From Opitutia bacterium (GTDB lineage Bacteria; Verrucomicrobiota; Verrucomicrobiia; Opitutales; Seribacteraceae), in assembly GCA_018645725.1 (NCBI GenBank), contig JABGWD010000086.1:1-41032 (forward strand): a stretch of DNA of 41,032 bases. The letters are read 5' to 3'. Position numbers and translations under genes: made by a program. The notes below the pieces were generated by a model that did no database searches, had not been told where the DNA came from, and was given only the letters and a program-made list of their open reading frames with translations. Positions 1-41,032 of the stretch are shown piece by piece (position 1 is the stretch's first letter; each line of letters starts with the position of its first letter).

Positions 1-177
1 AAGGGTCCGGTTGACGGCAAGCTTTTGGAAAGAAATTACAAGGAGAGGGTACGGAATTATTCCCCCACCAAGCTTGAGGGAATGAGTGAAGCCAGACGCG
101 AGCAAGCCATGAAAAAGAAGGATCGCCTGGAAGTTGCCTATGAATTTCTTCGGGAACGGGTCGATAAGCAAACTTGA
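1..177 (+). CDS. C-terminal fragment of an unknown protein (5' end outside window); possible degenerate J-domain tail
   Basis: Frame 1 is open from base 1 to TGA at 175-177: KGPVDGKLLERNYKERVRNYSPTKLEGMSEARREQAMKKKDRLEVAYEFLRERVDKQT*. Not in the ORF track because it has no start codon. Confidence 0.6.
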   Translation, partial: KGPVDGKLLERNYKERVRNYSPTKLEGMSEARREQAMKKKDRLEVAYEFLRERVDKQT

Positions 178-210
178 CAAAAGCGCAGTTCCTTTTTTCC
201 CTTTTATTCA

Positions 211-963
211 ATGTCTGGACATAGCAAATGGGCGACCACGAAACGTCACAAAGCTGCCGTTGATGCCAAGCGCGGCAAGATATTCAGTGTTATCAGCAAA
301 GAAATTACCCTGGCTGCAAGAGATGGAGGCAAGGATCCCGAATTCAACCCCCGCCTTCGAACGCTCATTATCAAAGCCAAGCAGTCGAATATGCCTGCCG
401 ACAACATTGACCGTGCAGTCAAGAAGGGTACCGGTGAACTTGGTGGCATTACGATCGAGGAAATGCTCTACGAGGGGTATGGTCCCGGTGGGGTTGGTTT
501 GATTGTCGAGGTCACGACTGACAACAAGAACCGGTCCGCGTCCGAAATACGCAGTACTTTCTCCAAGGGAGGAGGTAACCTGGCGGGAGCGGGAGCCCTT
601 GCCTTTAACTTCAAGCGCAAGGGACAGTTTCTCTTGGCCAAGGACAAGATGGACGAGGACGCCTTGACCGAACTGGCGTTGGAAAATGATGCGGAGGACG
701 TCGTTGTGGAAAAAGAACATTACGAAGTGATTTGCGAGACCGGCCAGTACGACAAGCTTGCGGACGCATTCAGCAATGCGGACGTCAGTCCGGATTCCTC
801 GGAATTGGCTTACTTGCCGGAAAATTTGATTTCCGTGACGGCTGAAGACGTTGCCCGCAAGGTTCTCAAGCTTATCGAGAACCTTGAGGATCTTGAGGAC
901 GTCAAGGCGGTCCATGGCAATTATGACATAGACGAGGCTTTGCTCGAGGCCATTAACTCCTAG
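211..963 (+). CDS. yebC: YebC/PmpR family transcriptional regulator / translation factor
   Basis: MSGHSKWATTKRHKAAVDAKRGKIFSVISKEI...NMPADNIDRAVKKGTGE is the hallmark YebC N-terminus; full length 250 aa. Confidence 0.97.
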   Translation: MSGHSKWATTKRHKAAVDAKRGKIFSVISKEITLAARDGGKDPEFNPRLRTLIIKAKQSNMPADNIDRAVKKGTGELGGITIEEMLYEGYGPGGVGLIVEVTTDNKNRSASEIRSTFSKGGGNLAGAGALAFNFKRKGQFLLAKDKMDEDALTELALENDAEDVVVEKEHYEVICETGQYDKLADAFSNADVSPDSSELAYLPENLISVTAEDVARKVLKLIENLEDLEDVKAVHGNYDIDEALLEAINS

Positions 964-1004
964 TATTTTCTCGTTGACCGACTCGGTCGACCCCACAAGC
1001 AATA

Positions 1005-2807
1005 ATGAGCAAAGCAAGTGAAAGGGAGGACTACGTTTCCGGCTCCGGTCAAGTTGGAATCGTCAGTGAAAGGACTTATCGGCACGATGAGCCTTTTGAA
1101 ATGGAAAACGGTTCCCTTGAAAAGTTTCAACTTCGCTACGAGACTTACGGCAAACTCAATGAGAGTGGAACAAATGCCATCCTCATATGTCATGCCCTGA
1201 CGGGCGATCATCACGTTGCGGGGGTTTATTCCAAGGATGACCGTCAGCCAGGTTGGTGGAATCACGTCGTGGGCCCCGGCAAGGCTATCGATACGAATGA
1301 CTTCTTCGTAGTTTGTTCAAATTGCCTGGGCGCCTGCAAGGGTTCGACTGGGCCGGCGAGCGAAAACCCCGCTGCCCCCGGCAAGGCGTATGGAATGCTT
1401 TTCCCTGATTTGACCATCAAGGACATGGTTCGAGCCCAGAAGAGCCTGCTCGACTTTCTTGGTGCGGTCTCCCTTCATGCCGTCGTGGGTGGAAGCATGG
1501 GAGGGATGCAGGCATTGCAATGGATCGTTGAATTTCCCGGTTTCGTGAAGAAGGCCCTCATCATTGCAGCCACTGCCCGGCACAATGCCCAAACCATTGC
1601 CTTTAACGAAGTCGGCCGACGTTCGATATGCGGAGACCGGGATTGGAAGTCGGGGGAATACCTGGACGGCGAAGGTCCTCGCGAAGGTTTGGCGGTAGCT
1701 CGCATGATGGCTCACATAACCTATCTTTCCGATGAGGGAATGGAGGAAAGGTTCGGTCGGGAAATAGGCGCATCCAAGGATAAGAACTTTGAATTCAGCG
1801 TCGAAAGCTACCTGGATTACCAAGGAAACAAGTTTGTGGACCGTTTCGATGCGAACACCTACCTCAAGTTGACCAGAGCGCTCGACCGGTTCGATCTTGT
1901 CGGGAAGGATGGACTGGATGATTCGCTCAAGGAAGTTTCCGCGAGGGTACTCGTAGTCGCCTTTACGAGCGACTGGCTTTACACCCCTGCCCAAAACAAA
2001 TTGATCGTCGAGTCTCTTCATAGGCTCGGGAAGGAAGGTTCCTATCTCGAAATCGATCATAAGCACGGGCATGATTCTTTCTTGATCAAGTCGAAGGCAT
2101 TCCTGCGGTCCGTCCGCGTTTTTCTCAAGGGGGTTGACGAAGAGGAGAAGGAAGAGCAGAACGTCGATCGCTTTCGGAAGGTTGAGAATCGATACGAGGT
2201 TAAGAAAGAAGCGGATTTCAAGGTCATTGACAATTGGGTTCAACCCGGTGAAAGCGTGTTGGATCTGGGTTGCGGTCGCGGCATCCTGCTTGAATACCTC
2301 AGGGATACCAAGCAGGTTCGCGGGTTGGGGGTGGATTATGATCAAGGCAAGGCAACCTCTTCCATCGCTCGGGGTGTAGCTGTTTATCAGGAGGATATTC
2401 GAAGGGCCTTGGAAAACTTGGGAGATCAATCCTTTGACTGGGTCATATTCTCACGCATGATCGACGAGCTTCCTCAACCTGGTGACGTACTGCTGGAAGC
2501 TCTTCGGGTGGGCAAGCGGGTTGCCTTGAGCTTCGTCAACCACGGGTACTGGAGAAACCGACTGCATTTCCTTGGAAAAGGAATGAAAATAAAGAACGAC
2601 GTTTATCCGGACCATTGGGAGCAAAGTGGTCTCAGGAACCACTTTTCGATTTCCGAATTCGAAAGCTTTTGCTGGAAACACCGAGTTGGCCCGAATGCAT
2701 TCGAGGTGGGCCGCAAGATCTACCATCAAGGTGACTGGGCGAAGACCTGCTCTCTCTGGCCAAACTTGCGGGCGGGATTGGCGATCTACGAATTGGCCCG
2801 AAAATAA
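1005..2807 (+). CDS. metX: Homoserine O-acetyltransferase (MetX) fused to MetW-like methyltransferase domain
   Basis: N-terminal ~375 aa: MetX with NAILICHALTGDHH, GGSMGGMQALQW nucleophile elbow, C-terminal SDWLYTP and GHDSFL. C-terminal ~215 aa: MetW with SVLDLGCGRGILLEYL and RVALSFVNHGYWRNRLHFL. Single uninterrupted frame. Confidence 0.95.
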   Translation: MSKASEREDYVSGSGQVGIVSERTYRHDEPFEMENGSLEKFQLRYETYGKLNESGTNAILICHALTGDHHVAGVYSKDDRQPGWWNHVVGPGKAIDTNDFFVVCSNCLGACKGSTGPASENPAAPGKAYGMLFPDLTIKDMVRAQKSLLDFLGAVSLHAVVGGSMGGMQALQWIVEFPGFVKKALIIAATARHNAQTIAFNEVGRRSICGDRDWKSGEYLDGEGPREGLAVARMMAHITYLSDEGMEERFGREIGASKDKNFEFSVESYLDYQGNKFVDRFDANTYLKLTRALDRFDLVGKDGLDDSLKEVSARVLVVAFTSDWLYTPAQNKLIVESLHRLGKEGSYLEIDHKHGHDSFLIKSKAFLRSVRVFLKGVDEEEKEEQNVDRFRKVENRYEVKKEADFKVIDNWVQPGESVLDLGCGRGILLEYLRDTKQVRGLGVDYDQGKATSSIARGVAVYQEDIRRALENLGDQSFDWVIFSRMIDELPQPGDVLLEALRVGKRVALSFVNHGYWRNRLHFLGKGMKIKNDVYPDHWEQSGLRNHFSISEFESFCWKHRVGPNAFEVGRKIYHQGDWAKTCSLWPNLRAGLAIYELARK

Positions 2808-2817
2808 GAAGCCGGTT

Positions 2818-3744
2818 TTATCTCTTGCCCCGGTTCCACCGAAGGGCGGAGCACCAACCCCAAGTCAACCCCACGACCAAACCGCCCGTATGCGCCCAAT
2901 TTGCTATGTTTCCAAGCCAACCAAGCCAGCAAACCACAAAAAAACCAAGCATGATAAGCTCGTTTGCTTGATCAATGCCGAAACCATCTCCTGGGTCGAC
3001 TTTTGATTTTATGAAGACATATCCGAAAAGGCCGTAGACTACGCCCGACATCCCTCCGAAATTGAATCCCGCGAAAGCAAATTGGACAAGGTTGGAAACA
3101 GCGGCAATGATAAGCACGAAGGTCAGAAAGAATTTGCCTCCCTTTCTATTTTCAATCTGCCCCCCCAAGCTGAAAAGCCAAAACATATTGAAGAGAATGT
3201 GAAAAAACCCGAAGTGAAGAAAAATAGGTGTGACAACCCTCCAAATTTGTCCGGATAGCAATTCGCTTCCGTCGTTACTTTCCGAAATCAGCAATCCCCT
3301 TGTTATTTTATCGCCGAGAGAATCGAAAAGTTCGACCGGTAATCCAAGAAGTGTGAAAACCGAGGACAGGAGCGAAGGCAAGTAGACGCACGATGCGGTT
3401 AAAATCAAGGCAAAGGTTACGGTTCCCAATCGTCCGTTCTGAGCAACCCATCTATCCCTCACCTTATGTTCCTTGTACCGGGATTTCCGGAAGAGCGGTT
3501 CTTCGCCCTCTTCGGAATCATTGGGTTTGCGATCAGGTGTCGAGGAGAGGAATTTCGGGTCGTCGGGGTTGAGGTCGAAGTTTTCAAAAGCCGAAGAGGC
3601 GAAGTCAACGCTTTCCTCCTCCTCTACCCACAAGATCCATGACTCATCTTCATTCTCCAGAGAGGAGTCGATTTTGTTTTCCTTCAGGTAGTTCCAAAAA
3701 CGGAGAGCTTTTTTCTCCTCCTCGAATTCGCATATTTTGCGCAT
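2818..3744 (-). CDS. Rhomboid family intramembrane serine protease with N-terminal cytosolic domain
   Basis: Multiple TM segments; HFGFFHILFNMFWLFSLG, GMSGVVYGLFGY (GxSx catalytic Ser) and NWAHTGGLVVG (catalytic His). Confidence 0.93.
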   Translation of the reverse strand: MRKICEFEEEKKALRFWNYLKENKIDSSLENEDESWILWVEEEESVDFASSAFENFDLNPDDPKFLSSTPDRKPNDSEEGEEPLFRKSRYKEHKVRDRWVAQNGRLGTVTFALILTASCVYLPSLLSSVFTLLGLPVELFDSLGDKITRGLLISESNDGSELLSGQIWRVVTPIFLHFGFFHILFNMFWLFSLGGQIENRKGGKFFLTFVLIIAAVSNLVQFAFAGFNFGGMSGVVYGLFGYVFIKSKVDPGDGFGIDQANELIMLGFFVVCWLGWLGNIANWAHTGGLVVGLTWGWCSALRWNRGKR

Positions 3745-3745
3745 T

Positions 3746-4441
3746 TCAATTCAAGGTAATGGACGATTCTCCTTGGGTCAATCCCTCGAAGATCCCAAAG
3801 AAAAGGCCGCTGCTTGAGCCCACCATAAATTGCAAGAACAGCTGAAATTGTGGGATATTGATCAAAACTATCAAAATCAAAAATCCGTATTTGGCCAAAT
3901 TGCGGTAGGTTTCCTCTTTCATCTTGATTGCGTGTTTGAGGAAATGAGATCCGTCCAAAGGAGGAACCGGCAGGAGGTTGAAAACGAACAGCACGCAATT
4001 TAACAATACGATGATCATATAGAGTTCCTCAGCGCTTTGGTTAAGTGGTAAAAACGAAGCCCATGTTGCAAAGAACAGAGTGGCCACCAGAGCAATGAGC
4101 AGATTGGAAAGCGGACCCGCAATGGTGATGATTAGGTCGTCCCGCCTGCGGGTCTTGGGGTTGGGGAGGGAAATTCGAACCGGTTTCCCCCAACCTATGA
4201 TCGCAATTCCCGGCGAAAGGAAGATCATGATCAGGGGAATGAGTATGGTTCCGACCGGATCTATGTGGGCTCGCGGATCAAGGGTGACCCTTCCCTCGGC
4301 TCGCGGAAGGGGATCCCCGAGCTTGTCCGCAGCAAAGGCATGAGCCCATTCGTGAATGGAGATACTGGCTATCAGCACAAGAAACAAAATGACCTTGAAC
4401 TCGAAGGTGTCCGTGGCGCAGAGGATGAGGACGTCGTTCAT
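3746..4441 (-). CDS. Site-2 protease family (M50) zinc metalloprotease
   Basis: HEWAH (HExxH) in the first TM region and NLLPVPPLDGSH downstream, typical of short Rv2869/YwhC-like M50 peptidases. Confidence 0.92.
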   Translation of the reverse strand: MNDVLILCATDTFEFKVILFLVLIASISIHEWAHAFAADKLGDPLPRAEGRVTLDPRAHIDPVGTILIPLIMIFLSPGIAIIGWGKPVRISLPNPKTRRRDDLIITIAGPLSNLLIALVATLFFATWASFLPLNQSAEELYMIIVLLNCVLFVFNLLPVPPLDGSHFLKHAIKMKEETYRNLAKYGFLILIVLINIPQFQLFLQFMVGSSSGLFFGIFEGLTQGESSITLN

Positions 4442-4456
4442 GTAAAAGCCCTTCGG

Positions 4457-5587
4457 TTATCTCAATGAGTCCTTCTCCCTGTCAGGAGCTGACTGATTCG
4501 GGCTTCGTTGAGACAAATCGATTATAATTTTGTTCTCCTCGTCAAACCGGGCCTTGATTGCATCCGCCTTTAGTTCGGAAAGCATTTTTTCCTCCTTGAT
4601 CCGACCGGTCAGCAAGCGGAGGCGTTTCAAGTGGGGATCGTCCGGGATAAAAAAGCGATGGTTGATTTCAATCCTGCTTTGCTTCTTTTGGTCTTGTCTT
4701 GTTTTTTTATTCTCCTTCGGCTTGCGTTTGACTTGGTGAAGGAGGGATTTCTTTGCCGAATCGAGTGCCTTGGAAGAAACTGATTCAATTAGTGAGACAG
4801 CATCGGATTGCCGGTTGAGTTCCAAGAGAATACGAGCCTTGCAGAGATTGAAATAGTCATTTTCCGCCTTCGATCTGTCAGGGAATTTGCGGACCAATTC
4901 GTTCCATGTCCGCAAGGCGAATTCTTTACTGGAGTCAGGGTAGTCAAAGAAGCTTTGGGCGAATCTCAATTGATAATCGAAGTTCGAGGGGGAAAGCTTG
5001 GCCGCTTGTTTGAAAGACTTGTGCATGAATGCCCTCACCGATTCCTTCGTCATAATCCCTTCACGGGCCAAATCATCTTCGAAAAGGAAAAGAAAATTTC
5101 CCAAGTGGTAGTGGTAGTCGGCTTGTCCGGGAGCCAGCTCAATCGTCATGATCAGGAAAGGAAAGGCATCAATCGGTCGACCTTCCTCTATGAGGTAGTT
5201 TGCCAATTGTTGTTTTACGACGGCCAGTTTGGGGTTGATTGAATCCGCTTCCAAAAAGTATCCGACGGCATGTTGCTCCTGTCCGACCCGGCGAAGGAAT
5301 TTGCCGTAAAGAATGAGGGCGTTCGTATCTTTCGGGTTGGCCCCGAGGTACGCATCGTAGTCGGCGACGATTTCCTGGGCTTTCCTTGTGAGTTCCGGAT
5401 CGTTTCTTTCTGAGGATCTATCCGGGAATTGAAAGAAACGGGCTTGCTTGTCCAAGATGCGGTTGAGAGCCAGACTGGACAGGGTGATTCCTTCCCGGGC
5501 AGGAGGAGGTTCGGCTTCGGCGAACGCATTCCCGGAAACGAAGGCAGATGTCAAAAGGCAAAGCGTGGTATGAAAACAAGCGCGCAT
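4457..5587 (-). CDS. Secreted/periplasmic tetratricopeptide repeat protein
   Basis: N-terminal signal peptide (MRACFHTTLCLLTSAFVSGNAFA) and TPR-like helices (NALILYGKFLRRVGQEQHAVGYFLEADSINP...). Confidence 0.75.
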   Translation of the reverse strand: MRACFHTTLCLLTSAFVSGNAFAEAEPPPAREGITLSSLALNRILDKQARFFQFPDRSSERNDPELTRKAQEIVADYDAYLGANPKDTNALILYGKFLRRVGQEQHAVGYFLEADSINPKLAVVKQQLANYLIEEGRPIDAFPFLIMTIELAPGQADYHYHLGNFLFLFEDDLAREGIMTKESVRAFMHKSFKQAAKLSPSNFDYQLRFAQSFFDYPDSSKEFALRTWNELVRKFPDRSKAENDYFNLCKARILLELNRQSDAVSLIESVSSKALDSAKKSLLHQVKRKPKENKKTRQDQKKQSRIEINHRFFIPDDPHLKRLRLLTGRIKEEKMLSELKADAIKARFDEENKIIIDLSQRSPNQSAPDREKDSLR

Positions 5588-5663
5588 GAGAGTTTTGATT
5601 ATCTCCGATCAATCGATCGTTTTCAAGCTTGGAAGAGTCTCTGAAAAAAGTAATTCTTATGCC

Positions 5664-6830
5664 ATGTCCATTTTCTACAAAAGCTTGTTTCTTGTATTTC
5701 TTCTTCAATTTGCCGGAGTCACCACGGTGGTGTGTGGCGCCGAACGCTGGTCGCCCAAAATTACTTATGGAGAAATCGTATCGAAAGCTCAGGCGGGCAG
5801 CCCTTACTTTCAGGGGCTTTTGGGGATTTACCTCAGATCAGGGGAAGCCGGTTCCAAGGTTGACGTCAAGCTCGCGAAACAATGGTCCGAGTCCGCGCAT
5901 CGCAAAGGTCACCCCTTTGGTTCCTATAACTTGGCTAACCTGGCAATGCTGGATGGTGATTTTGAGGTAGCGACCAGGATGTATCAAGATGCTGCCCTGT
6001 TGTTGCAAAGACAAGCATCGGAAGGCGACCCTGTGGCCATGTACTGCATGGGTGAAATTGACTTTCAGGTTATTCCCACCAACGTAGTCCGAGCCCTTGG
6101 CTTGTTCAAAAGGTCAGCGGAATCAGGCTATCCTCAGGCTCAGGCGACAATAGGAGCTCTTTACCTCAAGGGCTTGCCGGGACTTTTGGAAAAAGATACC
6201 AAGCAGGGAATAAGCATGTTGTCCAAGGCCGTGATCGCAAAATCCCTTACCGCTCGGTTCAATCTCGGAATGGCCTATTACAATGGCGATGGTGTGCCAA
6301 AAGACGTGGTGAAGGCTTCACAATGGCTGAAGCTTGCCGCACGGCAAAATTTTTCCGAGGCCAAATACTCATTGGGGCTTTTGCTTATTGATGGAGAAGG
6401 CGGGATTCGCAAAAACACCACCGAAGGGCTTTCCCTGTTGCGTCAAGCTGCTGACCAAAATCACCAGTTGGCCCGTGAATATCTTCGAAAAAGGGAGGGA
6501 GTGGAACCTTCCGGAGTGAAACAGGGTTCCGTCGTGCCTCCCCCTGCATTTTCCAATTCTTTCAAGACTGACGAAGAGGTTCTTGATGAGGCCAGGGGAT
6601 ACTACACGGGAGTGGGATTCCCTCAGGATTACGCCCGGGCCTACGAACTGTTTTTGCCATTGGCCAAGGGGGGGAATCCTGTTGCCGCTCGTTTTGTCGG
6701 GTTGATGGTCTTAACGGGAAAAGGGACGAAAAGAGACCCGTCCGTTGCCAAGGAATGGCTGAGCGTTTCCGCGCAAAAAGGTGATAAGACCGCCAAGCGA
6801 TTGCTAGACAGCTACAAATCGTTGTTCTAG
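5664..6830 (+). CDS. Secreted Sel1-like repeat protein
   Basis: Multiple Sel1 repeats (ARFNLGMAYYNGDGVPKDVVKASQWLKLAA, AKYSLGLLLIDGEGGIRKN...). Signal peptide if started at ATG 5664; the ORF track begins at 5586. Confidence 0.88.
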   Translation: MSIFYKSLFLVFLLQFAGVTTVVCGAERWSPKITYGEIVSKAQAGSPYFQGLLGIYLRSGEAGSKVDVKLAKQWSESAHRKGHPFGSYNLANLAMLDGDFEVATRMYQDAALLLQRQASEGDPVAMYCMGEIDFQVIPTNVVRALGLFKRSAESGYPQAQATIGALYLKGLPGLLEKDTKQGISMLSKAVIAKSLTARFNLGMAYYNGDGVPKDVVKASQWLKLAARQNFSEAKYSLGLLLIDGEGGIRKNTTEGLSLLRQAADQNHQLAREYLRKREGVEPSGVKQGSVVPPPAFSNSFKTDEEVLDEARGYYTGVGFPQDYARAYELFLPLAKGGNPVAARFVGLMVLTGKGTKRDPSVAKEWLSVSAQKGDKTAKRLLDSYKSLF

Positions 6831-7030
6831 GTTGTTTTTAAATACGGTTTCAGGGAGACGTTTGGTCTCATGGTCCCCTTGCCTAGACGCTTGTTGCGCC
6901 AAAATGACCCACTATTCTTTTTTATTGTTTCCGTTAAGCCTTGGACTACAGTACTTAGAGAAAAACAAATGTCGGCACGAAAGTAGCATTATCTAGTTTG
7001 AGCACTAGCAATACTTAATCAAAAAGAACC

Positions 7031-7456
7031 ATGAAAATAAATAAAACATACCAAGCTTATCCATTCGCGCTGACCGTTGGGTCGTTGTTGAATGCGATGG
7101 ATTCAAAATGGCAGAGGGATCAAAACCCAAAAGATTTCGATACGTCCGGCCCGGAACAATTCTCGGATTTCAGGGTTTCGGAAAGTGGCGAGTCATATGA
7201 AGTGAAGTACCTTCTTCCGGGATTCGGAAAAAATGACGTTTCCGTTACCTTGAAAGATTCTGAAATTACGGTGAAGGCTTCGATTGAGGACTCAAAACAT
7301 GATCTTGCATTCGGTGGGAAAGATTATTCCCGGGTTTTGGAAATTCCCGAATCTTGCGACAAGGGCAAGGTCACTGCTAAACTCGACAACGGAATTTTGA
7401 GAGTCGTTTTACCCAAGCGCAAAGCAGTGAAGCCAATCGAAGTAAAAATAAGTTAA
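7031..7456 (+). CDS. Hsp20/alpha-crystallin family small heat shock protein
   Basis: ESYEVKYLLPGFGKNDVSVTLKDSEITVKA and the C-terminal GILRVVLPKRKAVKPIEVKIS. Confidence 0.93.
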   Translation: MKINKTYQAYPFALTVGSLLNAMDSKWQRDQNPKDFDTSGPEQFSDFRVSESGESYEVKYLLPGFGKNDVSVTLKDSEITVKASIEDSKHDLAFGGKDYSRVLEIPESCDKGKVTAKLDNGILRVVLPKRKAVKPIEVKIS

Positions 7457-7478
7457 TTCCCTCAAAACCCAAGAACGG

Positions 7479-7509
7479 AAAGGCCGCATTTGCGGCCTTT
7501 CTTGTTTTT
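7479..7509 (+). terminator. Rho-independent terminator downstream of hsp20
   Basis: Perfect inverted repeat AAAGGCCGCA-TT-TGCGGCCTTT followed by CTTGTTTTT. Confidence 0.88.
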
Positions 7510-7547
7510 GATTGAAAATTGGGTCAAGTCTTCGAATCCTAGGAGTG

Positions 7548-10073
7548 ATGGATGGACTACGTGATTTGCCTTTGGTCGAGCAGTTTGAAGAAATTCAAAA
7601 GGCATGGGACAATTGCAGGCATCTGGCCATTAGGTCTCCAACCGGTTCAGGCAAATCCATTGGGCTCCCCACCTTGCTTTTTCAAAAGAAAATGGTCGAG
7701 GGTCAGATTTTTGTCGTTCAACCCAGAAGGATCGCTGCCCGGTTACTTGCCCGCAGGGTTGCTGCGCTACTTGGTTGTGAAGTTGGAAGGGAAGTCGGCT
7801 ATCAGGTCAGGTTCGACAAGAAATACTCGGATCAAACAAAGATTGTTTACCTGACCGATGGCATATTGCTTAACAAACTTCTTTCCGACCCTACCCTTTC
7901 GCGGGTGGGACTGGTTATTTTCGATGAATTTCATGAACGCAGTTTGCAAATCGACTTGGCTCTCGCTCTTTCGAAAAAACTAGCCTTTTCGCAAAGGCCT
8001 TCCTTGCGCCTGATCGTTACCTCCGCCACCCTAAGGCTCTCAGCGGCAAAGGAATATCTTCAAGACTGCGAATCTATCGAACTCAAGGCGAGAACCTATC
8101 CGGTTGAAATCGAACATCGTATGCCAAGCATAAACGAACCGATCTGGAGACAGATCGCGCTGCAATTGAAAAACATTGTCCGTGAACGGCAAGGAAACGT
8201 ACTGATTTTCATGGATGGAGCCTTTGAAATTTCCAAAACGGTTCGTGAGATTCAAACGGCAACATGGTCTTCCGGGCTTGAGGTGAGAGCTTTGTTTGGC
8301 GAGATGAGCGTAACGGAACAGGATCTTGCTTTGGCTCACAGTTCGAAAAGGAAGGTTATCGTAAGCACTAATATTGCGGAAACTTCCCTGACCATAGAGG
8401 GGGTCGAAGTGGTGATCGATACGGGAAAAGCGAAAAAGGCAAGTTATGATCAGAGCAGAAAGGTAGACGTGTTGCTTTCTTCCCCCATAAGCAAAAGCTC
8501 TGCCGAGCAGAGGGCCGGACGAGCAGGAAGAACCGCTCCCGGGTATTGCCTGAGAATGTGGACGCTGGGTGAACATGAACGCAGAGATCTTTTCGAACTT
8601 CCTGAAATTCAAAGGATGGACCTGGCTGAATTGTACTTGAAATTGCGCTCAATCGACATTTGCCCCAAAGCCTTGAATTGGTTTGAAAAGCCACCCGAGG
8701 CATCACTGGAGGTCGCCCGCGCGACCTTGGTTAAAATCGGGGCATTGTCCGAAGAAGAGGATCGGATTACCGATCTTGGGTCGGAGGTTTCCCGACTTGG
8801 TTTGCATCCGAGGCTGGGGGCATCTCTGGTAGAAGGGAAACAGCGCGATTGTTTGCCTGCGGTTGCTCTTACCTTTGCCATGCTTGAAAACCGCCCTCCC
8901 TTGGCAGGAAAAATTACACCGGCCAATGCCGGTGACCAACCATGGTTGTCGGGTGCCAATTTTGAGGAGGATTCGGATTTGCTTGTTTTTTTGAAGGCAT
9001 ACGAGTACGCAAAGAGCGTAAGGTTCGCAAAAGAAGCCTGCATGAGCGCGGGAATCCATGCCTTACGCTGTAGGGAAGCAGAACAAATCGCCGTTCAGAC
9101 ATGCCGTCAGGTAGGATTGGTTGAATTTGATTTTCAATTTCCCGATTATGACGAATACCTAAAAATAATATTAGGGGCCTATTCCGAGAACGTTTGCATG
9201 CTCAAAAGCAGAGGCACCATGGTTTACGAGACTCTTGACGGTCGAAGAGCGCATCTGCCGAAGCATTCTTCGGTTGGGCCTTCCCCGTGGGTGCTGCCTC
9301 TCAGGATCGTGGAAAAGATGGCCAAGGGAAGCATATCTCTCGAAATGGAATTCGTTTCCTCGGTGCGGGAGGATATGATCCGTGAATTCTTCGCTTCGGA
9401 AATATCCGACAAAGAGGAAGTGTTGCTTGATCTCGATTCCCGAAAAGTAGTGCGTAGAAAATATACGAATTTGGGCCAACTGAAGTTTTCGTTCAAAGAC
9501 TCTTTCGAAGTTTCCGACAAAGAGGTCTCATCTGCTTACGCGAAGGCAATTCATTCCGGCGATCTTGTTTTGAAGAAATGGGACTCGAAGGTTGAGGCTT
9601 TTCTTGCTCGCGTGGATTTTCTGCATGCAAATTTTCCCGAGTATGGAATCGAGCCCTTGGACGAGGATTCGAAAGGGTTGATTTTTGAAGAAATTTGCAC
9701 AGGCCAAACAAGCTGGAAATCCATACGAAACCAAGAAGTTTATCCTTTTGTCAGAGATGCATTTGGGGAAGACCAATTGAAAACGTTGGAAGAAGCCGTT
9801 CCCGCCGAAATCGATCTTGGCAATGGCAGGAAGCCTTATCGAATTTCTTATGGCCCCGATCATGCTCGAATTTCAGCTTACCTTCAGGATTTATACGACG
9901 TTTCCCAACACCCTTGCATCAACTACGGAAAATATAAAATAACCGTTGATATCCTTGCCCCCAATGGCCGAAGTTCGCAACTCACAAAGGATTTGCCTTC
10001 GTTTTGGGGAGGATCTTACCCGCAGGTCAAAAAGGAATTGGCGGGCAGATATCCCAAGCACGAATGGCGTTGA
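7548..10073 (+). CDS. hrpB: ATP-dependent helicase HrpB (DEAH box)
   Basis: SPTGSGKSIGLP (motif I), VIFDEFHERS (motif II), VTSATL (III), SSAEQRAGRAGRTAPGYCLRMW (VI), C-terminal LPSFWGGSYPQVKKELAGRYPKHEWR. AGGAG upstream of ATG 7548; the ORF track begins at TTG 7512. Confidence 0.95.
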   Translation: MDGLRDLPLVEQFEEIQKAWDNCRHLAIRSPTGSGKSIGLPTLLFQKKMVEGQIFVVQPRRIAARLLARRVAALLGCEVGREVGYQVRFDKKYSDQTKIVYLTDGILLNKLLSDPTLSRVGLVIFDEFHERSLQIDLALALSKKLAFSQRPSLRLIVTSATLRLSAAKEYLQDCESIELKARTYPVEIEHRMPSINEPIWRQIALQLKNIVRERQGNVLIFMDGAFEISKTVREIQTATWSSGLEVRALFGEMSVTEQDLALAHSSKRKVIVSTNIAETSLTIEGVEVVIDTGKAKKASYDQSRKVDVLLSSPISKSSAEQRAGRAGRTAPGYCLRMWTLGEHERRDLFELPEIQRMDLAELYLKLRSIDICPKALNWFEKPPEASLEVARATLVKIGALSEEEDRITDLGSEVSRLGLHPRLGASLVEGKQRDCLPAVALTFAMLENRPPLAGKITPANAGDQPWLSGANFEEDSDLLVFLKAYEYAKSVRFAKEACMSAGIHALRCREAEQIAVQTCRQVGLVEFDFQFPDYDEYLKIILGAYSENVCMLKSRGTMVYETLDGRRAHLPKHSSVGPSPWVLPLRIVEKMAKGSISLEMEFVSSVREDMIREFFASEISDKEEVLLDLDSRKVVRRKYTNLGQLKFSFKDSFEVSDKEVSSAYAKAIHSGDLVLKKWDSKVEAFLARVDFLHANFPEYGIEPLDEDSKGLIFEEICTGQTSWKSIRNQEVYPFVRDAFGEDQLKTLEEAVPAEIDLGNGRKPYRISYGPDHARISAYLQDLYDVSQHPCINYGKYKITVDILAPNGRSSQLTKDLPSFWGGSYPQVKKELAGRYPKHEWR

Positions 10074-10519
10074 CGTTTAAAAACAGAGCCAGAAATCTTG
10101 CGGAAACGTTTCTTTGGTCAATCGGAGTGGCGCCCGATTGGGGGAATTCTCGATTGTGCGGCCGGTACGGAGAATGGCTTGGTCGAAGATTGCTAAGAAG
10201 CAAGGGTTATCGAATTATTGTTTCAAACTGGAGAAGTTCTCGTGACCGCAGACAGGAGATCGACTTGGTTTGCCGAAAAGACGAGGTGCTTGTTTTCGTC
10301 GAAGTTCGCGCCCGTTCGGAAAATGCTTTGGTGAGGGGTTTTGATTCACTGGGAAGCCGCAAGATGAAATCCCTCAGGCGTTCTTTCAAGGCTTACCTAA
10401 GGGAAGCCAACGTTAACACCATTCATCATCGATTTGACGTGATCGAAGTTGACCTTCCCTTGGTCAAGGGAAACAAACCGAAGGTTTTTCATCACGAAAA
10501 CGTTGCCATTTTCGGCTAG
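10064..10519 (+). CDS. YraN/UPF0102 family endonuclease-like protein
   Basis: GRYGEWLGRRLLRSKGYRIIVSNWRSSRDRRQEIDLVCRKDEVLVFVEVRAR matches the UPF0102 core. ATG 10064 overlaps the end of hrpB. Confidence 0.92.
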   Translation: MALTFKNRARNLAETFLWSIGVAPDWGNSRLCGRYGEWLGRRLLRSKGYRIIVSNWRSSRDRRQEIDLVCRKDEVLVFVEVRARSENALVRGFDSLGSRKMKSLRRSFKAYLREANVNTIHHRFDVIEVDLPLVKGNKPKVFHHENVAIFG

Positions 10520-10573
10520 CTCTTGCATTTATGTATGCCTTACGGACAACGTGTATTCATATTTCCAACAACC

Positions 10574-12097
10574 ATGCCTGACGCCACCGGAAAAACCCCG
10601 CCTACCATCATAGTGATCTTCGGTGCGTCCGGAGATTTGACGGCTCGAAAGTTAGCACCCGCCATCTTCAATCTTTCCAAGGACGGACTGTTGCCCGAAT
10701 CCTGCCATCTCATCGGATACGGTCGTACGGAAATGAGCGTCGATTCCTTTCGCGAATACCTTGAGAAATCTTTGGAGTCATACTCGAGAAGACCCATTGA
10801 GAAGGAAACTTGGAACAAGTTGGCGGCAAACGTTTCGTTCCACGCCGGTTCTTACGACGATCCGGAAAGCTTTGATGCGCTCGGGGAGAAAATCTCCGCC
10901 ATCGAAAAGGAACTTGGACAACCCGCCCAATGCCTTTTTTACGTATCGACCCCACCGGGGGTCTTTATGGCTATCTTGGAGAATCTTGGAGCCAGTGGCT
11001 TGGCCAAGCGCCACCAAGGCAAAAACACTGCTTCAAAGGTAATTATCGAAAAACCTTTCGGAAGGGATTTGACCAGTGCCCGCGAATTGAACGAGGTCAT
11101 TAATCGGAGGTTCCACGAGTCGCAGGTTTTTCGAATTGATCACTACTTGGGCAAGGAAACAGTGCAAAGCCTCCTTGTGCAGAGGTTCGCCAATGCAATT
11201 TTCGAACCCGTATGGAACAGGCATTACGTATCGAGTATCCAAATCACGGTTTCCGAAGATTTGGGGGTAGGCAGCCGAGGCGGCTATTACGACAGGAGTG
11301 GAGCCATGCGTGACATGATTCAGAACCACGTCATGCAGCTTCTCGCGCTTACCGCTATGGAACCACCGTCATCCCTTGACCCGGAGGACATCAGGGACGA
11401 GAAGGTGAAGGCCTTGAAGGCCTTGAAACCTCTTGCTCTGGATGAAGACGATCCGGAAGTCGTAAGAGGGGTTTACACCGAAGGACTGGTCGGAGGCAAA
11501 AGGGCAAACGGCTATTTGGAGGAAGAGGCAATTCCAGAGGATTCCTTCACTGAAACCTATACTGCGTTGCGTCTGTCCCTTGATAACTGGAGATGGAAGG
11601 GAGTGCCTTTTTACATTCGCTCGGGAAAGCGATTGGCAATGAAGGCGAGTGAGATCGTTGTTCAGTTCGGTAGGCCGCCAGCCATTCTTTTTGGCGAAGG
11701 AAAGCGCTTTAACGTGGCGCCCAACTTGTTGGTCATAAGGATCCAACCTAACGAGGGCGTGACTCTTTATCTCAATTCCAAAACCCCGGGCCTGGAAACG
11801 AAGCTTCAACCCATCAAGCTTGCCTTTGGTTATGAAACTACCTTTGGCTCGAATACGCCCGAAGCATACGAGCGATTGATCCTTGATGCGCTTAACGGTG
11901 ATGGTACGCTGTTCATCAGGGGGGACGAAGCCGAAACTTCCTGGGGTTTGCTTAGCCCCGTATTGGAATACTGGGCTAACCAGGGAAGAAGGGGGTTGGA
12001 AAGCTATTCGGCCGGAACATGGGGACCGTTGGCAGCTGACAAATTATTATTAAAAAGTGGTCATGAATGGATTACGGGAAAGGAGTACGGACAATGA
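10574..12097 (+). CDS. zwf: Glucose-6-phosphate 1-dehydrogenase
   Basis: VIFGASGDLTARKLAPA (NADP-binding), FRIDHYLGKETVQSLLVQRFAN (active-site motif), GVPFYIRSGKRL. Upstream in-frame starts exist at 10523 and 10535. Confidence 0.97.
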   Translation: MPDATGKTPPTIIVIFGASGDLTARKLAPAIFNLSKDGLLPESCHLIGYGRTEMSVDSFREYLEKSLESYSRRPIEKETWNKLAANVSFHAGSYDDPESFDALGEKISAIEKELGQPAQCLFYVSTPPGVFMAILENLGASGLAKRHQGKNTASKVIIEKPFGRDLTSARELNEVINRRFHESQVFRIDHYLGKETVQSLLVQRFANAIFEPVWNRHYVSSIQITVSEDLGVGSRGGYYDRSGAMRDMIQNHVMQLLALTAMEPPSSLDPEDIRDEKVKALKALKPLALDEDDPEVVRGVYTEGLVGGKRANGYLEEEAIPEDSFTETYTALRLSLDNWRWKGVPFYIRSGKRLAMKASEIVVQFGRPPAILFGEGKRFNVAPNLLVIRIQPNEGVTLYLNSKTPGLETKLQPIKLAFGYETTFGSNTPEAYERLILDALNGDGTLFIRGDEAETSWGLLSPVLEYWANQGRRGLESYSAGTWGPLAADKLLLKSGHEWITGKEYGQ

Positions 12098-12759
12098 ATG
12101 ATATGTTGATACGAATCTGTGTGCTTGGTTTGATGACGTTGGGTTCATGCAAAACAGGTGACGAACAATTGTCGCTTGAAAACCAAGAGCTTGGGAAAGA
12201 CCCTGAAATTATGAACAACGAGGCCCAAAAGTCATCCAAGGAAGCGCCCAAGAGGGAAGAAGTCGCAATCATTGGAGGCGGATGCTTTTGGTGTACTGAA
12301 GCTGTCTTCGAAATGTACGATGGCGTAAAGGAAGTGGTTTCCGGATATGCTGGCGGAGCTACGAAAAATCCGACCTACAAGGAAATTTGCACTGGCGCAA
12401 CGGGTCACGCGGAAGTGATTAAGATTGTTTATGACCCGGCTGTGATAAGTTATCGGAAAATCCTCTCTGTTTTTGGAGAATGCCATGATCCCACCACGTT
12501 GAACAGACAGGGAGCCGACGTAGGCACTCAGTATCGGTCCACAATAATGTATTTGAACGAGGAACAGCAAAAGATTGCGACGGATTGGAAGAAAAAGCTT
12601 ACCGATAAATTCATCGATCCGGTAGTTACCGAAATTGTCGAGGCACCCGTATTTTATCCTGCGGAAGACTACCATCAGGATTACTATAAGAAAAATCCCA
12701 ACCAAGGATATTGTACCTTTGTGATCAGGCCCAAGCTCAAAAAGCTCAAGTTGGAATAA
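12094..12759 (+). CDS. msrA: Peptide-methionine (S)-S-oxide reductase MsrA, probable lipoprotein
   Basis: GGGCFWCTEAVFEMYDGVKEVVSGYAGG catalytic motif and ATGHAEVIKIVYDP. N-terminus MNDMLIRICVLGLMTLGSC resembles a lipobox. ATGA overlap with zwf. Confidence 0.95.
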   Translation: MNDMLIRICVLGLMTLGSCKTGDEQLSLENQELGKDPEIMNNEAQKSSKEAPKREEVAIIGGGCFWCTEAVFEMYDGVKEVVSGYAGGATKNPTYKEICTGATGHAEVIKIVYDPAVISYRKILSVFGECHDPTTLNRQGADVGTQYRSTIMYLNEEQQKIATDWKKKLTDKFIDPVVTEIVEAPVFYPAEDYHQDYYKKNPNQGYCTFVIRPKLKKLKLE

Positions 12760-13045
12760 CTCCCGCAGAGATGGGAATCTTAGTGATTACGTAAAAAAGC
12801 AGGGCTATCGTCCGGTTACTTGCTCGATTGCTCTAAATATTATGATTTCCCCAACATAACCGCTTTGATGGTGGTGAGTTTTTCTTTAATGTTATTGCCG
12901 TCCAATGACTTGTGCCCATTTTTTCCTGCATCCTTTTGTTAGGTGTAGGATTCCCTCATTCTTTTTCATTGGGATTGATTTAAATAAAAAATTATTGTAA
13001 TTGTGCGTCTTTGTCAGTATTGGCATAAAACAAACAAGTGCATCC

Positions 13046-13807
13046 ATGACTGCAATAAATTATTCCAACCCTATGTTGACCGAGTGGTTCGCCACTCAAA
13101 ATTGCGATTCCGTACAAATTGGAGTCCTCTTCGAAAATATACCCGGGGTTTCTTTCTTTGTTAAAGATTTGAATCACCGCCTGGTTGCGGTAAACAAAGG
13201 ATTTTTGCCAAGGCTGGGCTTGTCGAGCGAAGAAGAGTTGTTCGGCAAGAGCGATTTCGATTTGTTTCCTCCCCGGTTGGCGGAGCATTTCCGAAGGGAT
13301 GACCGTTTGGTCATCGAAAGCAAGTCCCCGAAACTAAATATTCTGGAACTGGTATTCAATAATCAAGGGTTGCCCGATTGGTATCTGACCAACAAGTATC
13401 CCCTCTTGGACAAGGCAGGCGTCGTTATCGGAATCATCGGAACCGTTCGTCCCTATGGAGACGGTGAATTAAAGTGGGAACGGGATGATGAGATTGGACG
13501 GGCGGTCAGCTACATCCGCAAAAACTTTCGAAAGGAGTTGGCGATAGCCGATCTTATCAAAGTTTCAGGACTTAACCACCGCAAGCTTCATCGCGGCTTC
13601 GTCGAACTTTTTGGTGTCGCTCCCATGCAATTCATTACCCGGACGCGGATAGAGGCAGCGTGTGACGATTTGCTTACCACTTCCAACAAGCTTTCTGACA
13701 TTGCGAGGGAAAATGGATTTTATGATCAAAGTTCCTTCACTCAACATTTCCGCAGACAAATGGGCATTACACCCCTCAAGTATCGCAAGCAAAAAGGTTT
13801 TGTCTGA
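13046..13807 (+). CDS. PAS-domain AraC family transcriptional regulator
   Basis: N-terminal PAS-like (VLFENIPGVSFFVKDLNHRLVAVNKGF...) and C-terminal double HTH (LSDIARENGFYDQSSFTQHFRRQMGITPLKYR). Confidence 0.92.
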   Translation: MTAINYSNPMLTEWFATQNCDSVQIGVLFENIPGVSFFVKDLNHRLVAVNKGFLPRLGLSSEEELFGKSDFDLFPPRLAEHFRRDDRLVIESKSPKLNILELVFNNQGLPDWYLTNKYPLLDKAGVVIGIIGTVRPYGDGELKWERDDEIGRAVSYIRKNFRKELAIADLIKVSGLNHRKLHRGFVELFGVAPMQFITRTRIEAACDDLLTTSNKLSDIARENGFYDQSSFTQHFRRQMGITPLKYRKQKGFV

Positions 13808-13827
13808 GGAGGAGTCCGGACGGCGGT

Positions 13828-14916
13828 TCAGATACCGGACGGAAGAACTCTTATCCTCCTGACGTAAACCTCGGAATTGCCCTCGGCCAATTCCCACCAG
13901 TATTCGTCTTCGGAAAATCCGTCCGGGACGGGGATAAGTCCTTCTTCGAAAGCGGAGATTGCGGAGGCGCCTTCCGTAGTCAGTATCCTGACCATTACGT
14001 CGACTACCTCGGGGAAAGCATGTGGGCTCCCGATTGAACTTGCGGCAGGGTTGCTGGTTGACAGCAACTCGTAATCCGAACCGCTCCCCGAGGAGGAATC
14101 GTTTACGTCCGGGAAAATTTGCCTGAGGTGTCCCGTGCCTTCGTCATTTTCATCAATCAAATAGGCGCGGATTCCGAAATCTATGATATTGGCGGCAAGG
14201 GAGAAATCAGTGGAAGGACCGGTGCTGTCATTGAATATGGGAGTGATGACGTTTTTCGGGACCCGGACGCCGTCGGCCGCAGCAGCTCCGTATGCGCCGT
14301 TAGTGGGATCAAGATCATAGCCCGCTTCGAAGGTATCTTTTGCCGTGACGTCCGAGCGAAACAGTTGGTAGCGTGGTTTTGAGGTTTCCGAACCAGTCAA
14401 TCCATAGCGGACGATTTGGTATCCTATTGCCCGAACCCCCCCTGTGTTTTCGGCATTGGGGTCAAGTTCGGGCGCTTGGGAAAAAAAGCGTAGCCAAGTT
14501 CCTCCCACTCCAAACCTCGAATCGATCAAGGGCCATTGGTTGTTCGCTACCACGATCTCATCGACTTCTCCGTCGGGGCCTTTCCAATCGTCGGCAGTTA
14601 CCCGAAGAGAGACCGTGTCGGGTTTGCTTCGCTCGTCCGGTTCCCAAACCGAACTGTTTTCGGTATCTTCCAAAATCGTTGCCGCAAGCCAAACGTTTCC
14701 GTCATTTCGATAAACGGCGCATTGCAAATCCTCCTGGATGCGGTCCAGGATGAATTGGGCGGCTTGGTTCGTCTCCAAGTCTCCGGTTGCTTTGGTTTGA
14801 GTGGTTACGACTTGCGTGGTGATGTTCAAAAGCAGGACCGCGAGCAAACCGGTTACGGAAACTGCGACCAGTAATTCCAAAAGGGTAAATCCTTTGCTAT
14901 TGAACTTGAAAGTCAT
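13828..14916 (-). CDS. Prepilin-type N-terminal cleavage/methylation domain protein (GspJ-like / Verru_Chthon cassette-like)
   Basis: SKGFTLLELLVAVSVTGLLAVLLL type III signal with E5, followed by QVVTTQTKATGDLETNQAAQFILDRIQEDLQCAVY, a J-type pseudopilin helix. ORF extends to 14940. Confidence 0.88.
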   Translation of the reverse strand: MTFKFNSKGFTLLELLVAVSVTGLLAVLLLNITTQVVTTQTKATGDLETNQAAQFILDRIQEDLQCAVYRNDGNVWLAATILEDTENSSVWEPDERSKPDTVSLRVTADDWKGPDGEVDEIVVANNQWPLIDSRFGVGGTWLRFFSQAPELDPNAENTGGVRAIGYQIVRYGLTGSETSKPRYQLFRSDVTAKDTFEAGYDLDPTNGAYGAAAADGVRVPKNVITPIFNDSTGPSTDFSLAANIIDFGIRAYLIDENDEGTGHLRQIFPDVNDSSSGSGSDYELLSTSNPAASSIGSPHAFPEVVDVMVRILTTEGASAISAFEEGLIPVPDGFSEDEYWWELAEGNSEVYVRRIRVLPSGI

Positions 14917-14998
14917 CGGGTTGTTGCAATCGGTAGACAAAATTATTCCTACTTTCTACTTCCATCCTTCGCTTTGCGCAAGTAGAGAGTCGCCCCCC

Positions 14999-15910
14999 TT
15001 ATTTCAAATTCAAGGTCCCCATTCGATCGCCCATTCGGGCATACAATTCGATTCCCTTGGAAGAGTGCTCCAGAAGATCCGAGCTAAGAGTTACCTTGCC
15101 TTCCTCGAACAAGGTCAGAACGGAGGATCCCCCGAATGAAAAATAACCAAACTCCTCCCCTTTGCCAACCGTGCGGGGAAGATTTGCCGTGAAGGAAACC
15201 GATCCCACGCAAGTCGCTCCGACGAGAAACTGGGCGACTCGTCCGGCACTCTTGGTTTCTACAAAAGAGAGAAGGCGCTTGTTCTGCCAAAAAATTGCGA
15301 TTTCTTTTCTTAGGGCAATGGGGTTGACGGAATACAAAAAGCCATTGATCAATTTTGGCGGAGAAGCCTGTCCATCAATGGGGAAATGGAAGCGATGGTA
15401 GTCCACGGGGCAGAGCCTGCTTATGACGAGGGAACCGTTTTCATATGGCTTGGCCAATTCTTCCGATTGAAAAAGGCTGGGGAGATCAAATCTCTGACCT
15501 TTGACGAAAATGGATGAAGTCAGAGCCAGGTTCGAGAAACCCAGGTGCCTGCCATCGGCAGGAAATGCAAGAGTTTCAGGTTCGTCGCAAATGGGTCTTG
15601 CCTCTGCTTTGAGCTTTCGCGAAAAGAACTCGTTGAAGGACCCAAAGGAATTGACTGGAGCTGCAAATTCCGACTCATCGAGATCAAATTCACGAATAAA
15701 GTCCGGAATTTTCGATTTGCTTTCCGGTCGACTCATTTTTCGACCATACCAATTGGAGAACCAAGTTCTTTTGATAGCGACCCATAGAGGGAGCACTCCC
15801 AACGGAGATCCATAAATAAGGTTCAGCCACTTTTGGCCGTATACTTTTTCCCGGCGGATGCATCCATCATAGCGATGCGCGTAGCGAATTTCGTCACTCA
15901 TTGCGGGCAT
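14999..15910 (-). CDS. psd: Phosphatidylserine decarboxylase
   Basis: CPVDYHRFHFPIDG and the C-terminal self-cleavage region GYFSFGGSSVLTLFEEGKV. Confidence 0.94.
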   Translation of the reverse strand: MPAMSDEIRYAHRYDGCIRREKVYGQKWLNLIYGSPLGVLPLWVAIKRTWFSNWYGRKMSRPESKSKIPDFIREFDLDESEFAAPVNSFGSFNEFFSRKLKAEARPICDEPETLAFPADGRHLGFSNLALTSSIFVKGQRFDLPSLFQSEELAKPYENGSLVISRLCPVDYHRFHFPIDGQASPPKLINGFLYSVNPIALRKEIAIFWQNKRLLSFVETKSAGRVAQFLVGATCVGSVSFTANLPRTVGKGEEFGYFSFGGSSVLTLFEEGKVTLSSDLLEHSSKGIELYARMGDRMGTLNLK

Positions 15911-15950
15911 CCATCGAATGCAACAACCGCAAAGAGCAGAAAAGGCAAAG

Positions 15951-16181
15951 TCAGCCTTTTACTATTTTGCCTGCCTTGATTGCCTTGACCGCAACCCACA
16001 TCCTCTTGACTTGACCGCTCGGCAACTTGACCCGTATCCGCTGCAAGTTAGGTTTGAACCTTCTCTTGTTGACTTTGACGAGTTGCAGGCCAATGCCGCC
16101 GGCTTTTTTGCTAACGCCCTTGCGTATGATGCGACCGCCGACTCGTGGCCTTTTTCCTGTAATTGCGCAAATTCTAGACAT
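15951..16181 (-). CDS. rpmB: 50S ribosomal protein L28
   Basis: MSRICAITGKRPRVGGRIIRKG...RRFKPNLQRIRVKLPSGQVKRMWVAVKAIKAGKIVKG; start at 16181. Confidence 0.96.
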   Translation of the reverse strand: MSRICAITGKRPRVGGRIIRKGVSKKAGGIGLQLVKVNKRRFKPNLQRIRVKLPSGQVKRMWVAVKAIKAGKIVKG

Positions 16182-16239
16182 GGTAAATAGAGGGTAAAGG
16201 AACAAAATGCAGGATTCGGACGCCGATGACAAGAGAAAA

Positions 16240-17214
16240 TCATTTTCTTTCTTTCCGTCCCAAAAGCCTGAAGGTCGTTACGGAATCTTTTTTTTGGAGA
16301 AAAAATGCAGTAATGTCGTTTTTCTTCTTCAGGTACTCTTTTGTTTTCCTCAATCCCATGACCGCAAAGGCGGAGGCAAGGGAATCGGCTTCCATTCCGG
16401 TGGGGGCGATGACCGTGACCTGACATCGAGTGGTCAGCCCAAGTCCAGTGCCGGGGTCGATCAAATGGGAATAGCGTTTCCCGTTCAGAATCACGAACTG
16501 TTCGAGATCCCCCGAAGTGGCAACCGCCAGGTTGGACAAATGCAGGGTAGGTAAGGCCGGGTGTTTGCGTCCCCCTATTTCGATTCGCCAACCTTTTGCG
16601 TCCCGGGGGGCGTCTCCCATCACCAAATCTCCTCCGGCATCGATCAGGCACCTGCTCAAACCTTTGTGCCTAAGTGTTTCCAGCATTCTGTCAGCTGCGT
16701 ACCCCTTGGCAATGCCACCCAAATCAAGCACCATGCCCGGAGTCGTCAAAGTCCCCGTTCGATCCTTTGCCGAAAGGCTCAGGTTTTGGTAGCTGACTCT
16801 GCGCAAAGCGGCAGCCAGTTTTTCTTCGGCCGGCATTTTTTTTCGAAAGCGGGCAATGCGCCAGAGCCTGGAAAGCGGACCGATCGTAACGTCAAAACAA
16901 CCGTCGGTCTCATGTGCCAAGACTTGCCCATGGTCCAAAACCTCGAAGAGATCCCGGGAAAGAATGAACTTTTGGCCGGATTGGGAACTTTCGGCAAAAC
17001 GAGTGAGCTCGCTCGAGCTCTCATAATCACTCAGCGCCATATTGAGCCTCTCCCCCTCCTTGAATGCAGCGGTTGCTCCTCTTTGCGCTTTCTGTTTGTC
17101 GTCCTCGTCGATAAGCACGATGAACTTTGCTCCCATGCAATCTTTTTCGAAGACCTGATAGCCCATGCCTTCACGGAAAACCAAGAAAAACCATAATAAA
17201 AGCACGTATCGCAT
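16240..17214 (-). CDS. apbE: FAD:protein FMN transferase (ApbE family)
   Basis: VLDLGGIAKGYAADRML, CLIDAGGDLVMGDAP, NGKRYSHLIDPGTGLG. N-terminal signal if started at 17214 (MRYVLLLWFFLVF). Confidence 0.95.
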   Translation of the reverse strand: MRYVLLLWFFLVFREGMGYQVFEKDCMGAKFIVLIDEDDKQKAQRGATAAFKEGERLNMALSDYESSSELTRFAESSQSGQKFILSRDLFEVLDHGQVLAHETDGCFDVTIGPLSRLWRIARFRKKMPAEEKLAAALRRVSYQNLSLSAKDRTGTLTTPGMVLDLGGIAKGYAADRMLETLRHKGLSRCLIDAGGDLVMGDAPRDAKGWRIEIGGRKHPALPTLHLSNLAVATSGDLEQFVILNGKRYSHLIDPGTGLGLTTRCQVTVIAPTGMEADSLASAFAVMGLRKTKEYLKKKNDITAFFLQKKDSVTTFRLLGRKERK

Positions 17215-17310
17215 GATAAAAATTTGATGGTTCGCTAGAAATATTCTTTTCTCAAGGTGATATTTTTGAGATATTGCATCGCTTTCGATATATATTAATA
17301 CCACCACTCC

Positions 17311-19041
17311 ATGACGAATCCCAAAATTAAACTTTGTTTTGCCGCGCTTTTCTTTGCGAGCTCTCCCCTCGCCTTCTGCGAAATTGATTTCGTCCGGGAC
17401 GTGAAGCCAATACTCGAACACAATTGCGTTAGCTGTCACCGGGAGGACAATGCCAAAGGAAAGATCAGGCTCGACACCAAAGCCGCTGCCTTTGCGGGTG
17501 ACGAGGTCATCGTGCCCGGCAAACCCGAGGACAGTTCTCTTTATTGGACAACGACACTACCGTCCGACGACGATATTGCCATGCCCCCGATCAAGAACGA
17601 AGACAAAGATTATCCTTTGACCAAGTTCGAGAAGAATATTTTAAGCGATTGGATCAAGGAGGGAGCGGAATGGCCGGACGAAGAAAAGCTGTCGCCCCTG
17701 AAAAGGCTTCCCAAGCAGGTGGATTTTGTCGAACACGTACAACCAATTCTCGAGCTCAATTGCGTAGCCTGTCATTATGAAAAGAAGGTGAAGGGAAAGC
17801 TCAGGCTTGATTCGTTCGAGCATGCCTTTGCCTCGGAAACCGTTTTGGTCCCTGGCGAACCACTCGACAGTGATCTCTGGGTTTTGTGTACGCTTCCTCA
17901 AGATGACGAGATGTTTATGCCTCCCGAAGGAAACGACCCGTTGTCCGCCACCGATCTTTTCATGTTGAGGCGATGGATTGAGGAGGGTGCCGATTGGCCC
18001 GAATCTGCCAAGCTTTCTCCGAAAAAGAAAAGTTTTACCGTTTTGGGCATGATGCCGAAGGATCTTTACCGGGAGCTTGGTTTCAGTGCCGGCAAGGTTA
18101 AGGGCGAATTCAGCGGATACCGGCAGGAAATCAAAACCTCGGACTTGAATTTCGAGATGTTGCCCATCAAAGGGGGACAATTCACCATGGGCAGTCCCCT
18201 TGACGATCCAAATCGTGGAAAAAACGAATTTCCCGCCCACCCCGTCAAGGTCTCGGACTTTTGGATGGGGAAGCATGAGGTAACGTGGGACGAGTACGAG
18301 CTATGGATGATTAACCTCGATAAGGACAATCGCGAGTACAACAAGATTGAAAAGAGTGAGGGCGACGGTCTTGCCGATGCGGTGACCAAACCGACCTCTC
18401 CCTACGTGGACATGTCCTTTGGCATGGGCAAGAGCGGGTACCCGGCGATTTGCATGACTCAACTCTCGGCAAAAATGTACTGCATGTGGTTGAGTGCCCG
18501 CACGGGCAAGTTTTACCGCTTGCCGACCGAAGCCGAGTGGGAATACGCCTGCAAAGCCGGTACGGAAACCGCCTACAGTTTCGGGAACGACTCCAAGGAA
18601 CTTTCCAACTATTCCTGGCATGTCCGTAACAGTCGGTTCCAATACCAGAAGATCGGGCAGAAATCGCCGAACCCATTCGGACTGTACGACATGCACGGAA
18701 ACGTTTGGGAATGGGTGCTCGATCAATATGCCCCTCCTGCCAAGGAAAAGCCCACGGAGGTCAGGGTCAACCCCCTGATTGCGCCCAATACCCTGTATCC
18801 CCGAGCCGTCAAGGGCGGCTCATGGGACGATGGAGCCTCCAATCACCGGAGTGCTGCCCGGATGGGTTCGGAGGAAGCCTGGAAAAAGCAAGACCCGCAA
18901 ATTCCCAAGAGCGTGTGGTACCACACGGATGCAATTTTCGTCGGTTTCCGAATCGTGCGTCCCCGTGAGATTCCCACGATCGATGAAGTCGAAAAATTTT
19001 GGCCTTCCGAAGAGGACATAAAGGCTATTCCTCAGCGTTAA
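17311..19041 (+). CDS. Secreted tandem Planctomycete-type cytochrome c domains fused to an FGE-sulfatase (SUMF1-like) fold domain
   Basis: Signal peptide; two CxxCH motifs (HNCVSCHREDNAKGKIRLD, LNCVACHYEKKVKGKLRLD) with PSCyt1-like repeats. C-terminal FGE-fold (MGSPLDDPNRGKNEFPAHPVKVSDFWMGKHEVTWDEYELW, RLPTEAEWEYACKAGTE, GLYDMHGNVWEWVLD). Confidence 0.93.
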   Translation: MTNPKIKLCFAALFFASSPLAFCEIDFVRDVKPILEHNCVSCHREDNAKGKIRLDTKAAAFAGDEVIVPGKPEDSSLYWTTTLPSDDDIAMPPIKNEDKDYPLTKFEKNILSDWIKEGAEWPDEEKLSPLKRLPKQVDFVEHVQPILELNCVACHYEKKVKGKLRLDSFEHAFASETVLVPGEPLDSDLWVLCTLPQDDEMFMPPEGNDPLSATDLFMLRRWIEEGADWPESAKLSPKKKSFTVLGMMPKDLYRELGFSAGKVKGEFSGYRQEIKTSDLNFEMLPIKGGQFTMGSPLDDPNRGKNEFPAHPVKVSDFWMGKHEVTWDEYELWMINLDKDNREYNKIEKSEGDGLADAVTKPTSPYVDMSFGMGKSGYPAICMTQLSAKMYCMWLSARTGKFYRLPTEAEWEYACKAGTETAYSFGNDSKELSNYSWHVRNSRFQYQKIGQKSPNPFGLYDMHGNVWEWVLDQYAPPAKEKPTEVRVNPLIAPNTLYPRAVKGGSWDDGASNHRSAARMGSEEAWKKQDPQIPKSVWYHTDAIFVGFRIVRPREIPTIDEVEKFWPSEEDIKAIPQR

Positions 19042-19100
19042 CCGGCTTAACTTTTAAGTTGCATTTTTTCGATCCATGGATTCGATTGTAGGCAAGCCCT

Positions 19101-22100
19101 ATGAACGATCTTGCACATAACCGCAAACCCTTGCCTCAAAAGAACAAGAGCAAAGGTTTTGCCTTGGTGTTGGCTCTTGCCTTGATGAGCTTGGTCTTTC
19201 TCCTCGTCATTTCCCTCGTCACCTTGGTCGGGACCGACCTCAGCCTGGCCGAACTCCGCAAACAAAGAGTTCTTTCTCAAGCCAATGCCAAGATGGGGAT
19301 GATGGTTGCCCTTGGCGAATTGCAAAAGCACCTCGGGCCGGACACGAGAATTTCCGGCACGGCCGATATGCTTGATGAGCGGATTGAGCAAACGTCGCAA
19401 TTTCTCCAAACCAAGTACGACCCGAACGTCACCCCGTCGGACGGTATTGATCTCAATGAAAACGGAGAGATAGACAAACTCCCGTTCGGTCAAAGATATT
19501 GGACGGGGGTCTGGAAGCACAAGGCAGCCAACGACAACAATAAGGACAACCCGGGTATCAGTCCTACGCCGGGGAACTTCGAACCGGGCAATTCCGCTAG
19601 CAAATTCACCACTTACGACAGTGGTTTCGACTCACACCCTGCGGTCGAGGTCGCTTGGTTGGTGAGCGGGAACGAAGGGTACCAAAAGAAATTGGGCATC
19701 TTTTCCTCATCGGGACCCTTTGGAAACCAGTTGAGCGAATTCCTCGATATCCCGGACGGAATCTTCGTCGACGACAGACCCAGTCCTTATGGAACGGAGA
19801 CAAACGCTTGGCTCGATTTCGAAAACGTGGTCAGGACCGACAAGCTTTTCGGTCAGGCAAAGCAATTGACCGAAAGATCGTATCATCACCCCATGATCGA
19901 TCTTCCCGATCCCGACTTGCCGAGCGCACCCGATTCCAACGAGACGGTTTGGATTCTCAAGAACCCTTTGCTCAAGCATACTTACGACAAAGGGGTGCGT
20001 GACGGAAGCGTCAACCCGGACGATTGGAGAGATCACTTGATTGCCGAACCCGTAAAAGTCAGGAAAACCTCTTTCGCTCTCTCGGAAAGAGAAGACAAGT
20101 CAGCCGTTTATGCCTATTGGGTCGGGGACGATGGAGTGAAGGCCAAGCTCAACCTGCTTTCTGCGGGCGACCAAAAACAGATTGCCGAATCACCCAACGT
20201 GGAATCCGGGGTCGACCTGACGTTCACTCATCCGGAGAGAAATCAACCCCATGTGATCGACTCCCCCTCCTTTGCCGTCTTTGACCAAAGCGCCATTGAT
20301 TCTGACAGTGCCAAGGATATTCGCAATGACAAGATTTCCGTCAACTATCATGCCCTTACGGCGGATTCCTACGGGGTTCTTTCCGACAGCCGGTCGGGTG
20401 GGCTTAAGCGCGATTTGAGCGCCCTTTTCGCAATGTCCGATCAGCAGTTCGACGACTACGGATTCGGAGGGTGGTTTTACAAGGAACGCGTTCATTACCT
20501 CAAGGAATTCGAGCCGAACCTCAAGGTAGTCGGAGCAACACAGCGACCTCATGTGGAAAAGCCCGGAGGGGTAGCTGACTACGCAGGCCAGCCGATACCT
20601 AATCCCAATTCGAAGGCAAAGGCCAACCAATGGCTTGATCGTGCAGGCGCTCCTTATATCAACGACTACGGGGTACTTGCCGCCGGGCCCAAATGGTCCG
20701 TCCTTCGTGATTTCCATAACCTTTATGAGGAAGTGGAGGACGACACGCTTACCGTCACCGAAAGTACGAGTGGCGAACCCAACGCTGCCTATCCCGACAA
20801 GTTCCCGAGGAGCACCGGGGACAACCTTGTGGTCTTCGATTCGAGGCCGCACGGGGCGATCAGCAAAGCTCGCGGAGGCGCTGCCGAAATCAGGAAGCAA
20901 TACAATTATCTTCGAGGAATTCAAAACCGTCCCGAACCATCCAACCATCCGATCAGTCCCGTCCTTCTTGAGATCAAGTACGGACAAGCCCCTTTCTTCG
21001 AGAATGGCAAACTAGGCTTGGCCGTCCTTCCCTCGGTTGCCCTTTGGAACCCGTACGACGTGACCTTGACCATGGATCAAGACATTATTGTCGAGGTTCC
21101 TATCCAAAACGAGATCCAAGCTTATAACACGAAAGACTGGGATATATTCAAGAAGTGGTGGAATCACGAACTCAAACGGAACACCTCCTCGGTTTCAAAT
21201 GGCTTTTCCACTTCCTCCACGAGTTTGCCAAGTAACTCGGAATTCAATTTTGACCCGGATGACGATGCCCTGTTTGCCTCCATTTGGCCAAATACTTTTA
21301 TTGATTTGAATGGCAACGGAAGATGGGATCCCGGAGAAACCGGTCGACGTCCACCCAGGCTCCCTCCGGTCAAGCCGGGTAAACCCGGAGGCGGGGGCGG
21401 AGGAGGAGGAAGCAGGCGATGGCGGCGCCCCATCTATTCGGGCGACCGGCACGACTTTTGGGACAAGCAATTCAAGCACGTCAGCCATCAGGAGAGAAAC
21501 AAGATTTCGAATGCCGCCAACCGCAATTTTTTCCGCTTCCGCAACGAATCCGATTTCACCCCCCTCTTTAGTCACCCCTCCTCTATTCGCTCCAACGGGA
21601 AAATACCCGTTTTCCACATCTTCCGCCAAAGCAGGGTCGAGCTTCAGTCTGGACGATCGACATTCGTACGAGCCACGGGCGCTGTGCCCTTGCGTCTTCG
21701 AATCAGCAGCCTGAAACTCGACCCGGGCGAAAAAGCTCATTTTGTCGTTGAGTCCGGAGCAACCTACGATTGGTCATTGATTAAACAAGTAAGGAACGAC
21801 CCGAGCGGAAGATCGAAGAGCCTGTTGGACATTCCCTTGGTCAAGGGACCCGAAATACCTGTCATCGCCAAATTTTTTACCGACTACACGCAACCGGGAA
21901 GCGATCCGGTTACGGTTCGCCATTGGCTCTCTCACATAAAGGGAATCACACGGGCCGAACTGGAAAACATTGACGAGACCGGGAACATTCTTCCCGGTCT
22001 TGGCGGTACGCCCTCCCCCAGGGGCATTACCATATACTTGGCGTCGGGCAGCAACGAATTTGCTATCAAGAAATTCAGCAAATCTTTCAATATAGGCATA

Positions 22101-24695
22101 GGAGGAGGAATTAACGACTACGCCAACGCGAACTCCGACTTGAGTTTGAACCGTTTTAAGAATCTTTCGGGCAACAAAGCTCCGATGAATGGTTTCAGGC
22201 TCCGGTGGAACTTGCCTGGCGACTCGGACAAGATTGTTTTTCACGAATTCAATCCCCGTTCCCTTGTCGAAAGTTTCCAAACCGGTTCCGGGCACAATTG
22301 GTCTGTGGAAAAGTTCGATTCGAATCATTACAAAGGACATGGTGGTAACAAGGCTTGTAATACATGGACTAAGTTTTACGTAGGCAAAGAAAGGCCACCT
22401 TACCGTTGGAACGAACACAACCCTACGTCCGAGCCGTTCGCAGACTTCGACGACTTCAACACCACGAAACATTTCACGGAGTCAAGCGCCACCGGGAGAA
22501 GTTTTGTCCCCGGAGCTGCTTTCCCACTGGTTGACGACTCGGGCGAGTACTGCATCGGTTACTTTCATGAAGACCAGAACTTGGATATGGAGGGCCAAGC
22601 GGCTTTTGACTCCGCGATCATGTTTGGCGTCCCCCGCACTCCCTTGCTTTCCCTCGTGCAATTCAGGCACGCCAATTTGAATCCCTATTCCCAAGGTCCC
22701 GCTTACGTTGTCGGCAATTCCTACGCCACTACCCAAGTTGCCCGCTACAAGACTTGGGGAAGGGTCCGCCGGATCGATTTTCAGCCTGATATGGACATTC
22801 CATACTTGGTCAACAAATTCAGTTTCGATTACCTGGATCAATTTACCGGAAATTACTTTCCGGTACGTCTTTTTCCGTGGGATTTGGCGAACTTGGACAC
22901 GGGTGCGGGAACTGTCCGTGACGTTGAGAACGAATTCAACCACCAAAACGTTACCCTTGATCAAAGTTATTACGCGAACCAAGCCCTTTTTGACGGGTAC
23001 TTTTTATCCGGTGACGACAGGAACAACCCCTCCCTTTCCTCCTCGTTGCAGTCCGCAAATCCGAGACTGGTTCCTTACCGGAACGCCGACGCCGTCGGTA
23101 ATTCCCAGTCCGGAGAAGATCACCGTCATCAGACCAATGCGTCCAATCTTCTGATCAATGGGGCGTTTAACGTAAACTCCACCTCTGTGGAAGCATGGGT
23201 CAGTCAACTTTCTTCTCTTAGGAAATATGGTGAAAGCAAAACGCCATTTCCACGCGTCATAGGTGAAAGCTCCGCTCCGGACGACGTATGGGCAGGGTAC
23301 GCCTCCCTTACCGATGACCAACTTGAGGATTTGGCCCGATATCTGGTCGAGGAAGTCAAGTTGCGAGGACCTTTTTTGTCTCTTTCCGACTTCGTTAACC
23401 GCAGGGTTGCCCGCACTTCCTTTGCCTCCGGTAACGAAAGTTTGGTTTGGTTGAAGCGTGACAAGTGGCCGAGAGAGACCAGAGACACGGTTTTGGGTTT
23501 GCGTGGTCCCGTACAGGCGGCGATTGCCAAAGCCGGGATCAATGGCGAAGGGTTCTCCACTTCGAAGGATGACCTTGCTCTTCCGCGGGTTCCTCAAAAA
23601 AGATGGGTAATGACAGGTGGGGCGAAGGGAAGAGCCATGACCACCCAAGAATTTTCCCTTGTCGGGTTCAAGAACAATGGCTTGTCATCCGTTGATTCGA
23701 AGTTCGGTTCGCATGCCATAAGTTTGCAGGGAACTCTCCGTCCGGCGTCCCCCAAACCCAACGTCGGGAATCCTGACCGGAATAATCGCGGGCATTGGTA
23801 TACCTACGCGCAAGGTTGGGGTGCAGGGGTAACTCAAAAAAACGACCTGTTTCCTGATCCGCTCATAATGGTGCGGGCTACCCGGTATCACGTCGACACC
23901 AACAATGCCTACCGTGCGGATGACAGCATTGCAAACGTGGGTGATTGGATACCCAACCCTCCCGTTCTTATTCCCGCCGTTCAGAAGGACCCTCCGGATC
24001 CTTACAGGCAATGGAATGATCAACAAGGAATGCAAGTTTCCCGTGAGAGGATGCCCATGAAAATGGACATTTACAAGAATGCCTTCAATTTTGGAGAGGC
24101 CCCGGACAGCCTTTTGGCCGTTGAGAACGTTGCCACTGGGGCCAATATTCCAGGTTGGCTTACCCAGGCAGACGTCCTTTCGCCTCTTGCTCCCTCCCTC
24201 GCTGCCCGTTCCGATACCTTTACGATCCGTGTCATGGGGGAAAGCCCTGCCGGCGAGAGCAATCAGATGGCTTCCCGCTCATGGATCGAAGTAACGGTTC
24301 AACGTCTGCCCGATTACGTGAAGTCCAAGTTGGACCCTGCGTATCATCGGCCTCATGAGCCTTTTGAGGACCGCAATTTGGATGGCATTTGGAATGGTCG
24401 TGAGGAATATTGGCTTGATTTGAACCGCAACAGTACCGAAAGCGACAGTTCCGGAAAGATTCAACCCATAACCAATGGCATAGAGGCAGGCCCCGATTTG
24501 CCGGGAATTGGAAAAACGGGAGCGAGAAATCGTTATGCAGTCGGTTTGCCGACGGATCGCAAACTTAATCAGGACCCGCATGAGGAAGTCCTGTCCAATT
24601 CTGACAAGGATATTTCAAGAAAAGGAATCAACCAACGGTTCGGCCGCAAATTCAAGATCATAAAATTCCGTTGGTTACGGGAAAACGAAGTGTAA
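19101..24695 (+). CDS. Giant pilin-like secreted protein, Verru_Chthon cassette protein A-like / GspK-PilX-like N-terminus (1864 aa)
   Basis: KGFALVLALALMSLVFLLVISLVTLVGTDLSLAELRKQRVLSQANAKMGMMVALGELQKHLGPDTRISG resembles the cassette A N-terminus. Late in the protein: LRGPFLSLSDFVNRRVA. Confidence 0.85.
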   Translation: MNDLAHNRKPLPQKNKSKGFALVLALALMSLVFLLVISLVTLVGTDLSLAELRKQRVLSQANAKMGMMVALGELQKHLGPDTRISGTADMLDERIEQTSQFLQTKYDPNVTPSDGIDLNENGEIDKLPFGQRYWTGVWKHKAANDNNKDNPGISPTPGNFEPGNSASKFTTYDSGFDSHPAVEVAWLVSGNEGYQKKLGIFSSSGPFGNQLSEFLDIPDGIFVDDRPSPYGTETNAWLDFENVVRTDKLFGQAKQLTERSYHHPMIDLPDPDLPSAPDSNETVWILKNPLLKHTYDKGVRDGSVNPDDWRDHLIAEPVKVRKTSFALSEREDKSAVYAYWVGDDGVKAKLNLLSAGDQKQIAESPNVESGVDLTFTHPERNQPHVIDSPSFAVFDQSAIDSDSAKDIRNDKISVNYHALTADSYGVLSDSRSGGLKRDLSALFAMSDQQFDDYGFGGWFYKERVHYLKEFEPNLKVVGATQRPHVEKPGGVADYAGQPIPNPNSKAKANQWLDRAGAPYINDYGVLAAGPKWSVLRDFHNLYEEVEDDTLTVTESTSGEPNAAYPDKFPRSTGDNLVVFDSRPHGAISKARGGAAEIRKQYNYLRGIQNRPEPSNHPISPVLLEIKYGQAPFFENGKLGLAVLPSVALWNPYDVTLTMDQDIIVEVPIQNEIQAYNTKDWDIFKKWWNHELKRNTSSVSNGFSTSSTSLPSNSEFNFDPDDDALFASIWPNTFIDLNGNGRWDPGETGRRPPRLPPVKPGKPGGGGGGGGSRRWRRPIYSGDRHDFWDKQFKHVSHQERNKISNAANRNFFRFRNESDFTPLFSHPSSIRSNGKIPVFHIFRQSRVELQSGRSTFVRATGAVPLRLRISSLKLDPGEKAHFVVESGATYDWSLIKQVRNDPSGRSKSLLDIPLVKGPEIPVIAKFFTDYTQPGSDPVTVRHWLSHIKGITRAELENIDETGNILPGLGGTPSPRGITIYLASGSNEFAIKKFSKSFNIGIGGGINDYANANSDLSLNRFKNLSGNKAPMNGFRLRWNLPGDSDKIVFHEFNPRSLVESFQTGSGHNWSVEKFDSNHYKGHGGNKACNTWTKFYVGKERPPYRWNEHNPTSEPFADFDDFNTTKHFTESSATGRSFVPGAAFPLVDDSGEYCIGYFHEDQNLDMEGQAAFDSAIMFGVPRTPLLSLVQFRHANLNPYSQGPAYVVGNSYATTQVARYKTWGRVRRIDFQPDMDIPYLVNKFSFDYLDQFTGNYFPVRLFPWDLANLDTGAGTVRDVENEFNHQNVTLDQSYYANQALFDGYFLSGDDRNNPSLSSSLQSANPRLVPYRNADAVGNSQSGEDHRHQTNASNLLINGAFNVNSTSVEAWVSQLSSLRKYGESKTPFPRVIGESSAPDDVWAGYASLTDDQLEDLARYLVEEVKLRGPFLSLSDFVNRRVARTSFASGNESLVWLKRDKWPRETRDTVLGLRGPVQAAIAKAGINGEGFSTSKDDLALPRVPQKRWVMTGGAKGRAMTTQEFSLVGFKNNGLSSVDSKFGSHAISLQGTLRPASPKPNVGNPDRNNRGHWYTYAQGWGAGVTQKNDLFPDPLIMVRATRYHVDTNNAYRADDSIANVGDWIPNPPVLIPAVQKDPPDPYRQWNDQQGMQVSRERMPMKMDIYKNAFNFGEAPDSLLAVENVATGANIPGWLTQADVLSPLAPSLAARSDTFTIRVMGESPAGESNQMASRSWIEVTVQRLPDYVKSKLDPAYHRPHEPFEDRNLDGIWNGREEYWLDLNRNSTESDSSGKIQPITNGIEAGPDLPGIGKTGARNRYAVGLPTDRKLNQDPHEEVLSNSDKDISRKGINQRFGRKFKIIKFRWLRENEV
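21339..21435 (+). repeat. Low-complexity Arg/Pro then poly-Gly coding tract
   Basis: Encodes RRPPRLPPVKPGKPGGGGGGGGSRRWRR. Confidence 0.8.
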
Positions 24696-24704
24696 AACAA
24701 GACT

Positions 24705-24738
24705 TCTCTTCACGCCGCAATTCGTTAAGGTGAAGAGA
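24705..24738 (+). promoter_or_regulatory. 9-bp perfect inverted repeat covering the initiation region of the following gene
   Basis: TCTCTTCAC (24705-24713), 16-nt loop, GTGAAGAGA (24730-24738); the last A is the A of the ATG at 24738. Confidence 0.5.
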
Positions 24739-25535
24739 TGAGATTTTGTATTCTTTTGTCAGTTTTCCTGACGACTCTTCTTTGGTCGCAGGAGCAAGCG
24801 GAGAAGCCATCGCCCAAGGCGCTTTTTTCAATCATGCTGTGGAATACACAGGGCAGTCAAAACCTTGCTTACGCCCCGTGGGGAAATGACCGCGAGGGAA
24901 ATGCCACCATCGTTCCTTTTACCGTATCCTCCGGCAGACCTTCCCAAAAATGTTCCTTTTACGGGGTCGGCGAGTTGAATTTGCTTAGGCAAAAAGAGCC
25001 TTATGAATTCGAAGAGGGTGAGGACCCATATGAATCGGTCTCCAAGATTCGATTGCCGTTTTCTGCAGACAAACCCAGTGACTCCCTTATTCTCCTTACT
25101 CCGTCAGCGGAAGAAGAAAGTTGGAAAACGAGAAACCTTTCCTTTGACGAAAAGACGATTCCCAAAGGACACTTCACCTTCAGTTCTCAACTCAATTCCC
25201 CGATTGGCTTGATTTTCGGAGAATCCAAGTTCACCCTTTCACGCGGAAAGACGGAGCAAGTCAAAGCAACCCCCAAGGACAAGGAAAGCGAGGTTATGGA
25301 GCTCTCGGCCTACCTGCCGAAAAATGGAAAGTACGAACAGGTTTTCTCTAGAAAATGGCCCTACTCACCCGATCTTCGCGGGTTGTATTTCGTCGGCATG
25401 CAAAGAAACCGAATTCGTGTGAGCCGAATCGTGGAATTCTCTTTGCCTGTGGAAAACACTCTTGGTTTTGGCCTTCTGCCCGTTTCCTCTCTTGAGACGG
25501 AAGAAAAACCTCAGCCTACGGTTGGTGGGTTTTAG
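24738..25535 (+). CDS. Secreted protein of unknown function
   Basis: N-terminal signal (MRFCILLSVFLTTLLWSQ); long ORF immediately downstream of the giant pilin-like gene; no family recognised. Confidence 0.75.
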   Translation: MRFCILLSVFLTTLLWSQEQAEKPSPKALFSIMLWNTQGSQNLAYAPWGNDREGNATIVPFTVSSGRPSQKCSFYGVGELNLLRQKEPYEFEEGEDPYESVSKIRLPFSADKPSDSLILLTPSAEEESWKTRNLSFDEKTIPKGHFTFSSQLNSPIGLIFGESKFTLSRGKTEQVKATPKDKESEVMELSAYLPKNGKYEQVFSRKWPYSPDLRGLYFVGMQRNRIRVSRIVEFSLPVENTLGFGLLPVSSLETEEKPQPTVGGF

Positions 25536-25590
25536 GACATTAAGTTCCACGAATTACCAAAACCCCTTTTCTCCGCTTGCTTCCCTTTTC

Positions 25591-27306
25591 GTGATCTCAC
25601 CTCTTCTGCTTCTTGTTCTTGGTCTTCTTCTCGTGATCGGGGGTATCGTATGGCTTCGTATGCATGCGTTTCTAGCCTTGGCTTTGGCGGCCTTTGTCGT
25701 GGGGGCTCTTACCCCCAAGGACAACCGCTTGAAGAATGCGTTCGAAATGAAGGGTTTTCATGCTGAAAACGGAGCTTCCGAAACTGGAGCCGTTGTCGAT
25801 CTTCTCATTCCGAAAAAGAAAAAAGGGCAGTTGCGGGTTGGTTTACATATGGTTGCCAAACGACTCAGCGATGATTTTCCCCAGGTTGCAGAGTTGCAAA
25901 TCCTTTCCATTGGGGAGGAAAAATGGAAAGGACAACAGGGCAAACGGTTAGTTGCGAAAGCAAAAATCATTACTCTCATGGCGGGAATGAGCTTGGAGAA
26001 GTCCGACGTGCTACTTTCCGAATCAGCTGAACTGGAAGCAGTTTCGAGTGCTGGCAAGAACGTTGGTTCCCTCGTTGCCGATGGGTTTGGGAAAACATGC
26101 ACAAAGGTTGGAATCATAATCGCCATGGCCGCAATTATAGGAACCTGCATGATGCAGAGTGGGGCTGCCATACGGATTGTAAGGTCCGCCCTGTCGATCT
26201 TTGGAGAAAAACGCGCTCCCGAAGCCATGGCTGGGAGTAGTTTTCTTTTGGGGATCCCCGTTTTCTTCGACACCCTGTTTTACCTGATGGTTCCGCTGGC
26301 CAAGGCTCTGGCGTTGCAGACCAAGAAGAACTACCTCTTGTACTTGCTTGCAATCGTTGCGGGAGGAGCCATGACGCATTCCTTGGTCCCTCCTACTCCC
26401 GGGCCTTTGCTTGTCGCGGGAGAACTAGGCGTTGATCTGGGAAGAATGATCGTTGGTGGTCTCTTGGTTGGGTCCTTCGGAATGACTGGTTCTTTCCTAT
26501 ACGCCCGCTGGTACAATCGTAAATTCCCTATAGAGGTACGATCGAGTGGAGACATGGAAAAAAGTGCATTCATGAAATTTTCCGAATTGAAGGATGACAA
26601 ACTTCCAGGTCTCTTGTTTTCACTTTCTCCGATCTTGCTCCCCGTTATTCTGATTGCCGGTAATTCCTTTTTGAAGCAAGTAACGCCAGACTTGGAAAGC
26701 ACCTGGTTTGAAACCTTACAAAAAGTTGTTGGTATTCTAGGTGACAAGAACCTTGCCCTGACCATCGGTTCCGCTCTTTCGCTTTTGTTGTTGATCCGTT
26801 CCCCGGCTTCAAGAGGTGGAAAAGTCGGAGTTTCGGTTGGCAATTCCCTGAAGAGTGCGGGGACGATCATCTTGATCACGGGAATGGGGGGAGCCTTTGG
26901 CGGCATTTTGCAACAGACCTCGCTTGGTTTGGACATCCGAACCTTTGCCACAAGCAATGAACTTGGATCGATGGCTATTCTGTTGCTCGCTTTTTTCGCC
27001 ACTTCTGCAATTCGCATCGCTCAGGGAAGCGCAACGGTCGCCATGATTACGTCCGTTGGAATAGTGGGCGGTCTGGTAAGCCAAGGGTTTGGCATTCATC
27101 CGGTTTATTTGGCCTTGGCCATAGGCTGCGGAGCCAAGCCCATCCCCTGGATGAACGACAGTGGCTTTTGGGTGGTTGGCAAACTGTCCGGCCTGACGGA
27201 GAAGGAAACCTTGCAGACTTTCTCCGTCGTAATTGCCCTGCAAGGTATTGTCGGGATGCTTGCGGTTTTGGCTTTTGCGTATTTTTTTCCAAACTTTCTT
27301 TTTTGA
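25591..27306 (+). CDS. GntP family permease (gluconate:H+ symporter-like) with a soluble insertion
   Basis: GGIVWLRMHAFLALALAAFVVGALTP, LLGIPVFFDTLFYLMVPLAKALA, THSLVPPTPGPLLVAGELGVDLGRMI, SVGIVGGL and a C-terminal GntP-like segment. Start codon uncertain (GTG 25591 proposed; ORF track from 25462). Confidence 0.88.
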   Translation: MISPLLLLVLGLLLVIGGIVWLRMHAFLALALAAFVVGALTPKDNRLKNAFEMKGFHAENGASETGAVVDLLIPKKKKGQLRVGLHMVAKRLSDDFPQVAELQILSIGEEKWKGQQGKRLVAKAKIITLMAGMSLEKSDVLLSESAELEAVSSAGKNVGSLVADGFGKTCTKVGIIIAMAAIIGTCMMQSGAAIRIVRSALSIFGEKRAPEAMAGSSFLLGIPVFFDTLFYLMVPLAKALALQTKKNYLLYLLAIVAGGAMTHSLVPPTPGPLLVAGELGVDLGRMIVGGLLVGSFGMTGSFLYARWYNRKFPIEVRSSGDMEKSAFMKFSELKDDKLPGLLFSLSPILLPVILIAGNSFLKQVTPDLESTWFETLQKVVGILGDKNLALTIGSALSLLLLIRSPASRGGKVGVSVGNSLKSAGTIILITGMGGAFGGILQQTSLGLDIRTFATSNELGSMAILLLAFFATSAIRIAQGSATVAMITSVGIVGGLVSQGFGIHPVYLALAIGCGAKPIPWMNDSGFWVVGKLSGLTEKETLQTFSVVIALQGIVGMLAVLAFAYFFPNFLF

Positions 27307-27423
27307 CCGACAGTTTGCGGTCCCGTCACCGAAGCGACTTTCTTAGGAGAAACATACTTGCCTCGTTAGGAAAACGAATCATTGTCGTATAGCACAAAAA
27401 CCTTACCTTGATTTTAATTCGCA

Positions 27424-28332
27424 ATGACCGAAAACCCACTGAAAGAACTTCTCCCGCAAGGGGCGATAGGGTTCCCAATCACTCCCTTTCATGCCGATTG
27501 TTCATTGGACTTGGAGGGTTTTTCGAGGAACCTGGAAATCGTATTGGCTGAGCCTTTTACTTCCTTCGTCGCAGCCGGGGGGACCGGTGAACTTTATTCC
27601 CTTGCCAGGGACGAATATCTTTCCGTCGTGCGCTCGGCGGTCGACACGGCAAACGGACGAATGCCGGTTATTGCAGGAGTGGGCTATGGTTCTCATATTG
27701 CTCGAATCATGGCTAGCGAATCAGAAAAACTTGGCGCATCCGCAATCCTGATTCTTCCTCCCTATTATCAAAATGCATGTTTCGATGGTCTGCTTGCTTA
27801 CTTGAAAGGCATTGCTCAGGCAACTTCCCTTCCTCTGATTTTGTATACGAGGGACTGGTTTCACTTGAGCGTTGAAGAGGCGCAAAGAGTGGCGGATGAA
27901 GTACCAACCCTTTGGGGATGGAAGGACGGGCAAGGAGAATTGAGATCTTTGCAGCGAATACGCGCCAAGCTTGGCGAGCGGTTCACCTGGATCGGAGGCG
28001 TCGGCGATGATCACGTAAGTGGTTACTACGGAATAGGTATTCGCAGGTTTACTTCGAGCATTTCTTGCGTAGCGCCCAAACTCTCCATCGCTCTTCATAA
28101 TGCGGGGGCTTCACGGGAAGAGGCGGAACTGGCCGAATTGACGGACCGATTTGTTCTTCCCCTCTACAACTTGCGGACGAGGAGGAAAGGTTATGAGGTG
28201 TCGTCGATGAAGGCACTGCTTGAGCTTAGAGGTTATGCCGGTGGCCCGAGCAGGCCTCCCCTGGTTGACGTGAACGAGACGGAGCGCCAAGAATTAAATA
28301 AAATTCTTTCGGATTGGACTGCCTTTCTTTGA
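27424..28332 (+). CDS. 5-dehydro-4-deoxyglucarate dehydratase-like (DapA superfamily)
   Basis: GAIGFPITPFHADCSLD, AAGGTGELYSLARDEYLSVVRSAVDTANGRMPVIAGVGYG, catalytic Tyr in ILYTRD and Lys in LWGWKDGQGEL. Confidence 0.87.
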   Translation: MTENPLKELLPQGAIGFPITPFHADCSLDLEGFSRNLEIVLAEPFTSFVAAGGTGELYSLARDEYLSVVRSAVDTANGRMPVIAGVGYGSHIARIMASESEKLGASAILILPPYYQNACFDGLLAYLKGIAQATSLPLILYTRDWFHLSVEEAQRVADEVPTLWGWKDGQGELRSLQRIRAKLGERFTWIGGVGDDHVSGYYGIGIRRFTSSISCVAPKLSIALHNAGASREEAELAELTDRFVLPLYNLRTRRKGYEVSSMKALLELRGYAGGPSRPPLVDVNETERQELNKILSDWTAFL

Positions 28333-28347
28333 GAACCATTTTCGACT

Positions 28348-29421
28348 ATGTACCTAAATAGAAAAAACTTCATCCTTTCAGGCATAAGTGCAACCATGGG
28401 GTCCTTGTATGCCCGGGATTGGACTGGAACCAACCCGACGCGTTACCCCGACCCCGACGTTTTGGTCTTGGATCCGGCTTTCGGGAAATATCGTCTGGGC
28501 AATGCATCCATTCGCAGAGTATATACCAGTCCGGACATGCTTTGGGCCGAGGGCCCGGCTTGGAACGGCGTAGGAAAGTACTTGATCTGGAGCGACATTC
28601 CCAATGATCGCCAATTGAGATGGATTCAAGACGATGGCCGGGTGAACGACTTTCGAAAGCCAAGTGGAAACAGCAATGGAAACACCTTTGATTTCCAAGG
28701 CAGGCAACTTTCCTGCGAACATGGAAACAGGAGAGTCGTCCGGTACGAACGCAATGGCAAGTTGACCGTCTTGGCCGATCGTTTTGGCGGGAAAGAATTC
28801 AACGCGCCCAATGACATCGTGGTGCATCCTGACGGGGGAATCTGGTTTACGGATCCCGGTTATGGCAGCCTGATGAACTATGAAGGGAACCGGGCGGATA
28901 CGGGGAGCGTGATGCCGATTCAGAAGGAAGCCGTTTACAGAATAGATCCGAAATCCGGAACAGTCAGCAAAGTCACCGACGAAATATTCAAGCCAAACGG
29001 TCTTTGTTTCAGCCCGGACTATTCCAAGCTCTATGTTGCCGATACGGGGGCTTCCCACTATCCCGAGGCACCCCGGGAAATCAAGGTATGGAACGTTACT
29101 GCCAAGAACACCCTGACGGGCGGCAAGACTTTTGCCTCAATGAAACTTGAGACGGAAGGCAAAGTTCTTGAGGGAGGAGCGGATGGAATCCGTTGTGACA
29201 AGGATGGAAACCTTTGGTCAAGCGCCGGTTGGGCTGGTCATGGCTTTGACGGCGTGCACGTTTTCGAACCAAAGGAAGGCAAGCGGATCGGGCAGATTCT
29301 ATTGCCCGAGATTTGTTCCAATCTCTGCTTTGGCGGCATCAAGCGCAACCGCTTGTTCATGACCGCAAGCCAATCCGTTTATTCCCTGTACGTGGAAACT
29401 CAGGGAGCGCATCACTGCTGA
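28348..29421 (+). CDS. SMP-30/gluconolactonase/LRE family protein
   Basis: AEGPAWNGVGKYLIWSDIPNDRQLRW, NAPNDIVVHPDGGIWFTDPGYG, KPNGLCFSPDYSKLYVADTG, GADGIRCDKDGNLWSSAG. Confidence 0.94.
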   Translation: MYLNRKNFILSGISATMGSLYARDWTGTNPTRYPDPDVLVLDPAFGKYRLGNASIRRVYTSPDMLWAEGPAWNGVGKYLIWSDIPNDRQLRWIQDDGRVNDFRKPSGNSNGNTFDFQGRQLSCEHGNRRVVRYERNGKLTVLADRFGGKEFNAPNDIVVHPDGGIWFTDPGYGSLMNYEGNRADTGSVMPIQKEAVYRIDPKSGTVSKVTDEIFKPNGLCFSPDYSKLYVADTGASHYPEAPREIKVWNVTAKNTLTGGKTFASMKLETEGKVLEGGADGIRCDKDGNLWSSAGWAGHGFDGVHVFEPKEGKRIGQILLPEICSNLCFGGIKRNRLFMTASQSVYSLYVETQGAHHC

Positions 29422-29453
29422 GTCAAGGTGGCGGCCAATTGCCCGTCGCGCAA

Positions 29454-29867
29454 TTATTCCCTAAAACGAAGTTTGTTCTCCGCATCGATTATGCGGTAGT
29501 AACATCCTGACCTGGCAACTCCATCCTTGTCCTTCGTATGGCAGGCGCCCTGCCCTTTCGGGCGTACCCGGTAAAGAACCGAATTCTGTTCGCAGTTCAC
29601 CCGAACTTCAACGATTTCAAGATAATCACCCGAAGTCTTTCCCTTGATCCAAAGCTCGTTTCTACTGGTGCTCCAAAAGGTTGCCATGTTCTCGTTCAAG
29701 GCTGTCTGCAAGGCCAGTTCATTAGCGTATCCGACGATCAGAACCTCTCCCGTATCGTGGTCCTGCGCGACGGCAGGAATCAAGTCTTCGCCGCATCCGG
29801 ACACTTTCGCCAGCTTCTTGAAATCGATTCGAAGGGCTTTGCCTTCCTCTAGCTCGTGATGATTCAT
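29454..29867 (-). CDS. hisI: Phosphoribosyl-AMP cyclohydrolase
   Basis: IPAVAQDHDTGEVLIVGYANELALQTAL, ATFWSTSRNELWIKGKTSGDYLEI and Cys residues of QGACHTKDKDGVARSGCYYR. Confidence 0.93.
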   Translation of the reverse strand: MNHHELEEGKALRIDFKKLAKVSGCGEDLIPAVAQDHDTGEVLIVGYANELALQTALNENMATFWSTSRNELWIKGKTSGDYLEIVEVRVNCEQNSVLYRVRPKGQGACHTKDKDGVARSGCYYRIIDAENKLRFRE

Positions 29868-29924
29868 GCCCTCCCTTTTGAGGCAAATTCCGAATAAAGT
29901 CGAATGGTATCGGTGCGGCGAGGT

Positions 29925-30764
29925 TCAACCCGTGAGCTTATTCAGGAATGACAGCACGGAGGCTTTCATCTTGGGCAATGCGATTTTGGCCGCCTGTTCG
30001 ACGTCATGATGGGAGAGTTTGTCGGGAGAAATGCCCGCCGCTTTGTTGCTAATGCAGGAAAGGGCGCAAACCCGTAAGCCAAGAGCATGTCCCAAAGTTG
30101 CCTCCGGTACGGTAGACATGCCAACTGCATCGGCTCCCAAAATGCCAAAAGCCCGGATTTCCGCAGGGGTTTCGAATGCAGGCCCGGAAAGGGCGACGTA
30201 TACGCCTTCGTGAATCCGGGCATCGTTTGCCTCCCCCGATTGGACAAGCAGGCTACGGAGCGCGGGATCGTAGACCTCGGTCTGGTCGGGGAATCGCGGC
30301 ATGTCTTCATTTGCAAGGGGCCCGATCAACGGATTGCCTCCCATGAAGTTCAAGTGATCGGAAAGGACCATCATGTCCCCAACTTCAAAGGACGACCGGA
30401 TGCCGCCCGCTGCATTGGTAAGGAGCAAGTTTCTGACTCCCAGTTTGTGGGCCAACAATATCGGAAAGCGGATGGGGCTCCAGCCATCTCCCTCGTAAAA
30501 ATGTCTTCGCCCCTGAAAAATCAAGGTTTGTCTGTCCCCAGTCTTGCACAAGTGCAATTGCCCGCTGTGCCCGGCAATGGTCGTTGCGCTCATTCCGGGG
30601 ATTTGGTCATAAGGCAAACTTTGGGTATCTGGCAAATCATCGGCCAACGGACCCCAACCCGATCCGCAAATCATGCAAGTGTCGGGAACGATTTCGCCCC
30701 AGCTATCGCACAGGAAAACAGAGGCTTCCTCAAGCAATTGATCGGTTTGAGTCAGGGCTTGCAT
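29925..30764 (-). CDS. Purine nucleoside phosphorylase
   Basis: CMICGSGWGPLADDL, GHSGQL, FQGRRHFYEGDG, LLLTNAAGGI, GMSTVPEATLGHALGLRV. Confidence 0.94.
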   Translation of the reverse strand: MQALTQTDQLLEEASVFLCDSWGEIVPDTCMICGSGWGPLADDLPDTQSLPYDQIPGMSATTIAGHSGQLHLCKTGDRQTLIFQGRRHFYEGDGWSPIRFPILLAHKLGVRNLLLTNAAGGIRSSFEVGDMMVLSDHLNFMGGNPLIGPLANEDMPRFPDQTEVYDPALRSLLVQSGEANDARIHEGVYVALSGPAFETPAEIRAFGILGADAVGMSTVPEATLGHALGLRVCALSCISNKAAGISPDKLSHHDVEQAAKIALPKMKASVLSFLNKLTG

Positions 30765-30768
30765 TCGC

Positions 30769-31962
30769 TTAACCGTACCGAAGGGTCAAATCGTCCCGCT
30801 GGATGGTGAGGTGATTGCCCCCGTCGGCCTTTTGGGATTCTTCGGTTCTTCCAATCACTTGCCCATCGATGCCGAAACCCTGAGCCAGATCGATTACCTT
30901 GGAAGCGGCTTCAGGCAGGCAGAAAACTTCAAGCCGGTGGCCCATATTGTAAACCTGGTGCATTTCCTCGTCGGTAGTTCCTGAGGCGCGTTGGATTTCC
31001 TTGAAAAGGGCCGGGACGGGAAAAAGGTTGTCCTTTACGTGATGAACCCGAGTGCCAAAGCGCAGGCATTTGGTCTGCCCCCCTCCGGAGCAGTGCACCA
31101 GGCCAAGAACGTTTTGATTCAGTTCTTCAACGATCCGTTTGACGACGGGCAAGTAGGTTCGGGTGGGACTGAGTAACGCCTCGCCGACCGAGAGAGTTGA
31201 TCCCGGCAGGGGATCCGCCATTCGGTGCGGTCCGCAATAAACGTATTGCCGGTCGGTTTGCGGATCGAAGGTTTCGGGGTAATTGTCACGATAATGAGAT
31301 GAAAGGAGTTCGTGCCGGGCGCTTGTCAATCCGTTGCTTCCGATGCCACTGTTTTCAAAAGTTTCATAGGTAGCTTGACCGCAGGAAGAAAGGCCGACGA
31401 TGCTCAAACCCGGACAGATTCGGGCGTTGTCGATGATCTTTTCCCTAGGACAGACTGCCACGGCGCAGGAGTCGACTGCCACGGTCCCCGTCAGATCACC
31501 GACGTCGGCGGTTTCCCCTCCCCCGCTTTTAATGCTGATCCCGTTATCGGCCAAGGTCTGGAGGAAAGCTTCGGTCCCTTCGATCAAGGCGGCCAACGCT
31601 TCCCCGGGGAAGTTCCGGGCATTCCTGTTGACCGTGCTGGACAGCACGACTTGATCCCAAATGCCGACGCATGCAAGGTCGTCCAGATTCATGACTATGC
31701 TGTCTTGGGCGATGCCCCGAAAAACGTTCGCGTCTCCGGTTTCCCGGTACCACAAGTAGCCCAAAATGGATTTCGTTCCGGCTCCGTCCGAATGGATTAC
31801 GTTGCAAAGATTGTCATCGTTGGTCAGCAGATCCTCGGTGACTTTGCAAAAAGCGCCGGGGAACAAGCCCCTGTCCATCTTGTCCACGACCTTATGGACT
31901 TCGCTTTTGTCGGATGAAACGCCACGTTGGTTATATCGGCTTTGTGAGAGGTTAGTTGGCAT
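30769..31962 (-). CDS. purM: Phosphoribosylformylglycinamidine cyclo-ligase (AIR synthase; Bacteroidetes-like type)
   Basis: [75 protein letters not shown]. Start ATG 31962; the ORF track extends upstream. Confidence 0.92.
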
Positions 31963-32021
31963 TGGAAATATCTTGCTTGATTGTCCGTTCATACGGAAGC
32001 ACTTTCTTTGTTCCAAGACAA

Positions 32022-32864
32022 ATGTCGAAGCAAACCATGGGAAAAGTCCAAGCATATGGCGATCTTGCCTCTTTTTTTCGGAATTCCGCTCGCTTTCTTT
32101 TGGATGCGGAATTTGAAAACAATCTCTTTTGGGAAGTAATTCATAAGTTGGAGGAGGGTGGAAAATCAGCATGGTCGGGCAATGTTTTCCTCGAAGGGAA
32201 GATTTCGCTAAGCAGTATGATCATGCCTTCGGGCTATCTTCTGCTCTCGACTGGAACCAAGGATGCTTCCATCCGTCTTGCCAATTATGGAAAAGAAAAA
32301 AAATGGAAAATTCAGGGAGTGACTGGTCCCGATGAATCCGTGACGTCTTTTGGTCGCGAATGGCTCAAGGGGAGAAAGGAGTCATCGTCCGGTAAGAAAG
32401 AATTTATGATTTATTCCACTTCTTGTCTTTCCTTCCTGAAGGGGCGGCAAGCTCCGCCCCTGAAAGTCGTGGAGCCTGCAAATTGGCCTAGGGTGCAAGC
32501 CTGGACTACCCTTTTCGCCAATGAGTCCGAACCTCCCTTGGACTGCAACGCTCTTCTTTCGATGTCCCGGGCCATGATGCTCAAGGGCAATCTTTTTCTT
32601 ATGCATAAGGAAGGAGTCGGAACCTGCGCGATGGGGGGATTCGGTCGATCGACGCCCCATAGCTTGGTAATCAACGAGGTTTTCGTCCCCAAAGAACTGA
32701 GGGGGATGGGATACGGGGAAGAATTGATCATTGGCCTGGTTGGGCAGGCCGGGGAAAGAGGAAAAGGGAACTGTATCTTGTTCAGTGACTACGGAGGGCG
32801 GCAAAATTTGTATGATCGTCTCGGGTTTGAAAAAATCGTGAAATTCTGCGAACTATCTTTTTGA
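32022..32864 (+). CDS. GNAT family N-acetyltransferase
   Basis: C-terminal [56 protein letters not shown] (acetyl-CoA binding motif). ATG 32022 proposed. Confidence 0.87.
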
Positions 32865-32875
32865 AGAGGCTTTCG

Positions 32876-34090
32876 TCAAAGCACTTTCAAGTTTTTGGTT
32901 CCATCCTTGAGGGTCGCTTGGACCGTAGAGCCTGTCTTTAGCGCCTTGGCTTGTTCCATGATATTGCCATCCTTGTCCTTGAAATAGGCGAACCCCTTGT
33001 TGAGGGACGATTTCAAGCTGTTCCCTTCCAACCTTCTCCCAAGGGCTTCGAGGACATAGGAAGCGCGCTCAAAAAAACTTTCGATGGTTCTGTTCATTCT
33101 TGATTCGAGATCATCCAGAAATTGATGCTGCATCTCGATTCTTGATGAAGGCGAGCAATTTTTCAACCTGACTTCATTGAGCTGAACCCGGTCGTGTGAC
33201 CTGGAAAGGAAATCTTCGGGTATTTCCCTAAGTCTGGTGCCTAATTCTTCAAGTTTTTTCAAAAGCCTGACGTGTTCCGAGCTTATCCATTCGGCGGCGG
33301 CGGATGGGGTCTCCGCGCGAAAATCCGCCCCGAAGTCAGTCAGGACGAAATCCGTTTGATGACCTACGGCGGAAATGGTTGGGATCGGGCAGCTTGCAAC
33401 CTGCCGGACAAGGCGTTCGTCATTGAAGGCCCATAGATCCTCAATGGATCCTCCCCCACGAGCAAGCACGACGAGGTCAATGCCCGAAAAGGAAACCGCC
33501 CGGCTGAGGGCTTCGCTTAAACCGGCGGGGGCATCCTTGCCCTGTACGGGTGAGTTAAAGAGAAAAACGGAACCATTCCATCCCCTGCGTTTCAAAATGC
33601 TCAGGAAATCCTGAAGGGCGGCCCCACTGGCGGATGATATGATTGCTACCCTTCGGGCCAAGGTCGGCAAGGTTTTCTTGCGTGATTCCTCAAAGAGACC
33701 CTCCTTCAGGAGTTTTTCCTTGAGCCGTTCGAAATGCAAACGCATGTTTCCCATGCCGTCCTGCATCATGTGTCTTATTCTCAGTTGGTACTCTCCGCGT
33801 GGTTCATACAAGGTAAGCTCTCCATAAGCGAGACACTCCTCCCCTTCTTGCGGAGTGTATCCGAGTGAGCTTGCATCGCCCCTGAAGAGCACGGCCTTGA
33901 GCTGGCAATGACTGTCCTTGAGGACAAAGTATCGGTGGCCGCTCGGATGCGCTCTCAGGTTCGAAATCTCTCCCCTGACCCAGAGCACGGGAAACTCCGT
34001 TTCCAAGATCCTTTTGATTTCCCTGGTCAAGTCCGACACCTTCCAAATCTCGGAACGATCCTCGTGCTGTTCGAACAAGTCAGTTTGCAT
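32876..34090 (-). CDS. xseA: Exodeoxyribonuclease VII large subunit
   Basis: LTREIKRILETEFPVLWVRGEISNLRAHPSGHRYFVLKD, GGGSIEDLWAFNDE, SAVGHQTDFVLTDFGADFRAETPSAAAE. Confidence 0.97.
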   Translation of the reverse strand: MQTDLFEQHEDRSEIWKVSDLTREIKRILETEFPVLWVRGEISNLRAHPSGHRYFVLKDSHCQLKAVLFRGDASSLGYTPQEGEECLAYGELTLYEPRGEYQLRIRHMMQDGMGNMRLHFERLKEKLLKEGLFEESRKKTLPTLARRVAIISSASGAALQDFLSILKRRGWNGSVFLFNSPVQGKDAPAGLSEALSRAVSFSGIDLVVLARGGGSIEDLWAFNDERLVRQVASCPIPTISAVGHQTDFVLTDFGADFRAETPSAAAEWISSEHVRLLKKLEELGTRLREIPEDFLSRSHDRVQLNEVRLKNCSPSSRIEMQHQFLDDLESRMNRTIESFFERASYVLEALGRRLEGNSLKSSLNKGFAYFKDKDGNIMEQAKALKTGSTVQATLKDGTKNLKVL

Positions 34091-34781
34091 GAGCCTTTTT
34101 TTTCAGAATAATCCGTCCAAGCAAGGTCATTGCGACAACCAGACCGACTCCTCCCAATGCGTAGGCCCATCTTTCAGCTGATTCCTCGACCTTTTCGCCG
34201 CCGAAGAAGCCGGCGAAGATAAGCACGTAACCACATGAGGTAAGGGAAAGGATTGGCAGGGAGATCAAGAGATAAGAACGAAAGGGCATTTTCAGGACCC
34301 CCAAGATATAATTCGTGAAAATGAAGGGAACGCCCGGGGTAAGGCGAAGGATGAGAGCCCATTGGGACAAGTTTTCCGGCTGTTCGTCCGGGAGTTTGTG
34401 TTTTGTCTTGGAGAGAACCCATTTGACCAGTTTTTTCCCGGGTTTTCTGGCGAACCAATAGGTCCAACCGATGTTGACTGCAAGGGCGAGGACAGAGTAA
34501 AGGCAAGCCAACAATGGGCTATGCTCTCCACCCCATTTTCCAGCTAGGATCAGAAGAGGGGAAACGGGCAGGATGAAAGCGGGCAGAACCGCGATTGCAC
34601 AAAAGAGCCAAAATCCATTGGCCAGCACAAAACCCTCAAAAACAACCCACTGGCGCTTGAGCATTTCCTCGCCTTCCTCTCCGAATATACCGACGAAGGA
34701 ATACCAAAGGATCACGATGATTCCCAACAGTGAAAGAACCAAAAGACCAAAGTACAGAAGCTTCTTCCCGGATATCTCCAC
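34080..34781 (-). CDS. TVP38/TMEM64-type (VTT domain) membrane protein
   Basis: Hydrophobic segments with LRLTPGVPFIFTNYILGVLKMPFRSYLLIS typical of the VTT family. GTG 34781 proposed; the ORF track extends to 34979. Confidence 0.82.
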   Translation of the reverse strand: MEISGKKLLYFGLLVLSLLGIIVILWYSFVGIFGEEGEEMLKRQWVVFEGFVLANGFWLFCAIAVLPAFILPVSPLLILAGKWGGEHSPLLACLYSVLALAVNIGWTYWFARKPGKKLVKWVLSKTKHKLPDEQPENLSQWALILRLTPGVPFIFTNYILGVLKMPFRSYLLISLPILSLTSCGYVLIFAGFFGGEKVEESAERWAYALGGVGLVVAMTLLGRIILKKKAHAN

Positions 34782-34806
34782 TGTGGTAAGGCAAGCTGGC
34801 CTGAAA

Positions 34807-35040
34807 TTACTTTTTGGGAAGAACCTTCGTGGGTGGCTCGGATTCGTTGGAATCCGGTTCGGCGCTCGGATCGGCCGGCGCCGGGGTGGAAGGTTTGGGC
34901 TTTGGGGGTGGGGAAGCTTCCCTGTCTTCGGCCACCCAAGAGTTGTAAATGGGGATGGACAAGAATGCGAGCACCCCAATGATCATGAGTGAAATGATTA
35001 CTTCAAGCTTTCCAAATCCCTTGTTCCTCGAGCTTTTCAA
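34807..35040 (-). CDS. Small prepilin-like protein with Pro-rich acidic C-terminal tail (77 aa)
   Basis: MKSSRNKGFGKLEVIISLMIIGVLAFLSIPIYNSW: K-G|F-G-K-L-E type III signal and TM helix, then ASPPPKPKPSTPAPADPSAEPDSNESEPPTK. Confidence 0.68.
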   Translation of the reverse strand: MKSSRNKGFGKLEVIISLMIIGVLAFLSIPIYNSWVAEDREASPPPKPKPSTPAPADPSAEPDSNESEPPTKVLPKK

Positions 35041-35096
35041 TTTTATGATGCGTTGATTGTTTTTGAGTTAATTGATTGGATGCCGCGAGTTATGCC

Positions 35097-35270
35097 TCAT
35101 TTTCGAAAAACCCAAAACATGATTCCGGGAAGCAGAATCCCTGAAAAGGCGACGATGCCAATGATCATCTGCGCCCGGAATGCTTTTCTTTGGTTTTCGG
35201 GGGTAAGAGGAGCCGGGGGGTTGCCCCAGTCGTCTTCGTTTGAGTCTTGCTCTTTGAAATCCTTTTCCAT
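35097..35270 (-). CDS. Small single-TM membrane protein (57 aa), absent from the ORF track
   Basis: Manual minus-strand translation: MEKDFKEQDSNEDDWGNPPAPLTPENQRKAFRAQMIIGIVAFSGILLPGIMFWVFRK*. Confidence 0.55.
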   Translation of the reverse strand: MEKDFKEQDSNEDDWGNPPAPLTPENQRKAFRAQMIIGIVAFSGILLPGIMFWVFRK

Positions 35271-35336
35271 CTATGAATGGGTTCTAAACCAACCGTTTGT
35301 CAAAATCAAAGAAATTAAGGAAGAATACGCCCCGTT

Positions 35337-36200
35337 ATGAATTTTGAACAAGTAACGATTGTAGGCCCCGGATTACTCGGAGCTTCCTTGGCCATGGCGC
35401 TGCGCGCTCGAGATGCCTGTGAACGAATCGTCGTTTGGGCCAGAAGCTCGGAGAGGATCGAGCAATGCTCCGGCAAGGAATGGTGCGATCAGGCGGAAGA
35501 AGATTTGGCTAGAGCAGTATCAGGAAGTTCCGTCGTAGTAGTCTGTACTTCGGTCGCGAGCATATCCTCATTGGTGTCGGAAATCATGCGGCATACGAGC
35601 GAAGACGTGTTGGTGACGGACGTCGGAAGCGTGAAGGAACCGATATGCGCATCGGCGGTGGAAAGCGCCAAGGGGGCTTCCGGGGCATTTGTCGGATCAC
35701 ACCCGATGGCAGGTTCCGAAAAGTCCGGAATGGATCATGCGAAGGCAGACATGTTTGAAGGGAAGCCCTGCATCATCACGCCACAGGACGATACGCCGGA
35801 GGCCGCTACGCAGGCCGTGCGGGCGTTTTGGGAAAAGCTTGGCATGAAAGTTTATTCAATGAACCCGGCGGAGCACGATCGTAGTGTGGCCCATCTCAGT
35901 CATTTGCCCCATCTGGTTTCCTCGAGTCTGGCCCATTGCCTGAACGGAATCCCCGAGGAATGGAAGAAATTGGCTGGGCGGGGGTTGCTGGATACGACGA
36001 GGATTGCAGAAGGGGATCCGGGGCTTTGGGAGCAAATTATGGCAATGAACAAATCTCATTTGCTTGATTCGGTCAGCGAGCTTGAAAATTCCTTGAAATT
36101 GGCGAGAGAACGTTTGGAAAACGGAAGCGGCGATGAAGTGAGGGAATTTCTCGAGACCGGATCCCTGTTCCGCAAAAGCCTGGGAAACAAGGACAAATGA
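35337..36200 (+). CDS. tyrA: Prephenate/arogenate dehydrogenase family protein
   Basis: VTIVGPGLLGASLAMALRAR, VTDVGSVKEPICASAV, GSHPMAGSEKSGMDHAKADMFEGKPCIITP, HDRSVAHLSHLPHLVSSSL. Confidence 0.94.
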   Translation: MNFEQVTIVGPGLLGASLAMALRARDACERIVVWARSSERIEQCSGKEWCDQAEEDLARAVSGSSVVVVCTSVASISSLVSEIMRHTSEDVLVTDVGSVKEPICASAVESAKGASGAFVGSHPMAGSEKSGMDHAKADMFEGKPCIITPQDDTPEAATQAVRAFWEKLGMKVYSMNPAEHDRSVAHLSHLPHLVSSSLAHCLNGIPEEWKKLAGRGLLDTTRIAEGDPGLWEQIMAMNKSHLLDSVSELENSLKLARERLENGSGDEVREFLETGSLFRKSLGNKDK

Positions 36201-37540
36201 TTCCTGCACGGGACATTGCGCCGTTTGTCCGCAAATGCGACGCATCCGTCCGAGTGCCCGGATCGAAGAGCATTTCCAACCGGGCCTTGATTCTTGCATC
36301 CTTATGCAGTGGCAAAGTAACCCTTAGGGGGATGCTCCGAAGCGAAGACGTCGATTTGATGATTGCAGCCTTTGGCCAGCTTGGGGTGTCCGTGGAAACG
36401 GCGGATGAAGGCACAACGGTCGTGATCGAAGGTTGCGGAGGCGAATTTCCCTCTAAAAACGGCAAGATTCTTGTCGGAAACGCAGGGACCGTTGCCCGTT
36501 TTCTGACCGCCCTGTTGTCCGTCCAAAAGGATGCCTCCTACGAATTGGACGGATCCCCCGCGATGCGGGAGAGACCCATGAGCGAACTACTCACTTTTCT
36601 CGAAAAAAACGGAGCAGAATGCGTTTTCCTGAATGAGGACGGTTGTTTCCCTTTTCAACTCTCTGCCAATGGGTTGAGCGACAAGTACCAGAATGTTGAT
36701 GCAACGAAAAGCAGTCAGGTTCTTTCTGCCATCCTGATGGTTTCACCCGCCATCGGCCAAAAATACTCCCTGTCATTCGACGGGGGAACGGTGTCCGTCC
36801 CCTTTGTTGACATGACCTTGTCGATGATGAGGGCTTTCTCGACGGATTGCTTCTCGTCTTCCTTTGCTTCGAGCAGGATCGAGATCGAGTCGGAGGGATA
36901 CCGGGACGATGACTTTGACTTCGTGGTTGAACCCGATGCCACGGCGGCTAGCTACTTCCTGACTCTACCTATCGTTACGGGAGGGCGTTGCGCCCTGGAA
37001 GGCATTCATGAAGTGATGCTCCAAGGTGATTCGGCTTACGTTGAGATTCTGAGGGAAATAGGTGTGGAAATAATAAGTACGGATGAAGGAATTGAATCTG
37101 CAATGACAGCGGAACCGAAGGGGGGAACTTTTGATTTCAACGACATCTCGGATACCTTCCTGAGTTTGGCCGCGATTAGCCCGCTTTTATCCAGCCCATT
37201 GACCATCAATGGTATCTCCCATACCCGAAAACAGGAAACCGACAGGGTGTCCGCCATGGCGTCCGAACTTAGGAAACTTGGACAAGAAGTGGAAGAATCC
37301 GACGACCAATTGCACATTTGTCCAAATTTAAATAAGTTAAAAGAGCTGGCTGTCGAAGGGGTGGAGGTTGACACCTACAAGGACCATCGTTTTGCCATGA
37401 GTTTCGGTATCCTCGGTTGTTGCGACTTACTTGATAATGGAGAGCCTTGGCTAAGGATAAATGATCCTAATTGTTGCGCCAAGACTTTCCCGGCATTTTT
37501 TGATGAACTTGAATCCGTTCGAAAGATTAGTCATAAATGA
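36197..37540 (+). CDS. aroA: 3-phosphoshikimate 1-carboxyvinyltransferase
   Basis: VPGSKSISNRALILASLCSGKVTLRGML, GNAGTVARFLTALL, GSPAMRERPMSELL, DATAASYFL, RKQETDRVSAMASEL, DHRFAMSFGIL. Confidence 0.97.
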   Translation: MIPARDIAPFVRKCDASVRVPGSKSISNRALILASLCSGKVTLRGMLRSEDVDLMIAAFGQLGVSVETADEGTTVVIEGCGGEFPSKNGKILVGNAGTVARFLTALLSVQKDASYELDGSPAMRERPMSELLTFLEKNGAECVFLNEDGCFPFQLSANGLSDKYQNVDATKSSQVLSAILMVSPAIGQKYSLSFDGGTVSVPFVDMTLSMMRAFSTDCFSSSFASSRIEIESEGYRDDDFDFVVEPDATAASYFLTLPIVTGGRCALEGIHEVMLQGDSAYVEILREIGVEIISTDEGIESAMTAEPKGGTFDFNDISDTFLSLAAISPLLSSPLTINGISHTRKQETDRVSAMASELRKLGQEVEESDDQLHICPNLNKLKELAVEGVEVDTYKDHRFAMSFGILGCCDLLDNGEPWLRINDPNCCAKTFPAFFDELESVRKISHK

Positions 37541-38196
37541 GCTCACGATTTTACGTTGTAGCACTTGATGGCGGTGCGGGTACAGGCAAGTCTACCACTG
37601 CTCATTCTTTGTCCAGGGCGTTGAATTTAATGCATGTCGACACGGGTTCTCATTACCGCGCCATTACCCGAGCGCTCCTCGATTTGAACATCTCCCCTGG
37701 TGATGCCGGGGGATATTTAAATAAAAACAAATTACCGTTGAGCACCCAAGTGATTGATGGTCGTTCATGCCTCCTGATCGACGGCGCGGGATTCGAGCAG
37801 TCCGTCCTCCGAAGCCCCGAAATCAACGAATCCGTTTCTGATTTTTCATCACAGGCATCCGTCCGTGAATTACTCTTTGATTACCAAAGAACTCAGGTTC
37901 AGGTTGCCCGGGAAAACAACTTCGATGGTCTTGTAATGGAAGGGCGCGACATTGGCACGGTCATTCTTCCTGATGCTGACCTGAAAATCTTTCTTGAAGC
38001 AGATTCTGGCATACGAGCCAATCGTAGAATACAAGATGGTGAAAGTGATCAAATCACCAATCGTGACGAGAAGGATACCTCCAGGAAGATCGCTCCCTTG
38101 ATTCCTGCAAACGGCTGTATTCACGTCGATACTGGGGTGCTCGGCATCGAAGAAGTCACGAAATCAATTTTGGACGTTATCGAAACACTTACATGA
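37537..38196 (+). CDS. cmk: Cytidylate kinase
   Basis: VVALDGGAGTGKSTTAHSLSRALNLMHVDTGSHYRAITRALL, VMEGRDIGTVILPDADLKIFLEAD. Confidence 0.95.
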   Translation: MSSRFYVVALDGGAGTGKSTTAHSLSRALNLMHVDTGSHYRAITRALLDLNISPGDAGGYLNKNKLPLSTQVIDGRSCLLIDGAGFEQSVLRSPEINESVSDFSSQASVRELLFDYQRTQVQVARENNFDGLVMEGRDIGTVILPDADLKIFLEADSGIRANRRIQDGESDQITNRDEKDTSRKIAPLIPANGCIHVDTGVLGIEEVTKSILDVIETLT

Positions 38197-38801
38197 CCTT
38201 TTTTTACAAAACTGTCTGCTTTTTGTTTTATGCGTATTACCGTCTCTTTCATCGTTTTCAAATCGAAGGGTTGGAGAACGTGCCGAGTGATGGTGCTTTC
38301 TTGTTGGCATCCAATCACTTGAGTTTTCTCGACCCTCCTGCATTAGGATGTCGATTGCCACGAAATTTACACTACTTTGCCCGCGATTCCCTTTTCAAGG
38401 GACTGTTGGGAATGTTCATCCGTTCATTGAATTCAATCCCGGTCAATCGCGCTCAGCTTGATCTTGCCACGTTGAGAAGGGTCCTCAAGGTATTGAAAGA
38501 AGGACACCCGCTTTTGGTTTTTCCGGAAGGCACGCGAAGTGAGGATGGTCGCCTAGGCGAGGGCAAGAAGGGAGTAGGCATGCTTGCCGCCAAGGCTCAG
38601 GTACCTGTCCTGCCTGCTCGAATTTTTGGGGCGTACGAGATTATGGGGAAAGGCAAATCAGTTCCTAGAATCGGTCGAAAACTGCGTCTGCGTTACGGAC
38701 CTCTACTCAAATTCAGCGAGCTTGATCCCGGGGGCAAGGGCGGAGAGAGATACGAGAAAATTTCCCAATCCGTCATGGATGCGATTAGAGAAATTAAATA
38801 A
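38193..38801 (+). CDS. plsC: 1-acyl-sn-glycerol-3-phosphate acyltransferase
   Basis: ASNHLSFLDPPALG (NHxxxxD), FIRSLNSIPVNR, HPLLVFPEGTRSEDG. Confidence 0.94.
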   Translation: MTFFYKTVCFLFYAYYRLFHRFQIEGLENVPSDGAFLLASNHLSFLDPPALGCRLPRNLHYFARDSLFKGLLGMFIRSLNSIPVNRAQLDLATLRRVLKVLKEGHPLLVFPEGTRSEDGRLGEGKKGVGMLAAKAQVPVLPARIFGAYEIMGKGKSVPRIGRKLRLRYGPLLKFSELDPGGKGGERYEKISQSVMDAIREIK

Positions 38802-38803
38802 AT

Positions 38804-39190
38804 TTAAACCTTGAAGATCCTTTGGATCGCAGTTGCGCAGTTGCCCGGATCCAATACCGTCAATACCGGAGTTTTGCTTGGCATTTGAAGTGTCGAGTGA
38901 ATGTTGACCAGCATATCGGTCTTGTCGACAAACGGTGGGCAAGCGATGGTCGGGAAGCCTGAGTTCGCTCCGACGAAACCGGAAAGCGCGTTGGAGCGGC
39001 CTGCGATTGTGACATATACAACCGATTCTTCGTTTGCATTGTCTTCCAAAATTTTCAGTACCTCGAGAGGTTGCTTGTGCGCTGATGCCGCGTGTTGCTC
39101 CCACTCGATCGACAGGGCGTCCAAATTATCGGTGATCTTCTTGGCGTGGGGTTCATCTGCGGTCGAACCCATTATGATAACTACTTTCAT
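38804..39190 (-). CDS. purE: PurE-family AIR carboxylase, class II-like
   Basis: VVIIMGSTADEPHAKKITDNL, ASAHKQPLEVL, VYVTIAGRSNALSGFVGANSGFPTIACPP, a class II (PAICS-type) motif set rather than the class I GAAHLPGM-type loop. Confidence 0.9.
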   Translation of the reverse strand: MKVVIIMGSTADEPHAKKITDNLDALSIEWEQHAASAHKQPLEVLKILEDNANEESVVYVTIAGRSNALSGFVGANSGFPTIACPPFVDKTDMLVNIHSTLQMPSKTPVLTVLDPGNCATAIQRIFKV

Positions 39191-39193
39191 ATT

Positions 39194-40186
39194 TTATCCT
39201 AAGTATTGTTTGAGGTTTTCTGTGATTCGATCATCGATGGATGATTCGATTTCAGGAAACTGGAATTCTTCTCCAGTTATTTTTTCAAATAAATAAATAT
39301 ATCTTGCCGACAATTCCACGACCAGTTCCGTGGGTGCCTCGGGGAGGGTTTCGTCTTTGTAGGGATCGCAATGATCCTTGAACCACAGGCGTAGAAATTC
39401 CTTGTCTATGTTTTCGGGTTCTTTCCCATCCGCCATTCTCGATTGGTAACTGTCCGCAATCCAGTATCTGCTTGAATCCGGCGTGTGTATCTCATCGATA
39501 AGAGTGATGACGCCATCTTCATCAATTCCCATTTCATATTTCGTATCTACCAGAATCAAACCATGCTGAGCGGCAATCTCCTGCCCTCTGGCAAAGAGTG
39601 CGAGTGATTTTTGGGCGGCATAATCCCAGTGTTCCTGCGTCATCCACTCTTCGGCAACGATATCTTTTGGGGAAATCGGGCGGTCATGGTCTTCCTCTTT
39701 TGTCGTTGGAGTGAGAACCGCTTCTTCCAAAGCTTGGTTTTTAGTCAACCCGTCGGGAAATTCAATCCCGCAATATTCACGGTCTCCCCGGTTGTAAATG
39801 GTCCAAAGCGAGGTGCTTGAACTTCCCGTCACGTAGCCGCGCACGACAAATTCGATCGGGAAGGGTTTGCATTTTTTGGCAATCGTTACGTTGGGATCCG
39901 GTAACTCGATGACGTGGTTGGGGATGATGTCCTTGGTTTGCTCAAACCACCAGGCGCCCGTTTCGTTGAGAACCTGTCCCTTGAACGGTATGCTTGCGAG
40001 CACCCGGTCAAAGGCTGATTGCCTGTCCGTGGTGATCAGGGCCAATTTCTCGCCCAGGTCATAACGGTCTCTGACCTTTCCTTTGTAATAGTCGTCCGTG
40101 GTCAAATTCGTGGAAGTCAGGCAATAGTCGACGTGTCTTGAAATCTTTTCTCTGTAATCGTTCTTCGTATCTAGTTCTTCAATCAT
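39194..40186 (-). CDS. purC: Phosphoribosylaminoimidazole-succinocarboxamide synthase (SAICAR synthetase, long form)
   Basis: YKGKVRDRYDLGEKLALITTDRQSAFDRVLASIPFKGQVLN, EFVVRGYVTGSSSTSLW, LILVDTKYEMGIDEDGVITLIDEIHTPDSSRYW. Confidence 0.96.
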   Translation of the reverse strand: MIEELDTKNDYREKISRHVDYCLTSTNLTTDDYYKGKVRDRYDLGEKLALITTDRQSAFDRVLASIPFKGQVLNETGAWWFEQTKDIIPNHVIELPDPNVTIAKKCKPFPIEFVVRGYVTGSSSTSLWTIYNRGDREYCGIEFPDGLTKNQALEEAVLTPTTKEEDHDRPISPKDIVAEEWMTQEHWDYAAQKSLALFARGQEIAAQHGLILVDTKYEMGIDEDGVITLIDEIHTPDSSRYWIADSYQSRMADGKEPENIDKEFLRLWFKDHCDPYKDETLPEAPTELVVELSARYIYLFEKITGEEFQFPEIESSIDDRITENLKQYLG

Positions 40187-40258
40187 GGTAAAAAAAGATT
40201 TTACGCTAGAACTCTATTGAGAAAATTCAAGCCCAACCAATTAACATTTTTCGTTTCG

Positions 40259-40287
40259 TTGACGAGATAATGGTAAATTGATAAAAA
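40259..40287 (+). promoter_or_regulatory. Candidate sigma70-type promoter for lpd
   Basis: TTGACG (40259-40264), 17-nt spacer, TAAAAA (40282-40287). Confidence 0.3.
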
Positions 40288-40292
40288 ACTTG

Positions 40293-40314
40293 GTAAATCC
40301 CCCCCCCAATTTAC
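40293..40314 (+). promoter_or_regulatory. Inverted repeat with poly-C9 loop abutting the lpd start codon
   Basis: GTAAAT (40293-40298), C9 (40299-40307), A, ATTTAC (40309-40314), then ATG at 40315. Confidence 0.5.
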
Positions 40315-41032
40315 ATGAATGCTGAAATTACCTATGATCTAATTGTTCTCGGAGGAGGACCGGCGGGCTATGCCGCTGCCATTCGCGCCGGTCAATTGGG
40401 CAAAAAAGCCCTTTGCCTCGAAATGGAACGGGCGGGAGGAACCTGCCTGAATTGGGGTTGCATCCCTTCGAAGGCCCTCCTCAAGAGTGCTGAAACCTAT
40501 CAGGCCGCCTTGCATGCCGATGAATTCGGTATCAATTGCAGCGAGGTAACTTATGATTTTGAAAAGGTCATGGGGCGTTCCCGCAGGGTTTCCGATCAAA
40601 TGGGTGGAGGGATCGAATTCCTGTTCAAGAAAAACAAAGTCGACTATGTTGTTGGCAAGGGAATGGTCCATGCCGCCGGAATGGTCGAGATTACCGAAGG
40701 CGAGTCCAAGGGTACTTATTTGAAGGCGGAAAAGATCATGATTGCAACGGGTTGCAAGCCCAGAAAGGTAGACGAGGTCGAAGTGGACGGAAAGCGGGTG
40801 ATGACTTCAAGGGAGGCCCTCGCCATGACGGAGCAACCCAAAAGCATTGCCATCATGGGTGCCGGAGCAATCGGAGCCGAGTTTGCCTATTTCCTCAATT
40901 CTTTTGGCACCAAGGTCACCCTGATCGAGATGTTGCCTAGCGTACTGCCCGTCGAAGATGCCGAGGTGTCAAAAGCCATCGAGAAATCTTTTGCCGAGCA
41001 GGGCATAGACTGTTGTGTCGATAACCGGGTGG
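40315..41032 (+). CDS. lpd: Dihydrolipoyl dehydrogenase, N-terminal part (truncated by window end)
   Basis: YDLIVLGGGPAGYAAAIRAGQLGKKALCLEMERAGGTCLNWGCIPSKALL with redox CxxxxC; second GAGAIGAEFAYFLNSFGTKVTLIEM NAD-binding motif. Open to the window end. Confidence 0.95.
   Translation, partial: MNAEITYDLIVLGGGPAGYAAAIRAGQLGKKALCLEMERAGGTCLNWGCIPSKALLKSAETYQAALHADEFGINCSEVTYDFEKVMGRSRRVSDQMGGGIEFLFKKNKVDYVVGKGMVHAAGMVEITEGESKGTYLKAEKIMIATGCKPRKVDEVEVDGKRVMTSREALAMTEQPKSIAIMGAGAIGAEFAYFLNSFGTKVTLIEMLPSVLPVEDAEVSKAIEKSFAEQGIDCCVDNRV

Follow-up and report, generated by a model that had tools for sequence, protein, structure and literature searches.

The window analysed here, a stretch of 41,032 nucleotides from the 3.9 Mb draft genome of a marine Verrucomicrobiota bacterium, carries a giant gene whose product is probably a K-type minor pseudopilin enlarged by inserted segments of approximately 780 residues in total, with a canonical Ca-type loop in each of two of them. 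The giant is real, conserved, and unusual in its size and gene pairing, although the kind of protein that it represents is already known. The reading that we favor, and to which we give rather better than even chances, is that this K-type pseudopilin is processed, carries Ca loops and caps a type 4 filament, with a partner, encoded just downstream, on its enlarged head. The open reading frame starts with ATG and has no internal stop, and the gene is present as a single copy in its own genome. Its parts are given below, with reference to a structural model of a 1141-aa homologue, L213, that is 26% identical to the giant.

19101–24695, plus strand: giant, putative K-type minor pseudopilin of 1864 aa (from the open reading frame, its orthologues and its family relation)
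19101–19157, plus strand: class III-type leader, aa 1–19, with a cut predicted from the sequence after Gly19
19158–19334, plus strand: long hydrophobic N-terminal helix (pilin alpha-1), aa 20–78, aligned to helix 18–76 of the L213 model and to the family's GspK and TIGR02600 matches
20109–20147, plus strand: YAYWVGDDGVKAK block, aa 337–349, perhaps like the DE..K.NLN strand of GspK; placement unstable (4/150 permutations equal)
21129–21512, plus strand: insertion, aa 677–804, with the canonical Ca-type loop DLNGNGRWDPGE at 21303–21338 and a Gly/Pro/Arg-rich stretch
23358–23405, plus strand: near-invariant KLRGPFLSLSDFVNRR block, aa 1420–1435, aligning with GspK 250–272 (1/150 permutations equal)
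23550–24077, plus strand: largest insertion, aa 1484–1659, by comparison with L213
24201–24311, plus strand: AARSDTFTIRVMGE...WIEVTVQRLP, aa 1701–1737, candidate equivalents of the C-terminal GspK strands
24342–24617, plus strand: insertion, aa 1748–1839, with the tandem loops DRNLDGIWNGRE and DLNRNS
24639–24692, plus strand: terminal strand FGRKFKIIKFRWLRENEV, aa 1847–1864

The junction of leader and helix reads KSKG/FALVLALAL, and cleavage at the predicted site (slash) would leave Phe1 and a leucine in place of Glu5. The type III-like N-terminus without Glu5 that an earlier note on this DNA had described is thus as quoted there, and the same note was right that the protein is far larger than normal pseudopilins, being about six times the size of GspK (1864 versus ~300 aa). 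No Pfam or NCBIfam model gave a credible match to the giant in an hmmscan, profiles of the giant and partner families both failed to match any PDB sequence, and none of the viral contigs searched had a match. Promoter and terminator scans gave site counts not above those of shuffled sequences.

The giant has matches in 44 of the 57 genomes searched (its own included), and the A-like family is present in 53 of the 194 genomes surveyed. Full-length orthologues of 1718–1962 aa are common within its own genus and family, and short homologues of 1141–1322 aa occur across the Verrucomicrobiota, Kiritimatiellota records among them; the two size classes can be aligned over their whole length (1083 columns, E 2e-147). 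In a tree with midpoint rooting, all 23 proteins that reach 1480 aa group in a single clade (support 0.998), and so do the 21 that reach 1650 aa (support 1.0). Among the best loci the relatives are all from Verrucomicrobiota, in agreement with the phylum specificity proposed earlier. One Porticoccaceae (gammaproteobacterial) record, L169, has an orthologue, probably on a mis-binned contig. In L072 (the same as L176) and L187 the giant is broken into two or more frames, by assembly error or decay. The strict blocks common to orthologues are GFALV, GPDTR, WVGD.GVK, WNPY, GNSYA and NSTSV, followed by KLRGPFLS..DFVNRR, RSDTF and FGRKF.I.KFRWL. In 23 giants G19, F20 and A21 are invariant, as are RGPFLS, F1431 and NRR of the RGPFLSLSDFVNRR stretch.

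The N-termini of this family resemble those of two families of profile models. The type II secretion system (T2SS) GspK model NF037980 matches 26 of 35 family members over their N-terminal 60–85 residues (best 1.1e-6; below the cut-off among the matches listed), and TIGR02600, the model for Verru_Chthon cassette protein A, matches 30 of the 35 over the same length, again below cut-off. The giant itself is matched by neither NF037980 nor the T2SSK models, and Pfam T2SSK matches none of the 35. The TIGR02600/T2SSK comparison proposed in the earlier note was therefore negative for the giant alone and positive for the N-termini of its family.

To look past the N-terminus, we built a GspK profile from 21 sequences, 20 of Verrucomicrobiota genomes and one of E. 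coli K-12, and compared with it four segments taken from the short homologues, column-permuted GspK serving as the control. No permutation out of 150 equaled the helix segment (E ~1e-9) or the C-terminal block, and a single one equaled the RGPFLS block; these three segments are co-linear with GspK. Moreover, the C-terminal block scored better than all 60 permutations in giants, in short homologues and in TIGR02600 members alike, and in all three it fell at the same place in GspK, ~278–314. The match of the fourth, middle block was dropped, since 4/150 permutations equaled it and its place shifted once gap columns were removed. The GspK likeness claimed earlier is thus upheld by helix, RGPFLS and C-terminal blocks in GspK order. 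The strong likeness is nevertheless confined to the helix, and for the greater part of the 1864 residues no relative is known, as would be expected if the giant had borrowed only a pilin-like membrane anchor and the remainder were a large surface or periplasmic protein outside any filament. We regard this as unlikely, because the RGPFLS and C-terminal blocks follow in GspK order beyond the permuted controls and because one homologue, in locus L099 (see below), stands at the K position of an operon.

In the L213 model (pTM 0.77, mean pLDDT 67.5) the N-terminus forms a helix of 59 residues and the strands near the C-terminus coincide with the aligned positions, and a Foldseek search of it against 350,542 PDB chains placed XcpX, GspK and a pseudopilus filament model at ranks 2, 3 and 4. 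With E ~1 and TM-scores of 0.04–0.15 for these GspK-type matches, the ranking is a hint, not proof. These signs of a GspK-like core (helix, strands and ranks) come from a homologue instead of the giant. Combined, the N-terminal, block and fold evidence, none of it proof by itself, makes a GspK-like core likely in this family, as judged from sequences and a model.

The earlier note had also seen a resemblance to cassette protein A, and this stands for the N-terminal region only. In none of the 57 genomes does a relative exceed the curated TIGR02600 cut-off of 332.3, and the giant itself has no match. The alignment with true TIGR02600 members is limited to the first 77 columns in the giants (E 1.4e-6) and to 209 columns in the short homologues. 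The direct C-terminal match between giants and TIGR02600 is not significant (8/60 permutations equal), so that this link rests on GspK as an intermediate. No tandem B, C and D prepilins lie beside the giant; a single J/C-like prepilin is encoded on the opposite strand, at a distance of 4 kb. With nothing over the cut-off, an unalignable middle and no adjacent B/C/D genes, we rejected TIGR02600 membership for the giant. The broader proposal that it is cassette protein A, part of an A-B-C-D cassette, draws on the N-terminal matches in 30 of 35 members, on the helix and C-terminal GspK-like blocks common to both families, and on L099, where B/C/D-like genes accompany an A-like gene; it too seems improbable to us, given the short alignments and missing cut-off scores and given that the TIGR02600 loci examined lack the partner, whereas the loci of the module described here seldom have prepilin genes nearby. 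In the true TIGR02600 loci (L131–L140) the A gene is accompanied by prepilins. A literature search of limited scope on Verru_Chthon found no paper, which is no proof of novelty.

The PilX likeness also proposed earlier comes down to a weak PilX_N match in 9 of the 35 homologues (best E 0.015) and none in the giant. That the giant might be a PilX-type minor pilin distributed along the pilus is, we think, very improbable: the GspK and TIGR02600 models match the family better, and a protein of this size would presumably be hard to pack along a filament.

Relative to L213, the giant has twelve insertions of at least 20 residues, totaling 784 residues, and both canonical Ca-type loops fall within two of these; that of aa 677–804 is missing from L213. 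All three loops of the earlier note are where it had placed them (aa 117–125, 735–746 and 1757–1782), but the first, DLNENGEID (19449–19475), is not canonical because its twelfth acidic residue is missing; most of the genus's giants retain it. The giant has two complete EF-type loops of 12 residues, DLNGNGRWDPGE and DRNLDGIWNGRE, where 0.011 would be expected per shuffled sequence, and two were reached in none of 2000 shuffles of the giant; the looser DxNxNG-type pattern occurs three times against 0.37 by chance (P 0.0055). The motifs are therefore statistically real, and from their sequence we infer that the two canonical loops are Ca-binding sites. None of 31 short homologues has the full EF-type pattern. 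Roughly half of the orthologues lack the strict pattern, with looser loops occupying the same places, and within the insertion of aa 1748–1839 the giants keep an EPF.D.N..G....E.W.DLN pattern.

Three neighboring genes in the window bear on the giant:

13828–14940, minus strand: GspJ/cassette-C-like prepilin with Glu5 (GFTLLE); TIGR02599 7.7e-7, gspJ 9.1e-5
17311–19041, plus strand: protein with two PSCyt1 cytochrome domains and an FGE-sulfatase domain, 59 nt 5' of the giant
24738–25535, plus strand: partner, 265 aa, all-beta, with an N-terminal hydrophobic signal-like segment, 42 nt 3' of the giant

The J-like prepilin, the only minor-pilin gene near the giant in the window, is syntenic with it in 12 of the 15 giant loci counted and also in L097. 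Neither this prepilin nor the partner, nor the ordinary GspK encoded elsewhere in the genome, figures in the earlier note. The recurrent order in relatives is J-like prepilin, phosphatidylserine decarboxylase, ApbE, PSCyt1/FGE protein, giant, partner, with the PSCyt1-PSCyt1-FGE protein the direct upstream neighbor in most orthologous loci; its cytochrome part is absent in some relatives. Sulfatase-like genes, by the look of their sequence, lie beside A-like genes in L084, L085, L087, L088 and L090. In the L099 operon, D/H-like, B/I-like and C/J-like prepilins are followed by an A-like protein and then the partner, so that the homologue occupies the K place in the same H-I-J-K order as in the T2SS of E. 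coli K-12. By this correspondence, the cassette proteins would be counterparts of the T2SS set: D of H, B of I, C of J and A of K.

In 59 of 71 loci, which had themselves been found via the A-like protein, the gene for the exported partner (~250 aa in the family) lies immediately 3' of the A-like one; several of the remaining loci are contig ends or split genes and a few are apparently without a partner. A less biased test used the 20 partner matches from the 194-genome search that had no listed A-like match, although the partner profile was itself built from A-like/partner pairs: in 18 of them an A-like gene on the same strand comes directly before the partner, one sits at the end of its contig and the last has none, giving 18 of 19 informative cases. 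The partner was detected in 31 of the 194 genomes, with at least 13 scored copies in one of them; compared with the 53 for the A-like family, this means that either some genomes lack the partner or it sometimes escapes detection. Tandem A-like genes (1519 and 1537 aa) precede a single partner gene in L084, and in L163, L171 and L177 the giant and its flank are present with no recognizable partner 3'. The partner belongs to no Pfam family. In its model (pLDDT 91.7, pTM 0.83) a hydrophobic helix at the N-terminus precedes an all-beta body, for which the best fold matches are PepT1/PepT2 ectodomains and Bacteroides adhesin-like proteins, at TM-scores (0.16–0.41, by query) low enough that the modeled fold may be called only tandem beta-sandwich-like. 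The GntP permease frame as listed, 25462–27306, begins within the partner gene; its true start is probably further downstream, because its homologues have ~482 aa.

Since relatives of the giant usually adjoin this small exported protein across the phylum, the pair is probably an uncharacterized filament-tip device. A minor-pilin complex, itself capped by a subunit without Glu5, initiates type 4 filaments (PMC10191384). A fibre-tip place for the giant can be soundly inferred from GspK; by analogy it would cap a filament, and the partner might be attached or exported there. In the mechanism that we favor, leader and helix would insert the giant into the inner membrane, and the genome's prepilin peptidase would cut it after Gly19. 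Lacking Glu5, it would join ordinary minor pilins, for example the J-like protein, in starting and capping a type 4 filament. The GspK core would lie in scattered blocks, the insertions enlarging the head, to which the partner would bind as a stabilizer or an exported tip effector; the surface task might be adhesion or cargo-specific secretion. Against this reading, gene order alone is no evidence of physical contact and a few giants have no partner. A more tentative extension, which we consider possible yet doubtful, is a phylum-specific filament-tip system in which large K-type pseudopilins, each with its own exported beta-sandwich-like protein and in at least a dozen copies in some genomes, would be interchangeable tips on one machinery.

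Among known proteins, GspK/XcpX/PulK (NF037980; PF21687, PF03934) share with the giant a leader and helix without Glu5, and C-terminal strands after an (R/K)S..F.V motif with a preceding helix block; Ca sites are also known in GspK/XcpX, which binds Ca (PMC6211770). They differ in their ~300 aa, whereas the giant has insertions, other neighbors and no Pfam T2SSK match. TIGR02600 proteins have in common with it the N-terminal region, the C-terminal block via GspK, the phylum and a size of ~1200–1750 aa, but have B/C/D prepilins where the giant has its exported partner. Oversized minor pilins are already known: the modular PilB and PilC of S. sanguinis, likewise thought to be at the tip, carry a grafted known domain (PMC9934059), in contrast to a pilin core broken by many domain-less insertions. 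CofB–CofJ of type IVb pili, a tip minor pilin with an exported non-pilin (PMC10191384), may serve as an analogy for the pair. A K-type tip subunit would give a testable identity to a large unannotated family of Verrucomicrobiota, would suggest H-I-J-K-like minor pseudopilin sets for the unexplained Verru_Chthon cassettes and, if true, would show how much enlargement a GspK core tolerates; the partner is brought to notice as a gene family without a Pfam model.

The machinery genes that such a filament would use are present in the giant's own genome, which has one prepilin peptidase, four T2SSE-family ATPases over cut-off and eight prepilin-signal matches (one borderline). One of its contigs carries secretin, GspE-like and GspF-like genes along with an ordinary GspK that runs off the end of the contig; with this separate GspK in the genome, the giant does not have to work in that T2SS.
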